62,935 bases of DNA, from assembly GCA_003164715.1 (NCBI GenBank), contig PLTZ01000092.1, positions 1 through 62,935 on the forward strand, written 5' to 3'. The DNA is from Opitutaceae bacterium (lineage in GTDB: Bacteria > Verrucomicrobiota > Verrucomicrobiia > Opitutales > Opitutaceae). Both the position numbers and the translations under genes were made by a program. The notes under the pieces were generated by a model, which did not search any database, was not told the DNA's origin, and was given only the letters and a program-made list of their open reading frames with translations. How positions within the stretch are numbered: the first letter of the stretch is position 1; each line of letters opens with the position of its first letter. Positions 1 through 62,935 of this stretch are shown piece after piece.

Positions 1-292
1 TGTTCTTCCGCTGGATCAAGCAGCACCTTCGCCTGCGCGGTTTCTTCAGCAACGACCCCAACGGCGTGCGTGTCCAGGTCTGGACCGCGATCTGCGCCTA
101 CCTCTTGGTGGCCATCGCGAAGAAGGAAAATGCGCTCCGTCAAAGCCTGCACCAAGTTCTGCAAGTCGTCAGCCTCTCCTGCTTGGAGAAAGTGCCTCTG
201 ATTGAACTGCTTGCGAAACATGATACAACGAATGAACCGTTTGATATTCCCATTCAGCTCGAAATCAACGGGTTCTGATCAGACAGCCGTGG
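1..292 (+). mobile_element. Right part of an IS4-type insertion sequence (cut by window edge)
   Basis: This stretch holds the 3' part of a transposase gene followed by 14 bases. Positions 270-292 are repeated exactly, in inverted orientation, at 62913-62935, and the similarity stops at 292. That places the element's outer end at or near 292. The TGA stop of the transposase (276-278) lies inside the repeated end, a compact arrangement typical of small IS elements. The left part of the element is outside the window, so the other terminal repeat and the target duplication cannot be examined. Confidence 0.8.
3..278 (+). CDS. IS4-family transposase, C-terminal fragment
   Basis: The frame is open from the first bases of the window and encodes 91 residues of the C-terminal end of a DDE transposase. 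It begins with FFRWIKQHLRLRGFF, followed by NDPNGVRVQVWTAICAYLLV. The pattern K/RWIKQHLR, then F, then a V-x-x-Q-x-W-x-A-I segment is characteristic of IS4-type transposases just after the last catalytic Glu. The fragment ends with a helical tail. The catalytic DDE residues lie upstream of the window. The protein would act on the ends of its own element. It is partial because of the window edge; there is no internal stop or frameshift. Confidence 0.82.
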   Translation, partial: FFRWIKQHLRLRGFFSNDPNGVRVQVWTAICAYLLVAIAKKENALRQSLHQVLQVVSLSCLEKVPLIELLAKHDTTNEPFDIPIQLEINGF

Positions 293-307
293 AGGAAACC
301 CCGAAAC

Positions 308-1285
308 ATGAAATCCCGGAAACCGGCTTTAATTCTAGCCGCTTCTGCCGCACTGAACGGCATTTGCGCCGAGACCAATTCCGCAACTGCCAGCGCCCCG
401 GCTGCGGCAGCGAACGGCACCTCCTATGCACCCGCCATCCTGCCCGGCAACGGGTTGGCGCAGCATCCGTTCGTTTACACGGGCGAGTATGATTTCCGCA
501 ACACCGACCAGACCATTTTCGTCGTGCGTGGCGGCAAGGTGGTGTGGACCTACGGTATTCCGATCAAGGCCGCGGATGGCACGCTGCAGGAGCTTGGCGA
601 CGCCACGATGCTTTCCAACGGAAACATCGTTTTCTGCCGCAAGATAGGGGCGAGCGAAATCACGCCGGACAAGAGAATCATCTGGAACATGGACGCGCCG
701 AAAGGAACGGAGATTCATTCCATCCAGCCCATCGGCTTGGACCATGTGCTTGTGACGCAGAACGGCAATCCGGCGAGGCTGATGCTCATCAACACGGTTA
801 CCGGCAATACGGAAAAGGAGTTCACGTTCCCCGACATAGGCACCGGGTGCGGCATTCTTATCAGCACGACATTTCCCACTTCGGATGAAGACCGCAAGGT
901 CGACAACAACTTCAGTGGCACGACCTTGGTGAGGAACTGCGAACTGCTGCGCTGTGGCGGATACGACTACGATTGGGCCTGGCGCGGTTCGCTTCAAATC
1001 TGCATGGATCGCCGCAGCATCTCGGGCCTCACCGTCAGCCACGTAACCATCCAAGACAGCATCTCAAGCGGCGTGACCATCGTGGCACCGGGGAGCCCCA
1101 AAGGCGAAGGCACCCTTTCCGATGCAAAGTTCGAAACGGTGAACATCATCAATTCGGGAATCGGTGGGTCAGCGCACCATGATTTATGGATCCGCAGGGA
1201 TGCAGTTGGGAGCGTTGCCTTGCGCAATTCGGCAATCGCCGACATTAGGAACGAGTCCGACCATTTTAGCCTCCTTGGTCCCTGA
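308..1285 (+). CDS. Chimeric exported ORF: beta-propeller N-terminus joined to beta-helix C-terminus
   Basis: 325 residues with a signal peptide (about residues 1-21, ending ICA). Residues about 55-180 carry blades like those of PQQ/arylsulfotransferase-type propellers, for example VRGGKVVWTYGIP and ATMLSNGNIVF. From about residue 190 the character changes to a right-handed parallel beta-helix of the mycodextranase/GH87 kind, with NNFSGTTLVRNCELLRCGG and HVTIQDSISSGV. A propeller normally continues for more blades and GH87 enzymes are far longer, so this looks like an in-frame fusion of two gene fragments with its joint near 850-890. The ATG lies 15 bases after the IS end, and a GGAGG at 291-295 straddles that border. 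It may be a decaying or non-functional gene; the domain labels are by eye. Confidence 0.55.
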   Translation: MKSRKPALILAASAALNGICAETNSATASAPAAAANGTSYAPAILPGNGLAQHPFVYTGEYDFRNTDQTIFVVRGGKVVWTYGIPIKAADGTLQELGDATMLSNGNIVFCRKIGASEITPDKRIIWNMDAPKGTEIHSIQPIGLDHVLVTQNGNPARLMLINTVTGNTEKEFTFPDIGTGCGILISTTFPTSDEDRKVDNNFSGTTLVRNCELLRCGGYDYDWAWRGSLQICMDRRSISGLTVSHVTIQDSISSGVTIVAPGSPKGEGTLSDAKFETVNIINSGIGGSAHHDLWIRRDAVGSVALRNSAIADIRNESDHFSLLGP

Positions 1286-1779
1286 GCCGGGCATAAAGCG
1301 CTATTCTCATTCTGCTGATGGTCTCAAATTGCTGGCCTGCGCCCAGGTCGACTTCTCGGGTTACCGCTTATATTCCACTTTTCCTTCACTTACGTTTCAG
1401 TTATTTGCCGACTAGCGCATTAGATCGTTTTGCGACAGAATGCCACGATTGGGGCTACGTACATTTGCCATTATCCAGGTACACTTGTGTTTGCTGGCAA
1501 TGCAAAGTGTAAGGAGTGACACTTTAAGTGCGCTGAGAAACGAAGTGTAAGGTAGGGGTGTGACCGGACATTCTAGCTGGATCTTTTGGCCTTCGCTGAA
1601 ACGATCATACCTGCGGCACCAGCCCACACCCGATCGACTTGTATTGTGGTTTTCTCGAGAGAAAACCGAGATCTGAGCTTTGAACACTTGCGCATAAAGC
1701 ATAAGAGTCCTCCGGAAAGATCTCAATCGTCGCGCACTGGCGTGCCTTGTTTCAGCACCTAGCGATAAACTGATCCATC
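1286..1779. other. Intergenic region of lower GC with two hairpins; no gene seen
   Basis: About 490 bases without a convincing gene; short open frames here lack start signals and recognisable sequence. A perfect 7-bp stem AAAGTGT/ACACTTT with an 8-base loop lies at 1504-1525. A second hairpin with 9-bp arms GGTTTTCTC/GAGAAAACC and a 2-base loop lies at 1648-1667. Neither is followed by a T tract. Base composition is visibly more AT-rich than the rest of the window, consistent with remnants around the nearby IS. Confidence 0.5.
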
Positions 1780-3420
1780 ATGAGGAAATTCATTTGGGCG
1801 CCATACATCGGCGTCGTGTGCGCGCTCTTCGCAACGGAGGCGGCCTATTTCTTGGACGAGCTGTCCCCGTGGCGAAGGTGTGCGGGCTTTTTCTGGGTTA
1901 GCAGCTCGGCTGTCATCGTCGTGTCGGCATGGGCCTTCGCATTTGCCGCTTTTCTGGAACGGGAATTCTGGGCGCTTCCGCACAGGGGCTGGTACTTGGT
2001 GGCGTTCTTCCTGCCCCCGCTTCTCATCCTTGTGGACGTCGGCGGCACCTACTTTACACCGGTAGACGGGGAGGGGCTGGCCCAGCTAGCGGGCGGCGTA
2101 ACGTTGCTCCGCTTTGACCCCAGCCTGGGGATTTTCAGTCTGAGCTACTACAGCTACATGGCCCGTCAGTACGTGCTGAATGCGATGCCGAGCTACATCT
2201 TTGGCCCGAGCCTGGTGGCCGCGCGGGTGGGCAATTCGATGTTCTACATTGGATCCTATCTCTTCTTCCTGTCGGCGCTTGTGTCGTACCTCAGGAGCAG
2301 AAGGAGCTCTGACCCCCTGCTGTTCGCCGGCTACTGCGGTGTGCTGATTGCCCTGGGCCAGTATACGCTGCTCAACGCCCGCAAGTTTGAGCAAACGACG
2401 ATGCCGATCGCCGTCACGCTGTTCTTCCTGGGCGCGCTCATGCTGTTCCTAGCCGAGCCGGTGCCGCTGAGGTTCCTGTGGATGACGTGGTCCTTCGGTT
2501 TCTGCCCGGAGTGCTACACACCCGCCATGGGAACCTGGATGCTGGCCCTCGCCATCCTGGTCTACTTGATCATCTGGAGGCGGCGACGGATTCTTGTCCT
2601 GGCGGCCGCCTACGGGTGCGTGTGCCTCTTTGTCGCCTACCGCGTGGTGAACGGCGCCGATATGGGGAGCATTCCCTATAAGTTCCGATTCGGGATCGGG
2701 CACGGCACCGCAAGCGACTGGATTTTTCGCTACCTTAACAGCATGCGTGCCGGGGTCGGGTCCGATTCCACGCTGATACAGGCCCCGCTGGCGCTGGCGG
2801 TGTTCGCTGCCGTCTGCCTGGCTTGGCGCTATCGCGAGCGCCGATACATGGCGATCTGCGCCTGGGCCGTCGCGATCGTGGCCGTCAGCGTCACGACCTT
2901 CGGATCAAACCTGAACATCCCCTATTATGACGTCCACCGAACCATGATCATCCTGCCTCCGCTGGCCCTTGGGGCCGTCCTCCTGATCGTCCGGTTCATG
3001 TCCGACACGGGCGAGGCGTCTCCGGCGGCCCGCGTGCTTAAGGGCATGATGAAGCTGTCCATGGTCTATATGGTGTTCACCGGCGTGTGCACGGTCTTCC
3101 TTGTCCGGAGCTTTCTGGGACCAACCATAAGGAGCGATTATGACGAAGTCTTTGCGAAGATAGACGAGATCGCCACGTCACGCTCAGCCGCGCGTCCGAC
3201 GCGGATCTATCTGGTCCCGCCGCTGGATGTCATCCTGGAGCCTGGATTGCAGTACTTTGCCCCCGGGGCCGCGGTGCTGCGGTCCCTCCCGCCGGCCGGG
3301 GAGAAAATCCCTGGGGCCTATGTTTTCTCATACCTGACAAACGATCCCAACGACAGAATACTGAACCAGCAGATGCCAAGCATCCACACGCGGCCCTTTG
3401 TCAAGATGGTGGCGGAGTAG
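1780..3420 (+). CDS. Polytopic membrane protein, possibly a GT-C type glycosyltransferase
   Basis: 546 residues with roughly a dozen hydrophobic segments through residue about 440, then a soluble C-terminal stretch of about 100 residues. Early in the protein there is an extracytoplasmic loop containing FDPSLGIFSLSYYSYMARQYVL between membrane helices. This arrangement resembles the first periplasmic loop of GT-C (GT39/PMT-like) glycosyltransferases, but the usual acidic catalytic pair is not clear. It would sit in the inner membrane. The start is an ATG and no strong Shine-Dalgarno is seen. There is no operon partner: a 243-base gap separates it from the PadR gene. I do not recognise the family with confidence. 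Confidence 0.6.
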   Translation: MRKFIWAPYIGVVCALFATEAAYFLDELSPWRRCAGFFWVSSSAVIVVSAWAFAFAAFLEREFWALPHRGWYLVAFFLPPLLILVDVGGTYFTPVDGEGLAQLAGGVTLLRFDPSLGIFSLSYYSYMARQYVLNAMPSYIFGPSLVAARVGNSMFYIGSYLFFLSALVSYLRSRRSSDPLLFAGYCGVLIALGQYTLLNARKFEQTTMPIAVTLFFLGALMLFLAEPVPLRFLWMTWSFGFCPECYTPAMGTWMLALAILVYLIIWRRRRILVLAAAYGCVCLFVAYRVVNGADMGSIPYKFRFGIGHGTASDWIFRYLNSMRAGVGSDSTLIQAPLALAVFAAVCLAWRYRERRYMAICAWAVAIVAVSVTTFGSNLNIPYYDVHRTMIILPPLALGAVLLIVRFMSDTGEASPAARVLKGMMKLSMVYMVFTGVCTVFLVRSFLGPTIRSDYDEVFAKIDEIATSRSAARPTRIYLVPPLDVILEPGLQYFAPGAAVLRSLPPAGEKIPGAYVFSYLTNDPNDRILNQQMPSIHTRPFVKMVAE

Positions 3421-3607
3421 GAGCAGTCTCCGGGGACTCCCGACGCGTCCGAGGCATGTTGCACTTGGCGACAACGCTCCGGAAAGGCGTCGTTTTGGAA
3501 GGGAGCGGTCCTCGGGGCTCGGCCGATCCTTGCCCCTGTAGGGAGGCGGGATAAGTCACTCGCATCGAACGCCTGTATTCTCGCCGCGGGCCCATGCCAT
3601 TTTCCTT

Positions 3608-3636
3608 TTGACGTTCTGAAGGAAGCGGGTTTACCT
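3608..3636 (+). promoter_or_regulatory. Candidate sigma-70 promoter of the PadR/ADOP operon
   Basis: TTGACG (3608-3613), a 17-base spacer, and TTACCT (3631-3636). The predicted start of transcription near 3643 falls inside the dyad operator described next, 21 bases before the GTG start of the regulator. Confidence 0.45.
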
Positions 3637-3651
3637 TCAGACAATCTAAAG
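3635..3651. promoter_or_regulatory. Candidate PadR operator (imperfect dyad)
   Basis: A 17-base imperfect dyad, CTTCAGACAATCTAAAG, lies 12 bases upstream of the padR-like GTG codon and overlaps the predicted transcription start. Six of eight base pairs are symmetric around the centre. PadR proteins are dimeric winged-helix repressors that commonly bind such dyads in their own promoters, so autoregulation is a reasonable inference. Confidence 0.45.
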
Positions 3652-3663
3652 AAGCGTTTCATA

Positions 3664-3996
3664 GTGCCCGAGAAATCCGAACTCCTTCAGGGAACCCTCG
3701 ACCTGCTCATCCTGCAGGCGCTCCAATCCGGCCCGATCCACGGGTTCGGCCTGTCGCTCAGGCTCCGCGAGATGTCCCGGGACGTCTTCCAGGTGGAGAT
3801 GGGCTCGATGTACCCCGCGGTGTGCAGGATGGAGGCGCGGGGCTGGATCCGTGGCGAGTGGAGCGTGTCCGAGGCGAACCGGAAGGCGCGGTACTATTCG
3901 CTGACCCCGCTGGGCAGGAGGCAGCTTGCGGTCGAGAGGGCAAAGTGGGAGAGGTTGTCCTCGACCATCAACCTGATGCTCCAGGCGGCCTCGTGA
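3664..3996 (+). CDS. PadR family transcriptional regulator
   Basis: 110 residues, the usual length for the small PadR (PadR-s1) class. The winged helix is clear: LLQGTLDLLILQALQSGPIHG is the classic N-terminal helix, followed by GFGLSLRLRE and the segment VEMGSMYPAVCRMEARGWI, then RKARYYSLTPLGRRQL as the wing and final helix. The start is GTG, preceded by an imperfect dyad. It is followed after 7 bases by a large ADOP-type permease, a pairing very common in Acidobacteria and Verrucomicrobia. It probably represses this two-gene operon; the inducer is unknown. Confidence 0.92.
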   Translation: MPEKSELLQGTLDLLILQALQSGPIHGFGLSLRLREMSRDVFQVEMGSMYPAVCRMEARGWIRGEWSVSEANRKARYYSLTPLGRRQLAVERAKWERLSSTINLMLQAAS

Positions 3997-4003
3997 GGGC
4001 TCC

Positions 4004-6640
4004 GTGAACGTCCTGCGCACACTCTGGTTCCGCCTTCAGCCGTTCCTCCGAAGGCGGAAGATCGAGGCGGAGCTGAACGAGGAGATCCGCACCCACCTCG
4101 AGATGGCGGAGGAAGCGCACGCAGCGGCCGGCCTGTCGCGGGAGGAGGCGCGGAGGGAGTTCGGAGGGGTCGACCAGGTGAAGGAGGCGTACAGGGACGA
4201 GAGAGGCGTTCCCTGGATCGAGTCGATCCTGCAGGACGTAAGGACGGCGGTGCGCTCGCTCCGGAGGATCCCGGGCTTCGTCGCGCTCACCCTGGTCACG
4301 CTCGCCCTCGGTGTCAGCCTGAACACGACGGCCTTCAGCTTCCTCGACGCCCTCCTCCTGGAGCCGCTGCCGTTCCCGGGACTGAACCGCCTGGTCCAGA
4401 TCTACCGCACGGCCCCCGGCCAGCTCTTCGGCCCGAACTCGCCCGGCGACCTCTTCGAGCTGAAGGAGCAGAAGGGCATGTTCTCCGGGCTGGCGATCGT
4501 CGACTTCCCCACGTACAGCCTTGCGGTTCCGGGGCAGCCGGCCGAGCGCGTGAGCGCCTTCGCGGTGAGCGGGGACTTCTTCAGGATCCTGGGCGTCCCG
4601 CCTCTCCTTGGGAGGGTGTTCGGCCCGGAAGAGGACGCGGTCGGCCACGACGCCGTAATCGTCCTGAGCTACGAGTACTGGCGGCGCCGTTTCGCACTCG
4701 ACCCCGGCGTCATCGGGCGGACGCTGCGCATGAACGGCACGCCCGTGACGGTCATCGGGGTCATGCCACGCCCGTTCCGGTTCACACGCCTGTTCGGCTC
4801 CCGTGACATCTGGAAGCCGCTGGCGATGGGCTCGAAGCTTGCGACGAAGAGGGACGGGAGGTGGCTGAGCGCGATCGCCCAGCTCAAGGCCGGGGAATCC
4901 CTCGCCGAGGCGCAGGCGAAGATGACCGCGATCGCCGCACGCATGGCGAAGGACAATCCCAAGAGCGACGCGAACAGCGGATTCTACGTGGGGCCCCTCG
5001 GCAAGGAGCCCGGCGGCGGCAGCATCATGATCTGGATGATCATGGGGCTGGCCTTCTCCGTACTCCTGATTGCCTGTGCGAACCTGGCGAACCTCCAGCT
5101 CGCCCGGAACTCGGGACGCTCTCGCGAGTTCGGCATACGACTTTCCCTGGGCTCCACACGGCCGCGCCTCGTCCGGCAGATGCTGACAGAAAGCCTGATC
5201 CTCTCGCTGGCCGGGGCTGTGCTTGGGGTCGCATGCGCTTGGGGGGTGAACCGGTACCTCGAGGCGCGGTTCGCGATCGTCGGCGAGGACTCCAGCCTCA
5301 TGCTTCCGATCAGCGGCCGCGTCCTCGCCTTTGCGCTCCTTGCCGCGCTCGGGACCGGCGCCCTGTTCGGCACCCTGCCCGCCTGGATCGCCTCCAACGT
5401 GAGCCCGAACGCGGCGATCCGGATCTCCGGGGCGGGGATCACCAGCAGCCGGTCGCGCCACCGGCTCAGGAGCGTGCTCGTCGTCTCGGAGCTCGCGCTC
5501 ACGCTGTCCCTGATCGCCGGGGCCGGGTTTTTCTTCCAGGGCATCATGCGGTACAAGCCGGGCGCGGTGGGATGGCGGTCCGACCACGTGGTCACGGCGC
5601 GGGTGGCGCTGCCAAGTTCCCCGTACAACAGCGCGGACAAGTGCCTGGCGTTCTACGACAGGCTGTACGCCGAACTTGCGGCGACCCCGGGCGTTGAGGC
5701 GCCGATCATCTGCGACCTCTTCCCGACGGGCGGGTTCTATTACTCGCATCCGATGATCACCGAGGGGAAGGAGGCTCCGCCCTCCGGCAAGGAACCGGTG
5801 TGCGACATGAACACCGTGACGCCGGGCTTCTTCCACGCGCTTGGCATCCGGCTGCTCCGTGGGCGCGATTTTGCGGACTCCGACCGCCCCGGGGCTCCGA
5901 TGGTGGCCATCGTGAACGAGACGATGGCCAAGAAGCTTTGGCCGAATCAGGACCCGATCGGCCGGAGGATCTGCGCAGTCGACTCGGAACTGCGCGAATG
6001 GCTCGAGGTGGTCGGCGTCGTGAGCGAGATCGGATTCCAGGCCGAGGTGAATACCGGGCGCGCGATGCAGTACTACCGGCCGATCCGCCAAGTCGGCGGA
6101 AATTACTTCTCGATCGCCGCCCGCACGACGCTCGCCCCAGAGGCGATCAAGAACTTGCTACCCAAGGCGGTCTTCCGGGTCGATCCCGACCAGGCAATCT
6201 ACGAGCTGACGACAGCCGATCAGGCCTTTGAGGACTACAACCGCGCAAACCACACGTTTGCCTCGGGCCTCGCGGTGCTTGGGGTGTCGGGGCTCCTGCT
6301 CTCGGCCCTGGGTCTGTACGGGGTCATCAGCAACCTGGTCGTCGAGCGGACGCCCGAGATCGGCATCCGGATCGCAATGGGGGCGTCGTTCACCCAGGTC
6401 GTTTGGGCGGTGATGAGGCAAGGCGCGCGCCTGGCGGCGGTCGGGATACCGATAGGCCTATTCGGAGCCTGGGGATTGGTCCGGATCCTCGCGTCCAGCT
6501 TTCCTGGGAGCGCCAAGACGAACCCGCTGATGCTCGCGAGCAGCACGGCGCTCGTCCTGGCCGTAACCTTCCTCGCGTGCTGGCTGCCCGCGAGGCGTGC
6601 GGCGAGAATGGAACCGATGACGGCGCTGCGCGCCGAATAG
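4004..6640 (+). CDS. ADOP-type ABC permease (MacB/FtsX-like, duplicated)
   Basis: 878 residues. The N-terminal about 90 residues form the small charged helical domain typical of acidobacterial duplicated orphan permeases (RRRKIEAELNEEIRTHLEMA). A first transmembrane helix follows near residue 95 (FVALTLVTLALGVSLN), then a periplasmic MacB-like domain, three helices around residues 345-470, a second periplasmic domain and a final three-helix FtsX unit ending in the ARRAARMEPMTALR signature. No ATPase gene is adjacent, as expected for orphan ADOP proteins. The start is GTG, 7 bases after the PadR stop. It sits in the inner membrane; the substrate is unknown. Confidence 0.9.
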   Translation: MNVLRTLWFRLQPFLRRRKIEAELNEEIRTHLEMAEEAHAAAGLSREEARREFGGVDQVKEAYRDERGVPWIESILQDVRTAVRSLRRIPGFVALTLVTLALGVSLNTTAFSFLDALLLEPLPFPGLNRLVQIYRTAPGQLFGPNSPGDLFELKEQKGMFSGLAIVDFPTYSLAVPGQPAERVSAFAVSGDFFRILGVPPLLGRVFGPEEDAVGHDAVIVLSYEYWRRRFALDPGVIGRTLRMNGTPVTVIGVMPRPFRFTRLFGSRDIWKPLAMGSKLATKRDGRWLSAIAQLKAGESLAEAQAKMTAIAARMAKDNPKSDANSGFYVGPLGKEPGGGSIMIWMIMGLAFSVLLIACANLANLQLARNSGRSREFGIRLSLGSTRPRLVRQMLTESLILSLAGAVLGVACAWGVNRYLEARFAIVGEDSSLMLPISGRVLAFALLAALGTGALFGTLPAWIASNVSPNAAIRISGAGITSSRSRHRLRSVLVVSELALTLSLIAGAGFFFQGIMRYKPGAVGWRSDHVVTARVALPSSPYNSADKCLAFYDRLYAELAATPGVEAPIICDLFPTGGFYYSHPMITEGKEAPPSGKEPVCDMNTVTPGFFHALGIRLLRGRDFADSDRPGAPMVAIVNETMAKKLWPNQDPIGRRICAVDSELREWLEVVGVVSEIGFQAEVNTGRAMQYYRPIRQVGGNYFSIAARTTLAPEAIKNLLPKAVFRVDPDQAIYELTTADQAFEDYNRANHTFASGLAVLGVSGLLLSALGLYGVISNLVVERTPEIGIRIAMGASFTQVVWAVMRQGARLAAVGIPIGLFGAWGLVRILASSFPGSAKTNPLMLASSTALVLAVTFLACWLPARRAARMEPMTALRAE

Positions 6641-6756
6641 ACCCCGCGGGGCGCCGCATGCGCCAAAGGCAGTTGTGTTGCGGGTGCCCGGGCGAAAGTG
6701 ATAAGCTGCGTTTAAGCCGCGGTGTCAGAACCCCCTGCGGCGGCGTATTTACACCC

Positions 6757-9483
6757 ATGCCTCCCCGAATCCCTTTCATGTGCGCGATCCTCCTCGGGTC
6801 TGCCGTCGGCTCCTGGGCCGACGTCGCCATCAACATCAGCGTCGATCCCGGCTCCGGAAGGACTCCGATAAGCCCGTATATCTACGGGACTGACCAGGAC
6901 CTGGCCGGGGTCGCGGCGCCCGGGGCGCGCCGGTATGGGGGCAACCGGCTGACCGGATACAACTGGGAGACCAATGCGTCCAATGCCGGCACCGACTACC
7001 TTAACGAGAGCGACAACTTCCTGGTCTCCCAGCTGCCGGCGAGCGAGCAGGCAATCCCTGCGATTGCGCTCACCGCGTTCCACGACCAATCCCTCGCGGT
7101 TGGCACACCCTACACGGTCCTCACGCTCCAGATGGCCGGCTACGTTGCGGCCGACGAGAATGGCCCCGTCACGGCGGCCCAGGCGGCGCCCTCGTCCCGG
7201 TGGAACCTCGTGCAGAACAACAAGCCCGGTGGGGCCTACGCCTACCCGCCGGACCTGACGGATGGCACCGTGTACATGGACGAGCTGCTGAACTACATCA
7301 TCACCCGGTACGGGCCCGCATCGGGGCCGACTGGCGTGAAGGGCTACGACCTCGATAACGAGCCGGCGCTCTGGCCGTCGACCCACCCCTATCTCCACCC
7401 TGCGCAGACGACATGCGCCGAGATCGTCTCGAAGTCCGCGGCGCTCGGCCAGACGGTCAAGCGGATGGACCCGAGCGCGGAGGTCCTCGGCGGCGTGTTC
7501 TACGGGAGCGAGGCGTACTTCACCTTCCAGAACGCGCCCGACTGGCCCGCCCTGCAGCAGGCCACTGGCTACCGGTGGTTCATCGACTACTTCCTCGACC
7601 AGATGAACAAGGCCTCTGCGACGGCGGGAATGCGCCTGATGGACGTCCTGGATCTCCACCGCTACAGCGACGAAAACGTCGGGGGCACCGGCCCCGATGG
7701 GGCCATCACGAACCAGACCGACTTCTCGAACACGGCGACCAACATGGACCGGGTCCAGGCCCCGCGGGTCCTCTGGGACAAGACCTACGTGGAGAACAGC
7801 TGGGTGCAGGAGTACGACCCCCAGTTCCTGCCGTGGATCCCGAACCTCCAGGCGTCGATCAACGCCCGTTACCCGGGCACGAGGCTCTCATTCAGCGAGT
7901 ACAGCTACGGCGGCGAAAGCGACATCTCCGGGGGCATCGCGCAGGCCGACATCCTCGGGATCTACGGGAAGTTCGGCGTCTACCTCGGCTGCGTCTGGAT
8001 CCTCCACGGCACCCCGCCGCCCGTGTACACGGCGGCCGCCTTCAACCTCTACCTAAACTGCGACGGCCAGGGCGAACGGTTCGGCGACACGTCGGTCCTT
8101 GCGGCGGATTCGGACACGGTGAACACGTCGGCCTACGCCTCGGTCGACGCAGCCGGCTCCCTTCACGTGGTCGTGCTGAACAAGAGCTTCACGCAGGCCG
8201 CGGACCTGAGCCTCAACATTGTTGGCCCGGCGACGTTCTCGGGCGCCAAGGTCTACGCTTTCGACAGCAGCAGCCCGGCCCTGACCGCGCGCACGCCGGC
8301 GACCGTCGCCGACAACCAGATGGCCTACGTGCTGGCGCCCCTGACGGCCGCCCATTTCGTCTTTCAGTCCTCGGCGGGCCTGCCGCAGTTCTCGGCCGGC
8401 CCTGTCTCCCAGACGGTCGCAAGCGGGACGACCGTCGTGTTTGGGGCCTCGTCAAATGCCGCCGCCTACCGATGGTATCTTAACGGCGCGCCGCTGTCGG
8501 ACGGCGGGGCCGTCTCAGGCTCGACCGGTCCGCAGCTTGTGATCACGGGCGCGACGGCGGCCTACGCGGGCAGCTACACCTGTGTTGCCACCAACGGCTC
8601 GGGAAGCACGACAAGCAATGCGGCGACGCTCACGGTGAGCGGCACCTCGGCCGTCGGCAGGCTGGTCAACATCGCGACGCGCGCGCTGGTGGGGACCGGG
8701 GGCAATGTGCTGATCCCCGGCTTTGTCATCGGGGGGAGCGGCTCGGAGACGCTGCTTATCCGCGCGGACGGGCCGGCCTTGACGGCGTTCGGGGTGACGG
8801 GGGCGCTGGCGCAGCCGAGCCTGGTGCTGACCGCCCAGGCGACGGGGGCCACGCTGGCCACGAACACCGGCTGGGGCACGAACACGAACCCGGCCCCGGC
8901 GCAGATCGCGAGCGTCGCGGCGCAGGTGGGCGCCTTCGCGCTCACGAACGGGAGCGCGGACTGCGCGGTGATCGTCACGCTCCCGCCGGGCGCGTACACG
9001 GTGCAGGTCTCCGGGGTCGGCAACACGACCGGGGTCGCGCTGGCCGAGGTCTACGAGGTGTCCTACACCGGGACGGCGCGGCTCGTGAACATCGCGACCC
9101 GGGCCCAGGTGGGAACCGGCGGCAACATCCTGATCCCCGGCTTCGTGATCGGCGGCTCGACCTCCAAGACCATGCTGGTCCGTGCGTCGGGCCCCGCGCT
9201 CGCCGCCTTCGGCCTGTCAGGCCTGCTTCCGGATCCGCAGCTAAGCCTCTACCGTGAGAACGGCAACCAGGCACCGACCCTGCTCGCGACAAACGGCGGG
9301 TGGTCCGGGAACCCCCTGATTGCCGCCGCGGGGGCGAGGGTGGGCGCATTCTCTTGGGGGCAGGCGGCCACCCCTGATTCGGCGCTGCTGGTGACGCTGC
9401 CTCCGGGGGCCTACACGGCCCAGGTCGCAGGCGCCAGCGGCGACACGGGGCTTGCGCTCATCGAGGTCTACGACGTGCCGTAA
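6757..9483 (+). CDS. Secreted glycoside hydrolase family 44 enzyme with Ig-like and tandem C-terminal domains
   Basis: 908 residues from the ATG at 6757, chosen because a signal peptide follows directly (cleavage after about residue 22, SWA|DV). The GH44 catalytic region spans residues about 25-530: INISVDPGSG, GGNRLTGYNWE, the acid/base Glu202 in DLDNEPALW and the nucleophile Glu381 in SFSEYSYGGE. An Ig-like domain follows (about 547-628, with W and YTCVATN). Two copies of a 135-residue module starting RLVNIATRA complete the protein (about 634-768 and 773-908). GH44 enzymes cleave beta-glucans, often cellulose or xyloglucan, so this is probably a secreted plant-polysaccharide hydrolase. No operon partner. 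Confidence 0.88.
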   Translation: MPPRIPFMCAILLGSAVGSWADVAINISVDPGSGRTPISPYIYGTDQDLAGVAAPGARRYGGNRLTGYNWETNASNAGTDYLNESDNFLVSQLPASEQAIPAIALTAFHDQSLAVGTPYTVLTLQMAGYVAADENGPVTAAQAAPSSRWNLVQNNKPGGAYAYPPDLTDGTVYMDELLNYIITRYGPASGPTGVKGYDLDNEPALWPSTHPYLHPAQTTCAEIVSKSAALGQTVKRMDPSAEVLGGVFYGSEAYFTFQNAPDWPALQQATGYRWFIDYFLDQMNKASATAGMRLMDVLDLHRYSDENVGGTGPDGAITNQTDFSNTATNMDRVQAPRVLWDKTYVENSWVQEYDPQFLPWIPNLQASINARYPGTRLSFSEYSYGGESDISGGIAQADILGIYGKFGVYLGCVWILHGTPPPVYTAAAFNLYLNCDGQGERFGDTSVLAADSDTVNTSAYASVDAAGSLHVVVLNKSFTQAADLSLNIVGPATFSGAKVYAFDSSSPALTARTPATVADNQMAYVLAPLTAAHFVFQSSAGLPQFSAGPVSQTVASGTTVVFGASSNAAAYRWYLNGAPLSDGGAVSGSTGPQLVITGATAAYAGSYTCVATNGSGSTTSNAATLTVSGTSAVGRLVNIATRALVGTGGNVLIPGFVIGGSGSETLLIRADGPALTAFGVTGALAQPSLVLTAQATGATLATNTGWGTNTNPAPAQIASVAAQVGAFALTNGSADCAVIVTLPPGAYTVQVSGVGNTTGVALAEVYEVSYTGTARLVNIATRAQVGTGGNILIPGFVIGGSTSKTMLVRASGPALAAFGLSGLLPDPQLSLYRENGNQAPTLLATNGGWSGNPLIAAAGARVGAFSWGQAATPDSALLVTLPPGAYTAQVAGASGDTGLALIEVYDVP
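8656..9480 (+). repeat. Tandem C-terminal module (two copies) of the GH44 protein
   Basis: Two consecutive units of about 135 codons share RLVNIATRA-VGTGGN-LIPGFVIGG, an LL[IV]RA-GPAL--FG core, and LPPGAYT-QV near the end. The same two-unit tail ends the NHL protein at 56308-59454, which is otherwise unrelated. It is probably a surface-attachment or secretion-related module of this lineage; the function is inferred only from its recurrence at the C-termini of exported proteins. Confidence 0.75.
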
Positions 9484-9499
9484 TCTGATCCAAATGCGC

Positions 9500-9518
9500 G
9501 ACGGCTCGCGAAGCCGTC
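9500..9518 (+). terminator. Hairpin after the GH44 gene
   Basis: A perfect 7-bp stem GACGGCT/AGCCGTC with a 5-base loop begins 17 bases after the stop codon. There is no T tract, so it may be a weak terminator or an RNA-stabilising hairpin. Confidence 0.35.
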
Positions 9519-9622
9519 CACCACGCGGCCGGTCGCTAGGAATCGGGCCCTTAGGGCGCCCCATTCGGACTGAGTAATTGTACCCCGATTACAGATATCC
9601 CGGCTCCTGCTACATTAGCCGC

Positions 9623-10543
9623 ATGAAGACAGCGGTGCTACCCCGAGGCAGCTGGACCGAGGGTCCAGGGAGGGTGAGGCATATAGCTATTAACAGCAAT
9701 GGGTTAAGTATTTTTCCCCCGCGTCTTTTCGGGATCCAGGTCGTCATTCTGGCCGCGGCATTGTCCGTCGCATTGCGGTGTTCGGCGGGAACGGCGGGTA
9801 ACCGCGCCGCCCAGCTGTCGGACCTCCGCACTAAGGCGGAGGCTGGCGACACCGCCGCCCAGGTGCAACTTGGCGAACTTTATTTTGCAGGCGAGAAGGC
9901 CCCCTTCGACAAGGCGGAGGCGGCGAAGTGGTACCGCATGGCCGCGGACCAGGGGAACACCAAGGCCGCGTTTCTCCTTGGCTTCATGTGCGAGGTGGGG
10001 GACGGGGTTCCGAAGTACAAGGTTGAGGCGGCCAAGTGGTACCGCCAGGCGGCCGAGGGCGGCGACTCGAGGGCCCAGTTCCTCCTGGCCTCCATGTACG
10101 CCCGCGGAGACGGTGTGGCGCAGGACATGGCGGAATCCGCCACTTGGCTCCTCAAGGCCGCGCAGCAGGGGCATGCGGCGGCGCAGGCCGCCCTCCTCAA
10201 GCGGTATTACTCGGGCGAGAACCTCTTCGGGGGCAAGGCCGAGGCCGTGAAATGGTTTCGGAATGCGGCGGGGCAGGGACAAGCGTTCGCTCAGTTCCAG
10301 CTGGGTCTCATGTACAGCCTTGGAAACGGCGTCCCGAAGGACGACGTCGAGGCCCTGGCGTGGCTCAACCTGAGCGCATCGGCGGGCGACCACGACTACG
10401 TGAAGGCGCGCGACACGCTCGAGGCGGAACTCGGCGCTTCGGTCGCACTCCGGGGGCAGGAGAGGGGCCGCGAGCTTCTGAAGCATGTCGACATCGCCGC
10501 CGCGGCCAAGGACTCGCCGGCCGTCGCCCAGGACGGGCAATGA
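9623..10543 (+). CDS. Exported Sel1-repeat (SLR/TPR-like) protein
   Basis: 306 residues from ATG 9623. The hydrophobic segment FGIQVVILAAALSVALRCSA starts only at about residue 37, so a GTG at 9674 is an alternative start that gives a more usual signal peptide. ATG 9623 is favoured by a TACATT box 6 bases upstream, resembling other near-leaderless starts here. From residue about 60 at least five Sel1-type repeats follow (AEAAKWYRMAADQGNTKAAF, then VEAAKWYRQAAEGGDSRAQF and so on). Such solenoids bind partner proteins, so a periplasmic scaffold role is possible. It converges on the TonB receptor gene. Confidence 0.8.
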   Translation: MKTAVLPRGSWTEGPGRVRHIAINSNGLSIFPPRLFGIQVVILAAALSVALRCSAGTAGNRAAQLSDLRTKAEAGDTAAQVQLGELYFAGEKAPFDKAEAAKWYRMAADQGNTKAAFLLGFMCEVGDGVPKYKVEAAKWYRQAAEGGDSRAQFLLASMYARGDGVAQDMAESATWLLKAAQQGHAAAQAALLKRYYSGENLFGGKAEAVKWFRNAAGQGQAFAQFQLGLMYSLGNGVPKDDVEALAWLNLSASAGDHDYVKARDTLEAELGASVALRGQERGRELLKHVDIAAAAKDSPAVAQDGQ

Positions 10544-10656
10544 TCCCGCCGCAACCTTTCAACCCATTTCCGTCCAAAGCGGTAATCCGGCTCCCCCCGC
10601 AGAAAGTCCGCCCGTAGCCGGGCGCCTTCCCGCGGGGATGGGCCGGATTCCTCGCT

Positions 10657-13605
10657 CTAGTACCGGTACCGCGCCTCGACGTAGTAGAGCCTGCCGATGG
10701 GCCCGTTGTAGTCGCCCACGTCGGCATTCGTCGCCGGGAAGGCGTTCTGGGCCACGGGCGGCATCTGGTTGAAGGCGTTGTTGACACCGAGCCGCAGCTC
10801 CGTCCTCCCGAGCCATTTTAGGGACGTGGCCTTGCCAAGGTCCGAGCCCACCATGAAGTCGAACTGCTGGTAGCTTCCCACGCTCTGGGGGGCCGTCGCG
10901 GCCGAGCCGCCCGGCCCGATGTCGGTGACCGAGGGAATGTAGGTATGGCCAATCTCGAACTCCATCGATTCGTAGTTCCAGTCGAACGTCGTGTAGGTGC
11001 GCCAGCGCGGGATCGTCCCCTGACTGCTGCTTCCCCCGCCGGATGCGGTCCCGGCATACTGGTAGTAGGGTTCCGTCGGGATCTCCTTGACGAGGTAGCT
11101 GTTCCAGACGGTCACGGTGGACGCGACCCTTATGTGTCCCGCCGACTGGGTCTTCGTCGCGTATTCAAGCGTGGCGTCGAAGCCCTTGTCGGCCTGCGAG
11201 GTGAGGTTGATCAGGGGCACCTGCACGAAGATGGTCTGCGGGTTCACCGTGCTGAGCTGGCCCGGCCCGGTGACCCCCGGCCCGCTCGGGCTGCCCACGT
11301 GGACATACTGGGCAAACGGGGAGGCGGAGCCCAGGGTTTCGACGCTCTGCACGATGGCCACCTGACTCAGGTGGCCGATGGCCCCGTTAACGGTCGTGTC
11401 GAAGAAGTCGAAATCGAGGTCAAGACCCTGGACCTCGCGCGGCGCCAGCACAAAGCCCGTCGACCAGGTGTTCGCCGTAAACGGCTGGAGCGAGGGGTTG
11501 GGTCCGCCGATGCCGGTGAAGCCAGCGCTGGAGGCGACGTTCCCGTAATACCCCTGGTAGATGAACGGCGGGATGGGCCCCGAGATCGGCGGGCCGAACA
11601 GCTCCGCAAGCTCCGGAGCCCCGAAGGAGCGGCCCACGGACGCGCGCACCGTGAAGCGCTCGTCAATCGGCTCGTAGTTCAGGCTGGCCTCAGGCACGTC
11701 GGAGTGCCCGATCAGGCTGTAGTCATCGTACCGCTCGGCCATGTCGACCGTGAGCTGGTGGATCCCAATGATGTCCTGCTTCGGGCCGATGATCGGGGCC
11801 TTCAGCTCGCCAAAGAGCGACGAGATCTCGCGCGACGCCCCGAAGGGCGAGAGCGACTCGGAGTTGAGCCACCCGGCGATCGACAGGCCGGGTCCGATCG
11901 GCTGGCTTGTCGCGTCGGGGCTGTCCGACAGCGTCTCGCGGGTGTGGCTTCCCCCGATCGCGAAACTCAGGCTCCCGTTCGGCAGCTCGAACGGCGTCCC
12001 CCTGAAGACGAAGTCGGCCGACGCGAGCGTGCTCACCATGTTGTTGGTCTTGGTCCCGATGACGTTGGAGGGCAGGGTACCCGAGGCCTGCTGGTAGGCG
12101 AACGGGTTGATCGCGCCTGAGGCGAGCGCCGCGTTCAGGTTTGCGGTGTCGATCTGGCCCGGGCTCGTTAGTCCCAGGTGGTAGCGGTTCAAGTCGACTC
12201 CGACCTCCCACGAATAGTTTGAGCCCAGCTGGCCCTTGAGCCCCCCCGCGAAGCGGTAGAACTCCGACTGGTCGATCGACAGGAGCGGGAATTTCGAGAA
12301 CTGGTTGTTCACATTGACCAGGTTGATGTTGTAACCCGCGGCATTCGGCTGGAAGAGCCACATGGGCGAGAACGGGCTGTTCGGCTGCAGATAGGGGACG
12401 TAGGGTACAAAGGCCCCGGCACCCGCCGGCGGCGGCGAGCTTCCGTAGATGAACGGATCCGTGAATGGCGCCGAGATGTAGGGCGACAGGGACTCGCCGG
12501 CGACGGAGGACTCCGTGCGGTCGAAGCCGTAGAGCAGGTCGCCGAAAACGACCAACTTGTCGCCGAAGATGTGGTGCTCGAAGTCGGCGACCACGCTGCG
12601 CCGCCTGAGGCTCGCAAGGAGCGTCTCCTGGTTGGCTACGTTGTAGCCCGTCAGCAGCTGCTGCTGGTTGACCGGCGAGTAGACGCCCATCTGGACCAGC
12701 TGTGCCATCGAGTACTGGAGCCCGGCAGGCGGCGCGTTGAGCGAGGGGTTGAGCTGGTAGTAGGCGAGCTGCCCCGGCATCGTCTGCGGCTGGCCGGTGT
12801 TGGGATTAAAGGTGATCGAGAACGGCTGCACGCTCACGACCCCCGGATAGGTCGTCGTCGTGTAGATGGGGTTCGAGTAGGGCCGCTCGTTCATGTAGAT
12901 GGGGCTCGTCTCGGCTCCCTCAACGGAAATCATGAAGGACGTGTCCTTCGTGCTCACCCCTCCCGTGAGGTAGCCCGAGCGCTCCGTGTAGGAGCCCCGG
13001 TTGCTGCTCTCACCCCAGTGGATGCCGGACTCCCATCCGTTGAAGTTGGACTTCAGGATCACGTTGATGACGCCTCCGACGGCGTCGGAGCCGTAGAATG
13101 CGGACGACCCGTCGGACAGGATCTCCACGTGGTCCACGGCGGCTATGGGGATCATGTTGAGGTCCACAAACTCAATGCCAAGGGACGCTTCCGCAGGGTC
13201 AAAGGCGACGCGCCGGCCGTCTATCAGCACGAGCGTCTTCAGGTCGTGGAGCTGCAGGTCCGTGCCGCCCTGGGTCACGAAGGCCTCCGAGTTGGCGTTC
13301 TCGAGGCCCAGGGTCCCGTTCCCCGTGAACCGCGGGTCGGCCTTCCTCAGGATCTCGCCAAAGTCGGTTGCCACGCCGGTATCCCGCATCTGCTCGGAAC
13401 TTATGACCTCCACGGGCTGTGTCGCCGTGTTGGGCGTGCCGGGCAGGTGGGAGCCAGTCACCACGACCTGCGAGAGCACGAGCGGCTCGTCGCCCGACGT
13501 ATCCGCGGGGGGCGGAGCGGTCTGGGCCGACGCTGTAAGGGCGGATAGAAACATCCAACCCGCCGCTGAACACGAGACCTTCAAGAGGTTTGCAGTCATA
13601 GGCAT
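10657..13605 (-). CDS. TonB-dependent outer membrane receptor
   Basis: 982 residues. The signal peptide ends near residue 28 (ASAQ). A plug domain follows with VVVTGSHLP, LKTLVLIDGRRV and the hallmark FYGSDAVGGVINVILK. The rest is a beta-barrel rich in alternating aromatic residues, ending in the strand YYVEARYRY with the terminal aromatic expected for BamA recognition. It imports a bulky ligand across the outer membrane using TonB; no carbohydrate or siderophore genes flank it, so the ligand is unknown. A second ATG two codons in (13599) is a possible start, because a TATACC box ends one base before the first ATG. It is divergent from the HpnN-like gene. Confidence 0.93.
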   Translation of the reverse strand: MPMTANLLKVSCSAAGWMFLSALTASAQTAPPPADTSGDEPLVLSQVVVTGSHLPGTPNTATQPVEVISSEQMRDTGVATDFGEILRKADPRFTGNGTLGLENANSEAFVTQGGTDLQLHDLKTLVLIDGRRVAFDPAEASLGIEFVDLNMIPIAAVDHVEILSDGSSAFYGSDAVGGVINVILKSNFNGWESGIHWGESSNRGSYTERSGYLTGGVSTKDTSFMISVEGAETSPIYMNERPYSNPIYTTTTYPGVVSVQPFSITFNPNTGQPQTMPGQLAYYQLNPSLNAPPAGLQYSMAQLVQMGVYSPVNQQQLLTGYNVANQETLLASLRRRSVVADFEHHIFGDKLVVFGDLLYGFDRTESSVAGESLSPYISAPFTDPFIYGSSPPPAGAGAFVPYVPYLQPNSPFSPMWLFQPNAAGYNINLVNVNNQFSKFPLLSIDQSEFYRFAGGLKGQLGSNYSWEVGVDLNRYHLGLTSPGQIDTANLNAALASGAINPFAYQQASGTLPSNVIGTKTNNMVSTLASADFVFRGTPFELPNGSLSFAIGGSHTRETLSDSPDATSQPIGPGLSIAGWLNSESLSPFGASREISSLFGELKAPIIGPKQDIIGIHQLTVDMAERYDDYSLIGHSDVPEASLNYEPIDERFTVRASVGRSFGAPELAELFGPPISGPIPPFIYQGYYGNVASSAGFTGIGGPNPSLQPFTANTWSTGFVLAPREVQGLDLDFDFFDTTVNGAIGHLSQVAIVQSVETLGSASPFAQYVHVGSPSGPGVTGPGQLSTVNPQTIFVQVPLINLTSQADKGFDATLEYATKTQSAGHIRVASTVTVWNSYLVKEIPTEPYYQYAGTASGGGSSSQGTIPRWRTYTTFDWNYESMEFEIGHTYIPSVTDIGPGGSAATAPQSVGSYQQFDFMVGSDLGKATSLKWLGRTELRLGVNNAFNQMPPVAQNAFPATNADVGDYNGPIGRLYYVEARYRY

Positions 13606-13730
13606 AGGTATAGGCCGCAGAGGGCCCGGGAAAGGTGAATGCCCTTATTCATGAACGTCAAGCCGTCGTGTTGAACGCCAATTCAAAACCGGCGTCGACG
13701 GTCGCGGAAAACTGCGCCAGAATCCCGTTC

Positions 13731-16394
13731 ATGGTTGCATACTCGAGTATGATAGGGGCGGTTGTCCGCCTGGTGGGGGCCAGCCGGCGTTACGCCGTTG
13801 CAGTAGCGGCCCTTGCGCTGCTGGCGACGGCTGCAGCCGGCTTTTACGTCTCCCGGCGCATCGCGATCGACACCGACACCTCGAACCTCATCTCGCCGGA
13901 CCTGCCTTGGCGCCGCGCCGCGGCCGAGTTGGACAAGGCGTTCCCCCAGAACATCGACCTGCTCGCCATTGTGATCGACGGCGACACACCGGACCAGACG
14001 GAGGACGCCGCCTCGGCGCTGGCCGCGCGGTTCGCGGCGAACCGCGGCCTGTTCCAGGACGTCCGCGAGCCGGCGGCCAGCACTTTCTTCAGGAAGAACG
14101 GGATGCTCTTTCTTTCGCTGGGGGAGGTTCAGACGTTCGCCGACTCCATGATAACGGCGCAGCCGATGCTGGGCGCGTTGGCATCCGACCCGAGTCCACG
14201 GGGCGTGTTCAACGCCCTTGACCTCTTCTCCCAGGGCGTGATCCGAGGCCAGATCACGGCCAGCGCGCTCGACAAGCCCTTTGGGGCCGTTGCCGGGGCC
14301 GTCGATGCGGCCCTCGACGGGCGCTATGCCCCCCTTTCCTGGCAGCGCCTCCTGAGCGATCGCAGGCCGGGGCCGCGCGAGATGCGCCGGATCATCCTCG
14401 CCCGGCCGGCGCTCAACTACGGCGACGTCGAGCCCGGGCGGCGCGCGATCGAGGAGGTCCATGCCGCGGCGCGGGCCGGGGGGTTTGTGCCAGAGAACGG
14501 GGTGCGCGTGAGGGTGACCGGCCCGGTCGCGCTTTCCGACGACCAGCTCTCCGCCCTTTCGGACGGGGTGGGGGTCGCCGCAGGCCTCTCGTTCGGCCTC
14601 ATGGTGCTTTGGCTCGCGCTGGCGATGCGCTCGTTTCGCGCCGTCGCGGCGATCCTGGTGACGCTCGCCGTCGGCCTCGTGGCCTGCGCCTGCTTCGCGG
14701 TCGCCGTGGTCGGCCCCTTCAATCCGATCTCGGTGGCCTTCGCCCCGCTGTTCATCGGGATCGCGATCGACTTCGGAATCCAGTTCAGCGTCCGATACGC
14801 CGCCGAGCGCCACGGATGCGACGAGGAGCAGGGAACCCCCGGGGGAGGCGCGCCCGCCGGCCCGAAGCTGGGGGAGAGCCTCTCGGAGGCGCTCCGGCGG
14901 ACCGCCGCGGGAGTGGGCACCCCGTTGGTGGTCGCCGGGGCGGCGACGGCCGCGGGCTTCCTTTCGCTCTTCCCGACCGAGTACCGGGGCGTGTCGGACC
15001 TGGGGCTGATCGCGGGAGCGGGGATGCTGATCGCGCTCCTGCTCAACCTGACGCTGCTGCCCGCACTCCTGGCGCTGTTCCGCTCGGGCGGCTTCAGGGA
15101 GGCGGGAGGCTTCGCCCGGGCCGCCCCCCTCGACCTGCTGCTCGTGCGCCGCAGGCGCTGGATCTTCGCCGCGTGCGGGCTTCTTGCCGCGGCCTCGGCC
15201 CTCGCCCTTGCCGGCCTTCGCTTCGACTTTGACCCGATCAACCTCGAGAACCCGGACTCGGAGTCCGCGAAGACCCTCTTCGACCTGATGAAGGACCCCG
15301 AGACGACGCCCTACACCCTCGAGGTGCTGGCCGCGTCGGCGAAGGACGCCTCCGAGCTGGCCTCCCGCCTCGGACGGCTGCGCGAGGTGAGCCAGGCGAT
15401 CTGGCTCGGGAGCTTTGTTCCCGGGGACCAGCCGGCCAAGCTCGAGATCATCGAGGATGCGCGCGGGCTCCTCGAGCCGGCGTGGTCGTCGCCGCCGGCG
15501 GGGGATACCGCGGGCGTCGCGGACATCGTGGCGGCCGCGGGGCGATGCGCCGCGGACATCCGGAGGGTCGCGGCCGGCGGCGTCGCCCCGGCGGCCCGGC
15601 TGGCGGCGGCGCTCGAGCGGGTGGTGTCCCGCGGCGCGGCCGCCGTGCCCGCCCTCGAGGCCAACCTTTCCCGGGGGGCGGTCCACAGGCTGGAGGACGT
15701 GCGCCTGGCGCTCCAGGCGGCGCCGGTGTCCCTGGAGACGATTCCCCCGGACGTCAGGCGCGACTGGGTCGCCGCCGACGGCAGGTACCGGGTCGAAGTC
15801 TTTCCGAGGGGCGACGCCAGGAACCATGAGGTGCTGCAGAGCTTCGTCGCGGCCGTGGCTCGCGAGGCGCCCCGGGCCACCGGCATGCCGGTGCAGATCC
15901 AGGAGTCGGCGCGGACGGTCATTCGCGCATTCGAGACCGCGGGGCTCCTCGCGGTCGGGGCGATCACGCTCCTTCTTTTTGTCGTCCTGCGCCGACCGAG
16001 GGATATCTTGGCGGTGCTCGTCCCGCTTCTCCTCGCCGGCCTTCTCACGCTGGCGACCAGCGTCCTCGCCGGCATGCCGCTCAACTTTGCCAACATCGTG
16101 ACGCTGCCGCTCCTCCTTGGGATCGGCGTCGCGTTCGACATCTATTTTGTCCTGAGGTGGCGCTCAGGGGAGGCCGGGCTCCTGCAATCCCCCACGGCCC
16201 GCGGCGTCGTCTTCAGCGCCCTCACCACGGGGACCGCCTTCGGCAGTCTCATGCTGTCAAAGTCCCCCGGCATGGCCGACATGGGGAAGCTCCTGAGCCT
16301 CGGGCTCTTCTACACGCTCGTCTGCACCCTGTTCTTCCTGCCCGCCTTTCTGGGCGCGCCGCCGGTCCTGCCGGAGGAGGGGAATGTGAAATGA
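13731..16394 (+). CDS. hpnN: HpnN-like RND/MMPL lipid transporter
   Basis: 887 residues from ATG 13731; a second ATG lies at 13749 and an upstream one at 13635, and the choice is uncertain because no Shine-Dalgarno is seen. The architecture is that of MMPL/RND exporters: a first transmembrane helix (residues about 20-45), a large periplasmic domain, a block of five to six helices (about 285-470, including FAPLFIGIAIDFGIQFSVRY), a second periplasmic domain, and a second helical block (about 735-875, including LPLLLGIGVAFDIYFVLRW). It resembles HpnN, which moves hopanoids to the outer membrane. It overlaps the mlaA start by 4 bases, which supports a role in lipid trafficking. Confidence 0.82.
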   Translation: MVAYSSMIGAVVRLVGASRRYAVAVAALALLATAAAGFYVSRRIAIDTDTSNLISPDLPWRRAAAELDKAFPQNIDLLAIVIDGDTPDQTEDAASALAARFAANRGLFQDVREPAASTFFRKNGMLFLSLGEVQTFADSMITAQPMLGALASDPSPRGVFNALDLFSQGVIRGQITASALDKPFGAVAGAVDAALDGRYAPLSWQRLLSDRRPGPREMRRIILARPALNYGDVEPGRRAIEEVHAAARAGGFVPENGVRVRVTGPVALSDDQLSALSDGVGVAAGLSFGLMVLWLALAMRSFRAVAAILVTLAVGLVACACFAVAVVGPFNPISVAFAPLFIGIAIDFGIQFSVRYAAERHGCDEEQGTPGGGAPAGPKLGESLSEALRRTAAGVGTPLVVAGAATAAGFLSLFPTEYRGVSDLGLIAGAGMLIALLLNLTLLPALLALFRSGGFREAGGFARAAPLDLLLVRRRRWIFAACGLLAAASALALAGLRFDFDPINLENPDSESAKTLFDLMKDPETTPYTLEVLAASAKDASELASRLGRLREVSQAIWLGSFVPGDQPAKLEIIEDARGLLEPAWSSPPAGDTAGVADIVAAAGRCAADIRRVAAGGVAPAARLAAALERVVSRGAAAVPALEANLSRGAVHRLEDVRLALQAAPVSLETIPPDVRRDWVAADGRYRVEVFPRGDARNHEVLQSFVAAVAREAPRATGMPVQIQESARTVIRAFETAGLLAVGAITLLLFVVLRRPRDILAVLVPLLLAGLLTLATSVLAGMPLNFANIVTLPLLLGIGVAFDIYFVLRWRSGEAGLLQSPTARGVVFSALTTGTAFGSLMLSKSPGMADMGKLLSLGLFYTLVCTLFFLPAFLGAPPVLPEEGNVK

Positions 16395-17197
16395 GCCGCC
16401 GCGTCCTGTTGCTTGCGCTGGCGCCGTTCATGCTCCTTGCGGGATGCGCGACGGCGCCTAGCGACCCCGCGGCGCGCGCGGCCTTCAGGGAGAACAACGA
16501 CCCCCTTGAGCCACTTAACCGCAAGGTCTTCGCCGTGAACCAGGCGGTCGACCGCGCGCTGCTCAAGCCGATAGCCAAGGGCTACGTGAGGGCGATTCCC
16601 CAGGGGGGGCGCGACTCGATCCGGAACTTCCTTGCCAACGTCCACGACCCCGTGGTGCTCGTTAACAACCTGCTTCAGGCCCAGTTCAAGCGGGCCGGGA
16701 TCACCCTCGGGCGTTTCCTCATCAACACGACCGCGGGGATTGCCGGGTTCGCCGACGTGGCGAAGGGCGAGGGCCTGCCGGAGCAGACGGGCGACTTGGG
16801 CCAGACCTTCCTCGCCTGGGGCGTCCCCGAGGGGCCGTACCTCGTGCTGCCGCTCTTGGGGCCCTCGAATCCAAGGGACGCCGCCGGGATCGGGCTTCAG
16901 GTGTACCTCGACCCGTTCCGCTACGTCGCAAGCGACCAGGGTTTTCCCTCCGTCGCAATCTATGCGCCGATCGTGGTCGATGGCATCGACCTGCGGTCGC
17001 GCAACATCGACAGCCTGAACGCGATCGAGAAGGACGCCATCGACTACTATGCGTCGCTCCGAAGCCTGTATCGCCAGGATCGCGCCGCGCAGCTGAGGGG
17101 CGATGCGACGCCGGTGGCCCCGCAGCCGGAGGGCCTGTACGACGATCCCGGGGCCGGGACCCCGGAGAAGGCCGAGCCCGTCCCGCAGGGGCGTTAG
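16391..17197 (+). CDS. mlaA: MlaA/VacJ family outer-membrane lipoprotein
   Basis: 268 residues. The lipobox LLAGC places the lipidated Cys at residue 19. The MlaA core is complete: NDPLEPLNRKVFAVNQAVD, then GGRDSIRNFLANVHDPVVLVNNLLQ, then GRFLINTTAGIAGFADVA and LAWGVPEGPYLVLPLLGPSNPRDA. MlaA removes mislocalised phospholipids from the outer leaflet and passes them to MlaC. ATG overlaps the previous stop (ATGA), so translation is probably coupled to the RND gene. The stop codon overlaps that of the convergent mlaC-like gene by 4 bases. Confidence 0.95.
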   Translation: MSRRVLLLALAPFMLLAGCATAPSDPAARAAFRENNDPLEPLNRKVFAVNQAVDRALLKPIAKGYVRAIPQGGRDSIRNFLANVHDPVVLVNNLLQAQFKRAGITLGRFLINTTAGIAGFADVAKGEGLPEQTGDLGQTFLAWGVPEGPYLVLPLLGPSNPRDAAGIGLQVYLDPFRYVASDQGFPSVAIYAPIVVDGIDLRSRNIDSLNAIEKDAIDYYASLRSLYRQDRAAQLRGDATPVAPQPEGLYDDPGAGTPEKAEPVPQGR

Positions 17198-17817
17198 CCG
17201 CTGAGCTCGGCCGCCTTCTTCCGGAGCGTCTCGACAAGCGCGGCGGCACCTCCCTGGCGCAGCACCGCCGAGAATTCCGAGCGGCGCGCGGCCAGCTCGC
17301 TGATCGTGCCGCTCAGGTAGACGTCGATGATCTTCCAGCTTCCCCCGCTGGACCTCATCAGGTAGTCGAGCCTCACGGGCTCCGGGTCCTTCGTGACAAG
17401 CTTGGTGTGCACGATCACGTCGCCGTTCTCAAGGTGGGTGGGCGCCGGGTCCACGCTGAACTGCTCGCCCGAAAACCCGCTGAAACGGTTTGCGTAGGTA
17501 GAGATGCTGTAGTCGCTGAACGCGTCGACCAGCTGGCGCTGAAGGTCGGGCGTCAGGGTCCGCCAGGGCGGACCCAGGACGAGGCGTGTCATGAGCGGAA
17601 GGTCGATCGCTCGGCGGATTTCCGGCTCCAGCAGCTGGCGCCGGCCCGCGAACCCAAGGGCGGGCCCCTGCTTCATCGCCGAGATCAGCGCGTCGCACAG
17701 CGCCTGCACCGTCGCCGCGGGCGTCGGCGCGGACGCGGCCTGCGCCTGCGCCCCCGACGGGGCCGCCGCAAGGGCCGCCACCATCAGGGCAAATGCAATC
17801 GAACGGCTCGGTTTCAT
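17194..17817 (-). CDS. mlaC: MlaC/Ttg2D (HpnM-like) periplasmic lipid-binding protein
   Basis: 207 residues from the ATG at 17817, chosen because it starts a clean signal peptide (MKPSRSIAFALMVAALAAAP, cleaved near AQA). The mature protein matches the MlaC pattern: helical N-terminus, TRLVLGPPWRTLTPDLQRQLVDAF, then YANRFSGFSGEQF and the SSGGSWKIIDVYLSGTI sheet segment. It would carry phospholipid or hopanoid between membranes. It is third in a minus-strand operon after DCC and DUF2062 genes and is tail to tail with mlaA, so partners of one pathway are encoded on opposite strands. Confidence 0.92.
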   Translation of the reverse strand: MKPSRSIAFALMVAALAAAPSGAQAQAASAPTPAATVQALCDALISAMKQGPALGFAGRRQLLEPEIRRAIDLPLMTRLVLGPPWRTLTPDLQRQLVDAFSDYSISTYANRFSGFSGEQFSVDPAPTHLENGDVIVHTKLVTKDPEPVRLDYLMRSSGGSWKIIDVYLSGTISELAARRSEFSAVLRQGGAAALVETLRKKAAELSG

Positions 17818-17849
17818 TCGGACGACGTCACAAGTGAGGGGGCCATCCG

Positions 17850-18401
17850 TCAAGACCGTGCTTCACCGCCCGCGTCCCCCTGCGGATTGCGCGGCCGCCG
17901 GCTGCGGATCCTGACGGCGGCGGACCTCAGGGGCCGCAGCGCCGCGAGATAGACGGCCGGAATCCAGACCGGCGCGACCACCGCCCAGCCGAGGACCGCA
18001 TGGAGCGCGATCGTTCCGAATTGGAGGAGGAATGCGCGGGGGCTGTTGCTGAACGTCTGGACCATGAGGGGCACGTCCAGGGCCGATTTTACGGACCCGG
18101 AGAGGGCGTCCCCCAGTCTCACGAAGGCCGGGATGAGCGGGAAGTAGACGACGATGCAGAGCGCGTTGACGGCCTGGATGATCGGCTGGTTCAGCCCGAG
18201 GACGATTCCCGCGAGGAGACAGAGCGTGGTGGTCGTGCCGAGGATCGGGAAGAGCGCAAGCGCGCTGCCGACCGCGAGGGTGAGCGCGACTTTCTCCGGG
18301 GAAACCCCCTGAGTCAGCTGGCTGACGACCGGGTCGCGAACCCACCGCCGCCAGAGTCCGAGCCTGCCTGCCTCCGGCCGTCGGTCGGGCCCGGCGGTCA
18401 C
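17850..18401 (-). CDS. DUF2062 family membrane protein
   Basis: 183 residues from a GTG at 18401 that overlaps the stop of the upstream DCC gene (GTGA). DUF2062 signatures are present: WRRWVRDPVVSQLTQGVSPEKVALTLAVG, then LFPILGTTTTLCLLAGIVL and LNQPIIQAVNALCIVVYFPL. Three or four membrane helices are visible and the C-terminus is basic. The family is widespread and has no firmly assigned function; fusions with glycosyltransferases and a place near envelope genes suggest cell-envelope work. Thirty-two bases separate it from the mlaC ATG downstream. Confidence 0.85.
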   Translation of the reverse strand: MTAGPDRRPEAGRLGLWRRWVRDPVVSQLTQGVSPEKVALTLAVGSALALFPILGTTTTLCLLAGIVLGLNQPIIQAVNALCIVVYFPLIPAFVRLGDALSGSVKSALDVPLMVQTFSNSPRAFLLQFGTIALHAVLGWAVVAPVWIPAVYLAALRPLRSAAVRIRSRRPRNPQGDAGGEARS

Positions 18402-18823
18402 GGCAGGAAGCGCGCCCCCCAGGCGGGGTCGGCCAGGGGCCTCGGCCGGTACCTTCCAAAAAGGGCGGTGCGCGTGCGCGAGACGAGCCGGTAGAACGGA
18501 TCGCGAAGGAAGACTGGCACGAGCCGCAGCCACGACAGCGCCCTCCAGGGACCGTCCAAGAGCGCGAAGGCGGCGAGGGCGCCGTTCGTGCGCAGCAGGA
18601 ATCCGCCGCGCGCCGGGTTGGCCCAGTCCCGAACGAAGACAAGGCTGTCGAAGTCGCCGGTCGGGAGCCCCTGTGAGCAAAGGTAGTCCTGGCCCGCCTT
18701 GCCCTGCAGCGGGGCGAAGCGGATCCGGCCCGCGGCGTCGTGCCGCAGCATGAACCGGACGACGCCGTTGCACAGGCTGCAGTCGCCATCGTAGAGCAGC
18801 ACGGGCGCGGGCTGGGTCGTCAT
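18398..18823 (-). CDS. DCC family thiol-disulfide oxidoreductase (DUF393)
   Basis: 141 residues from the ATG at 18823 (a GTG at 18841 is an alternative). The family signature LLYDGDCSLCNGVVRFML carries the Cys15-x-x-Cys18 pair in the DxxCxxC arrangement, followed by the usual thioredoxin-like segments IRFAPLQGKAGQDYL and SLVFVRDW. A membrane-associating C-terminus (WLRLVPVFLRDPFYRLVSRTR) is typical. The ATG is favoured because a TTGATG-18-TAGATG promoter ends 7 bases before it. It is the first gene of the DCC-DUF2062-mlaC operon. Confidence 0.9.
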   Translation of the reverse strand: MTTQPAPVLLYDGDCSLCNGVVRFMLRHDAAGRIRFAPLQGKAGQDYLCSQGLPTGDFDSLVFVRDWANPARGGFLLRTNGALAAFALLDGPWRALSWLRLVPVFLRDPFYRLVSRTRTALFGRYRPRPLADPAWGARFLP

Positions 18824-18830
18824 CGGCGGG

Positions 18831-18860
18831 CATCTAGCCACACCCCAAGTCCCGCATCAA
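18831..18860 (-). promoter_or_regulatory. Candidate promoter of the DCC-DUF2062-mlaC operon
   Basis: On the minus strand: TTGATG (18860-18855), an 18-base spacer, TAGATG (18836-18831), then 7 bases to the ATG at 18823. Transcription would start at or within a base of the start codon, giving a leaderless mRNA. No Shine-Dalgarno is visible. Confidence 0.4.
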
Positions 18861-18903
18861 TGGCAACGTGCGGGCGCGTGAGAGATTTCCCGCACGAAAC
18901 GGC

Positions 18904-18933
18904 TTGACGGTGATCTATGTGTACTAGTATACC
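18904..18933 (+). promoter_or_regulatory. Promoter of the GntR-ABC operon
   Basis: TTGACG (18904-18909), an 18-base spacer, TATACC (18928-18933), then 9 bases to the ATG at 18943. The predicted start near 18940 leaves about 3 untranslated bases. The same -35, spacer length and -10 recur at 42798-42827. Confidence 0.6.
18919..18932. promoter_or_regulatory. Candidate YtrA-type GntR operator
   Basis: A 14-base dyad GTGTACTAGTATAC, symmetric except for one pair, covers the -10 box of the GntR promoter. Operators of YtrA-subfamily regulators are typically short palindromes of this form at their own promoters, so direct autorepression by blocking RNA polymerase is likely. Confidence 0.6.
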
Positions 18934-18942
18934 TAGAACACG

Positions 18943-19329
18943 ATGTTGCCCTTCGAAGTTGTTTTTCGGGCCGGCGAGCCTGTGTACGAGCAGGTGATGT
19001 ATGCGGTCAAGAGGGCGGTCGCGACCGGGCAGCTTGCCGCCGGCTCGCGCTTTCCCGCCGTCCGTGCGCTCAGCCAGGAGCTCCGCATCAACCCGAACAC
19101 GGCCCACAAGATCGTGGCCGCATTGACCGCCGAGGGCGTCCTGCTCGTCCACCCTGGCATCGGCACCGTCGTGGCTCACCCTGCGGCGGGCTCGGTCGAG
19201 GATCGGGCCGCGCTCCTCAACGAGGAGCTGGAGCGGCTGGTGGTCGAGGCCCGCAGACTCGGCCTCGACGAGGAGAAGGTGACGGCCGCCGTGCGCCGGC
19301 ACTGGAGAAAATTTCCAAAAACACCATGA
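18943..19329 (+). CDS. GntR family regulator, YtrA subfamily
   Basis: 128 residues: a winged helix at about 8-80 (PVYEQVMYAVKRAVATGQL, then SRFPAVRALSQELRINPNTAHKIV and GVLLVHPGIGTVV) and only a short two-helix C-terminal tail (about 85-125). This brevity defines the YtrA subfamily, whose members usually repress an adjacent ABC transporter. The ATG sits 9 bases after the -10 box. It overlaps the next gene, an ABC ATPase, by 4 bases (ATGA). Confidence 0.93.
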   Translation: MLPFEVVFRAGEPVYEQVMYAVKRAVATGQLAAGSRFPAVRALSQELRINPNTAHKIVAALTAEGVLLVHPGIGTVVAHPAAGSVEDRAALLNEELERLVVEARRLGLDEEKVTAAVRRHWRKFPKTP

Positions 19330-20246
19330 ACGCCATCGAATGCGACAACCTGAGCCGGTCCTTCGGCTCCGTCCGGGCGGTCCGGGAGCTGACCTTCACC
19401 GTCTCCACAGGCAGCTTCTTTGCGCTTCTTGGGCCGAACGGCGCGGGGAAGACGACGCTCCTCAAGACGCTCCTCAACCTCATCCGACCGAGCGGCGGAA
19501 GGGCGACAGTCCTTGGCCGAGACAGCACCCGGCTCGACGCCTGCGACTTCCGGAGGATCGGCTACGTTGCGGACGGCCAGGACATGCCCGACTGGATGAC
19601 CGTCGGGCAGCTGAACGCCTACTGCAGGCCGCTTTATCCCACGTGGGACCGGGATCTCGAGGGACGCCTCATGACGGTGTTCGACTTGCCGGCCGACCGG
19701 CCGCTCAGGAAACTCTCGCGCGGCATGGCGATGAAGGCGGCGCTCATCACGAACCTCGCCTTCCGCCCGGAGCTCATGATCCTCGACGAGCCGTTCAGCG
19801 GGCTGGATCCCCTGGTCCGCGACGACTTCATCCAGGGCCTCCTGGAACTGCCCGGCGACGACCGTCCGCGCACCGTCGTCGTGTCGTCCCACGACATCGA
19901 CGAGGTCGAGCGCCTCGCCGACGACGTCGGGTTCCTGGCGGACGGCCGCCTGCTTGTGCATGAGCCTGCCGACGCGCTCCGCGGCCGGTTCCGGACGGTC
20001 GAAATCGTCGGGCCCGGGCTCGCCGGGCCGTCGCCCGGCGGGCCCCCCGCGGCCTGGCTTGAGGTTGGGCGGCCTGCCGAGAATGTCATGCGCCTCGTCC
20101 ACGGCGCGTTCACGCCCGCGTCGGAGGCTGAGCTCGGGGCGTCCTTTCCCGGGTGCCGGGTGACGGCGCGCGCGATGTCGCTGCGGGAGATCTTCCTCGT
20201 CCTGGCCCGGCGGCACCAGACCGCAAGCGTGGAGGAGGCCGCATGA
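19326..20246 (+). CDS. ABC transporter ATP-binding protein
   Basis: 306 residues. Walker A GPNGAGKTT (residues 36-44), the signature-like LSRGMAMKAAL (degenerate compared with LSGGQ), Walker B LMILDEPFSGLDP and the switch His in SSHDIDEVE are present. The C-terminal 80 residues extend beyond the nucleotide-binding fold. Overlap with the regulator upstream and the permease downstream (ATGA both times) makes a co-translated YtrA-type transporter operon. It would power the membrane protein encoded next. Confidence 0.95.
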   Translation: MNAIECDNLSRSFGSVRAVRELTFTVSTGSFFALLGPNGAGKTTLLKTLLNLIRPSGGRATVLGRDSTRLDACDFRRIGYVADGQDMPDWMTVGQLNAYCRPLYPTWDRDLEGRLMTVFDLPADRPLRKLSRGMAMKAALITNLAFRPELMILDEPFSGLDPLVRDDFIQGLLELPGDDRPRTVVVSSHDIDEVERLADDVGFLADGRLLVHEPADALRGRFRTVEIVGPGLAGPSPGGPPAAWLEVGRPAENVMRLVHGAFTPASEAELGASFPGCRVTARAMSLREIFLVLARRHQTASVEEAA

Positions 20247-21934
20247 ACCTCGCCTTTCACATCTTCCTGAAGGATCTGCGCCGGTTCTGGATTCTCTCCG
20301 CGCTTGTCGTGGCGTTCATCGGCATCGAGATCCTCGGCTCCTACCTGAATATCGTCGGGGGAACGAACTGGCAGCTCGTGTCGGGGCTGGCCCAGAACGG
20401 CCCCCTCTTGGTCGAGTTCATCCTGGCCGTCGCGATCATGCAGACCGACCTCACGGTTGGGGACAGGGCCTTCTGGCGGACCCGCCCCATCGGGGCCCCC
20501 TCCCTCTACCTGGGGAAGCTGATCTTCTTCCTTGCGGTCCTGGCGCTGCCGGCGGTCGCCGCGGACCTCTACCTGGCCGTGCTCATGCGGACGCCGTTTG
20601 CGACGGGCCTGGGCATCGTCCTCGAGTCGACCGGGAAGATCCTGGACGTGGCGCTTCTTGCCGCGCTCATGGCCTCCGTCACGCGCACGATGGTCCAGGC
20701 GGTGGCCCTGACCTTCGCGGTCGCGCTCGTCATGGCGCTCGCGGGCCCGTTCTTCGCCGATCAGGCCAAGGCATGGAATCTAGCGATGCCCTGGGGAACG
20801 GACGTGCCTTATCCCGGCCCCCGGATCGCTGCGTTCGGGCTGTACTTCGGCGTGGCGCTCCTCGCGCTCTTGGCGCACCAGGTCATGACCCTGAGGCCCG
20901 TCCGCACCGTGGCCCTCTTCGCGGTTTCGATCCCCTTGGCGCTCGTCTGCGCGGGGCGGTGGCCGATCGAGCTGCGGTTCGCGCAGGGACACGGGGACGA
21001 GGCTGCGCGACTCGAGAATTCCATCGGGATTCGCATCATGATGCGGCCGCCCGTGGACGCGCAGGGCTCCACCTACATCCGCGACACTTCGACCCACCAT
21101 GACGTTCTCGCGTATATGGCCTCGATGGAGGTTTCTCTGGCGGACGTCCCTCTGGGAAGAATCATTTCCATGGACCACATGCGTTCGACGCTGCAACTGG
21201 GTAACGAACGGGTGTTGGAGCTGCCCGCGGTCGGTATTACGGGATGGCCCTTCTGGTCGTCGGTGAACGAGAGGGCGGCGATCTGCCGCGCGCTTGGCAT
21301 CGCGCACCCGCCGTTTCGCGACGAGAAGGAGGAGTCGAGGCGCCTGAGCCTGTTCTCCATCACGCCCGAGCAGGGTGAGCCCTTCGAAATGAGGCCCGCG
21401 AAGTATTCTGCCGTCATGGTATTCAATGAGATCGCCTTCCACGAGGAGACCCGGCTCGCTGCGAGGGCCGGCGCGACGTCGAGCAGAAGCGGCCAGGCGT
21501 GTAAGCTGGAGACGCTGGAAGAGGAGAAGGACGGCCTCATGACCGCGGAGCTGCGTTTCCTTGTGGCCACGACCATCTTTGTCCCTGACGGTCCCGCCCG
21601 GGTCTGGCATCCGTGGTCCAACCGTCGGGGCTTCGTCATGGTAAACCACAGCCGCGGCGAATACGCCCTGGCATCCAACACCTGGGGCTCGTGGGAGCCG
21701 ACTACGGGGCCGCTTGCGGTCGTGCGGCGATTTGCGCGGTTTGGGAAGCGCTTTCACAACGACGGTTCGCCTGCCGGGGATTCGATCGACCGCGCATGGC
21801 TCGGCGGCGCGGAGCTGGTCGTGATGGTGGCCCAGCCCATCGGAACATTCGAGAAGCGCGTCGCCCTGGATAATTTTGTGCTTCCGGAGCTGCCGGTGAA
21901 CAAGCAGTTCGAGCAGGCTCCGTTCTGGCAGTAG
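20243..21934 (+). CDS. ABC transporter permease with large extracytoplasmic domain
   Basis: 563 residues. Start ATG overlaps the ATPase stop and is preceded by GGAGGAGG at 20231-20238. Residues about 1-235 contain six predicted helices (for example FWILSALVVAFIGIEILGSY and IFFLAVLALPAVAADLYLAV), followed by a soluble domain of about 320 residues without a signature I recognise. The DLTVGDRAFWRTRPI loop resembles ABC-2 permeases of this regulator-linked type. The large domain is unusual for a simple ABC-2 permease. The substrate is unknown; YtrA-linked transporters often respond to cell-envelope stress. Confidence 0.82.
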   Translation: MNLAFHIFLKDLRRFWILSALVVAFIGIEILGSYLNIVGGTNWQLVSGLAQNGPLLVEFILAVAIMQTDLTVGDRAFWRTRPIGAPSLYLGKLIFFLAVLALPAVAADLYLAVLMRTPFATGLGIVLESTGKILDVALLAALMASVTRTMVQAVALTFAVALVMALAGPFFADQAKAWNLAMPWGTDVPYPGPRIAAFGLYFGVALLALLAHQVMTLRPVRTVALFAVSIPLALVCAGRWPIELRFAQGHGDEAARLENSIGIRIMMRPPVDAQGSTYIRDTSTHHDVLAYMASMEVSLADVPLGRIISMDHMRSTLQLGNERVLELPAVGITGWPFWSSVNERAAICRALGIAHPPFRDEKEESRRLSLFSITPEQGEPFEMRPAKYSAVMVFNEIAFHEETRLAARAGATSSRSGQACKLETLEEEKDGLMTAELRFLVATTIFVPDGPARVWHPWSNRRGFVMVNHSRGEYALASNTWGSWEPTTGPLAVVRRFARFGKRFHNDGSPAGDSIDRAWLGGAELVVMVAQPIGTFEKRVALDNFVLPELPVNKQFEQAPFWQ

Positions 21935-22013
21935 CCTTGGGCAACGCGGGACTACTGCTGCGAATGTTCCCGGGCGCCGAGGCGGGGCAAAATGGTTCGA
22001 CTCCCGCCCGCGG

Positions 22014-22934
22014 GTGACATTGCCTGCCTTCGTGAAACCCCACATAGTTCCGTACGCTGTTGCGTTGCTGAGCGCCGGCCTGTGCCTCGGATCGGAATCG
22101 CCCCCGATGAGGCTATGGCCTGGAATCGCCCCCGGGGAAAAGGGCGGCCTCGGGCCTGAGCACGACACGACGACCTCCAAGGACAACCTCATCGCCGGCC
22201 GGCCGGTCATACGCACCGGCAACGTAGCCGACCCGACGATCACCGTTTACAAGCCCGATGCGGACAAGGACACCGGCGCCGCGGTGGTGGTGTGCCCAGG
22301 CGGGGGCTACTACATCCTTGCAATGGATCTTGAGGGAACCGAGGTCTGCCAGTGGCTCAATTCCGTCGGCGTGACCGGCGTCCTCCTGAAGTACCGCGTG
22401 CCGCACCGCGAGGGCCAGCCAGCATACGCCGCGCCCCTGCAGGACGCGCAGCGCGCCGTCGGCCTTGTCAGGTCGCACGCGAAGGAGTGGGGCGTCGACC
22501 CGTCGCGCGTCGGCGTGCTCGGGTTCTCGGCGGGAGGGCACCTGTGCGCCGCGCTCTCGGCAAACAGCGCCGGCAGGACCTATCCTGCCATCGACGCCGC
22601 GGACCAGCTCAGCTGCCGCCCCGACTTCCAGATCCTCATCTATCCCGGCGGCCTGGTGAAGGAAAACAGCGGCTACGTCCTCGGCCCCGAGGTCGCGGTC
22701 ACCGCGGGCACGCCGCCGACTTTCCTTGCGATGGCGCTCGACGACCCCGTGAAGGTCGAGAACGTGATCGGCTACGCGATGGAGCTCAAGGCGGCGAAGG
22801 TGCCGATGGAGCTGCATGTCTACCCGACCGGGGGACACGGGTACGGCCTGCGGCCGTCCAAGGACTACGTGACCACGTGGCCCCAGCGGGCCGCCGACTG
22901 GATGCGCAGCCGGGGGCTGCTGGAGCGCAACTGA
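22014..22934 (+). CDS. Exported alpha/beta hydrolase (acetyl-xylan-esterase-like)
   Basis: 306 residues from a GTG codon, with a signal peptide ending near residue 26. The hydrolase core is clear: oxyanion loop VVVCPGGGYYIL, the nucleophile elbow GVLGFSAGGHLCAAL with Ser172, a late Asp in FLAMALDDPVKVEN and the His in GGHGYGLR. This is the BD-FAE/esterase-lipase family often acting on acetylated or feruloylated plant polysaccharides. Fifteen bases separate it from the exported oxidoreductase gene downstream, suggesting a two-gene operon. The substrate is inferred only from the family. Confidence 0.85.
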   Translation: MTLPAFVKPHIVPYAVALLSAGLCLGSESPPMRLWPGIAPGEKGGLGPEHDTTTSKDNLIAGRPVIRTGNVADPTITVYKPDADKDTGAAVVVCPGGGYYILAMDLEGTEVCQWLNSVGVTGVLLKYRVPHREGQPAYAAPLQDAQRAVGLVRSHAKEWGVDPSRVGVLGFSAGGHLCAALSANSAGRTYPAIDAADQLSCRPDFQILIYPGGLVKENSGYVLGPEVAVTAGTPPTFLAMALDDPVKVENVIGYAMELKAAKVPMELHVYPTGGHGYGLRPSKDYVTTWPQRAADWMRSRGLLERN

Positions 22935-22949
22935 GTCGCCAGGACCCGC

Positions 22950-24047
22950 GTGAAGAAGCTCCTCTTCGCCCCGCTGCTCCTTCTTGCGGCCGCATTCGCG
23001 TGCGCCGAGGAGGGACCCCCTCCCATCCGGCTGGCCATCATCGGTCTGGTTCACGACCACGTCGGGGGAATGCTCCCGAGCCTCGCCGGCCGCAAAGATG
23101 TTCAGCTGGTCGGCATCGTTGAGCCCGACCCGAAGCTTGCGGCCAGCTACGCCGGCCGCTTCCACCTCGACCCGAAACTGTTCTTCCCGACTCTCGACGC
23201 GCTGCGGGCCACCGCGAACGTGCAGGCGGTCGCGACGTTCACCTCGACGTACGACCACCGCCGCGTCGTCGAGATGTGCGCGCCCCTCGGCATCGACGTC
23301 ATGATGGAGAAGCCGTTCGCCGTCAGCGTGGACGACGCCCGCGCGATGGCGGCCGCGGCCGCAAAGGGCGGAATCCAGGTGATCGTCAACTACGAGACCA
23401 CGTGGTACCGAAGCACGCAGGGCGCGCATGCCTTCGTGGACGGCCAGCGCGGCATAGGCGAGATCCGCAAGATCGTCGTCCACGACGGACACCAGGGCCC
23501 CGCGGCCATCGGCTGCTCGCCCGCCTTCCTCGAGTGGCTGACCGACCCCGTGAAGAACGGCGGCGGCGCGCTCATGGACTTCGGCTGCTACGGTGCGGAC
23601 CTGGTGACGTGGCTGATGGAGGGCCAACGCCCCATCTCGGTTTTTGCGGTGACGCAGCAGCTGCAGCCCGCCGCCTATCCCAAGGTCGATGACGAGGCGA
23701 CGATCGTGGTGACCTATCCGCGTGCGCAGGCGATCCTCCAGGCCTCCTGGAACTGGCCGTACGGCCGCAAGGACATGGAAATCTACGGGCAGAGCGGCGC
23801 GGTCCTGCTGCCGGACCGCAATACGCTGGTGCTGCGCAAGGGTGACGCGCCCGACGTCACGCTTCCCGCACCCGCGCTGTCCGGACCTGACTCTGACGCA
23901 CTCTCCTATCTTGCGGCCGTTGTCCGCCGCGAGATCAGGCCCTCGGGGCTCTCATCGGTCGAGGTGAACCTGGTCGCCACCGAGATCCTTGACGCCGCCC
24001 GCGAGTCGGCGCGGACGGGCCGGCGGGTCGACTTGCCCCAGCCGTAG
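22950..24047 (+). CDS. Exported Gfo/Idh/MocA family oxidoreductase
   Basis: 365 residues, GTG start. Sec-type signal MKKLLFAPLLLLAAAFACAE precedes a Rossmann domain (IRLAIIGLVHDHVGGMLPSL) in which the usual GxGxxG is altered to GLVHDHVG. The EKP motif is conserved (MMEKPFAVS), and the C-terminal sheet domain begins near GGGALMDFGCYGADLVTWL. Relatives oxidise or rearrange sugars with NAD(P). Export by a Sec-like rather than a Tat-like signal (no twin arginine) is odd for an enzyme that normally needs a cofactor folded in the cytoplasm. It pairs with the esterase gene upstream. Confidence 0.87.
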   Translation: MKKLLFAPLLLLAAAFACAEEGPPPIRLAIIGLVHDHVGGMLPSLAGRKDVQLVGIVEPDPKLAASYAGRFHLDPKLFFPTLDALRATANVQAVATFTSTYDHRRVVEMCAPLGIDVMMEKPFAVSVDDARAMAAAAAKGGIQVIVNYETTWYRSTQGAHAFVDGQRGIGEIRKIVVHDGHQGPAAIGCSPAFLEWLTDPVKNGGGALMDFGCYGADLVTWLMEGQRPISVFAVTQQLQPAAYPKVDDEATIVVTYPRAQAILQASWNWPYGRKDMEIYGQSGAVLLPDRNTLVLRKGDAPDVTLPAPALSGPDSDALSYLAAVVRREIRPSGLSSVEVNLVATEILDAARESARTGRRVDLPQP

Positions 24048-24170
24048 GCCGTGGGACCATGTATCCGGCTCATGTGCCGGTCGCGGGCGGTTTCAGGCCG
24101 CCGGTGGATTTCGAATGGGAACCTCACGGCGGACGGTGTTAACCCTTGAACGACGATTCGACGCCGGCAC

Positions 24171-24199
24171 TTGCCGAAGTCCCCCGTTTGGCCTACCTA
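24171..24199 (+). promoter_or_regulatory. Candidate promoter of the DUF2911-bacillithiol operon
   Basis: TTGCCG (24171-24176), 17 bases, TACCTA (24194-24199). The start near 24206 would leave a leader of about 50 bases containing AGGAGCAGGA about 7 bases before the ATG at 24257, so this leader does carry a Shine-Dalgarno. All downstream genes to 32630 are on the same strand with overlaps or very short gaps. Confidence 0.5.
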
Positions 24200-24256
24200 T
24201 CAGTTTCGCGAACCCCAAAAACGGGACAACCCGATAATCAGGAGCAGGATATACCC

Positions 24257-25603
24257 ATGAGACCACTCAGACTGACCCTAGCGATGACAGCCGCAGCCCT
24301 CACGGCAATGCCCGTAATGGCCCAGCAGACCAGGATAAGCCCACACGAATCAATTTACTCGATGTTCGGCGACCGCAGCGACCGCAACTTGGTCACCATC
24401 ATTTACGGGCGCCCGTACACGAAGGACCACAAGACGGGCGAGATGCGAAAGATCTGGGGCGGGCTCGTGCCTTGGAACAAGGCGGACCGGCTGGGCGCCG
24501 ACGAGGCGACGACCCTCATCGTCCAAAAGCCCATCATGGTCGGCAGCGCCCTGGTTCCGGCCGGCGCCTACACCCTTTACACGATCCCGTCGGAGACCGG
24601 GCCCTCGAAACTGGCAATCAGCACGAATTTCGGAAAATGGGGGGTGCCCGTGGACGAGAGCCACGATCTTGCGCGGGTCGAGATGAAGAAGGAGGCCCTG
24701 GAGAAGCCGGTCGACCAGCTCACGATGGCCATTGAGAAGGACAAGACCGGCGGCGGTGTCCTGAAGATCATGTGGGAGAACACCCAGTTTTCGGTGGAGC
24801 TGAAGGAGCCGGCGCCCCAGGTCGAGTTTCCCCAGGCCAGCCCGACCGAGTCGATCAAGCAGCGGGTCGGCGTGACCGACATCGGGATCGTCTACTCGCG
24901 CCCGAGCGCCAAGGGGCGCGTGATGCTCGGCGGCAACAATCCCTACGGCCAGGTGTGGAGGACCGGCGCCAACAGCGCGACGCGCCTGTCCTTCAGCACG
25001 GCGGTCACCGTCCAGGGCTCCCACGTGGACGCCGGCACGTATGAGCTGTTCACAATCCCCGCGAAGGACGAGTGGACGGTCATCCTCCAGAAGGCGGGCA
25101 ACCAGTGGGGTGCCTACGCCTATGACCCGAAGAACGACGTCCTGCGCGTCACCGTCAAGCCCGTGGCCCTCGCCGATCCCGTCGAGACCTTCACGATCGA
25201 CATCAACGACATCCACAGCGAATCCGCCACCCTGGACCTCATCTGGGAAAAGACACTCGTGCCTGTGAAGCTCGGCTTTGACGTCGTGGGCATCCTCAGC
25301 CCGAAGATCGACGCCGCCCTGGCTGCGCCCGGCAACAAGCCGTACGCCCAGGCGGCCCTCTTCTATCTCGACCACAACCTGGACCTGGACAAGGCGCTCG
25401 GCTGGATCGACACCGCCATCGCCGAGCAGCCCGACGCGTTCTACCTGATCTACCAAAAGGCCAGGATCCTGGCCGCCAAGGGCGACAAGCCCGGTGCCCT
25501 CGCCGCCGCGAAGCAGTCGCTGGAACTCGCCTCCAAGTCCAGCGGGCCCGCGAAGGAAGAATACACGCGCCTGAATGAGGCGCTGATCGCCGGCCTGCAG
25601 TGA
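24257..25603 (+). CDS. Exported protein with two DUF2911 domains
   Basis: 448 residues; ATG 24257 follows a Shine-Dalgarno and opens a signal peptide ending VMAQQ. Two DUF2911 units are in tandem: the first has VTIIYGRPYTKDHKTG and WGGLVPWNKADRLGADEATT, the second has DIGIVYSRPSAKGR and GQVWRTGANSATRLSF. Each contains the W-R/N-x-GA-x-x-(A/S)T core. A helical C-terminal tail (residues about 355-448) with LYQKARILAAKGDKPGAL resembles a TPR. The family is common in Bacteroidetes and Verrucomicrobia; its role is unknown. The stop overlaps the GTG of the PIG-L gene, so it is probably co-translated. Confidence 0.88.
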   Translation: MRPLRLTLAMTAAALTAMPVMAQQTRISPHESIYSMFGDRSDRNLVTIIYGRPYTKDHKTGEMRKIWGGLVPWNKADRLGADEATTLIVQKPIMVGSALVPAGAYTLYTIPSETGPSKLAISTNFGKWGVPVDESHDLARVEMKKEALEKPVDQLTMAIEKDKTGGGVLKIMWENTQFSVELKEPAPQVEFPQASPTESIKQRVGVTDIGIVYSRPSAKGRVMLGGNNPYGQVWRTGANSATRLSFSTAVTVQGSHVDAGTYELFTIPAKDEWTVILQKAGNQWGAYAYDPKNDVLRVTVKPVALADPVETFTIDINDIHSESATLDLIWEKTLVPVKLGFDVVGILSPKIDAALAAPGNKPYAQAALFYLDHNLDLDKALGWIDTAIAEQPDAFYLIYQKARILAAKGDKPGALAAAKQSLELASKSSGPAKEEYTRLNEALIAGLQ

Positions 25604-28146
25604 CCTGGCGAGCCCTCCCCGCCGCCGGCCGCAGGGCGCCGCTCAGGCTGAGCATGGTGTTCGGCCTGGCGGCCTGCGCCGGGATGGGGGGGCCGGCCCC
25701 CGCAGCGGCCCCCGTTCCCGCGGCGAGCCCCGCCGAGATCGCGCAGGACCTGCGCAGCTTCCGGGAGTTCGGCAGCGTCCTCTATGTCGCCGCCCATCCG
25801 GACGACGAGAACACCCAGCTGATCGCATATCTTGCGCGGGGCCGCGCCTATCGCACCGCGTACCTGTCGCTTACAAGGGGCGACGGGGGCCAGAACGTCC
25901 TCGGCCCGGAGTTTGGCGACCTGCTCGGGGTCATCCGGACCCAGGAACTCCTGGCGGCGCGCCGCGCCGACGGGGGCCGGCAGTTTTTCAGCCGCGCCAG
26001 GGACTTCGGGTACTCGAAGGACTACCAGCAGACCCTGACGAAATGGGACCGCCAGCAGGTGCTCTCCGACATCGTGCGGGTGATCCGCACGTTCAGGCCG
26101 GACGTGGTGATCACGCGGTTCCCGACGGAGCCCATCGGGACGCACGGGCACCACACGGCCTCCGCCGTGCTGGCGCTGGAGGCGTTCCGGCTCGCGGGCG
26201 ACCCGAAGGCGTTCCCGGAGCAGCTCGGCGCCCTGTCGCCGTGGCAGCCGAGGCGGATCCTCTGGAACGGGTGGGGTCCCGGGCGCCCCGGATCGGCCGA
26301 GGTGGTGCCCGGGATGATCCACATGGGGATCGACGGAACGGACGCCGTGACCGGCAGGTCGTTCGCCGAGCTGGCGGCCCGCAGCCGCTCGATGCACAGG
26401 ACCCAGGGCTTCGCGAACTTCTCCGTGGCCACTTGGGGCAGCGGGCCCCGGACGGAGTCCTTCAAGCTGCTGGCGGGCGAGCCCGCGGAGAACGACATCA
26501 TGGACGGCGTCGACACCACGTGGGGCAGGGTGCCCGGCGGCGCCGAGATCGGAGCGCTCGCCGACGGGATCATCGCCCGGTTTGACCCGAAGGATCCCGC
26601 GGCAAGCGTGCCGGCGCTTCTTGAGCTCAAGGGCCGGCTTGCGAAATTCGCCGGCGATCCCGTCGTGGAGGAGAAGCGCCGCCAGCTCGACCGGATCCTG
26701 CAGGCCTGCCTGGGCCTCTCGGTCGAGACGGTGGTTTCCCAGCGCGACATCGTCCCCGGCGAGCCGCTCGGCCTGACGACCACGGCCGAGGTGGCCTCGG
26801 GGACCCCGGTCCGGTGGGAGGCCGTGCGCTATCCCGGGCTCGGCCGCGAGGCGCGCACCGGCAAGGACCTGGGCCCGAAAATCCCGGCGCTCTGCTCCAC
26901 CAGCCGGACCCTTCCGCGGGACACGCCGCTTAGCGAACCCTACTGGCTGCGCGAGGACGGCACCCCGGGCATGTTCCGCGTGGACGACGCCGCGCTGATC
27001 GGCCTGCCGGAGAACCCGCCCCCGATCCCGGTGGAGAACATCTTCACGGTGGGGGGCCAGACTCTCGTGGTTTCCGGCGAGGCGGTGTTTGTCGCGTCCG
27101 ACCCCGTGAAGGGCGAGGTGCGCCTGAGGCCGGACGTGATTCCGCCGGTCTCCGTTAGCTTCGCCTCGGCGGTGGAGCTCCTCTCGCCCGGCTCCGAGCG
27201 CAGCGTCGCGGTCGACGTGGTATCCGCCCGCCCCGACGCCGCGGGCGTCTTGAGGCTTGAGGCCCCGGCGGGATGGAGGGTCGCCCCGGCGGCCCGGGAC
27301 TTCCACCTGCGCGCGGTCGGGGCCAAGGTCCGGCTCCTCTTCACGGTCACAGCCCCGTCGGCCCCGGAGAGCGCGACCCTCACCGCCCGCGCGGACATCG
27401 GCCGCGCGCACTACGGCAACGAGCGCATCTCGATCACCTACGGCCACATCCCGCCCCAGCTGCTCCAACCGCCCGCGCGCCTGAAGGCGGTCAGCCTGGA
27501 CCTGAAGATCCGCGGGAGGAAGGTCGGCTACCTCCCGGGCGCGGGCGATAGCACGGCCGCGAGCCTCGAAGAGATGGGCTTCTCGGTCACCCCGCTCACG
27601 GGCGCGGACCTGACCGCGGATGGGCTCAAGGGCCTCGACGCCGTCGTTATCGGCGTGCGCGCCTTCGGCACCCGGACGGACCTCGCGCCGCGGCTTCCCG
27701 CGCTCTTCGCGTATGTCGAGGCGGGAGGGACCGTCATCGAGCAGTACAACACCCCTAGCAATCCCCAGGCGCAGCTCGCCCCCTATGAGCTCAAGCTCTC
27801 GCGCGACCTGCCGCACTACCGTGTGACCGACGAGAACGCCCCCGTTACGCTGCTCGTGCCGGATCATCCCGTCTTCGAGACGCCCAACCGCATCGGGCCC
27901 GCGGACTTCTCGGGCTGGGTCCAGGAGCGGGGGCTCGATTTCGCGAGCGAATGGGACACGGGCCACTTCACGGCGCTTCTCGCCTGCAGCGACGCCGGCG
28001 AGGCGCCCCTCAAGGGGGGCCTCCTCGTGGCGGGGCACGGCCGCGGCTACTTCGTCTACACGGGTCTGTCTTTCTTCCGCCAGCTCCCCGCGGGAGTGCC
28101 CGGGGCCTACCGCCTCTTCGCGAACTTGGTTTCGATTGGCAAATGA
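25600..28146 (+). CDS. Large exported PIG-L (LmbE) family deacetylase with C-terminal ThuA-like domain
   Basis: 848 residues from a GTG overlapping the previous stop (GTGA). The N-terminus is signal-like, with LAAC as a possible lipobox. The zinc-site motif VAAHPDDENTQL is at about residue 65 and the second His pair is in GTHGHHTAS. After the deacetylase (to about residue 320) come beta-rich segments and a ThuA/amidotransferase-like fold starting GRKVGYLPGAGD. PIG-L enzymes remove N-acetyl groups from GlcNAc conjugates; this one would act outside the cytoplasm. It lies in the operon with BshB1 and BshA, which carry out the cytoplasmic steps, suggesting processing of an external thiol or sugar conjugate. 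Confidence 0.88.
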   Translation: MTWRALPAAGRRAPLRLSMVFGLAACAGMGGPAPAAAPVPAASPAEIAQDLRSFREFGSVLYVAAHPDDENTQLIAYLARGRAYRTAYLSLTRGDGGQNVLGPEFGDLLGVIRTQELLAARRADGGRQFFSRARDFGYSKDYQQTLTKWDRQQVLSDIVRVIRTFRPDVVITRFPTEPIGTHGHHTASAVLALEAFRLAGDPKAFPEQLGALSPWQPRRILWNGWGPGRPGSAEVVPGMIHMGIDGTDAVTGRSFAELAARSRSMHRTQGFANFSVATWGSGPRTESFKLLAGEPAENDIMDGVDTTWGRVPGGAEIGALADGIIARFDPKDPAASVPALLELKGRLAKFAGDPVVEEKRRQLDRILQACLGLSVETVVSQRDIVPGEPLGLTTTAEVASGTPVRWEAVRYPGLGREARTGKDLGPKIPALCSTSRTLPRDTPLSEPYWLREDGTPGMFRVDDAALIGLPENPPPIPVENIFTVGGQTLVVSGEAVFVASDPVKGEVRLRPDVIPPVSVSFASAVELLSPGSERSVAVDVVSARPDAAGVLRLEAPAGWRVAPAARDFHLRAVGAKVRLLFTVTAPSAPESATLTARADIGRAHYGNERISITYGHIPPQLLQPPARLKAVSLDLKIRGRKVGYLPGAGDSTAASLEEMGFSVTPLTGADLTADGLKGLDAVVIGVRAFGTRTDLAPRLPALFAYVEAGGTVIEQYNTPSNPQAQLAPYELKLSRDLPHYRVTDENAPVTLLVPDHPVFETPNRIGPADFSGWVQERGLDFASEWDTGHFTALLACSDAGEAPLKGGLLVAGHGRGYFVYTGLSFFRQLPAGVPGAYRLFANLVSIGK

Positions 28147-28277
28147 CGGAGCCGCCAGACGACGAGAGGACCGGCCTGCCCGGGTTGCGCGCCTGGCGCC
28201 AGGTCTACCTGTGCGTGCTCGTGGTCGTGGCCGTCTGGATCGGCCTGCTCTGCGCGCTGTCCCGGCTCTTCCCGTGA
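28143..28277 (+). CDS. 44-residue single-pass membrane peptide
   Basis: The ATG overlaps the PIG-L stop (ATGA at 28143-28146) and the TGA overlaps the GTG of the symporter gene (GTGA at 28274-28277). The peptide has a charged N-terminus (MTEPPDDERTGLPGLR), a Trp-Arg border and one hydrophobic helix (VYLCVLVVVAVWIGLLCALS), then RLFP. Translational coupling on both sides makes chance occurrence unlikely. Small membrane subunits accompany other sodium/solute symporters (for example the DUF485 and DUF997 types), and this could be an analogous partner, though I recognise no family. Confidence 0.7.
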   Translation: MTEPPDDERTGLPGLRAWRQVYLCVLVVVAVWIGLLCALSRLFP

Positions 28278-29989
28278 ACGCGCTCGATTACGCGATCCTG
28301 CTGGGGACGATGCTCGGCATCGCGGCCTACGCGATGTGGAGCACGCGCGGCGGCCACGACCTCAAGGGCTATCTGAAGGGGGCCGGGCAGACCGGCTGGC
28401 TCACGATCGGGCTTTCGGTCATGGCGACGCAGGCCAGCGCGATCACGTTCCTGTCGACCCCCGGGCAGGGCTACGAAAGCGGGCTCGGGTTCGTGCAGAA
28501 CTACTTTGGCGCACCGCTTGCGCTCATCGTCGTCTCGGCCGTCTTCCTGCCCATCTTCAGACGCCTCAAGGTCTACACGGCCTACGAGTACCTCGGGCAC
28601 CGCTTCGACCCGAAGACGCGGCTCCTCGGGGCGGGGCTCTTCCTCCTGCAGCGCGGCCTCGGCGCCGGCATCACCATCTACGCCCCCGCGATCGTGCTCT
28701 CGACCGTCATGGGCTGGAGGCTGGACGCGACGATCGTCTGCAGCGGCCTCCTGGTCGTGGCCTACACGGTGTCCGGCGGATGCGACGCCGTGAGCCTCAC
28801 CCAGAGGTACCAGATCGGCGTCATCTTCGCGGGCATGGTCGCGGCCTTCTTCGTCCTCCTCGCGAAGCTCCCCCCGGGCCTCGGCCTCTCGGGCTCGCTC
28901 GTCCTGGCCGGCGGCTTCCACAAGCTCGAGGCGGTCGACTTCTCCCTCAACCCGGACCGGCGCTACACGCTGTGGACGGGGCTGATCGGCGGGATGTTCC
29001 TCGCGCTGTCGTATTTCGGGACCGACCAGTCGCAGGTCCAGCGGTACCTCAGCGGCGCGTCGCTTCGCGAGAGCCGGCTCGGGCTCATGTTCAACGCCGT
29101 CTTCAAGATCCCGATGCAGTTCTTCATCCTGCTCCTGGGGGTCCTCATCTTCGTGTTCTACCAGTTCGAGCGGCAGCCCGTGTATTTTAACCGGGCGGCG
29201 TGGGATTACCAGGTAGCGCACGGCGACGGCCCGCGACTTCATGCGCTCTCGGCGGCGTTTGACGCGGCGAAGGCTGAGGAGCGGGCGCACCTCGGGGCGT
29301 GGCTCGGCGCCCGGCGCTCGGGCGACCCGTCGGCAGAGGCGGCGGAGCGGGCTGCGTCGGCGTCGGCCCAGGATCGGGCCGAGGCCGCGCGGACGGAGAC
29401 CAAGGCGGTCCTGCGCAGGGCGAGCCCGACCAGCACGGCGAACGACGCCGACTATGTCTTCATCACCTTCATCCTGGACCACCTTCCCCACGGCCTCATC
29501 GGGCTCCTCGTGACCGCGTTCTTCGCGGCGGCCCTCTCGTCGAAGGCGGGCGAGCTCAACGCCCTCGGGTCGACCACCACGGTCGACATCTACCGCCACC
29601 TCGCCAGGCGCGAGGCGACCGACGCCCACTACGTGGTGATGTCGAAGCTGTTCACGGCCCTCTGGGGATTCGTGGCGATCGGCTTCGCGCTGTTTGCGAA
29701 CCTGGCCGAGAACCTCATCCAGGCCGTCAACATCCTGGGCTCCGTCTTCTACGGGGTCGTTCTCGGACTGTTCCTTGTGGCCTTCTTCCTGAAGTGGGTG
29801 AGGGGGACCGCGGTCTTCTGGGCCGCCCTGGCGTCGCAGGCGCTCGTCCTCGGGCTCTATTTCACGCTCACGATCTCCTACCTCTGGTACAACGTCATCG
29901 GCTGCGCCGCCTGCATGGCGCTCAGCGTCGCCCTCCAGGCCTCGATTGACCTTGGCGGAGGGCGGGGGACGCTGGCCGCCCGGACATGA
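28274..29989 (+). CDS. Sodium:solute symporter (SSS family)
   Basis: 571 residues from a GTG. About 13 membrane helices. SSS-family features: YLKGAGQTGWLTIGLSVMA near the N-terminus, a helix with YGVTVSGG-like AYTVSGGCDAVSLTQRYQIG, and the sodium-site region FFAAALSSKAGELNALGSTT. An Ala/Arg/Glu-rich hydrophilic insert of about 90 residues (RAAWDYQVAHGDG to TSTANDADYV) separates two helices. In several phyla a symporter of this type sits between a large PIG-L protein and bshB1/bshA, as here. The substrate is unproven; a bacillithiol precursor or conjugate is an attractive guess. It overlaps the next ATG (ATGA). Confidence 0.9.
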   Translation: MNALDYAILLGTMLGIAAYAMWSTRGGHDLKGYLKGAGQTGWLTIGLSVMATQASAITFLSTPGQGYESGLGFVQNYFGAPLALIVVSAVFLPIFRRLKVYTAYEYLGHRFDPKTRLLGAGLFLLQRGLGAGITIYAPAIVLSTVMGWRLDATIVCSGLLVVAYTVSGGCDAVSLTQRYQIGVIFAGMVAAFFVLLAKLPPGLGLSGSLVLAGGFHKLEAVDFSLNPDRRYTLWTGLIGGMFLALSYFGTDQSQVQRYLSGASLRESRLGLMFNAVFKIPMQFFILLLGVLIFVFYQFERQPVYFNRAAWDYQVAHGDGPRLHALSAAFDAAKAEERAHLGAWLGARRSGDPSAEAAERAASASAQDRAEAARTETKAVLRRASPTSTANDADYVFITFILDHLPHGLIGLLVTAFFAAALSSKAGELNALGSTTTVDIYRHLARREATDAHYVVMSKLFTALWGFVAIGFALFANLAENLIQAVNILGSVFYGVVLGLFLVAFFLKWVRGTAVFWAALASQALVLGLYFTLTISYLWYNVIGCAACMALSVALQASIDLGGGRGTLAART

Positions 29990-30759
29990 ACGCGCCCGTC
30001 ATCTGTTTCGGCCAGCAGCCCTGCGGCTTCTTTCCGAAGCGGTTCCTCGCCGCGAAGGTCTTCACCGCGCGGCGCCTGCAGGCCGAGATCGGCGGCGAGA
30101 TCGTGTTCTTCTTCCACGACAGCGACCACGATCCCCGCGAGACCCAGACGACGCTCCGGGACCGCGCCACCGGCGAGGCGCGGAGGTTCAACTTCGCGTT
30201 TGAGAACAAGGTCCAGCGGAAGTTCTCGCCGCTCTACGCCAAGCGCGTCCCGGAGGGCTGGCGCGACAACACGGCCCGGCAGCTGCCGCCGTACGTCGAC
30301 CCGAGGTGGATCGCCGGCTTCAGGCAGGTCGGCGCCGCGAACGTGGCCGACTTCTGCCTGGAGATGTACCGGCGGATGGGCCTGCTCGAGGGCGTCCGGG
30401 TCGCCCGCTCGGGCGACGCCGCGCTCAGGCGCGCGGCGTGCGACGTGCCCGAGTTCTTCGTGGACGTGGCGTACCGGGGGGAGACCGTGCGCGCGCGATT
30501 CGTCGACGGCGCGTTGCAACTTCACGAGGGAGGGGCATCATTCGTGACCCTGCCCCATGAGCCCTTCGAGAAGTCCCAGGTCAGCCCGACGCGCGACACC
30601 CGGCTCTGCTGGATGCAGTCCGTCCTGCACTGCACCCACTATATCGCCGGGGCGGGGGAGCAGGCCTACCTGCGCCGGGAGGACGCGCCCGAGATCACCT
30701 TTGTGAACCGTGACCCGATCGACCGCTCCGATGAAGCCTACTGCGAAATCACCGCCTGA
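29986..30759 (+). CDS. Compact BshC-like protein (candidate bacillithiol cysteine ligase)
   Basis: 257 residues. Not a textbook family match, but three signatures of BshC occur in order. ICFGQQPCGFF (Gln10-Gln11) corresponds to the GQQxGLxxGP loop. FFFHDSDHDPRE (Asp47-His48-Asp49) corresponds to the FWxxxEDHDxxE strand. MQSVLHCTHYIAGAGEQAYL near residues 212-229 corresponds to the LPTLAYVAGPGEIAY region. Canonical BshC is about 540 residues with a coiled coil and extra domains, absent here. It lies between the symporter and bshB1 and overlaps both. BshC adds cysteine to GlcN-malate, the last step of bacillithiol synthesis. The assignment is inference from motifs and context; a conserved unknown is the alternative. 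Confidence 0.55.
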   Translation: MNAPVICFGQQPCGFFPKRFLAAKVFTARRLQAEIGGEIVFFFHDSDHDPRETQTTLRDRATGEARRFNFAFENKVQRKFSPLYAKRVPEGWRDNTARQLPPYVDPRWIAGFRQVGAANVADFCLEMYRRMGLLEGVRVARSGDAALRRAACDVPEFFVDVAYRGETVRARFVDGALQLHEGGASFVTLPHEPFEKSQVSPTRDTRLCWMQSVLHCTHYIAGAGEQAYLRREDAPEITFVNRDPIDRSDEAYCEITA

Positions 30760-31468
30760 AATTGCGACGCTGCTCGCGTTCGGCGCCCACCCCGACGACA
30801 TCGAGTTCGGGTGCGGCGGCGTGATCGCCCGCGAGACCCAGGCCGGGCGGCGGGCGCACTTCGTCATCTGCTCGCGCGGCGAGTCGGCGACGCACGGGAC
30901 ACCCGCCAAAAGGACCTCGGAGGCGCGGCGGGCGGCCCGCCTCCTCGGCGCGACCGTGGAGTTCGTGAGGCTGGACGGCGACGCTAGCCTAGAGCCGAAG
31001 GCCGCGCACGCGCTCAAGCTGGCGGCCATCATCAGGCGCGTGCGCCCCGGGATCGTCTTCGCGCCGACCCTAGTCGAGAACCAGCATCCGGATCACCCGC
31101 GCCTCGGCCGGCTGGTGCGGGACGCCGCAAGGCTCGCGCGCTACGGCGGGGTTGCGAGGCTCCGCGGAAGGCCGGCCCACGCCATCGGTCCCCTGCTCTA
31201 CTACGCGGCCGGTCCGGAGGCGGAGCCGGCGGGGGTGCTTCCCGTGCTGATCGACATCTCCGGCGCGAGCGTGGTCGCGTCCTGGACCGCGGCGATGAGG
31301 GCGCACGCCTCGCAGCTCGGCACCCGCAACTACGTGGAGCTGCAGCTGGCCCGCGCGCGGGTGCTTGGGCTCAGGGCGGGGGTCGAGTATGCCCAGGCGC
31401 TCTACCCGAACGACCCGCTTGTGTTCGAGTCGCTGTCCCCGCTGACCCGCGCGGCGCGCCGCTTCTGA
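30731..31468 (+). CDS. bshB1: Bacillithiol biosynthesis deacetylase BshB1
   Basis: 245 residues from the ATG at 30731, which overlaps the previous gene by 29 bases (a GTG at 30710 is an alternative). The zinc-binding AHPDD is at residues 19-23 within LLAFGAHPDDIEFGCGGVIA, and the second motif NQHPDHPRLGRLVRDAA has His119. The glutamate- and Arg-containing signature RGESATHGTPAKRTSEARRAA is characteristic of BshB1. It deacetylates GlcNAc-malate to GlcN-malate in the cytoplasm. One base separates its stop from the bshA ATG, supporting joint expression. Confidence 0.93.
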   Translation: MKPTAKSPPEIATLLAFGAHPDDIEFGCGGVIARETQAGRRAHFVICSRGESATHGTPAKRTSEARRAARLLGATVEFVRLDGDASLEPKAAHALKLAAIIRRVRPGIVFAPTLVENQHPDHPRLGRLVRDAARLARYGGVARLRGRPAHAIGPLLYYAAGPEAEPAGVLPVLIDISGASVVASWTAAMRAHASQLGTRNYVELQLARARVLGLRAGVEYAQALYPNDPLVFESLSPLTRAARRF

Positions 31469-31469
31469 C

Positions 31470-32630
31470 ATGCAATCCGAGCGCCCGCTCAAGATCGGGA
31501 TCACCTGCTATCCGTCGGTCGGCGGCAGCGGGATCCTTGCGTCGGCGCTCGGCGAGGAGCTCGCCCGCCGCGGGCACGAGGCGCATTTCATCAGCTATGA
31601 GCGCCCCTTCCGCCTTCCCGCGAACGCGCCGCGCCTCTTTTACCACCCGGTGGTGATCAACGACTACGGGCTGTTCAAGTACCCCGACTACACCCTGCCG
31701 CTCTCGGTGAAGATGGCCGAGGTTAGCCGCGACCATGGCCTGGACGTCCTCCACGTCCATTACGCCGTGCCGCACGCCACCGCGGCGATCCTCGCGCGGT
31801 CCATGCTGGCGCCGGGGGACCGCCCGAGGGTCGTCACGACGCTGCACGGGACGGACACGACGCTTCTCGGGCGCGACGTCGGCTATGGCCCGGCGATACG
31901 CCACGCCCTCGAGTGCTCGGACGCCGTGACGACGGTCTCGGAGTACCTGAGGCGCGAGACGCAGGACCTGCTCTCGGTCAATCGGCCGATAGAGGTCATC
32001 CACAACTTCTTCGAGCCGCGCCCCGCCACGCGGACGCGCGAGGAGGTGCGCCGCGAGCTGGGGATCGGCAAGGAGGCGATGGTCCTCCACGCGTCGAATC
32101 TGCGGCCGCCCAAGCGGATCGACGTGCTGCTCGAGAGCGCGGCCCGCATCCGCCCGCGCGACGCCTTCAAGCTGGTCGTGCTCGCCGGCGCGGACTTCTC
32201 CCCGTTCGCGGGCGAGGTCAGGCGGCTCGGGCTCTCGGACCGGGTGATCGTCCGCGAGAACATCAGCGAGATCGAGGACTACCTCCAGGCCGCGGACATC
32301 GGCCTGTTCACCTCGGAGAACGAGAGCTTCTGCCTGAGCATCCTCGAGGCGATGTGCTTCTCCTGCCCGAGCGTCGCGACGGCCGTGGGAGGGATCCCCG
32401 AGGTGGTGGAATCCGGCAGGTCCGGGCTGCTGGTGCCGCCGCTGGACCCGGATGCGGTCGCGCGCGGCGTCGAGTCGCTGATCGGCGACCCCGCGCTCAG
32501 GGCGGCGATGGGGGACGCGGCGCGGCGCCGGGCGCGCGAGCTGTTTTCGGCGGACGTCATCGTGTCGCGCTATGAGAGGCTCTACCGGCGGGTTTGCGCG
32601 GCGCCTCCCGGTTCCGCCGGTCCGCACTGA
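31470..32630 (+). CDS. bshA: N-acetyl-alpha-D-glucosaminyl L-malate synthase BshA
   Basis: 386 residues, usual length for BshA. GT4 retaining glycosyltransferase with the BshA-specific signatures ITCYPSVGGSGILASALG near the N-terminus, DVLHVHYAVPHATAA and TLHGTDTTLLGRD in the acceptor region, and the GT4 donor motif SFCLSILEAMCFSCPSVAT with the EX7E arrangement. It transfers GlcNAc from UDP-GlcNAc to L-malate, the first step of bacillithiol formation, and is last of the operon. Divergent bacillithiol use in Gram-negative phyla usually comes with BshA and BshB1 adjacent, as here. Confidence 0.95.
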   Translation: MQSERPLKIGITCYPSVGGSGILASALGEELARRGHEAHFISYERPFRLPANAPRLFYHPVVINDYGLFKYPDYTLPLSVKMAEVSRDHGLDVLHVHYAVPHATAAILARSMLAPGDRPRVVTTLHGTDTTLLGRDVGYGPAIRHALECSDAVTTVSEYLRRETQDLLSVNRPIEVIHNFFEPRPATRTREEVRRELGIGKEAMVLHASNLRPPKRIDVLLESAARIRPRDAFKLVVLAGADFSPFAGEVRRLGLSDRVIVRENISEIEDYLQAADIGLFTSENESFCLSILEAMCFSCPSVATAVGGIPEVVESGRSGLLVPPLDPDAVARGVESLIGDPALRAAMGDAARRRARELFSADVIVSRYERLYRRVCAAPPGSAGPH

Positions 32631-32710
32631 CGTCCTCCAGCGGGGAATTAGTTTGCGGCTTCCCGCGCCGGCGGGCATCGTGGCCGGGCCGGTCCCAGGC
32701 GGCGAACCCC

Positions 32711-34075
32711 ATGAGCAAGCGCACCCGCTGGTTGTTTTCGGAGATCGATCGATGGATCTCGGGAGGCGTGATTTCGCGGGAACAGGCGTCGAGCATCCGC
32801 GCCCTTTACGAGGAGCCCCCGGGAGCGGTCTCCTGGGGTCTGGTCGTATTCTCGAGCATCGGGGCGGCCATCGTGGGACTCGGGATCATCCTGCTTTTTG
32901 CCTACAACTGGCACGCCATCCCCAAGTTCGGCAAACTCGCCCTCATACTGGGCGCGGTGGCCGCCGCCCACGCGGGAGGGATACTGGCCGGGCAGCGGGA
33001 GGGCTGGCGCCGCCAGCTGAGCGAGGCCCTCTGCGTCCTCGGCACGATGGTGTTCGGCGCGGGCATCTGGCTCGTGGCGCAGGTCTACAACATCGACGAG
33101 CATTTTCCGGCCGGGTTCCTGATCTGGGGACTCGGCGCGCTCGCGATGGCCTGGTCGATCCGGTCCGTGCCGCAGGCCATCGTCGCGACGATTCTGCTGA
33201 CCGTGTGGGACGGCTCGGAGCTATTCAAGTTCCAGACGTCCATGAACTGGGCGCTCGTGCTGGTCGGCTTCGGGGTGGGCGCGCTCGCGCTTCGGCTTCG
33301 TTCCGCAGTGCTCACGGCATTCGTGCTGGCGTCGCTCACGCTGATCACGATCTTCCACGGGAGCTTCATGGGCGGCTCGTATGTGGCGTGGGTGGACATG
33401 TACGCCCTTTCGGTGCTCCTCGTGGCGGCCGGATGCCTCCTCGGGGACCGCGCCACGACCGAGGGGCAGCGGGGCGTGATGACCTTCTTCGGCTGCGCCG
33501 GCTTCCTCGTCTGCTCCTACATCCGCAGCTTTCCGTTCGGCGATGATATGATGAGCCGACCCCGGCTCGAAACGATCCAGATGGACCGGTGGACGGTCTG
33601 GCTCGGGTCCGGATACCGATGGCTGCTGCTTGCCGCGGCGATCGCGCTGTTTATCGCCCTGACGGTCCGCAGGGTCCGCGCTGGGCGGGCACTCGCCACA
33701 ATTGGGGACCTCATCTATCCGATTGCGCTGATCTACAGCGAGTTCTCATGGGAATCGATCTTCGGGGCCCAGCGCCGCATCCAAGGCCCGCCGTACGGGT
33801 ACGACGGCCAGTACACGGGCAACTTCATCGCCTTCAACCTCGTGTGCCTCGCCGTTGCGGTGACGTGGATGGTCCGCGGATGCAGGTTCGGAAACCTGAG
33901 GCAGACCGTCCTCGGATCGCTCGTCTTGGCGGTGGTGATCATGGCGCGCTTCCATGACCTGCCGGGGAGCCTGGCGACGAGGGGCCTCGTGTTCGTCGCG
34001 CTTGGAGCCGTGCTTTTTGCCGAGGGATTCTATTACAGGAAGCTCCGGGCGCGGGAGCAGGAGGATCCCAGGTGA
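32711..34075 (+). CDS. DUF2157 domain membrane protein
   Basis: 454 residues from ATG 32711. The DUF2157 start is recognisable: a cytoplasmic N-terminus (RWISGGVISREQASSIRALYE) followed by helices with GLGIILLFAYNWHAIPKFGKLALIL and GTMVFGAGIWLVAQVYNI. At least a dozen hydrophobic segments fill the protein. Its stop overlaps the start of a GDYXXLXY-type gene, a pairing found repeatedly for DUF2157 proteins. Function unknown, inner membrane. Confidence 0.88.
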   Translation: MSKRTRWLFSEIDRWISGGVISREQASSIRALYEEPPGAVSWGLVVFSSIGAAIVGLGIILLFAYNWHAIPKFGKLALILGAVAAAHAGGILAGQREGWRRQLSEALCVLGTMVFGAGIWLVAQVYNIDEHFPAGFLIWGLGALAMAWSIRSVPQAIVATILLTVWDGSELFKFQTSMNWALVLVGFGVGALALRLRSAVLTAFVLASLTLITIFHGSFMGGSYVAWVDMYALSVLLVAAGCLLGDRATTEGQRGVMTFFGCAGFLVCSYIRSFPFGDDMMSRPRLETIQMDRWTVWLGSGYRWLLLAAAIALFIALTVRRVRAGRALATIGDLIYPIALIYSEFSWESIFGAQRRIQGPPYGYDGQYTGNFIAFNLVCLAVAVTWMVRGCRFGNLRQTVLGSLVLAVVIMARFHDLPGSLATRGLVFVALGAVLFAEGFYYRKLRAREQEDPR

Positions 34076-35115
34076 AGATGAAGCTGGCAGTTGCCGTGGC
34101 GCTCGCACAGGTCGGCGTGCTCGCGTTCATGGCCGGGCAGCGCGAGTGGGTGGCGCGCACCGGCAGGGTCGTCACTCTGCGGACAGCGCCGATCGATCCG
34201 AACGATCCCATGCGGGGCGAATACGTGAAGCTAAACTATGAGATGTCGGTCGTTCCCCGGTCGTTGTGCAGGGACGGCGTCACGGCGTGGCTCGACGATA
34301 AGCGCACCGCCACGCCCTACTTGGACAGGCGCGTCTACGCCACGCTCGATGTCGACGCGAACGGCTTCGCCGAGCTCACCGGCCTGTCGGACCTGCAGCC
34401 GAAGGGGGGAACCTACGTCCGGGGCCGGGTGGACTCCAGCGTGTGGCAGTCCAACGGGAGCATCCGGGTGCGCTACGGGATCGAGGCCCTCTTTGTCGAA
34501 GAGGGTGCTGCGAAGAAGCTCGAGGACCAGCGCCGCGGAGAGAAGGCGGGTGTTCCAATGGACGTGGACGTCGCCTTGGACCCCGGGGGGCTGGCCGTCG
34601 TCAAGGGATATCATTGGGAGCCGTTGGGACTGGTCCTCACGACGGAACGGCCGCCGCCCGTCCGCAGGACGGTTCCCGCGGGCCCGAGGCCCGGAATCCA
34701 GGGCGCCACCCTCGTCCTCAAGAACCATTCGGACCGGCCGGTATCCATCATGACGTCGTCCTTCCGGCTCATCAACAACCGGCTTCGCGGCGAAGGCCAC
34801 TTCCGATGGGTTGGCGAAGACGCCGCTCGTTCGGCCGTCGCGCCCTCCGACTTGAGGCTCCTGCAGCCAGGCGAGGAATTCAGGGTGCATCTCGATTTTT
34901 CAAGGCCCGAATGGTCCGTGACCGACACGAACAAGAAAGGCGACGAACGGCTGCCCGTTGCGCTCGGCGCGTTGGCAAACGCCTGGGACGCCTCGTTCAG
35001 GATTGAGTACGCACCGCCGCCCGCCGCCGAGTGCACGAGCCTGCCCGATGCCGGGCTGATATGGCACGGCCGCCTGCCGTCGCGCGCGTTCAACCCGTCC
35101 GGCGGCGTGGACTAA
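34072..35115 (+). CDS. GDYXXLXY-type protein with C-terminal extension
   Basis: 347 residues from a GTG overlapping the DUF2157 stop (an ATG two codons later is equally possible). The N-terminal membrane helix is KLAVAVALAQVGVLAFMAG and the family motif reads RGEYVKLNYEMS, with PIDPNDPMRGEY before it. Typical members are about 180 residues; this one has a further beta-rich domain of roughly 140 residues (TLVLKNHSDRPVSIMTSSF and beyond) whose role I cannot name. It follows DUF2157 as in other genomes. Confidence 0.85.
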   Translation: MKMKLAVAVALAQVGVLAFMAGQREWVARTGRVVTLRTAPIDPNDPMRGEYVKLNYEMSVVPRSLCRDGVTAWLDDKRTATPYLDRRVYATLDVDANGFAELTGLSDLQPKGGTYVRGRVDSSVWQSNGSIRVRYGIEALFVEEGAAKKLEDQRRGEKAGVPMDVDVALDPGGLAVVKGYHWEPLGLVLTTERPPPVRRTVPAGPRPGIQGATLVLKNHSDRPVSIMTSSFRLINNRLRGEGHFRWVGEDAARSAVAPSDLRLLQPGEEFRVHLDFSRPEWSVTDTNKKGDERLPVALGALANAWDASFRIEYAPPPAAECTSLPDAGLIWHGRLPSRAFNPSGGVD

Positions 35116-35172
35116 CGCGTCGCGCGGGTTGCGCCCGGAAGTCCGACGTGTTTCAATCAGCCCCGCTGGACC

Positions 35173-35673
35173 ATGGACGAGAAAGAGCCCCCCATCCGCC
35201 GCCTCGTCCTCAAGCCGAGGGAGGCCGTTCCCGCCAGCCCGCCGCCACCTCCGCCGGACGACCCGGGGGAGGGCGCCCCCGCCGAGATCAAGTGGGACGG
35301 GATCCCGGCCGCGCGGCCCGAAAAGACCGAACCCCAGAGCGGTGCGCCGGTGTTCAAGGCGAAGGAGATCGTGCCGACCGATCCCCGCCCCTTCCCCGGG
35401 GACGAATCGGTGATCAGCATCCATGAGATGCTAGACCAGAACCTGCGGGCGGCGGATGAGTCCGCCCCGGAGCTCATCGCGATGCCGCGCCGGCGAAGGT
35501 CGAGGCGGCACCGGGACTTTGCCTTGGTCCTAGGCGGGGCGGGCGTCTCCTTCGTGGTGCTCGCCGCCGTTTTCATCAGGAATCTCCCGTTCCTCGGCCT
35601 CGCCACGTTCGGCATCGTGTTCACCACGGCGATTCTCGGTTGGATCATCTACGGCGTGATGGATAAGTACTGA
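35173..35673 (+). CDS. Small membrane protein, paralogue A (repeat motif plus two helices)
   Basis: 166 residues. The first about 100 residues are hydrophilic and contain a weak LVLKPREAVPAS copy and a full copy of a repeated motif: FKAKEIVPTDPRPFPGDES followed by VISIHEMLDQN. A basic stretch RRRRSRRHRDF then leads into two membrane helices (FALVLGGAGVSFVVLAAVF and LATFGIVFTTAILGWIIYG). The downstream neighbour has the same plan, with one motif copy before residue 40 and another near residue 90. The basic border suggests a cytoplasmic N-terminus. The family is unknown to me. Confidence 0.7.
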   Translation: MDEKEPPIRRLVLKPREAVPASPPPPPPDDPGEGAPAEIKWDGIPAARPEKTEPQSGAPVFKAKEIVPTDPRPFPGDESVISIHEMLDQNLRAADESAPELIAMPRRRRSRRHRDFALVLGGAGVSFVVLAAVFIRNLPFLGLATFGIVFTTAILGWIIYGVMDKY

Positions 35674-35677
35674 CCCC

Positions 35678-36217
35678 ATGGAGGAATTCGAGAAGCCCGA
35701 CACGAGCCATCTCGTCCTCAAGCCGAAGGAGGTCATCCTGACCGACCGCCGGGCCGTGCCGGGCGACGGGACGGCGATCAGCGTCCAGCTGATCCACGAG
35801 CAGAACCGGATAGCCCAGGAGAAGGCGTCCAAGGGGAGACGCCGCGGCCGCCCGGCTGCGCCCGGGAAGCCGGCCGTTGCGCTGGCTCCTCCTCCCGGAT
35901 TCAAGGCGGTTGAGATCGAGCGCGTGAATCCATCGGTCCGCCCGGATGACGAGGAGGCGATCAGCGTGCCGGAGATGCTGAAGGAGAACAAGATAGCCGA
36001 AGTGGAGTCAGGCCTTGCGGACGTCAAGCGCCCCAAGAAGCGGAAATCGAGGAGGAACCGGGACTTCATCCTGCTCGTGGGGACGATCGACACCGCGATC
36101 ATCATCTACATGACGATCATGCAGGATACCGTGGCGTTCGTCTATGGAATCGCGGGAATCACCCTCGTGACCTCGATGTCCGCCTGGATCATGTACGTCG
36201 TTAACGAGGACTACTGA
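35678..36217 (+). CDS. Small membrane protein, paralogue B
   Basis: 179 residues, starting 4 bases after paralogue A. Two copies of the motif: LVLKPKEVILTDRRAVPGDG with AISVQLIHEQN at residues about 12-48, and FKAVEIERVNPSVRPDDEE with AISVPEMLKENKIAE at about 75-110. KKRKSRRNRDF precedes two helices (FILLVGTIDTAIIIYMTIM and YGIAGITLVTSMSAWIMYVV). The two genes clearly arose by duplication. The N-terminal motif may bind a partner at the membrane; no function is known. Confidence 0.7.
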   Translation: MEEFEKPDTSHLVLKPKEVILTDRRAVPGDGTAISVQLIHEQNRIAQEKASKGRRRGRPAAPGKPAVALAPPPGFKAVEIERVNPSVRPDDEEAISVPEMLKENKIAEVESGLADVKRPKKRKSRRNRDFILLVGTIDTAIIIYMTIMQDTVAFVYGIAGITLVTSMSAWIMYVVNEDY

Positions 36218-36481
36218 GCGTGGGCGCCCGGGGCCCGTTTCGGGAAATTGACGCGGCCGGCGAGACCCGGGCGAATATCCGGCTGGAATCAGGGGCGCGG
36301 AACGCAAACATGGCGGCGTGAGGTATCCGTGTCTCCCGTCCGCCGCCGCCGACGCCGCGGCGATGAGGATCGCGATTTTTGACACAGACGGGAAGCCCTT
36401 CGACTCCGAGGTCATCTCGAAGTGACCGCGGCGCCGGCCGGGTCATGCCTGCGCCCCGCTAAACCCCCCAAGCCCTGCGCA
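36218..36481. other. Spacer with no supported gene
   Basis: Between paralogue B and the convergent lipoprotein gene. A tiny frame (36318-36425, 35 codons from a GTG) is open but has no ribosome-binding site or recognisable sequence. No clear T-tract terminator was found. Confidence 0.4.
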
Positions 36482-36943
36482 TCACCTCTGGCCGTCCGGG
36501 TTTCCCCCATCGAGGACGGCCTTCCATCCGACTCCGGGCAAGCGCTTCCAGATCGTGACATAGGTGCCCCGCTTCTGGTACGGCGGCTGCCCCGGCTTGG
36601 GACTGGGCACATTGAGCAGGTACCGTCCCCAGGTGTAGCCGAGGTCGCCCGAAGAGCTCACGTCCACGAACGAGGGTTCCCACGAGAGCGTGGCCGTCGG
36701 GGGTAGCTGGACGAACAGGGTGTCGACCGCGTCTGCCCCGGCCCGCAAGTCGCTGCTGAGCAGCTTGCCGTCGGCCGAGAGGTACGCGAGGAACGCGGCC
36801 TTCGGGCCGTCCTTAGCGGAACGCGCGGCGAAGGCCTTGTCGGCCGCGAGGATCTCCGATTTGAACTTTTCCTGCCCCGACTGGGAGCATCCCGCGAGGA
36901 GCGCCAGGGCGGAAGCGAATACGGCAGTGACGTGCCTGTTCAT
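36482..36943 (-). CDS. NTF2-like (SnoaL/DUF4440-type) lipoprotein
   Basis: 153 residues. Signal peptide MNRHVTAVFASALALLAGCS with lipidated Cys19. The mature part starts with a helix (KSEILAADKAFAARSAKDG) and continues with FLAYLSADGKLL and strands ending LGYTWGRYLLNV and GTYVTIWKRLPGVGWKAVLD, the cone-like NTF2 fold used by SnoaL and DUF4440 proteins. It is probably anchored in a membrane facing the periplasm. Stand-alone gene, divergent from the M28 operon. Confidence 0.85.
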   Translation of the reverse strand: MNRHVTAVFASALALLAGCSQSGQEKFKSEILAADKAFAARSAKDGPKAAFLAYLSADGKLLSSDLRAGADAVDTLFVQLPPTATLSWEPSFVDVSSSGDLGYTWGRYLLNVPSPKPGQPPYQKRGTYVTIWKRLPGVGWKAVLDGGNPDGQR

Positions 36944-37054
36944 GGTTGGCCGGGGTCCGGCAGGCAGGGTGGGCCCGCTCGGGCGTGTCGCAAACCCTAA
37001 AATGGGGGCCTTGGGCGCTTGCCCTCGGCAGGGGCAGGGGCTTTCCTCCCCCCC

Positions 37055-39397
37055 ATGAAATCGATGCGGGCGGTCCTCTCGATGCTGGCGGCCGGGGCGG
37101 CTCTGAGCCCCTTTTCATGGGCGGCCCCCGAGGGGCTGCTCGGTTACAAGGCGGAGTCGGCGGAGGCCGAACTCGAGAGCGAGCGGACGTTCGACGCATC
37201 GATCGACCCGGCCGAGCTCAGGTCCTGGCTCGAGCAGATGTCCTCGGAGCCGAACCAGGTCGGATCACCCCACGACAAGGCGAACGCCGACTTCATGGCG
37301 GCGAAGTTCAAGGAGTGGGGATGGGACGCGCGGATCGAGACCTTCTACGTCCTGTATCCCACCCCGAAGAGCGAGTCACTCGAGCTTGTGGCGCCGGTGA
37401 CGTACAAGGCTCGGCTGCTCGAGCCCCCCGTCGAGGGCGACCGCACATCGGACCACACGGCCGGCGGCCTTCCCCCCTACAACATCTACGGCGGCGACGG
37501 CGACGTGACGGCGGACCTGGTCTACGTGAACTTCGGGACGCCGGCGGACTACGCCGAGCTTGAGCGGCGCGGCGTCGACGTGCGGGGCAAGGTCGTCATC
37601 GCCCGGTACGGGGCCTGCTGGCGCGGACTCAAGCCGAAGCTGGCGCAGGAGCACGGCGCGGTCGGCTGCATCATCTACTCGGATCCCCACGAGGACGGCT
37701 ACTGGTCGGGCGACGTCTATCCGAAGGGCGGCTACCGCAGCGAGGACGGCGTGCAGCGCGGTTCGGTCGCCGACATCACCCTGTACACGGGGGACCCGCT
37801 CACGCCCGGCGTCGGCTCCACGAAAGACGCGAAGCGCCTTCCCCTGGCCGAGGCCAAGACGATCCTGAAGATACCGGTGCTCCCGATCTCGGCCGCGGAC
37901 GCGAAGCCGCTGCTCGCGGCGCTCGAGGGTCAGGTACCCCCCGCCGGCTGGCGCGGGGCGATCCCCATCACCTATCACATCGGCCCGGGCCCGGCGAAGG
38001 TGCACCTTGCCGTGGCTTCCAACTGGGACCAGAAGCCCATCTACGACGTGATCGCCGTCCTGCAGGGCTCCGTGTACCCCGACCAATGGGTGCTCCGCGG
38101 AAACCACCACGACGGATGGGTCTTCGGGGCGTGGGATCCCCTGTCGGGCAACATTGCCGTGATGGCGGAGGCGAAGGCGATCGGCGCCCTGGCCAAATCG
38201 GGCTGGAGGCCAAAGCGCACGCTTGTCTACGCGGGATGGGACGGCGAGGAGGCGGGACTTCTCGGCTCCACCGAATGGTCCGAGACCCATGCGGACGAGC
38301 TCCGGCGCAAGGCCGTGCTCTACGTCAACTCAGACACCAACGGCCGCGGCTTCCTCTTTGCGGGGGGCAGTTCCTCGTTCCAGCACGCGGTGAACGAGGT
38401 CGCCGCCGGCGTGGTCGACCCCGAGACGGGGGCGAGCGTCCTGGAGCGGCTTCGCGCGAGGATCCGGATCGCCGGGCCCGAAGGCAACCCCGGCCCCGAG
38501 GGGGAGGCGCTCCTTGTGGCCGCGGAGGCCGGCGGGGACCTGCCGATCGAGGCGCTTGGATCGGGCTCGGACTACACCCCGTTTCTCCAGCACCTCGGAA
38601 TCTCCGCGATCAACCTCGGGTTCAACGGCGAGGACGTCGACGGCTCGATCTACCATTCCACGTACGACTCATTCGACCACTTCATCCGGTTCGGGGACCC
38701 CAAGTTCGCCTACGGGGTCGCGCTGGCCCAGACGGCCGGGCACCTGGTGCTCCGCGCGGCCGATGCCGACATCCTGCCCATGAGGTTCGGGGATCTCGGC
38801 GATGCGGTCGCGCGCTACGTTTCCGACGTTGAAAAGCTGACCGACCGGGAGCGCGACGAATCCGCGAGGACCCGGCGGCTGATCGACGAGGGCGCCTTCA
38901 GGCTGGCCAGCGACCCCGACCAGCCCCGCGCGGCGCCACAGGCGCCCGTGGACGTGCCCCGGATCGAATTCCGGGAGCTGCGGGAGGCCGCGGCGCGCCT
39001 GCGAAGGAGCGCGATGTCCTACGACAGCGCCCTTGCCAGTGCCTCCGAGGGGGACTTCCTCCTTCCGCCCGCGGAGCTTAAGGCGCTCAACGGCCTGCTC
39101 CAGGGCGTGGAGCAGACGCTCCTAAGCAGAAGGGGGCTGCCGGGCCGCGAATGGTACCAGCACATGCTCTACGCCCCCGGCCGGTACACGGGCTACTCCG
39201 GCAAGACGCTTCCCGCGGTCCGCGAGGCGATAGAGCTCCATGAGTGGCTGGTTGCTCAGGACTACATTCCCGTGGTGGCGGGCGCGCTCAATGCGGCCGC
39301 GGGCAGGCTCGACGAGGCGACCGCCCAGCTGACGCCGAGGCTGGGCCAGACCCCGGCAAAGAGCGGGCAGCCGGGCGCACCGCCGCCGGACAGCTGA
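37055..39397 (+). CDS. Exported M28B-type metallopeptidase (glutamate carboxypeptidase II-like)
   Basis: 780 residues from ATG 37055, chosen because a signal peptide follows (MKSMRAVLSMLAAGAA, cleavage near SWA). The order protease part, PA-type insert (VRGKVVIARYGACWRGLKP), zinc core, helical dimerisation tail matches PSMA/GCPII. Zinc ligands and catalytic residues are complete: His351 and Asp361 in GNHHDGWVFGAWDPLSGN, Glu398/Glu399 in GWDGEEAGLLG, Asp427 in VNSD and His534 in YHSTYDSF. It should release C-terminal residues from small peptides in the periplasm or outside. First gene of a four-gene operon. Confidence 0.93.
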   Translation: MKSMRAVLSMLAAGAALSPFSWAAPEGLLGYKAESAEAELESERTFDASIDPAELRSWLEQMSSEPNQVGSPHDKANADFMAAKFKEWGWDARIETFYVLYPTPKSESLELVAPVTYKARLLEPPVEGDRTSDHTAGGLPPYNIYGGDGDVTADLVYVNFGTPADYAELERRGVDVRGKVVIARYGACWRGLKPKLAQEHGAVGCIIYSDPHEDGYWSGDVYPKGGYRSEDGVQRGSVADITLYTGDPLTPGVGSTKDAKRLPLAEAKTILKIPVLPISAADAKPLLAALEGQVPPAGWRGAIPITYHIGPGPAKVHLAVASNWDQKPIYDVIAVLQGSVYPDQWVLRGNHHDGWVFGAWDPLSGNIAVMAEAKAIGALAKSGWRPKRTLVYAGWDGEEAGLLGSTEWSETHADELRRKAVLYVNSDTNGRGFLFAGGSSSFQHAVNEVAAGVVDPETGASVLERLRARIRIAGPEGNPGPEGEALLVAAEAGGDLPIEALGSGSDYTPFLQHLGISAINLGFNGEDVDGSIYHSTYDSFDHFIRFGDPKFAYGVALAQTAGHLVLRAADADILPMRFGDLGDAVARYVSDVEKLTDRERDESARTRRLIDEGAFRLASDPDQPRAAPQAPVDVPRIEFRELREAAARLRRSAMSYDSALASASEGDFLLPPAELKALNGLLQGVEQTLLSRRGLPGREWYQHMLYAPGRYTGYSGKTLPAVREAIELHEWLVAQDYIPVVAGALNAAAGRLDEATAQLTPRLGQTPAKSGQPGAPPPDS

Positions 39398-39410
39398 CGC
39401 CGAAGAGGCC

Positions 39411-40445
39411 ATGCGCGTCCCCCGCTTCGTTCTCCCGTCCCTCCTCCTCGCCGCCCCGCTCGCGGCGGACCCGATCCCCGTAAAGGTGGCCGTGGTCGTC
39501 ACCTTCGAGGCCGGGGCGGACCGGGGCGATCGCCCGGGCGAGTTCCAGTACTGGGTGGAGCGCGAGGATTGGACGCGGACGATCGACGTCCCGGGCGTGG
39601 ACCACAAGGTCCTCACCGACGGCAACGGCACGATCGGCGTCGTTTCCGGGACCACGGTGCGCTCCTCGAACCAGATCATGGCGCTCGTCCTGAGCGGCAT
39701 GTTCGATTTCTCGAGGACGTACTGGCTTGTCAACGGCATCGCCGGGGTGAACCCGTCGGTGGCCTCGATCGGAAGCGCCGCGTGGGCGCACTACGTGATC
39801 GACGGCGACATCGCCTATGAGATCGACGCCCGCGAGGCGGACCCGGCGTGGCCCTATGCGGTCGTGCCGATCGGATCGAAGGTGCCCAACCAAAAGCCCG
39901 AGCGCGAGGGATGGGAGCCGCAGGTCATGGCCTACCGGCTCAACCCGGCACTGGTCGACTGGGCCTTCGCCCTCACGAAGGACACGCAGATCTCCGACTC
40001 GCAGGCCATGAGGGACTACCGCTCGCTCTACGGCGGATACCCGAACGCCCAGAGGCCCCCGTTCGTCCTCTTCGGCGAGACCCTTGGCTGCTGCCGCTAC
40101 TGGCACGGGGGCGCCATGACCCACTGGGCGTCCGATTGGACGCGCCTATGGACCGGCGGGAAGGGGGAGTTCGCCATGTCCGACATGGAGGACCAGGGCA
40201 TCGCGACCGCGCTCAGCCGGCTCTCGAAGATGGGCCGGGTGGATTTCCAGCGGGTCATGTTCCTGAGGACCGCGAGCAACTACTGCATGCAGGCCCCGAA
40301 CCAGGACGTGAACAAGAGCCTGCACGCGGAATACGCGGGCTACCTGCCCTCGCTCGAGGCCGCCTACCGGGTGGGAAGCCGCGTGACCCACGAGCTCGCG
40401 GCGAACTGGGCCGCCTACCGCGAGCTGCCCCCGTTCCCGAAGTGA
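39411..40445 (+). CDS. Purine nucleoside permease (NUP)-family protein, exported
   Basis: 344 residues, 13 bases after the peptidase stop, with a signal peptide (MRVPRFVLPSLLLAAPLAADP). Recognisable NUP pattern: VKVAVVVTFEAGADRGDRPGEFQYW, then TDGNGTIGVVSGTTVRSSNQIM and YWLVNGIAGVNPSVASIGSAAWA, and the late segment GGAMTHWASDWTRLW. Despite the name, the family has a nucleoside-phosphorylase-like fold and no membrane helices here. It probably binds or cleaves a nucleoside-like ligand in the periplasm. Linkage to the peptidase is unexplained. Confidence 0.87.
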   Translation: MRVPRFVLPSLLLAAPLAADPIPVKVAVVVTFEAGADRGDRPGEFQYWVEREDWTRTIDVPGVDHKVLTDGNGTIGVVSGTTVRSSNQIMALVLSGMFDFSRTYWLVNGIAGVNPSVASIGSAAWAHYVIDGDIAYEIDAREADPAWPYAVVPIGSKVPNQKPEREGWEPQVMAYRLNPALVDWAFALTKDTQISDSQAMRDYRSLYGGYPNAQRPPFVLFGETLGCCRYWHGGAMTHWASDWTRLWTGGKGEFAMSDMEDQGIATALSRLSKMGRVDFQRVMFLRTASNYCMQAPNQDVNKSLHAEYAGYLPSLEAAYRVGSRVTHELAANWAAYRELPPFPK

Positions 40446-40453
40446 GGCGCCCC

Positions 40454-41545
40454 ATGGCCGACGCGACGATCAGGGACGAGCCCCCTCCGGCGACCCAGAA
40501 GAAGCCGACCTATCCCGTCAGCCCGGGCCTGCGCGGCTACCTGCGCACGTACAAGCGGGAGCGGGACCTGCCGGTCACCTACGAGCGCCTTCGCGGCTTC
40601 AGCGAGGTGGTCCCGCTCACGGACGCCGACGGCAAGCCGACCCTCTGGGACACGGTGATCTACGACGGGGAGGAGATGCGCGCCCTCAACGAGGCGCTCA
40701 AGGAGGTCTACGCCGTCCTCAAGGTCAACGGCGACATGTCGGTCGTCCAGCACCTCTACGCGGACCGCGTGGACTTCTGCACGTTCGGCAACTCGATGCC
40801 CTTCCGGATCCGGATCGTCAACGCGTACAACGACAACCAGGACTACTTCTACGTGAAGAAGGCCGACGCGTCGCGGATCTACGGCCTCGAGCTTGAGCAC
40901 CTGCTCTCCCCGAACCGCCTCAATTTCCTCACCCACGGGGCCACGCTCATCGAGGAGCACGTGGCCGGGATCCCCGGGGACATCTTCATCAAGAGCTGGC
41001 TCAACCGCCCGGAGTTGAGTCCGATCCGGGTCGCCAAGGAGCTCGTGAAGTTCAACGAGCGCTGCTTCGTGAGGCTTCTCGGCGACATGCGCTCCTACAA
41101 CTTCGTGTTCGTCGTCACGCCGGACTTCGAGGACGTCCAGGTGCGCATCCGGGCGATGGACTTCGACCAGCAGAGCTACAACGGCCGCCGCAACTTCTAC
41201 AGGCCGCAGTTCTTCAAGGAGAACGCCGCGTTCGCGCTCTACTGCATCAAGGTTCTCCACGTCGAGACCGCGAACCAGTACCTGCGCGAGGAGCACACGC
41301 TCATGCTCCAGCGCGCGGAGCTTGCGGCCAGCCGGCTCGGCCTTCTCCTTGACGAGATGGAGCGCGACCCGATATCCCCGCCCGAGAAGGTGCACCAGCT
41401 GCGCGAGTCGCTGGCCGAGCACTACGGCCGGCCGGACTACAGGAGCTGCGAGTCGATGGGGGCCCTCGTGCGGGAGAACCTCGAGTCCATCCGCCGCCAC
41501 GTGGGCCGGCCCGCGCTCTCCGAGCTTGTCCCGCACATAAGATGA
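40454..41545 (+). CDS. Conserved hypothetical protein, 363 residues
   Basis: Soluble protein without signal peptide, start ATG 8 bases after the previous stop and stop overlapping the next ATG (ATGA). Well-formed globular sequence with aromatic-rich segments, for example DFCTFGNSMPFRIRIVNAYN, VRIRAMDFDQQSYNGRRNFY and a C-terminal helical part. I do not recognise a family. Its place among three exported proteins suggests a cytoplasmic helper or regulator, but this is a guess. Confidence 0.65.
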   Translation: MADATIRDEPPPATQKKPTYPVSPGLRGYLRTYKRERDLPVTYERLRGFSEVVPLTDADGKPTLWDTVIYDGEEMRALNEALKEVYAVLKVNGDMSVVQHLYADRVDFCTFGNSMPFRIRIVNAYNDNQDYFYVKKADASRIYGLELEHLLSPNRLNFLTHGATLIEEHVAGIPGDIFIKSWLNRPELSPIRVAKELVKFNERCFVRLLGDMRSYNFVFVVTPDFEDVQVRIRAMDFDQQSYNGRRNFYRPQFFKENAAFALYCIKVLHVETANQYLREEHTLMLQRAELAASRLGLLLDEMERDPISPPEKVHQLRESLAEHYGRPDYRSCESMGALVRENLESIRRHVGRPALSELVPHIR

Positions 41546-41967
41546 TCACGATACGGCTTTCCCTTCTCCTGTGCTCCGCCGCGCTCCTCGGCCTCGCGCC
41601 CGGATGCGACAGCAACCCCAACCGGGTCCCGAGGACGACGCAGACCGTCTCACTGTCGCCCGACCGCGCCGCGCAGAGCGTGACGATCCCGCTGGTGTCC
41701 GCGATCCGCGTCGTCCTGCCGGGGCCCGAGCCCTGGACAAACCTCGCGTGGGAGATCGGCTCGAACAACACCCGGGTCCTGGAGCAGATGGGCCCTCTGA
41801 GGGTGGTGCCGGCTTCGGCGGCCCCGGGCTCCGCCCAGACAACCGCCACCTCGTTCTATGCGCTGAAACCCGGCAGGAGCGTCCTGCGCTTCTTCCTGGT
41901 GCGCCCCAATGAGTCGGAGGCGGTTCCCGCCGCATCGTGCACGCTCACAGTCGTGGTCGAGGATTGA
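41542..41967 (+). CDS. Small lipoprotein with chagasin-like features
   Basis: 141 residues. Lipoprotein-like signal (LLLCSAALLGLAPGC). The mature part has the order seen in I42/chagasin inhibitors: a loop PEPWTNLAWEIGSNN in place of NPTTGYxW, then TSFYALKPGRSVLRFFLVRP in place of the FxAxKxGxxxLxxxYxR segment. Similarity is weak, so a protease inhibitor role is only suggested; its operon neighbour is a peptidase, although a zinc one, not the cysteine type that chagasins block. Confidence 0.55.
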   Translation: MITIRLSLLLCSAALLGLAPGCDSNPNRVPRTTQTVSLSPDRAAQSVTIPLVSAIRVVLPGPEPWTNLAWEIGSNNTRVLEQMGPLRVVPASAAPGSAQTTATSFYALKPGRSVLRFFLVRPNESEAVPAASCTLTVVVED

Positions 41968-41973
41968 CATCCT

Positions 41974-41996
41974 CCCGGCCCTGAAGGGCCGGGTTT
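41974..41996 (+). terminator. Intrinsic terminator of the M28 operon
   Basis: Perfect 8-bp GC stem CCCGGCCC/GGGCCGGG with a TGAA loop, followed by TTT, starting 6 bases after the last stop codon. The flanks (ACATCCTC before, TTTCCTCGG after) also look like the hairpin end of IS200/IS605-type elements, but no tnpA or tnpB is nearby. Confidence 0.7.
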
Positions 41997-42022
41997 CCTC
42001 GGGGTCGCGCGATGACCGCCCG

Positions 42023-42349
42023 TCAATTCATCCAGTAACCCGACTTCCCGGCCCCGATCTCCTCGGTGGCCTGCGCCTCCTCGGGCGGAAGCTCCTCAAG
42101 CGGCGCGAACCGCTCGGACGAAAACCCGAGCTCCTGCTTGCCGACGTGGAAGGGGTCCGGGGGGTTGACAAGCTCCTCGAGGAGGAGCCCGACCGTGGCG
42201 GAGTCGCCGCCCCTCACGATCCTCTCGCGTCCGAGAAACACCTCCCGGATGGTGTAGGTCTTCCCCTTGACCGGGAGCTGTTTGTAGACCGCCTTCACGA
42301 ACTCGATGAAGGTGTCGTTCACGCAGACGACTTTCTGGCCCTTGATCAC
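42023..42349 (-). CDS. Conserved small hypothetical protein
   Basis: 108 residues from a GTG that overlaps the upstream DUF5069 stop (GTGA). It has VVCVNDTFIEFVKAVYKQLP, then KGKTYTIREVFLGRERI and, near the end, LGFSSERFAPLEEL. Short proteins with a C[VI]xD...LPVKGKxYTIRE start and a GFxxxRFxPL tail occur in many bacteria and phages. The function is unknown. Co-translated with DUF5069. Confidence 0.75.
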   Translation of the reverse strand: MIKGQKVVCVNDTFIEFVKAVYKQLPVKGKTYTIREVFLGRERIVRGGDSATVGLLLEELVNPPDPFHVGKQELGFSSERFAPLEELPPEEAQATEEIGAGKSGYWMN

Positions 42350-42807
42350 TCGATCCTTCCCTCGTCGAAGTCGATCAGGTCGGGCACGCTCCGGATGTCG
42401 TCAGCCCGGTCGGCGCACCCCATCGCGGTCAGCGCCTCCTTGAGGAACTCGCGGCCGGCGGCCGTCATCCCCTTCTGGACCAGGTCCCGGTTCCATTTGG
42501 CGGCGCGCACTTCGGCGGGCAGGAGCCGCGCGAGGCCGCGCTCGATCTCCTCGTCGCTAGAGGCCGCGCGGACGACCTGCTCGACCGCGGACGGGTCGAT
42601 CCCCAAGTGCAGGCACAGGAACCGGTCGAGCCCCCGCTTGAAGTTCTTCGCGTAGCTCGCGGGCAGCGCGCCGTGCTCCTTCACGTACTTGCACTTCGCG
42701 ATGAACCGGGGGAGGTACAGGAGCCCCGTCCCGGGGTGGGAGGCGTAGGGCGAGGGGAGGCAGGTGAGGACTTCCCCGGTGGATCCGGGGATCGGCTTTG
42801 ACGGCAT
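42346..42807 (-). CDS. DUF5069 domain protein
   Basis: 153 residues, no signal peptide. Family features: LPSPYASHPGTGLLYLPRFIAKC, then GALPASYAKNFKRGLDRFLCLHLGID near the middle and VQKGMTAAGREFL later. It is a small soluble protein widespread in Verrucomicrobia and relatives; its role is not known. Start ATG 42807 is separated by only 32 bases from the divergent Gre-type gene. Confidence 0.85.
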   Translation of the reverse strand: MPSKPIPGSTGEVLTCLPSPYASHPGTGLLYLPRFIAKCKYVKEHGALPASYAKNFKRGLDRFLCLHLGIDPSAVEQVVRAASSDEEIERGLARLLPAEVRAAKWNRDLVQKGMTAAGREFLKEALTAMGCADRADDIRSVPDLIDFDEGRIE

Positions 42808-42847
42808 CGGGAAGAACCGGGTATACCCATGAACTCGCCATGGACAA
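42798..42847. promoter_or_regulatory. Symmetric bidirectional promoter (shared palindromic -10)
   Basis: Plus strand: TTGACG (42798-42803), 18 bases, TATACC (42822-42827). Minus strand: TTGTCC (42847-42842), 16 bases, TATACC (42825-42820). Both -10 boxes are read from one perfect palindrome GGGTATACCC (42819-42828). The start codons at 42840 (plus) and 42807 (minus) are equally far from its centre, giving about 6 untranslated bases each way. Confidence 0.55.
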
Positions 42848-43319
42848 GGTTGCCCTTACCCGTTCGATCATCTCCCAGCTCGAGGCCGAGCTCGCCCTTC
42901 AGACCGGGGCGGCGCTCGATTCGAGGGAGGAGGCGACGGACGAGGAGAGCCGGGCCGAGGACAAGTACGACATGCGCAGCCAGAGCGCGGCCTACCTCGC
43001 GGCCGGCCAGGCCAGGCTGGCCTCCGAGATTGCCGGGGCGATCGCGGCTTGGAAGACGCTGACACTCAGGGTCTTCGGTCCTGGGGACGAGATAGCGGCC
43101 GGGGCCCTGGTGATGCTCGAGTCGAAGGGTGGCCTTGCCGCCTTCCTCGTGGGTCCCCATTCCGGCGGCCTCGAGGCGCGCGATGGGAATTCGGCCGCCA
43201 CGGTGGTGACCGGGGCGTCGCCCCTCGGCCGGCAGCTCGTGGGCCGGCGGGTGGGGGACGTTGTCCAGATCGCGGACCGCCTGGGGCCGGTTCTCCAGCG
43301 GGTCGTGTCGGTGGAGTGA
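42840..43319 (+). CDS. GreA/GreB-type transcription elongation factor homologue
   Basis: 159 residues. The N-terminus is a long helix pair (ISQLEAELALQTGAAL, then EEATDEESRAEDKYDMRSQSA and QARLASEIAGAIAAW), and the C-terminal FKBP-like domain carries the signature SPLGRQLVGRRVGDVVQI. Unlike canonical GreA, the N-terminal coil lacks the usual tip and resembles the GreAB-like single-domain class. It probably binds RNA polymerase through the C-terminal domain. ATG chosen because it lies 6 bases from the predicted start of transcription. Confidence 0.82.
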   Translation: MDKVALTRSIISQLEAELALQTGAALDSREEATDEESRAEDKYDMRSQSAAYLAAGQARLASEIAGAIAAWKTLTLRVFGPGDEIAAGALVMLESKGGLAAFLVGPHSGGLEARDGNSAATVVTGASPLGRQLVGRRVGDVVQIADRLGPVLQRVVSVE

Positions 43320-43412
43320 GGCCCATGCCGATGGCCCGCGGCGCCGTGGCGCACGGCCCGGGTCCCGTGTGGAGCGGGCCGCGCCGGACCCGCCGCGCGA
43401 TCCAGGGCCTGC

Positions 43413-44897
43413 TTAGGGCAGGTCGGTCTGGCCCATCAGGTAGCGGTCGCACTCGCGCGCGGCGCCGCGGCCCTCGTTGATCGCCCAGACGACGAGGCTC
43501 TGGCCGCGGCGGCAGTCCCCCGCGGCGAACACCCCCGGAATGCTAGTCGAATACTTCTCGAACTCGGCCTTGACGTTGCTGCGCGCGTCGCACGCGACGC
43601 CGATCTCCTTGAGCATCGCCTGCTCGGGCCCGAGGAACCCCATCGCGAGCAGGACAAGCTGCGCGGGGATAACCTTCTCGGTGCCGGCCTGCTCGACGGG
43701 TGTGAACTGACCCTTGTCGTTCCTGTCCCACTTCACCTGGACAATGACCAAGTCCTTCACGCGCTCCCCGGCGTCGGCCCCGAACTTCTTGACGGTAGTG
43801 AGGTAGATGCGCGGGTCGGCGCCGAACCTCGCGGCCGCCTCCTCCTGGCCGTAGTCCATCTTGTAGACCTTGGGCCACTCGGGCCACGGGTTGTCGGCGG
43901 CGCGCTCGAGCGGCGGCTTGGGCAGGATCTCGATCTGCACCAGGCTGCGGCAGCCGTGGCGCATCGCCGTCCCGACGCAGTCGGTCCCCGTGTCGCCGCC
44001 CCCGATGACGACGACATCCTTGCCGCGGGCATGGAGGGGCGTATTGTCCGCGTTCCCGGCGAGCACGGCCGCCGTGTTCGCGGACAGGAACTCCATCGCG
44101 AAGTGGACCCCGGGGAGCCCGCGGCCCTCGACCGGCAGGTCGCGCGGCTGCGTCGCCCCGGTGCAGATCACGGTCGCGTCAAACTCCTTCAGGAAGATCT
44201 GGGGCTCGACGTTGTCCCCGACGTTCGCGTTGCAGATGAACTTCACACCCTCCTGCTCCATGAGGCGGATCCGGCGCAGGACGACCTCCTTCTTGTCGAG
44301 CTTCATGTTCGGGATGCCGTACATGAGGAGCCCGCCCGGAAGATCGGCGCGCTCGAAGACCGTCACGGTGTGGCCGGCGTGGTTGAGCTGCGCGGCCGCG
44401 GAGAGCCCGGCGGGCCCGGACCCGATGATCGCGACCCTCTTGCCGGTGCGGACCTGGGGGGCCTCGGGCACGACCCAGCCCTCGCTCCACCCGCGGTCGG
44501 TGATCGCGCACTCGATGTTCTTGATCGTGACCGGGCTGCTGTTGATGCCGAGGACGCACGATCCCTCGCACGGGGCCGGGCAGACCCTGCCCGTGAACTC
44601 GGGAAAGTTGTTGGTCCGGTGGAGGCGCTCGAGCGCCTCGTGCCAGAGGCCCCGGTAGACGAGGTCGTTCCACTCCGGGATCAGGTTGTTGATGGGGCAG
44701 CCCGACGCCATGCCGCTCAGCAGCTTGCCGGTGTGGCAGAACGGGACGCCGCAGTCCATGCAGCGGGCGCCCTGCTGGCGGAGCTTGTCCTCCCCAATGT
44801 GGTGGTGGAACTCCGTCCAGTCGCCCACGCGCGCGAGCGGCGGCCTGTCCGCGGGCTGCTCCCGCAGATATTCAAGAAATCCGGTTGGTTTGCCCAT
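43413..44897 (-). CDS. gltD: Glutamate synthase small (beta) subunit
   Basis: 494 residues, normal length. N-terminal iron-sulfur Cys clusters are intact ([12 protein letters not shown] and [16 protein letters not shown], then [16 protein letters not shown]). The FAD Rossmann motif [17 protein letters not shown] and the NAD(P)H motif [16 protein letters not shown] follow. It feeds electrons from NADPH to the large subunit. ATG 44897 lies 33 bases after the gltB stop. Forms an operon with gltB. Confidence 0.97.
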
Positions 44898-44930
44898 CGT
44901 GCTTGGTCGGGGGTGTTGAGCTGAAGGAAA

Positions 44931-47900
44931 TCAGTTGCCGCCGACCCGCGAGAGGTCGCGCGCGTTCTCCTCGAAGGCGGCCATGACCGCCTCGTCGCCG
45001 GTCAGGCCCTGCCCGTGTGCGCGCTGGATGCACGCCAGCATGCGCTGGTAGTCGTTCGGCATGACCCGCACGAAGAGCGGGACCATCTTCTCCCAGTTGT
45101 CGAGGACGTGGCGCGCGCGCGCGCTTTGCGTGTAGGCCGCGTGCCTCTCGACCAGCGCGCGCACCTCGGCGATCTCCTCCGGTGACTCGAGCTTGCCGGT
45201 CCCCACCATCTGCCGGTTGACGCGGGCCGGGAACTCACCGCGCTCGTCAAGGACGTAGGCGATGCCGCCGGACATGCCGGCGGCGAAGTTGCGGCCCGTC
45301 GGCCCCAGCACGACGACGCGCCCGCCCGTCATGTACTCGCAGCCGTGGTCGCCCACGGCCTCGACGACCGCGTTCACGCCGCTGTTGCGGACGCAGAAGC
45401 GCTCGCCCGCGACGCCGCGGATGTAGGCCTCGCCGCTCGTGGCCCCGTAGAACGCCACGTTGCCGATGATGATGTTCTCCTCCGGGACGAACGTCGCCTT
45501 CGAGGACGGGTAGACGGCGATCTTGCCGCCCGATAGCCCCTTGCCGACGTAGTCGTTGGCGTCGCCTTCGAGGAGAAACGTCATGCCCCGCGGCATGAAC
45601 GCCCCGAAGCTCTGGCCGGCGGAGCCCGTGAACTGGATGCGGATCGTGTCGTCCGGGAGGCCCGCCGCGCCCCACTTCTTGGTCAGCTCGCCGCCGGTGA
45701 TGGTCCCGACGACGCGGTGGATGTTGTGGATGGGCAGCTGCGCCACGACCTTCTCGCCCCGCTCGATCGCGGGGCGGCAGATCTCGAGGAGCGTCGTCAC
45801 GTCGAGCGACCTGTCGAGCGAGTGGTCCTGAGGGATCTGGCAGAAGCGCCCGACGTCCTCGTCCATGTCGGGCTGGTAGAGGATCTTGCTGAAATCGAGG
45901 CCCTTCGCCTTCCAGTGCTGGACGGCCTTCCTCCCCTCGAGGCGGTCCACGTGGCCGACCATCTCCTCGATCGTGCGGAAGCCGAGCTGGGCCATGATCT
46001 GGCGGGCGTCCTCCGCGATGAAGCGCATGAAGTTCACGACGTGCTCCGGCTTTCCCGTGTACTTCGCCCGGAGCTCCGGGTTCTGGGTCGCGACCCCCGC
46101 CGGGCAGGTGTTCAGGTGGCAGACGCGCATCATGATGCAGCCGGTGGCGACAAGCGGCGCGGTGGCGAAGCCGAACTCCTCGGCGCCGAGGAGCGCCGCG
46201 ATGACGACGTCGCGCCCGGTCTTCAGCTGGCCGTCCGTCTCGACCGCGATGCGGCTCCGGAGATTATTGAGGACCAGGGTCTGGTGGGTCTCCGCGAGGC
46301 CGAGCTCCCAGGGAAGGCCGGCGTGGGTGATGGAGGTCTGGGGCGAGGCGCCGGTGCCCCCGTCGTAGCCGCTGATGAGGACGACGTCGGCGTGCGCCTT
46401 GGCGACGCCGGCCGCGATCGTCCCGACGCCGACCTCGGCGACCAACTTCACGCTGATGCGCGCGTCGCGGTTGCCGTTCTTCAGGTCGTGGATCAGCTCG
46501 GCCAGGTCCTCGATCGAGTAGATGTCGTGGTGCGGCGGGGGGGAGATGAGGCCGACGCCCGCGGTCGTCAGCCGGGTCTTCGCGATCGGGGGATAGACCT
46601 TGCTGCCCGGCAGCTGCCCGCCCTCCCCGGGCTTCGCGCCCTGGGCCATCTTGATCTGGAGCTCGCGGGCGTTGACCAAGTACTCGCTCGTCACCCCGAA
46701 GCGGCCGGAGGCAACCTGCTTGATCGCGGAGTTCTTGGAGTCCCCGTTCGCCTCGGGCTTGTAGCGGGCCGGATCCTCGCCGCCCTCGCCGGTGTTGCTC
46801 TTGCCCCCGAGGCGGTTCATGGCGATCGCGAGCGTCTCGTGCGCCTCCTTGCTGATGGAGCCGTAGGACATCGCCCCGGTCTTGAACCGCTTGACGATGC
46901 TCTCCACGGGCTCTACCTCCTCGATCGGCACCGGGGTCGAGGGCTTGAAGTCCAGCAGGCCCCGCAGCGTGCAGGCGTTGACGGACTGGTCGTTGACCAG
47001 GCTCGCGTACTCCTGGAACACCTTGAAGCTGCCGGTGCGCACCGCCTTCTGAAGGCGGTGGATCGACTCGGGCGTGAACAGGTGCTGCTCGCCGTCGTTG
47101 CGCCATTGGTACTGGCCGCCGGACGGCAGCACGTGGCCGTTGACCGGCCGAGGCGGGAACGCTGCGTGGTGGCGCATGAGCACCTCCTGGGCGATCACGT
47201 CGAGCCCGATGCCGCCCACCCGCGACGGCGTCCAGGTGAAGTAATGGTCGATAACGTCCTGGCGAAGGCCGAGCGCCTCGAAGACCTGGGCCCCGCGGTA
47301 GCTCTGGATGGCCGAGATGCCCATCTTCGACATGACCTTGATGACCCCCTTCGTGGCCGCCTTGACGAAGTTCTTGCAGGCGGACTTGTGGTCGATCTTC
47401 ACCAGCAGGCCCTCCCGGATCATGTCGTCGATGGTCTCGAAGGCGACGTAGGGGTTGATCACGCTGCAGCCGTAGCCGATCAGCAGCGAGAAATGGTGCA
47501 CCTCGCGCGCCTCGCCGGTCTCAAGGGCGAGGCTGACCCGGGTGCGCAGGCCCTCGCGGATCAGGTAGTGGTGCAGCCCGGCGACCGCCAGGAGGGCGGG
47601 CACCGGCGCAAAGTCCTTGTTCACGCCGCGGTCGCTCAGGATGATGAGGTTGATCTCCTCCTCCTCGATCATGCGCCGCGCCATGACGGAGAGCTCCTCG
47701 AGCGACTTGGCGAGGCCCTTCTCCCCGCGGGTCACCCGGAAGAGGATCGGCAGCACCCCGACCTTGAGGCCGGGCAGGTTCTGCCGCCGGATCTTGGCAA
47801 ACTCCTCGTTCGTGATGATGGGCCACTTGAGCTCCACGCGGCGGCAGGCGGACGGCTGGGGGTTGAGCAGGTTGCCCTCGGAGCCGAGGCGCGTCTCGGC

Positions 47901-49565
47901 GCCGATGATGATCTCCTCGCGGATGCAGTCGATCGGCGGGTTGGTGACCTGGGCGAAGAGCTGCTTGAAGTAGTCGTAGAGGAGGCGCGGCCGCTTGGAG
48001 AGCACCGCGAGCGCGGCGTCGTTGCCCATGGAGCCCACGGCCTCGACGCCGTCGCGGGCCATGGGCGTCAGGATGATGCGCTCATCCTCGTTCGTGTAGC
48101 CGAACGCGATCTGGCGCTGCAGGAGCGTCCTGTGGTCGGGCAGCGGCAGCTCCGGGGCGTCGGGGATGTCGCTCAGGTGGACCAGGTGCTCGTTCAACCA
48201 CCGGCGGTACGGGCGCTCCGAGCAGATCTTCCTCTTGATCTCCTCGTCCTCGATGATCCGCCCCTGCTCGGTGTCGACGAGGAACATGCGTCCGGGCTGG
48301 AGGCGGCCCTTCCTCAAGACGTTCTCCGGCGGGATGTCGAGCACCCCGGCCTCGGACGCCATGATGACCAGGTCGTCCTTGGTCACGTAGTAGCGGGAGG
48401 GCCGCAGCCCGTTGCGGTCGAGGACGGCACCGATCTGGACGCCGTCCGTGAAGGCGATGGAGGCGGGCCCGTCCCAGGGCTCCATGAGGCAGGAGTGGTA
48501 CTGGTAGAACGCCCGGCGGTCGTCGTTCATGTCCTCGTTGTTGGACCAGGGCTCCGGGATCATCATCATCATCGCGTGCGCCGGCGAGCGGCCCGCGAGG
48601 ATCAGCAGCTCGAACGTGTTGTCGAACATCGACGAGTCGCTGCCGTTCGGGTTGACGATCGGAAGGATCTTCTTGGTGTCGTCCCCGAACAGCTCGGACT
48701 CGAAGAGCGCCTCGCGCGCGTGCATCCAGTTGATGTTGCCCCGCAGGGTGTTGATCTCGCCGTTGTGGGCGATGTAGCGGTACGGATGCGCGCGGTCCCA
48801 GCTCGGGAAGGTGTTCGTGCTGAAGCGCGAGTGGACGAGCGCGAGCGCCGTCGCCATCGCGGGGTTCTTCAGGTCGGTGAAGTAGTTGTCGAGCTGCTCG
48901 GTGAGCAGCATGCCCTTGTAGACGAGGGTCTTGAAGGACAGGCTCGCCACGTACCAGTACTCGGCGCCGTCCATGGTCGACGCGCGGATCTCGTTATAGG
49001 CGTGCTTGCGGATGACAAAGAGCTTCCGCTCGAACGCCATCGGGTCGGGCGTCCCGGGTCCCCGCCCGACGAACACCTGGCGGATCGTCGGCTCGCAGGA
49101 CCTGGCGGTTTCGCCGAGCGACGAGCTGTCGACCGGCACGGTCCTCCAGCCGAGGACCGTCTGCCCCTCGGCCTGGATGATCTGCTCGAAGCGCTCCTCG
49201 AGGCGGCGCCGCTTGATCCGGTCGCGCGGCAGGAAGACGTGCCCGCACCCGTACTCGCCGGGCTCGGGAAGGGTGATGCGGACCTTCTTGCAGGCCTCCT
49301 TCAGGAAGGCGTGCGGCATCTGAATCAGGACACCGGCGCCGTCGCCGGTGTTGGCCTCCGAGCCGGCCGCGCCGCGGTGGTCGAGGTTCTTCAGGATCTG
49401 GATAGCCTGCTTCAAGATCTGGTTCGACTTGCGGCCCTTCATGTCGACGACGAAGCCGACGCCGCACGCGTCGTGCTCGAACCACGGGTCGTAGAGCCCC
49501 TGCTTCGGGGGCGCACTGAGCGTCCGGCGCCCGGTCTTGCGGGCGCTGTCAGGTCTGTTGGGCAT
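44931..49565 (-). CDS. gltB: Glutamate synthase large (alpha) subunit
   Basis: 1544 residues, usual length. A propeptide of 33 residues precedes the catalytic Cys34 of the type II amidotransferase ([14 protein letters not shown]). The central and FMN domains are complete, including [20 protein letters not shown] and the 3Fe-4S cysteines in [19 protein letters not shown]. The C-terminal beta-helix (GXXG repeats, e.g. [17 protein letters not shown]) is present. With GltD it makes two glutamates from glutamine and 2-oxoglutarate. Confidence 0.98.
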
Positions 49566-49593
49566 TGCGGGAGGGCGGGATGTTCAAACTCGG

Positions 49594-49609
49594 AGCATTC
49601 TTTGAGCCA
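49594..49609 (-). promoter_or_regulatory. Candidate sigma-54 promoter of gltBD
   Basis: Minus-strand TGGCTC-N5-ATGCT matches the -24/-12 consensus TGGCAC-N5-TTGCW at 9 of 11 fixed positions, with the invariant GG and GC at correct spacing. The GC lies about 30 bases before the gltB ATG. Nitrogen control of glutamate synthase by sigma-54 is known in other bacteria. No enhancer-binding site was identified. Confidence 0.35.
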
Positions 49610-49648
49610 GATTGCGTTTCAGGGGACTGCGTTCGTCGGCGTGGGCGC

Positions 49649-49681
49649 AAAAAAAGCCGGTCCTTCTTCGTGAGAGCCGGC
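49649..49681 (-). terminator. Intrinsic terminator of the glutaredoxin gene
   Basis: Read on the minus strand: stem GCCGG/CCGGC extended by three further pairs after a mismatch, an 8-base loop, then seven T. It lies 38 bases beyond the glutaredoxin stop and upstream of the gltB promoter, so the two genes are separate units. Confidence 0.7.
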
Positions 49682-49718
49682 CTTGAGCGAACGTTGCTTG
49701 TTCAAGTCAGGACTCTCA

Positions 49719-50054
49719 TCAGAAGAAGCGGATCGTTTTGGTCGCCATCTTGGCGTGATCCTCGTCGGAGCAGCCCGAATTGGTCGGCACGCCCGCCGAG
49801 ACGTCGGTGGGTTTGACCAGATCGTTGCTCAGCAGGTAGTTCTCGACCTCCTCGCCGGACACGTCAGCGAGCATCACGCCGTCAATCTCCACGCAGGGGG
49901 ACAGGGGCTGCCCCGACTTGCGGACCATCTCAGCATAGCTCGCGCGGTCCTCGATGATGTCGATGTCATCGTAGGCAAGCCCGTACTTGCGGAGGGTGGC
50001 GCGGACGCCGTTGGACCAACCGCAGGACGGCTTGAGATAGGCTTTGATTGTCAT
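49719..50054 (-). CDS. Monothiol-type glutaredoxin
   Basis: 111 residues from ATG 50054, chosen for the promoter just upstream and because the fold starts there. Thioredoxin-like protein with active-site Cys11 in LKPSCGWSNG (CGWS, one Cys, as in monothiol glutaredoxins), a following helix GVRATLRKYGLAY, and the cis-Pro region SPCVEIDG. In place of the usual TVPQVFI the sequence is PLSPCVEIDG. C-terminal extension of about 30 residues. Glutathione genes were not seen; bacillithiol genes are in this window, so it may use bacillithiol as reductant. Confidence 0.85.
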   Translation of the reverse strand: MTIKAYLKPSCGWSNGVRATLRKYGLAYDDIDIIEDRASYAEMVRKSGQPLSPCVEIDGVMLADVSGEEVENYLLSNDLVKPTDVSAGVPTNSGCSDEDHAKMATKTIRFF

Positions 50055-50060
50055 TCTGGA

Positions 50061-50089
50061 AGTATAGGCTCGGACAGAGCTAGCGGCAA
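50061..50089 (-). promoter_or_regulatory. Promoter of the glutaredoxin gene
   Basis: Minus-strand TTGCCG (50089-50084), 17 bases, TATACT (50066-50061), then 6 bases to the ATG at 50054. The expected transcription start is the A of the start codon, so the mRNA would be leaderless. Confidence 0.65.
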
Positions 50090-50212
50090 GGTATAGGGCT
50101 CGAATTGCAGCTATCAAGCATCGTCTTGGCTTTTTTTGCGGGGTTTTTACCTGCGGCGGACGCCGGTTCGGGCGCTTGCAGTCAGCGGCTGGGCCCGTTC
50201 ACTTGCCCCACC

Positions 50213-50575
50213 ATGACCAAGGTCGTCCTGCTGCTCATCGGGTCCAACGTATTCATGACCGTCGCCTGGTACGGCCACCTGAAGCTGAAGTGGCTCGAGG
50301 GCCGCCCCCTGATCGTCGCCATCCTTGTTGCGTGGGGGGTCGCCTTCTTCGAGTACTGCCTGCAGGTTCCCGCGAACCGCATGGGCTACTTCTCCGGCGA
50401 GTTTAGCGGCTACCAGCTGAAGATCATCCAGGAGGTGATCACGCTGCTCGTGTTCATCGTGTTCGCCTGGCTCGTCCTGAAGGAGCGCCTCACGTGGAAC
50501 TACGCGGTCAGCTTCCTGTGCATGATGCTCGCCGTGTACTTCGCCACGGCGTTCAAGGCCACGGTCCCTCGTTAG
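50213..50575 (+). CDS. DUF486 (DMT-superfamily) membrane protein
   Basis: 120 residues with four membrane helices (VVLLLIGSNVFMTVAWYGHL, then LIVAILVAWGVAFFEYCLQV, IIQEVITLLVFIVFAWLVL and YAVSFLCMMLAVYFATAF). Matches the DUF486 family: LKLKWLEGRPLIVAILVAWG and PANRMGYFSGEFSGYQLKII. Shaped like half of a DMT transporter; probably works as a dimer in the inner membrane. Start at ATG 50213; the sequence upstream is not coding. Substrate unknown. Confidence 0.92.
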   Translation: MTKVVLLLIGSNVFMTVAWYGHLKLKWLEGRPLIVAILVAWGVAFFEYCLQVPANRMGYFSGEFSGYQLKIIQEVITLLVFIVFAWLVLKERLTWNYAVSFLCMMLAVYFATAFKATVPR

Positions 50576-50628
50576 CCCCGAACGAACACTCGACGGTGGA
50601 GGGGGCTTCGTGGTAAGTCTCGGCCGCG

Positions 50629-51963
50629 ATGCCGAAAAATAACCCCCCCCAGTTTTTCAACGTTCCCCGCATCCGGTTCGAGGGCGCGAAGTCCACGAAT
50701 CCCCTGGCCTTCAGGCACTACGACCCGTCCGAGGTCATCGACGGCGTCTCGCTGAAGGATCACATGCGCTTCTCGATCGCCTACTGGCACTCCTTCCGCG
50801 GCTTGGGCGGCGACCCATTCGGCCCGGGAACGATCCGGCGGCCGTGGGAGGAGGGGAAGGATGCGATCTCGGTGGCGAAGCGCCGGATGGACGCTGCCTT
50901 CGAGTTCTTCACGAAGATCGAGGCGCCGTTCTGGTGCTTCCACGACAGGGACATCGCCCCGGATGGCGCGACGCTTGCCGAGTCGAACCGCAACCTGGAC
51001 AAGCTGGTCGCCCACGCGAAGGCGCTCCAGAATGCGACGGGGGTGCGGCTCCTCTGGGGCACGGCCAACCTTTTCTCAAACCCCAGGTACATGTGCGGTG
51101 CGGCGACCAACCCCGACGCGCACGTGTTCGCCTACGCCGCGGCGCAGGTGAAGAAGGCGCTCGAGGTCACCCTTGAGCTCGGGGGCGACGGCTACACGTT
51201 CTGGGGCGGGCGCGAGGGCTACGAGACGCTGCTCAACACGAACCTCAAGAGGGAGCAGGAGCACCTCGCCCGGTTTCTCCACATGGCGGTCGACTACGCC
51301 AGGCAGATCGGCTTCAAGGGGCAGTTCTACATCGAGCCGAAGCCCAAGGAGCCGACGAAGCACCAGTACGACTTCGACGTAGCGAGCGGCATCGCCTTCC
51401 TGCGCACCTTCGGGCTCGAGAAGCACCTGAAGTTCAACATCGAGACGAACCACGCGACGCTGGCCGGCCACACGTTCCAGCACGAGATCGAGGTCGCGGC
51501 GTCGCAGGGGCTCCTGGGATCGGTCGACGCGAACGCGGGCGACACCCTCCTCGGCTGGGACACGGACCAGTTCAACACGGACGTGAAGGAGATCACGCTC
51601 GCCATGGTCCCGATCCTGCGCGCCGGGGGCCTCGGCAAGGGCGGGTTCAACTTTGACGCCAAGCTGCGCCGCCCGTCCATCGACCCGGAGGACCTCTTCT
51701 ACGCGCACATCGGCGGCATGGACACCTTCGCCCTCGCCTTCAAGACCGCCCGGCGGATCCTCAATGACGGCGCGTTCGATGGCTTCCTCGCCGACCGCTA
51801 CGCAAGCTACGACTCGGGCTTCGGAAGGGAGATAGAGAAGGGCGCTGTCGGTTTCCGCGAGCTGGAGAAGCTGGTTCTCACGAAGCTCGGCGAGCCCTCG
51901 CCGAGGAGCGGGAGGCAGGAGTATCTCGAGAACATGCTCAACCGGTACGTGACCGGGGGCTAA
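50629..51963 (+). CDS. xylA: Xylose isomerase
   Basis: 444 residues, class II length. Catalytic His105 lies in [11 protein letters not shown]; metal and substrate residues follow in [37 protein letters not shown] and [13 protein letters not shown], and the final metal site in [13 protein letters not shown]. Converts D-xylose to D-xylulose in the cytoplasm. A weak TCGACG-18-TAAGTC promoter ends 9 bases before the ATG. Followed after 6 bases by xylB. No xylR or transporter lies nearby. Confidence 0.97.
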
Positions 51964-51969
51964 ACCGCC

Positions 51970-53469
51970 ATGAGCCTCTACGTCGGCGTCGACAGCGGCA
52001 CCCAGAGCGTCAAGGCCGTGGCGCTCGACCTGGAGACCGGGCGGGTCGTCGCTGAGGCGCGCGCGCAGCACCACCTGATCGCGGGCCTTCCCGCCGGCCA
52101 CATGGAGCAGCACCCCGAGGAGTGGGCGGCGGCGATGGACGCGGCGATCGGCGAGGTTGCGTCTAGGATCGACCGCTCGCGGGTGCGCGGCATCGGCGTC
52201 TCGGGCCAGCAACACGGGTTCGTGCCCCTGGACGAGAAGGGCCGGGTCATCCGCCCCGCGAAGCTCTGGTGCGACACGAGCACGCACGCCGAGTGCGCGG
52301 TCCTGACCCGCGGGCTGGGCGGCCTGGCGGCCGTCATCCGCAGGACGGGGCTCCCGTTCCTGCCGGGCTACACGGCGCCCAAGGTGCTCTGGCTCAAGCG
52401 GCACGAGCCCGGGAACTTTAGGCGCCTGCGCCACATCCTTCTCCCGCACGACTACCTCAATTTCCACCTCACGGGGAACTACTTCATGGAGTTCGGGGAC
52501 GCCTCCGGGACGGGATTCCTGGACGTGAGGAGGCGCGCGTGGTCGCAGGCCGCGATGGACGCCGTCGACGGCCGGGTGGCCGGGTGCCTGCCCGCGCTTT
52601 CGCCGTCGCACGAGGCGTGCGGCGTCCTGCGCCCGGAGATCGTCGGGCGCTACGGCTTCCCCAAGGGGACGATCGTCAGCGCGGGGGGCGGCGACAACAT
52701 GATGGGGGCGATCGGGACGGGCAACGTCGTCCCGGGCGCCGTGACCGCGAGCTTCGGCACGAGCGGGACCATCTACGCCTTCTCGCGCAAGCCGGTCGTG
52801 GACCCGTCCGGTGAGATCGCGGCGTTCTGCTCGTCGACCGGGGGCTGGCTGCCGCTTCTGTGCACGATGAACGTGACCGGCGTCACGGAGCAGGTCCGCG
52901 CCCTCTTCGGGTGGAGCCTGGCGGACCTTGAGCGCGCAGCGGCGGGGGCGCCCGCCGGCTCGGACGGGCTCACGCTGCTTCCCTACCTGGACGGCGAGCG
53001 CACGCCCAACCTGCCGAGGGGCGCCGGGGTCTATTTCGGTCTCGACCGCAGGACGCTCGCGCAGGGCCACCTCGCGCGCGCCGCGATCGAGGGCGCGACG
53101 CTCGGGATGAACTACGGCCTGCGCCGGCTTTCAGCCCTCAGCATCAGGCCGAGGGAGATCCGGCTCACCGGCGGCGGCGCGCGGTCGGCGCTCTGGCGCC
53201 AGGTCGCCGCGGATGTGTTCGCGGTCCCGGTGGTCGCGATGGCGCAGGACGAGAGCGCCGCCCTGGGCGGCGCCCTGCAGGCGGCCTGGTGCGACTCCCC
53301 GGGCCGCGGCTCCGGCCTGGCGCTTGCCGAGCTCTGCGCCCGGAGCGTCTCGGTCGACGAATCGACGCGCTGCGCGCCGGACCGCAAGCGGGCGGCGCTC
53401 TACAGGAAGCGCCAGCGTTTCCACGACCGGCTCTGCCGCGACCTGCGGGGCGCCTTTGAGGCGCGCTGA
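51970..53469 (+). CDS. xylB: Xylulokinase
   Basis: 499 residues of the FGGY kinase family. Starts MSLYVGVDSGTQSVKAVALD (phosphate 1 motif). Downstream features are SGQQHGFVPLDEKG, then ASGTGFLDVRRRAWSQ, the ATP motif ASFGTSGTIYAFS and the adenosine motif IRLTGGGARSALWRQ. Phosphorylates D-xylulose to feed the pentose phosphate pathway. Translation follows xylA by 6 bases. Confidence 0.96.
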   Translation: MSLYVGVDSGTQSVKAVALDLETGRVVAEARAQHHLIAGLPAGHMEQHPEEWAAAMDAAIGEVASRIDRSRVRGIGVSGQQHGFVPLDEKGRVIRPAKLWCDTSTHAECAVLTRGLGGLAAVIRRTGLPFLPGYTAPKVLWLKRHEPGNFRRLRHILLPHDYLNFHLTGNYFMEFGDASGTGFLDVRRRAWSQAAMDAVDGRVAGCLPALSPSHEACGVLRPEIVGRYGFPKGTIVSAGGGDNMMGAIGTGNVVPGAVTASFGTSGTIYAFSRKPVVDPSGEIAAFCSSTGGWLPLLCTMNVTGVTEQVRALFGWSLADLERAAAGAPAGSDGLTLLPYLDGERTPNLPRGAGVYFGLDRRTLAQGHLARAAIEGATLGMNYGLRRLSALSIRPREIRLTGGGARSALWRQVAADVFAVPVVAMAQDESAALGGALQAAWCDSPGRGSGLALAELCARSVSVDESTRCAPDRKRAALYRKRQRFHDRLCRDLRGAFEAR

Positions 53470-53493
53470 GGGGGCAGGGTGGAGGAAAGCCCC

Positions 53494-54198
53494 ATGTGCG
53501 TCCGCTACACCCTCCACAAGACCGACGCGGCGCTCGGCGCGATCTCGAAGGCGCTCGGCGTCCTCTTGGGGACGCCGGACTGGGCCGTCCCGCGCTTCAA
53601 CGTGTCGCTTACGAGCACGATGCCCGTGGTGGCGCTAGCCGGGGGCGCTCCCGCCGTCCGCCCGATGCGCTGGGGGCTCGTGCCGGAGCGGGAGCGCGCG
53701 AGCCCGAACCCCCGCCTCCTTGCCAACGCGCGGGCCGAGACTGCGGCCAGGATGCCGGCGTTCCGCAAGGGTGTCGCCGCCAGGCGATGCCTCGTTCCCG
53801 CGAACGGGTTCTATGAATGGAAGGAGAAGGGCGGCGTCAAATGGCCGCATCTTTTCACGCTTGCGGGCGAGGAGCCCTTTGCGTTCGCCGGGATTTGGGA
53901 CCCGGCGGGCGAAGGCCTGCCGGAGACCTACTGCATCCTGACGACCGACCCCAACGAGCTTGTGGCGCAGGTGCACACCCGGATGCCCGTCATCATGTTG
54001 CCGGAGACGATGCCGCGGTGGCTCGGGGATCGGCCCCTTGAGGAGGACGAGCTCAAGCGCCTCGTTCGCCCGATCGATGCCGCGCGAATGGCGTCTAGGC
54101 CTGTGAGCCGATTCGTAAGCAACAGCCGGAACGAGGGGCCGGAGTGCCTTGCACCGCCGGCTGGCCTGAATCCCGAGCCTGAGCTCGATTTCGGCTAG
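53494..54198 (+). CDS. SOS response-associated peptidase (SRAP/HMCES/YedK-like)
   Basis: 234 residues. The start is set by the catalytic Cys2 (MCVRYTLHK; the usual form is MCGRY) and by GGAGG 8 bases upstream. Other SRAP residues are present: NARAET, the active Glu in ANGFYEWKEK and the His in QVHTRMPVIM. Family members trap abasic sites in single-stranded DNA through a thiazolidine link to Cys2. Stand-alone after the xyl operon. Confidence 0.93.
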   Translation: MCVRYTLHKTDAALGAISKALGVLLGTPDWAVPRFNVSLTSTMPVVALAGGAPAVRPMRWGLVPERERASPNPRLLANARAETAARMPAFRKGVAARRCLVPANGFYEWKEKGGVKWPHLFTLAGEEPFAFAGIWDPAGEGLPETYCILTTDPNELVAQVHTRMPVIMLPETMPRWLGDRPLEEDELKRLVRPIDAARMASRPVSRFVSNSRNEGPECLAPPAGLNPEPELDFG

Positions 54199-54263
54199 CT
54201 AAGGAGCACGGCGACCATTTGGGTTTTTCTTGGGAATAGATGTTTTCATATAATTAAATGTTT

Positions 54264-54293
54264 AAGTTGACATATGATTATAATTATCAACTT
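54264..54293. promoter_or_regulatory. AT-rich operator/promoter upstream of the mystery A/B pair
   Basis: Perfect inverted arms AAGTTGA (54264-54270) and TCAACTT (54287-54293) with a 16-base AT-rich centre. A TTGACA box (54267-54272) overlaps the left arm; TTATAC (54292-54297) is a possible -10 but with 19-base spacing. It is likely bound by the HTH protein encoded next. Confidence 0.5.
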
Positions 54294-54301
54294 ATACGTT
54301 T

Positions 54302-54700
54302 ATTAATAGACGACAATTTCAGGTTTTAAGTTTAAAACATCTCTCTGAGCAACTTACCTCCCGGAAGCCTGTTTGGGAGCTGCAGAATCCCTCCGGCGGC
54401 TGGCTGAGGGCGCTCCGACAAGCTCTGGGTTTTAGCCTTAAGTCAGTCGCCAGGCGGCTAAAGCTGTCTCCACAGTCGATTCATCAATTTGAAAAGTCCG
54501 AAGCTGTTGGCTCCATAAGTCTCAGGCAGCTCGAGGCAGTGGCGGGCGCCATGGGGTGCCGGGTCGTCTATGCCATTGTGCCGCGCCGAGGGACTCTCGA
54601 AGAGCTGGCCAACGCTGAAAGGCACGAGGCGCTCCAAGCCGTGCAGCACTCCATGTCGCTTGAGGGCCAAGCCGTTGAACATCCTGAGAAACTACCGTGA
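54302..54700 (+). CDS. Mobile mystery protein A (HTH, antitoxin-like)
   Basis: 132 residues if initiated at the ATT at 54302. No ATG, GTG or TTG is available in frame between the preceding stop and the conserved region. The protein is clearly real: QFQVLSLKHLSEQL is followed by NPSGGWLRALRQALGFSLK, an HTH with SVARRLKLSPQSIHQFEKSE and LRQLEAVAGAMGCRVVYAIVP. This is the XRE-type mobile mystery A family, always found with the Fic-type protein B. ATT initiation is rare, so an ATG-to-ATT mutation is possible. It probably represses its own AT-rich promoter. Confidence 0.8.
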   Translation: MNRRQFQVLSLKHLSEQLTSRKPVWELQNPSGGWLRALRQALGFSLKSVARRLKLSPQSIHQFEKSEAVGSISLRQLEAVAGAMGCRVVYAIVPRRGTLEELANAERHEALQAVQHSMSLEGQAVEHPEKLP

Positions 54701-54716
54701 TCCGGGGCTTGGGGGA

Positions 54717-55316
54717 ATGGCAGACCCATTCCGCGCGCATCTTGGCGACATCCTCCTGACCGATGACGAGAAGCGGGGGCTCATCCCGAGCATCTCGACC
54801 CAGCGCGAGCTCAATGAGTTCGAGTTTTCCAATATCATGTCCGCGCGGGATTGGGCGCTGAGCCTGCGGCGGCTCAACAAGGCGGAGATCCTCAACGTCT
54901 CCTACCTACTCGAGCTCCATCGGCGTATGTTCAACGCGACATGGCGTTGGGCGGGACATTTCCGGACAACAGAGAAGAACATAGGCGTTGAGCCGCACCG
55001 TATCGGCCCTGACGTGGCCAGCCTGCTTGGAGACACGCAATACTGGATCGAAAACCGCGTGTATCCTGCAGACGAAATCGCGCTGCGATTCCATCATCGC
55101 CTGGTCGGCATCCATCCCTTTCCTAACGGAAATGGCAGGCACGCGAGGCTCGCTGCCGACATTCTTGCCCTGAAACAAGGCCGGCCGGCATTTCCATGGG
55201 GGTCAGGAACGGCGGAGCCGGCAAACGTGAGGCAGGCATACCTGGGTGCCCTGCGTCGCGCGGACAACCAGGACTACCAAGCCCTCTTCCAGTTCGCGCG
55301 GTCGCGGAAGCCCTAG
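54717..55316 (+). CDS. Mobile mystery protein B (Fic domain)
   Basis: 199 residues from ATG 54717, 16 bases after gene A. The Fic signature HPFPNGNGRH (residues 133-142) followed by ARLAADI is intact, with Asn in place of the usual acidic residue before GNG. The N-terminal part reads LIPSISTQRELNEFEFSNI and RRMFNATWRWAGHFRTTEKN. Fic enzymes transfer AMP or other nucleotides to proteins, and this pair behaves as a candidate toxin-antitoxin or mobile regulatory module. Its stop shares CTAG with the convergent rhomboid-like gene. Confidence 0.88.
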   Translation: MADPFRAHLGDILLTDDEKRGLIPSISTQRELNEFEFSNIMSARDWALSLRRLNKAEILNVSYLLELHRRMFNATWRWAGHFRTTEKNIGVEPHRIGPDVASLLGDTQYWIENRVYPADEIALRFHHRLVGIHPFPNGNGRHARLAADILALKQGRPAFPWGSGTAEPANVRQAYLGALRRADNQDYQALFQFARSRKP

Positions 55317-56152
55317 CGGCTGGAGGCCCTCCGGGCCAGGTACTCCCGGGCCGAGTCGAGCTTTGCCCGCTCCTTCGGCGTCAGGCTCGCCATCCCCGAC
55401 TGCGCGATCTTGTCTAGGAGTGCGTCAATCTCGGCCATCGGCTTGCCCTTTGCGGGGCTTGCGAACGGATTTCGGCTAGCCTTGGGCATGGGCTCCTCGT
55501 CGGACCCCTTCGGGAGCGCAAACTGCCCGATTCGCGGGAGCTCAAGCATCCCCTGCTGGTGGCGAATGAACGCAAAGGCAAAGGCGACCGTGGCCCAGAG
55601 CGAGAGGAGCCCGAGCCAGTCGCGGCCGGCAAGCTCCATCAGCGAGCATATGCCGACCAGGATCGCCGCCACCCACTTCGCCATCAACCCGAAGAACATC
55701 ATGGCGCCGGGATAGAGCGTCGCGAAGGCGACGAAGAGGGCGAACGCTCCGACCTCGCCCGCGAGCTGCGTCGGAATCCAGATGCTGAGCAGCGTGAAGA
55801 GCAGCGGGGGCAGGAGGTAGATGCAGCAGTAGAATCCTAAGAACTTCCCGCGACCCAGGAACTTCTCCACCTCCCGGCCGAACGAGGCAATCATGGCTAT
55901 GTTGATCACGAACCAGAGGCTCGGCGGGTTCCACAGCCCGTAGGTGGCGACGCGCCACACCTCACCCTTGAGGACATCAGCGCCGTAGAACGGGAGCCAC
56001 GAGACGAGATGCGTGTCCCCGAGGAACAGGGCGATCGAGGTGGCGACCATCGACAGGGTGAAGACGAGCGCCAGGAAATACGCCGCATACACGGGGTATC
56101 CGCGCAGCCACATGACCGGCTGTTGTTCATCCTGGGTGCCAAATTCGTTCAC
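55313..56152 (-). CDS. Rhomboid-family membrane protein lacking the catalytic Ser, with DUF6576-like tail
   Basis: 279 residues from a GTG at 56152 (ATG 56113 is an alternative). Six helices resemble a rhomboid core: WRVATYGLWNPPSLWFVINI in the first loop and FLGFYCCIYLLPPLLFTLL. The catalytic GxSG is replaced by GEVGAF, and no helix-six His-containing motif is seen, so this is probably an inactive pseudoprotease. The cytoplasmic tail (EIDALLDKIAQSGMASLTPKE) is the short helical domain found on rhomboids of this phylum. Confidence 0.75.
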   Translation of the reverse strand: MNEFGTQDEQQPVMWLRGYPVYAAYFLALVFTLSMVATSIALFLGDTHLVSWLPFYGADVLKGEVWRVATYGLWNPPSLWFVINIAMIASFGREVEKFLGRGKFLGFYCCIYLLPPLLFTLLSIWIPTQLAGEVGAFALFVAFATLYPGAMMFFGLMAKWVAAILVGICSLMELAGRDWLGLLSLWATVAFAFAFIRHQQGMLELPRIGQFALPKGSDEEPMPKASRNPFASPAKGKPMAEIDALLDKIAQSGMASLTPKERAKLDSAREYLARRASSR

Positions 56153-56307
56153 GGTTTCGGGGTACGGAAAATGGCCGCGACGGCAGCGGCCCGCAAGCGG
56201 GGAAGGGTCTTTTTGCAGGCGCAGCCCCGGTATTGACACGCAACTTACGCGGGATGCGCGGCATGCGAGCGGCTGCGCCCGCGCAGCGGAAGGCCGTACC
56301 GCCCCGG

Positions 56308-59300
56308 CTAATCGATGTGCGCGAGTGGAACCTCGTAGACCTCGGCCAGCGCGATGCCGGTTGTGTCGGCGACCCCCGAGACCTCGATCGTGTAGGCCCC
56401 TGCGGGCAAGCTGACCAGCTGGGCGCTGTCGGAGCTTCCCGCCACCAGAGGGAAGGCCCCCACGGCGACCGCCGTGCTCGCGAGCACCGCCGGATTTGAG
56501 CTGTTGCCCCAGCCGGTGTTGGAGGCGATCACCTTCCCCGAGGCGTCAAAGACCCGCAGGACCGGCTGCGCCAGCCCGCCGGAGACGCCAAACTGGGCGA
56601 GAGCAGGGCCGTCGGCGCGCACCAGCAGCTGCTCGGCGCCTGCGCCTGCGACCACGACCCCCGGGATGATGATGTTGGCCCCGGTCCCCGCCTGGGCCCG
56701 GGTCGATATGTTGATAAGGCGGGTCCCGCTCGACGATACCTCATAGACCTCAGCCAGCGCGATGCCGGTCGTACTGTTCACGCCGGAGACCTGCACGGTG
56801 TACGCGCCCGCGGGCAGGTTGACAATCAGGGCGCAGTCCGCACTTCCCTGTGCCAGCGCGAACGCCCCGACCGAGGCCGCGACGCCCGCGATCTGGTCCG
56901 GACTCACATTGGATCCCCACACCGTGTTGGAGGCGATGAGGTTTCCCGCGCTGTCGAACACCCCGAGGCTCGGCTGCGAGAGGACTCCCGTGACGCCGAA
57001 CGGGGCCAGTGCGGGGCCGTCCGCGCGAATGAGCAGGGTCTCGACGCCGCTTCCCACGATCACGAACCCCGGAATCAGGATGCCGGCGCCTGTCCCGACC
57101 TGCGCGCGGGTCGAGATGTTGACGAGACGAGCTGCGGAGACGCCTGGGGCCACATTCAGGTTGGCTGAGCTGCTGGTTGCTGATCCGGAGGCGTTCGTAA
57201 CCGTCACCGAATACGAGCCCGCGCCGGAAAGCTGGGCATTGGCCAGGGTGTACGCGGCGCCGGTTGCGCCCGGGATCGCGGAGCCATTGAGGCTCCATTG
57301 GTAGGAGAGCGGTGCTCCGCCCGTAGCCGCCACCGAGAAGACCGCGGTCCCCCCCAACGCCACGGTCTGGTCCACCGGCGCCACCTGGATATAGGGCGCC
57401 TCGTCGGGGACGCCTTTTCGGATCGTGCCGTTGAGGGTGTCCGCGACGTAGATATTGCCCGAACTGTCCACCGCGATGCCGCCGGCGCCCCCGAATCGCG
57501 CCGCGATGCCGGCGCCGTCAGCCGATCCCTGGACGTCGGCCTTTCCGGCGAGCGTGGTGACGACACCCGCGGGCGAGATTCTGCGGACTGTGCAGCCTCC
57601 CGTTCGGACCCTTCCACCCCAATCGTCCGTGACGTAGACCATGCCGGACCCGTCGACTGCCACCCCATCGGTCTGCGAGAACTGCGCGGCGCCGCCCGTT
57701 CCGTCGGCCGATCCGAAGCGGCCGGCAGTTCCGGCCAGCGTGGTCACGACCCCGGCGGGCGTGACCTTCCGGATAGTGCCGTCGCTGTCCGCGACATAGA
57801 TGTTGCCGGACCCGTCCACGGCAAGGTTTGAGGGGGAGTTGAATCGCGCCGCACTGCCGGCGCCGTCCGCCGAGCCGCCAACTGCGGCGGCGCCGGCCAG
57901 CGTCGTCACGACACCGCCGGGGGTGATCTTCCGAATCGTGTCGTCGTCGGTGGCATAGGCGTTGCCCGACCCGTCGACCGCGATGCCCCAGAGATCGCCA
58001 AACCGCGCGGCACTGCCCGTGCCGTCAACCGGGACGGGCGTGGCGCCAAAGGTGTCGGGAACGGCGCCGGCGAGCGTGGTTACCGATCCGGAGGGCGTGA
58101 CCTTGCGAATCAGGTGGTTCCCTGAATCCGCGACATAGACGTTGCCCGACTTGTCTATCGCGACGCCGATGGGGGCCGAGAACCGCGCCGCTGCGCCGGC
58201 GCCATCCGTCGAACCGGAGCTGCCGGCCTTTCCGGCAAACGTGGTTACAACCCCGGCGGGCGTCACCTTTCGAATCGCAAAGTTTGCCGAATCCGCAACA
58301 TAGACATTGCCCGAACCATCCACGGCAACGTCCTCGGGCCCTGCGAACTGCGCGGCGGCGCCCGTGCCGTCGGCGTACCCCATGCTGCCGCTGGTGGCGC
58401 CGGCAAGGGCTGTCACCGCGCCGGCGGTCGAGACCCGCATGACCGCGAAATACCCGTCCGAAAAGAACACGTTTCCTGACGCGTCCACAGCCAGTCCTTC
58501 GCCTGCGGCGGAGGTGCCCGTTAGGGCAGCGAAGGTCGTGACCACTCCCGCAGGCGTGACCTTTCGGACCGCGTCGGTGTCCGCGACGAAGAGGTTGCCC
58601 GATCCGTCCACCGCCACGGCGCGGGGACCATAAAACCGCGCGGCGTTTCCGGTCCCGTCGGCCGAGCCCTGGGCGCCAGCTGTGCCCGCAAGGGTCGTCA
58701 CCACGGCGCCGGGTGCGATCTTGCGGATCGTGTTGTTACCGGTGTCGGCAACGTAGACATTCCCAGACCCGTCGACTGCCACGCCCAGGGGATTGGTGAA
58801 CCGCGCGGCGCCTGCGGTGCCGTCGGCCGAGCCGTAGCTGCCGGCGGTTCCCGCAAGGGTCGTCACCACCCCGCCAGCGGTGATCTTCCGGATCGTGTTG
58901 TTATAGGTGTCCGCGACATAGACATTCCCCGATCCGTCGACGGCCACGCCGTTTGGGGAGGAGAACCGCGCCGCAGCCCCCGTGTCGTCCGCCGAGCCGG
59001 CGACGGTCGCGGCACCGGCCAGCATCGTGACGACGCCAGCCGGCGTGATCATCCGGATCGTGTTGTTGCCGGTGTCTGAGACATAGACGTTTCCGGACCC
59101 GTCCACCGCGACGCCATAGGGGGAGTTGAACTGCGCGGCGCTGCCCGCGCCGTCGGCCGAGCCGCTGTTGCCCGCGTTTCCGGCGAAGGTCGTAACCACG
59201 CCGGCGGGCGTCACCTTTCGGATCGTGTCGTTGTCCGTGTCCGCGACGTAGAGGTTGCCCGAGCCGTCGATGGCGACGCCATTGGGGGAATTGAACCGGG

Positions 59301-59454
59301 CCGCGCCGCCCGTCCCGTCGACGCTGCCCATCGGCGCGTTTCCGGCGAGGGTCGTGATCACATACGGCGTGGCATAGTTGCTTTGTGCAAAAAGCGTGCC
59401 GAACGGGGAGAGCATCGATGCGAACAAACAGGCCGATAGACAGAACGTTTTCAT
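56308..59454 (-). CDS. Secreted NHL-repeat protein with Ig-like and tandem C-terminal domains
   Basis: 1048 residues. Signal peptide ends near residue 24. Twelve NHL-type units follow (about residues 32-690), each near GSADGTGAAARFNSPxGVAV, with the hallmark DGSGNVYVADTGNNTIRKV; the sixth and ninth are the most divergent. Such repeats form beta-propellers; twelve would make two six-bladed wheels. Next come an Ig-like domain (about 700-775) and two copies of the RLVNISTRA module shared with the GH44 protein. It probably binds a ligand at the cell surface. Confidence 0.9.
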   Translation of the reverse strand: MKTFCLSACLFASMLSPFGTLFAQSNYATPYVITTLAGNAPMGSVDGTGGAARFNSPNGVAIDGSGNLYVADTDNDTIRKVTPAGVVTTFAGNAGNSGSADGAGSAAQFNSPYGVAVDGSGNVYVSDTGNNTIRMITPAGVVTMLAGAATVAGSADDTGAAARFSSPNGVAVDGSGNVYVADTYNNTIRKITAGGVVTTLAGTAGSYGSADGTAGAARFTNPLGVAVDGSGNVYVADTGNNTIRKIAPGAVVTTLAGTAGAQGSADGTGNAARFYGPRAVAVDGSGNLFVADTDAVRKVTPAGVVTTFAALTGTSAAGEGLAVDASGNVFFSDGYFAVMRVSTAGAVTALAGATSGSMGYADGTGAAAQFAGPEDVAVDGSGNVYVADSANFAIRKVTPAGVVTTFAGKAGSSGSTDGAGAAARFSAPIGVAIDKSGNVYVADSGNHLIRKVTPSGSVTTLAGAVPDTFGATPVPVDGTGSAARFGDLWGIAVDGSGNAYATDDDTIRKITPGGVVTTLAGAAAVGGSADGAGSAARFNSPSNLAVDGSGNIYVADSDGTIRKVTPAGVVTTLAGTAGRFGSADGTGGAAQFSQTDGVAVDGSGMVYVTDDWGGRVRTGGCTVRRISPAGVVTTLAGKADVQGSADGAGIAARFGGAGGIAVDSSGNIYVADTLNGTIRKGVPDEAPYIQVAPVDQTVALGGTAVFSVAATGGAPLSYQWSLNGSAIPGATGAAYTLANAQLSGAGSYSVTVTNASGSATSSSANLNVAPGVSAARLVNISTRAQVGTGAGILIPGFVIVGSGVETLLIRADGPALAPFGVTGVLSQPSLGVFDSAGNLIASNTVWGSNVSPDQIAGVAASVGAFALAQGSADCALIVNLPAGAYTVQVSGVNSTTGIALAEVYEVSSSGTRLINISTRAQAGTGANIIIPGVVVAGAGAEQLLVRADGPALAQFGVSGGLAQPVLRVFDASGKVIASNTGWGNSSNPAVLASTAVAVGAFPLVAGSSDSAQLVSLPAGAYTIEVSGVADTTGIALAEVYEVPLAHID
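56320..57132 (-). repeat. Tandem C-terminal module (two copies) of the NHL protein
   Basis: Two units of about 130 codons, beginning RLVNISTRAQVGTGAGILIP and RLINISTRAQAGTGANIIIP. They are homologous to the two-unit tail of the GH44 protein at 8656-9480, including LLIRADGPAL and LPAGAYTVQVSG. The domains upstream of the tails are unrelated apart from the Ig-like unit. Confidence 0.75.
57420..59380 (-). repeat. Twelve NHL coding repeats
   Basis: Imperfect direct repeats of about 160-165 bases encode the propeller blades. The unit length and coding phase are constant, so these are gene-internal repeats, not CRISPR. Confidence 0.85.
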
Positions 59455-59921
59455 CGCCGGAATGGTCTGGGGGTTTAACAGGGGGTAAGGCTAGCCGCAG
59501 CGCATTGTCCTTTCTGAGTCAACCGGCCGCGCCTAAGCAGCAGCTGCCGCCACCCTAGGATTGACCTTGCAGAGCCCGAGCGGGCGCCATGGACTTGCGG
59601 ATGGAACGGAATTGGGTCCCAAGGGGTTACCCATCATGTCGCGCTGTTCTCGGGCCGCCCTTATCACTGTCAATAAAAACGTTAATAGTCGGCCCTTTGG
59701 GGTTCCTCTGGGAGACTGCACGGCACAGGCCGCGCCTGCGGGCCAGGATTGGGGCGTTGCCCCATGAGGGGTGTGGACACAGTGAAGGCTAAGCTAGGCA
59801 ACCCGCCCGGGACACCGATGCTGGCATCTCGGCTGCAGGCGCAGGCCACCACCCTTCCTTCCCTGCCCGGAAAAGATGAATTCCTTGTCTACGCGCCCTT
59901 AACGCACATAGACACGTTACG
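59455..59921. other. Intergenic region without a supported gene
   Basis: About 470 bases between the NHL gene and the orphan at 59922. Short frames on both strands lack a plausible start or protein pattern. An AT-rich patch is at about 59660-59690. The last 40 bases hold the candidate promoter below. Confidence 0.4.
59885..59914 (+). promoter_or_regulatory. Candidate promoter of the 190-residue orphan gene
   Basis: TTGTCT (59885-59890), 18 bases, TAGACA (59909-59914), 7 bases, then ATG at 59922. Near-leaderless arrangement as for the DCC gene. Confidence 0.35.
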
Positions 59922-60494
59922 ATGAAACCCGTCGAATTCGGATCCTCATTCACGTTCGTCGCCTTCTCCCAGGGGCTCGGCAACGCCACGGAGGGCGAGA
60001 CACTCCAGGTCTTCGAGCTCCCTGACGGGTTCGTTCTCAATGTCCCCATCTCTGCGCTTGCGGTGACAATCCCCAAGAAGGAGCTCAAGAACCACGTCGT
60101 GAAGGGTTCGAAGATGAATCCCCGCTACTTCCTGTTTCAACACGAGCGGCGCCCCGACATTTCGGTGAGCGGATGGATCGAGAAGGCCGACCGCTTCACC
60201 TCGACAAGGAAGATCTGGCAGGATGACACGATCCAATGGCAGATCAACGGCCTGCCGGAACCGGACTTGGTGGAGTTCAAGAAGATCGGCGGCTGGGACG
60301 CGGTCCTCTACAACCTGAAGATCGCCGATACCGTCCACTCGAACATCCGGGCCCACTGGATTCAGGAGAACACCTGGGTGGACATCCACATCACGGCCCT
60401 CGCGACGCCGAAGTCGCCCAAGCAGACCCGGGCGACGCTCCTGAAGATGCTCGAGCGCGTGCACGTCGAGAACACCAACGAGACGCTGGGCTGA
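59922..60494 (+). CDS. Hypothetical protein, 190 residues
   Basis: No signal peptide or membrane segment. Mixed alpha/beta character with FGSSFTFVAFSQGLG, SKMNPRYFLFQHERRPDISV and a C-terminal part WVDIHITALATP that ends in a helix (TRATLLKMLERVHVENT). I do not recognise the family. It is a lone gene convergent with the GH172 gene; the start is supported by a promoter 7 bases away. Confidence 0.65.
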   Translation: MKPVEFGSSFTFVAFSQGLGNATEGETLQVFELPDGFVLNVPISALAVTIPKKELKNHVVKGSKMNPRYFLFQHERRPDISVSGWIEKADRFTSTRKIWQDDTIQWQINGLPEPDLVEFKKIGGWDAVLYNLKIADTVHSNIRAHWIQENTWVDIHITALATPKSPKQTRATLLKMLERVHVENTNETLG

Positions 60495-60564
60495 GTAGAG
60501 GGGTGCCCCCCGGGGAAAGGATCGCTCTCCGGGCCCGAAGGCGCGGAGGGCATCGGTGCCTAAG

Positions 60565-62826
60565 TCAGGGCGGCGGCCGCCAGTCCGGCATCACAAAGCA
60601 GTAGGCGTCGTACCGGATCTCGCTCCACGCCAGTTCCGCCAGCGGGTATCCCGGGAACAGCGGCACCGCAACCGGCGTGAATTTCACCCGCACTCGCACC
60701 GAGGTCCGGCCCTGCGTGAGCCTTCTCGGAACGAGGAACTCGTCGTCGCGAAACCTCCTGTTGGAGGTTTCGACGACGTGCTGCGTGGCTCCCCGTTCAC
60801 CCTCCGGATGGGAATACACGCACGTGTTGCTTCCCGCCAGGTACCAGATTCCCGCGGAAATCCATTCCGGCTTCGCTCCGTTCTCCGAGGCAACGAGGAC
60901 CTCGGCCCGCTGGTTCGGGAATCCGTAGTCGAGCTTGCGCCGGAGCAGGACGCCAAGATTGCGACTATCAAGCTTCAGGGTGAATTCCGATGTCCCTCGG
61001 GTCTTCCGTCCGAAGTCGGTCTCGGCCGGGAACACCTCCTGCGAATTGGGCCCGTCGACGTGATCGAGCCCGAGCTCATAGCGCGACGTGATGGCGTAGG
61101 GCTCCGAGGCGTCGGGCGAAACATACTGGTGCGCCCTCTCGTCGGCGGGATCGCCCACCTTTAGGGAATCGGTCCTGATGACGGAGGCACTCGGGATGCC
61201 GTACCAATAGGTGACCGACCCATAGTGCTCGTCGGACTCATTGGTGCCCCCGTGCTCGAGGCAGATCACGGCATTCCTGCCGAACGGCATCATGTCGGCC
61301 AGGAGAAACCGGTACGCCGACTCGACCTCGTCCTCGGCGCACTTGGCCGTGGCCGGGTCGCGTGCGCCAACGGGATGACCCGCGAAGGCAAGCGTCATGT
61401 TGCGTCCGCCCCAATAATCGCCGCCGCCGCCCCATTCCTCGGTTCCGGTTCCCTGGCCCTGCGGGCTGCGGCTGTCGTCGAAGAAGAACCGCGGGTCGCC
61501 CTCAAGCGTGTCCAGGTTCGCGCGGTCGGAGAAGACGAAGGACGTGCCCACAAAGCTGCCCGACCAATCCCCCCCGCCCTCGGCCTTGCGCGTGTCCAGG
61601 AGAACCAGGTCCCTGCCGCGCTCGGGGACGCCGTGGTCGCGGTAGCTCGCGTGGAAGTATCCGACTTGGTTCGGAGCCTCGTCCAGGGGCTGGAGGCGCA
61701 GGCCCCAGCGCAGGTCGCGCACGCCCGCGCTTCCATTTCCGCGAAGCTCGATTCTTGCGGATCGGAAGAACGGCATCGGGAAATAGCACGCAAGGTGCGC
61801 CCGCCCAGAATCGAAGCGAATGCTGACCGGGAAGGCCTTGACCAGGTATTCGCGGTTGTCGCGGTTGTAGAGGGTGCCGGCTCCGAAGAAGAGCGCCACG
61901 GGGGCATCCACGGACGGCTCGGCTCTCCCGTCCCACGTCATGACGAGGCGCATGCGCCCGAGGGCCAATGCATCCCTGCGAGGAACGGACAGGTCCAATG
62001 CCCTGACGGTCTCCCCGCGATCGGTCCGATCGTCGAGGACCACGGCGACGTCACCCGGTCCAAGCGCCGCCACGCGGCCCTGCCTTTCCTCGATTCCGAC
62101 GCGCCTGCCGTAGGGCGTGCCGGGCCGGGGCGCGATGTCCGTTCCCGCTCGGCCTACCAGGTCCAGCACATCCTTATCGATCGGCGCCGACTCATCCCAC
62201 GACGCAATCGGCCGTGAAAGCGCCGCGCCGCCGACGTACTGGTCATAAATGTAATAACCCGTCCCGTAATGCGTCCGGCCGTAGGCCATCCGGAAGGATC
62301 TCTCGAACGGGATCGGAACCCATGACAAATCGGCGCCCATTGTCGTCGACCAGGTGAGCGCGAGGGGAAGGGGGAATGCCGAGGTCGGCAGGAATACCGA
62401 GCCGTCGACCGGCTTTTCCGGATTCCCGGTCGAGGACTCGCCCAGGACGTGGTGGGCTCCGTCCACCATATAGTGCCACGGGCTGCCGTGCCAGTGGTTA
62501 TAGCGGGTGAAATAGAGGACTCCGGGCCCCTCGACATCGAGCGTCACATTGAAATCATCCGCCAATTGGAAGAGAAAGTGGCTGGAATCGGCCCCCTCGT
62601 TGCCCCCTGTGCGGTCGTAGGTGCTTCGCATGTAGGCACGCGCGCCGATCCTCTGGCTCGGCCATTGATCCCACATGCGGTAGCAATCGAGCCCGACGGG
62701 TATCACCGGCGGGCAGTCGCCAGCCGCCTGCGCCCCGAACATCGGCGCGCCCGTAACCAGCAGTGCCGCGAAAACGAGGGTGGCCGCCGGTCCGGTCGAT
62801 CTTCTGCCGTGGGGAGTTGCTCTCAT
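60565..62826 (-). CDS. Exported DUF2961 / GH172 family enzyme
   Basis: 753 residues from ATG 62826, chosen because a signal peptide follows (cleaved near GAQA). The double jelly-roll family is recognisable: LDVEGPGVLYFTRYNHWHG near the start, GTGTEEWGGGGDYWGG in the middle and CLEHGGTNESDEHYGSVTYW. GH172 members act on fructofuranosides or arabinofuranosides. It is probably periplasmic or secreted. No sugar genes lie next to it; the region between its start and the IS end (62827-62912) shows no clear promoter. Confidence 0.87.
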   Translation of the reverse strand: MRATPHGRRSTGPAATLVFAALLVTGAPMFGAQAAGDCPPVIPVGLDCYRMWDQWPSQRIGARAYMRSTYDRTGGNEGADSSHFLFQLADDFNVTLDVEGPGVLYFTRYNHWHGSPWHYMVDGAHHVLGESSTGNPEKPVDGSVFLPTSAFPLPLALTWSTTMGADLSWVPIPFERSFRMAYGRTHYGTGYYIYDQYVGGAALSRPIASWDESAPIDKDVLDLVGRAGTDIAPRPGTPYGRRVGIEERQGRVAALGPGDVAVVLDDRTDRGETVRALDLSVPRRDALALGRMRLVMTWDGRAEPSVDAPVALFFGAGTLYNRDNREYLVKAFPVSIRFDSGRAHLACYFPMPFFRSARIELRGNGSAGVRDLRWGLRLQPLDEAPNQVGYFHASYRDHGVPERGRDLVLLDTRKAEGGGDWSGSFVGTSFVFSDRANLDTLEGDPRFFFDDSRSPQGQGTGTEEWGGGGDYWGGRNMTLAFAGHPVGARDPATAKCAEDEVESAYRFLLADMMPFGRNAVICLEHGGTNESDEHYGSVTYWYGIPSASVIRTDSLKVGDPADERAHQYVSPDASEPYAITSRYELGLDHVDGPNSQEVFPAETDFGRKTRGTSEFTLKLDSRNLGVLLRRKLDYGFPNQRAEVLVASENGAKPEWISAGIWYLAGSNTCVYSHPEGERGATQHVVETSNRRFRDDEFLVPRRLTQGRTSVRVRVKFTPVAVPLFPGYPLAELAWSEIRYDAYCFVMPDWRPPP

Positions 62827-62912
62827 GAGTGCCCGCCGTGGCCACCAATCTCGGCCGGTACCCCAATCCAGCAAGCAGCATTTGCGCGTGCATGCATGTC
62901 TAGGGAGCCACC

Positions 62913-62935
62913 CCACGGCTGTCTGATCAGAACCC
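62913..62935 (-). mobile_element. End of a second, inverted copy of the IS element
   Basis: The last 23 bases are the exact reverse complement of 270-292, the outer end of the IS4-type element at the left edge. Sequence just inside the window differs from that beyond 292, so the boundary falls at 62913 (allowing a base or two). The rest of this copy lies outside the window. Confidence 0.75.

Follow-up and report, generated by a model that had tools for sequence, protein, structure and literature searches.

An ATT codon as the probable weak start of a mobile-mystery-A-like gene in an Opitutaceae bacterium

Introduction

How is a gene translated when its reading frame is intact and no ATG, GTG or TTG stands at its head, or has such a gene already died? 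The question is raised by a helix-turn-helix (HTH) gene, here gene A, which precedes a Fic gene, gene B, on contig PLTZ01000092.1 of an Opitutaceae assembly (92 contigs, 98.8% complete). The whole stretch of DNA analyzed, 62,935 nt, is referred to as the window. A first-pass annotation of this DNA had noted the intact gene A with none of the three standard starts, and we confirmed that observation: the sequence, the frame and the ATT at 54302 are all as described. The same annotation offered two explanations, that ATT is used and keeps the protein scarce, or that the start was lost by mutation. From a comparison with relatives, we conclude that ATT probably serves as a genuine though weak start codon here and is more than mere damage. 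Comparative sequence evidence gives good support to the use of ATA, ATC or ATT (collectively ATH) as starts in the Opitutaceae family of these genes, and ATT is likely a used start in the window gene itself; of the two explanations, the first has support in the family and is the more probable one for the window.

Results

The module lies between an SRAP gene on its left (53479-54198) and a convergent gene on its right (55313-56239, minus strand), whose sole Pfam match is DUF6576 and which we read as a rhomboid-like membrane protein. Between these neighbors, an AT-rich leader is followed by gene A (54302-54700, plus strand, 132 codons and a stop) and gene B (54717-55316, plus strand), and both frames are intact. 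GC content rises from 22% in the leader to 56% in gene A and 61% in gene B, against 67% for the window, a composition that fits an origin of leader, A and B as a transferred module. Gene A scores 107.5 bits against TIGR02612 (mobile mystery A), under the curated cut-off of 122.6, and we therefore call it mobile-mystery-A-like; TIGR02612 matches over the cut-off occur in just 3 of 384 genomes of the class. It exceeds the cut-off of 23 for HTH_3 with 32.2 bits, the HTH stretch being residues 35-88. Gene B, a Fic protein with the motif HPFPNGNGRHAR, matches TIGR02613 (mobile mystery B) with 228.1 bits, over the curated cut-off of 124.4, and Pfam Fic with 47.5 bits. The window therefore has an HTH gene directly upstream of mobile mystery B, as the TIGR02612 pair does, and the first-pass picture of an AT-rich leader and an HTH-Fic pair set in GC-rich DNA was borne out.

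The ATG of gene B starts 16 nt past the stop codon of gene A (54698-54719) and has G-rich sequence ahead of it. A 4-nt overlap between the stop of A and the start of B is the arrangement at 24 of 41 loci; the window departs from it, and this departure counts against the explanation that we prefer. In a six-gene ATH clade, described below, the B start lies 11-14 nt ahead of the end of the A stop codon. At its other end, the stop codon of gene B overlaps that of the convergent neighbor (55313-55316). An AAGGAG that resembles a Shine-Dalgarno sequence (54202-54207) follows immediately on the stop codon of the SRAP gene; it leads to no standard gene start and is perhaps a remnant of an earlier neighbor at the insertion point. 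Among 12 other genomes of the genus, the right-hand neighbor gene was found in two. The named records in which gene A has close relatives belong mostly to Opitutaceae, Opitutus, Opitutae or Verrucomicrobia, mostly as metagenome assemblies, with a few from Hyphomonas and Bdellovibrionia, and viral contigs gave a single weak relative. Among solved structures, 27 distinct chains match gene A, in its HTH part, and 35 distant Fic chains match gene B. A structure model of protein A is good in the HTH core (blocks of pLDDT 89-98) and of low confidence in the N-terminal (3-19) and C-terminal (99-123) helices; because both terminal helices are poorly modeled, the model is used here as support for nothing.

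The frame of gene A opens after a TAA at 54281-54283, and the earliest standard start codon in it is the GTG of codon 80, by which point most of the HTH stretch has passed. The presumed start, ATT at 54302-54304 (plus strand), aligns with the ATG of the three nearest relatives on the tree (L033, L034 and L035), which also share its spacing to an upstream TTGA element. The first-pass claim that only ATT at 54302 fits was therefore correct as to the site, where the relatives have their ATG, and too strict in that ACG at 54296 is a second near-cognate codon in frame; we prefer ATT because the relatives' ATG aligns with it. Alignment with other mystery A genes, which the annotation had proposed, gave a divided answer: ATG at the same site in these three relatives, one of the two signs by which the annotation would have recognized a dead gene, and ATT, ATC or ATA there in seven other genes. 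The window gene is the sole ATT member of its subclade and is only 51-54% identical to L033 and L035 and 52% identical to L034, so a recent loss of the start has to be weighed for the window.

To survey start codons across the family, we collected 99 distinct gene-A frames and left out those below 105 bits, together with four in which the script found no start within its range (L041, L037, L092 and L100) and one with short upstream sequence (L098). On reading, L041 and L037 begin with ATG, and L092 and L100 start at contig ends. The final set held 65 genes, 55 from Opitutaceae and 10 from outside. For standard starts, a script took the ATG closest to the aligned place or, failing that, the closest GTG or TTG; the eight ATH starts were assigned by visual inspection of the alignment and supplied to the script afterward. 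Among the 55 filtered Opitutaceae genes we counted 39 ATG, 4 GTG, 4 TTG and 8 ATH starts, the last comprising three ATT (the window, L002 and L010), two ATC (L047 and L057) and three ATA (L048, L050 and L056). The 10 outsiders have nine ATG and one GTG. Pseudomonadotal plasmid copies, of which 10 of 236 matching records were read, have ATG at or near the aligned place in nine cases, and the tenth, from Vibrio, has its annotated start at an ATG farther upstream. The first standard in-frame codon of the eight ATH genes comes at codon 14, 20, 29, 29, 35, 38, 38 and 80. One of the other ATT genes, L002 on contig C79, belongs to a second mobile mystery A/B pair in the same genome as the window.

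On the 65-protein tree, ATH requires three changes, all of them forced by starred branches. Shuffled labels required 7.7 changes on average, and none of 500 shuffles was as low as three, a comparison that asks only whether ATH is clustered on the tree. Six ATH genes from one genus (L002, L047, L048, L050, L056 and L057) form a clade with support 100/99 that is ATH throughout; its start codons have an invariant AT at bases 1 and 2, with A, C or T and never G at the third base. The window gene and L010 are each placed among genes with standard starts. An AUU, AUC or AUA codon kept in relatives, the mark of a conserved non-canonical start, is thus found in the six-gene clade, and the window gene is a lone case in its subclade; its ATT is one instance of a recurrent pattern.

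Purifying selection extends to the very beginning of the genes in the six-gene clade. Gene A there has a pN/pS of 0.42 over codons 2-32 and of 0.38 beyond codon 32, and all 15 pairs give a pN lower than pS in each region; the overall value is 0.39, and gene B of the same clade gives 0.41 (15 of 15 pairs). These values, like those for the window below, are averages over long branches with high pS, in which a recent gene death would stay invisible. Variable columns in codons 2-33 number 23, 16 and 30 of 32 at positions 1, 2 and 3, a third-position excess (30/32 vs 39/64 at positions 1 and 2, Fisher p 0.0006) that has no counterpart in the 60 bases upstream of ATH (p 0.75). In L002, L047 and L057, three of the six, an in-frame TGA directly precedes the ATH codon, so an upstream in-frame start is impossible there. 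A clade with only ATH starts, purifying selection and preceding stops indicates that ATH starts can be long-lived, and purifying selection on the other ATH genes means that an ATH start alone does not mark a dead gene. The window gene with its three relatives has a pN/pS of 0.43 overall, 0.57 in codons 2-30 and 0.40 after them, with pN below pS in 6 of 6 pairs overall and in each region.

The layout of the leaders resembles a series of operators that runs up to the start codon. Averaged over the 55 Opitutaceae leaders, palindromes are centered at -8, -39 and -70 bp (z 8.7, 5.4 and 4.6 vs shuffles), with a spacing of 31 bp and the last palindrome ending at the start codon; high values also occur at other centers of these AT-rich leaders, e.g. 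z 4.9 at -13.5 and z 4.7 at 1. In the window the nearest putative operator is clear: the palindrome CAACTTATACGTTT (54288-54301, plus strand, center -7, 5 of 7 pairs) holds a TATA box and ends directly before the ATT. The second (54256-54270, plus strand, corresponding to the family palindrome centered at -39) is degenerate and retains one half only, the right half TAAGTTGA, recognized by reading. The 7-bp operator dyad of the first-pass annotation is accordingly present as an inverted repeat and needs to be redrawn: it is 8 bp long (TAAGTTGA at 54263-54270 and TCAACTTA at 54287-54294), sits within a 22-nt inverted repeat that is 82% complementary and, set against the relatives, joins the right half of one operator to the left half of the next.

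A -35-like element, TTGACA, occupies 54267-54272 (plus strand; -35 to -30 relative to the ATT). Of the 55 leaders, 39 have a TTG whose first base is at -35 or -36, and in all eight ATH genes it is at -35. TATA starts at -10 or -9 in 24 of 55 Opitutaceae leaders, which, compared with a textbook -10 element, is somewhat too near the start codon for an mRNA beginning there. A simple consensus scan returned no plus-strand promoter at the leader. No stretch of four or more bases of the Shine-Dalgarno sequence AAGGAGGT was found at -20 to -5 in 50 of 55 Opitutaceae leaders; the other five, one of which belongs to the ATH gene L047, have four bases of AAGGAGGT at most. Among the 10 outsiders, five members of other families in the phylum have AAGGA to AAGGAGG, a sixth outsider has AGGT and the remaining four lack any such sequence, and the absence of a Shine-Dalgarno sequence is therefore not peculiar to Opitutaceae. 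We infer, tentatively, that the promoter lies under the operators and that the mRNA would be leaderless or nearly so.

The C terminus of protein A suggests what it may do to its partner. Codons 54650-54667 (plus strand) encode SMSLEG, which matches the Fic inhibition motif (S/T)xxxE(G/N); in the accessible text of PMC3667792, this motif is the signature of a helix that blocks Fic active sites and occurs in antitoxins encoded directly upstream of Fic genes. Window A has both features of such class I antitoxins, the motif and a position directly upstream of Fic. Across the family, 41 of 55 A proteins end in a region with the pattern [S/T]-[M/V/L/F]-x-[L/M/I]-E (the tail of L007, for example, is SMALEG), with the residue after Glu being G or N, as in the strict motif, in 28, D in 7, A in 5 and E in 1. 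Five of 55 have the motif without the Glu, and nine of 55 lack the motif; these nine genes all have standard starts and no B was found beside them. Protein A is best read, from its domains and motif, as an autorepressor and a Fic antitoxin in one protein. Our literature search, conducted largely without subscription papers, found no account of mobile mystery A as a Fic-motif antitoxin, and two family surveys do not name it in the portions available.

Any gene B was found in 41 of 55 loci, and a script-readable Fic motif in 38. The motif of window B, HPFPNGNGRHAR, keeps the fixed letters of HxFx(D/E)GNGRxxR and has N at the D/E place, which departs from that signature and is shared by 36 of the 38 readable Opitutaceae motifs. 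Four of the six loci in the ATH clade have another residue in place of the catalytic His (Arg in L002, L047 and L050, Gln in L048; L056 and L057 keep the His), and the inhibitory Glu is lost in all members except L048. Those five are the only Glu losses among 46 motif-bearing A genes. L002, for instance, has the Fic motif RPWFNGNGRHAR, without the catalytic His, and SMALQE in its A protein. The His is lost in 4 of 8 ATH loci vs 0 of 30 others, with a Fisher p of 0.00095 (38 readable loci) that overstates the association because all four losses fall in one clade. The window pair and L010 are free of these losses: they retain both the Glu and the Fic His, and the ATT start is their only departure. 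Separately, L034, which has a normal ATG start, carries the changed Fic motif HLFPNSNGLHAR, so Fic-site damage is not confined to the ATH clade.

We also looked in the window genome for signs that its translation machinery accepts ATH. The infC gene of this genome, considered as an in-cell example, reads TTG then ATG at its start and offers no such control; since infC has ATG, this cell has no known working ATH start, a point against the explanation that we prefer. An initiator tRNA carries three G-C pairs. A search for a dedicated ATH initiator tRNA with a 13-base initiator motif, the first anticodon base being left open, gave no match in the window genome (G000). Of 13 genomes in the genus, two yielded three matches between them, and the reversed control pattern matched twice; L196 is a tRNA-Met(CAT), and L197 (CAT) and L195 (GAT) lie within no ARAGORN tRNA. 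Among 38 tRNA matches of the window genome that were read (30 loci and 8 fetched), an incomplete set, two are Met(CAT), neither of which shows the three G-C pairs on reading, and none has an Ile anticodon.

Discussion

The account that we favor, at moderate confidence for all of its parts jointly, takes the ATT at 54302 as the real weak start of a live gene A. In Opitutaceae modules the start codon directly follows an operator-like palindrome with no Shine-Dalgarno sequence, the mRNA would have little or no leader, and in three separate lineages ATT, ATC or ATA has replaced the standard start. Protein A would bind the operators and repress its own operon, and its C-terminal SxxxE(G/N) helix would block the Fic site of B. 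A weak start would keep A low, so that repression settles at a higher mRNA level. The further proposition that this is a stable, repeatedly evolved setting of repressor dose, for an autorepressing Fic antitoxin initiated at AUU, AUC or AUA on a leaderless or nearly leaderless mRNA with no Shine-Dalgarno sequence, is one we advance tentatively and regard as doubtful. If the stable setting were true, it would contradict the strong AUG preference of leaderless initiation in E. coli.

The strongest competitor, possible although we put it somewhat below even chances, is that selection on the start has relaxed: once the Fic partner becomes inactive, the demand for antitoxin would fall, the strong start would disappear, and A would persist as a weakly made DNA-binding protein in which ATH is tolerated. 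The concentration of His losses in ATH loci, and the confinement of Glu losses to the six-gene clade, speak for it, and the loss of His in four and Glu in five of these six loci indicates a relaxed demand for A there. This association depends on that one clade, however, with a p-value that is too strong; the window and L010 combine ATT with an intact Glu and Fic His, L056 and L057 keep their His, and A and B of the clade are still constrained (pN/pS 0.39 and 0.41). Weak start, lost Glu and lost His may belong to a single course of events, the toxin function fading while both proteins are retained for another purpose.

For the window alone, it is conceivable but unlikely that the start was lost recently, that gene A is dying and that B is made from its own site. 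ATG in the three nearest relatives would be expected if this were so, as would the separate ATG of B 16 nt after A with its G-rich approach. Yet the 132-codon frame is intact with its HTH and SMSLEG, pN/pS with the relatives is 0.43 (albeit a long-term average), and seven other genes have ATH; moreover, B keeps its Fic motif, so that an unchecked B might harm the cell.

Translation of A from elsewhere appears improbable, be it from a codon farther downstream, from a near-cognate codon upstream or by frameshifting after initiation at an upstream ATG. The window does offer two ATGs out of frame, at -44 and -28, together with a TTG at -35, all three in frames that extend beyond the ATT, as well as the ACG at 54296, but TGA directly before the codon in three ATH genes, two of the eight with no overlapping out-of-frame ORF, and the conserved N-terminal codons argue against it, and a downstream standard start in the window would delete most of the HTH. 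An upstream ORF or frameshift shared by the family was considered and rejected, as none is common to the eight ATH genes. Sequencing or assembly error, which the mostly metagenome-assembled records of the relatives might bring to mind, is very improbable, given the same class of change in eight contigs of seven genomes, with the records for six of the eight spanning at least three projects (palsa isolates, ERR1022687 and LacPavin).

Used non-canonical starts have precedents against which the favored reading, a weak but functional ATT, can be set. According to the available portion of PMC13009471, conserved non-canonical starts in S. aureus include AUA in infC, AUA in the repressor gene ccpN and AUU in cvfC1, with lowered initiation measured for ccpN and cvfC1, and AUU is cited there as the start of E. 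coli pcnB. As in those genes, insofar as that source describes them, ATH here replaces ATG in a regulator and low translation is expected; unlike in them, the identity of the codon shifts within one clade. The S. aureus infC, ccpN and cvfC1 sites all have an extended Shine-Dalgarno sequence in that text, whereas here there is none and the operators abut the start codon, and the lack of this hallmark of conserved non-canonical starts counts against our explanation. So does leaderless initiation in E. coli, with a strong AUG preference that is less marked in some other bacteria, as far as the accessible part of PMC9031893 describes it. In vitro, codon bases 1 and 2 must pair, and at base 3 weaker pairs are tolerated to a degree while mismatches give very little product (excerpted text of PMC10158994), rules that agree with AT plus any third base and with a low yield. 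Our search found no work combining leaderless mRNA, an AUU start codon and repressor autoregulation.

Mobile mystery A/B (TIGR02612/TIGR02613) shares with the window the gene order, the HTH and Fic domains and the C-terminal S/T-M-x-L-E motif of A; the window differs in scoring under the TIGR02612 cut-off and in its ATT start, the plasmid copies (10 of 236) using ATG. VbhA/VbhT, as presented in the accessible sections of PMC3667792, is alike in having the antitoxin gene upstream of fic and the (S/T)xxxE(G/N) motif, and unlike in that A has an HTH domain and that N fills the D/E place of the published Fic signature here; the likeness is one of sequence, from which inhibition of B is predicted. 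Phd-Doc likewise places a DNA-binding antitoxin ahead of a Fic/Doc toxin, but Phd supplies missing helices of Doc by fold complementation (PMC2686095, in the part available), in place of which A bears the SxxxE motif. The motif match thus offers a testable role for mobile mystery A, that of a DNA-binding repressor with a Fic-inhibiting helix.

Gene finders that take only ATG, GTG and TTG, as did the ORF listing used here, miss or shorten such genes, and the partner Fic then seems an orphan. If ATH starts work with no Shine-Dalgarno sequence, these genes would be natural, repeatedly evolved test cases for ribosomal start choice. Two gene-A relatives carry an additional domain: L042 (344 aa) and L058 (342 aa) have a fused C-terminal HEPN_AbiU2 domain (PF18734, 32.9 and 41.9 bits, cut-off 26.8), which, judging by its name, we take to be a domain from an abortive-infection protein, and both still have a Fic gene behind them.
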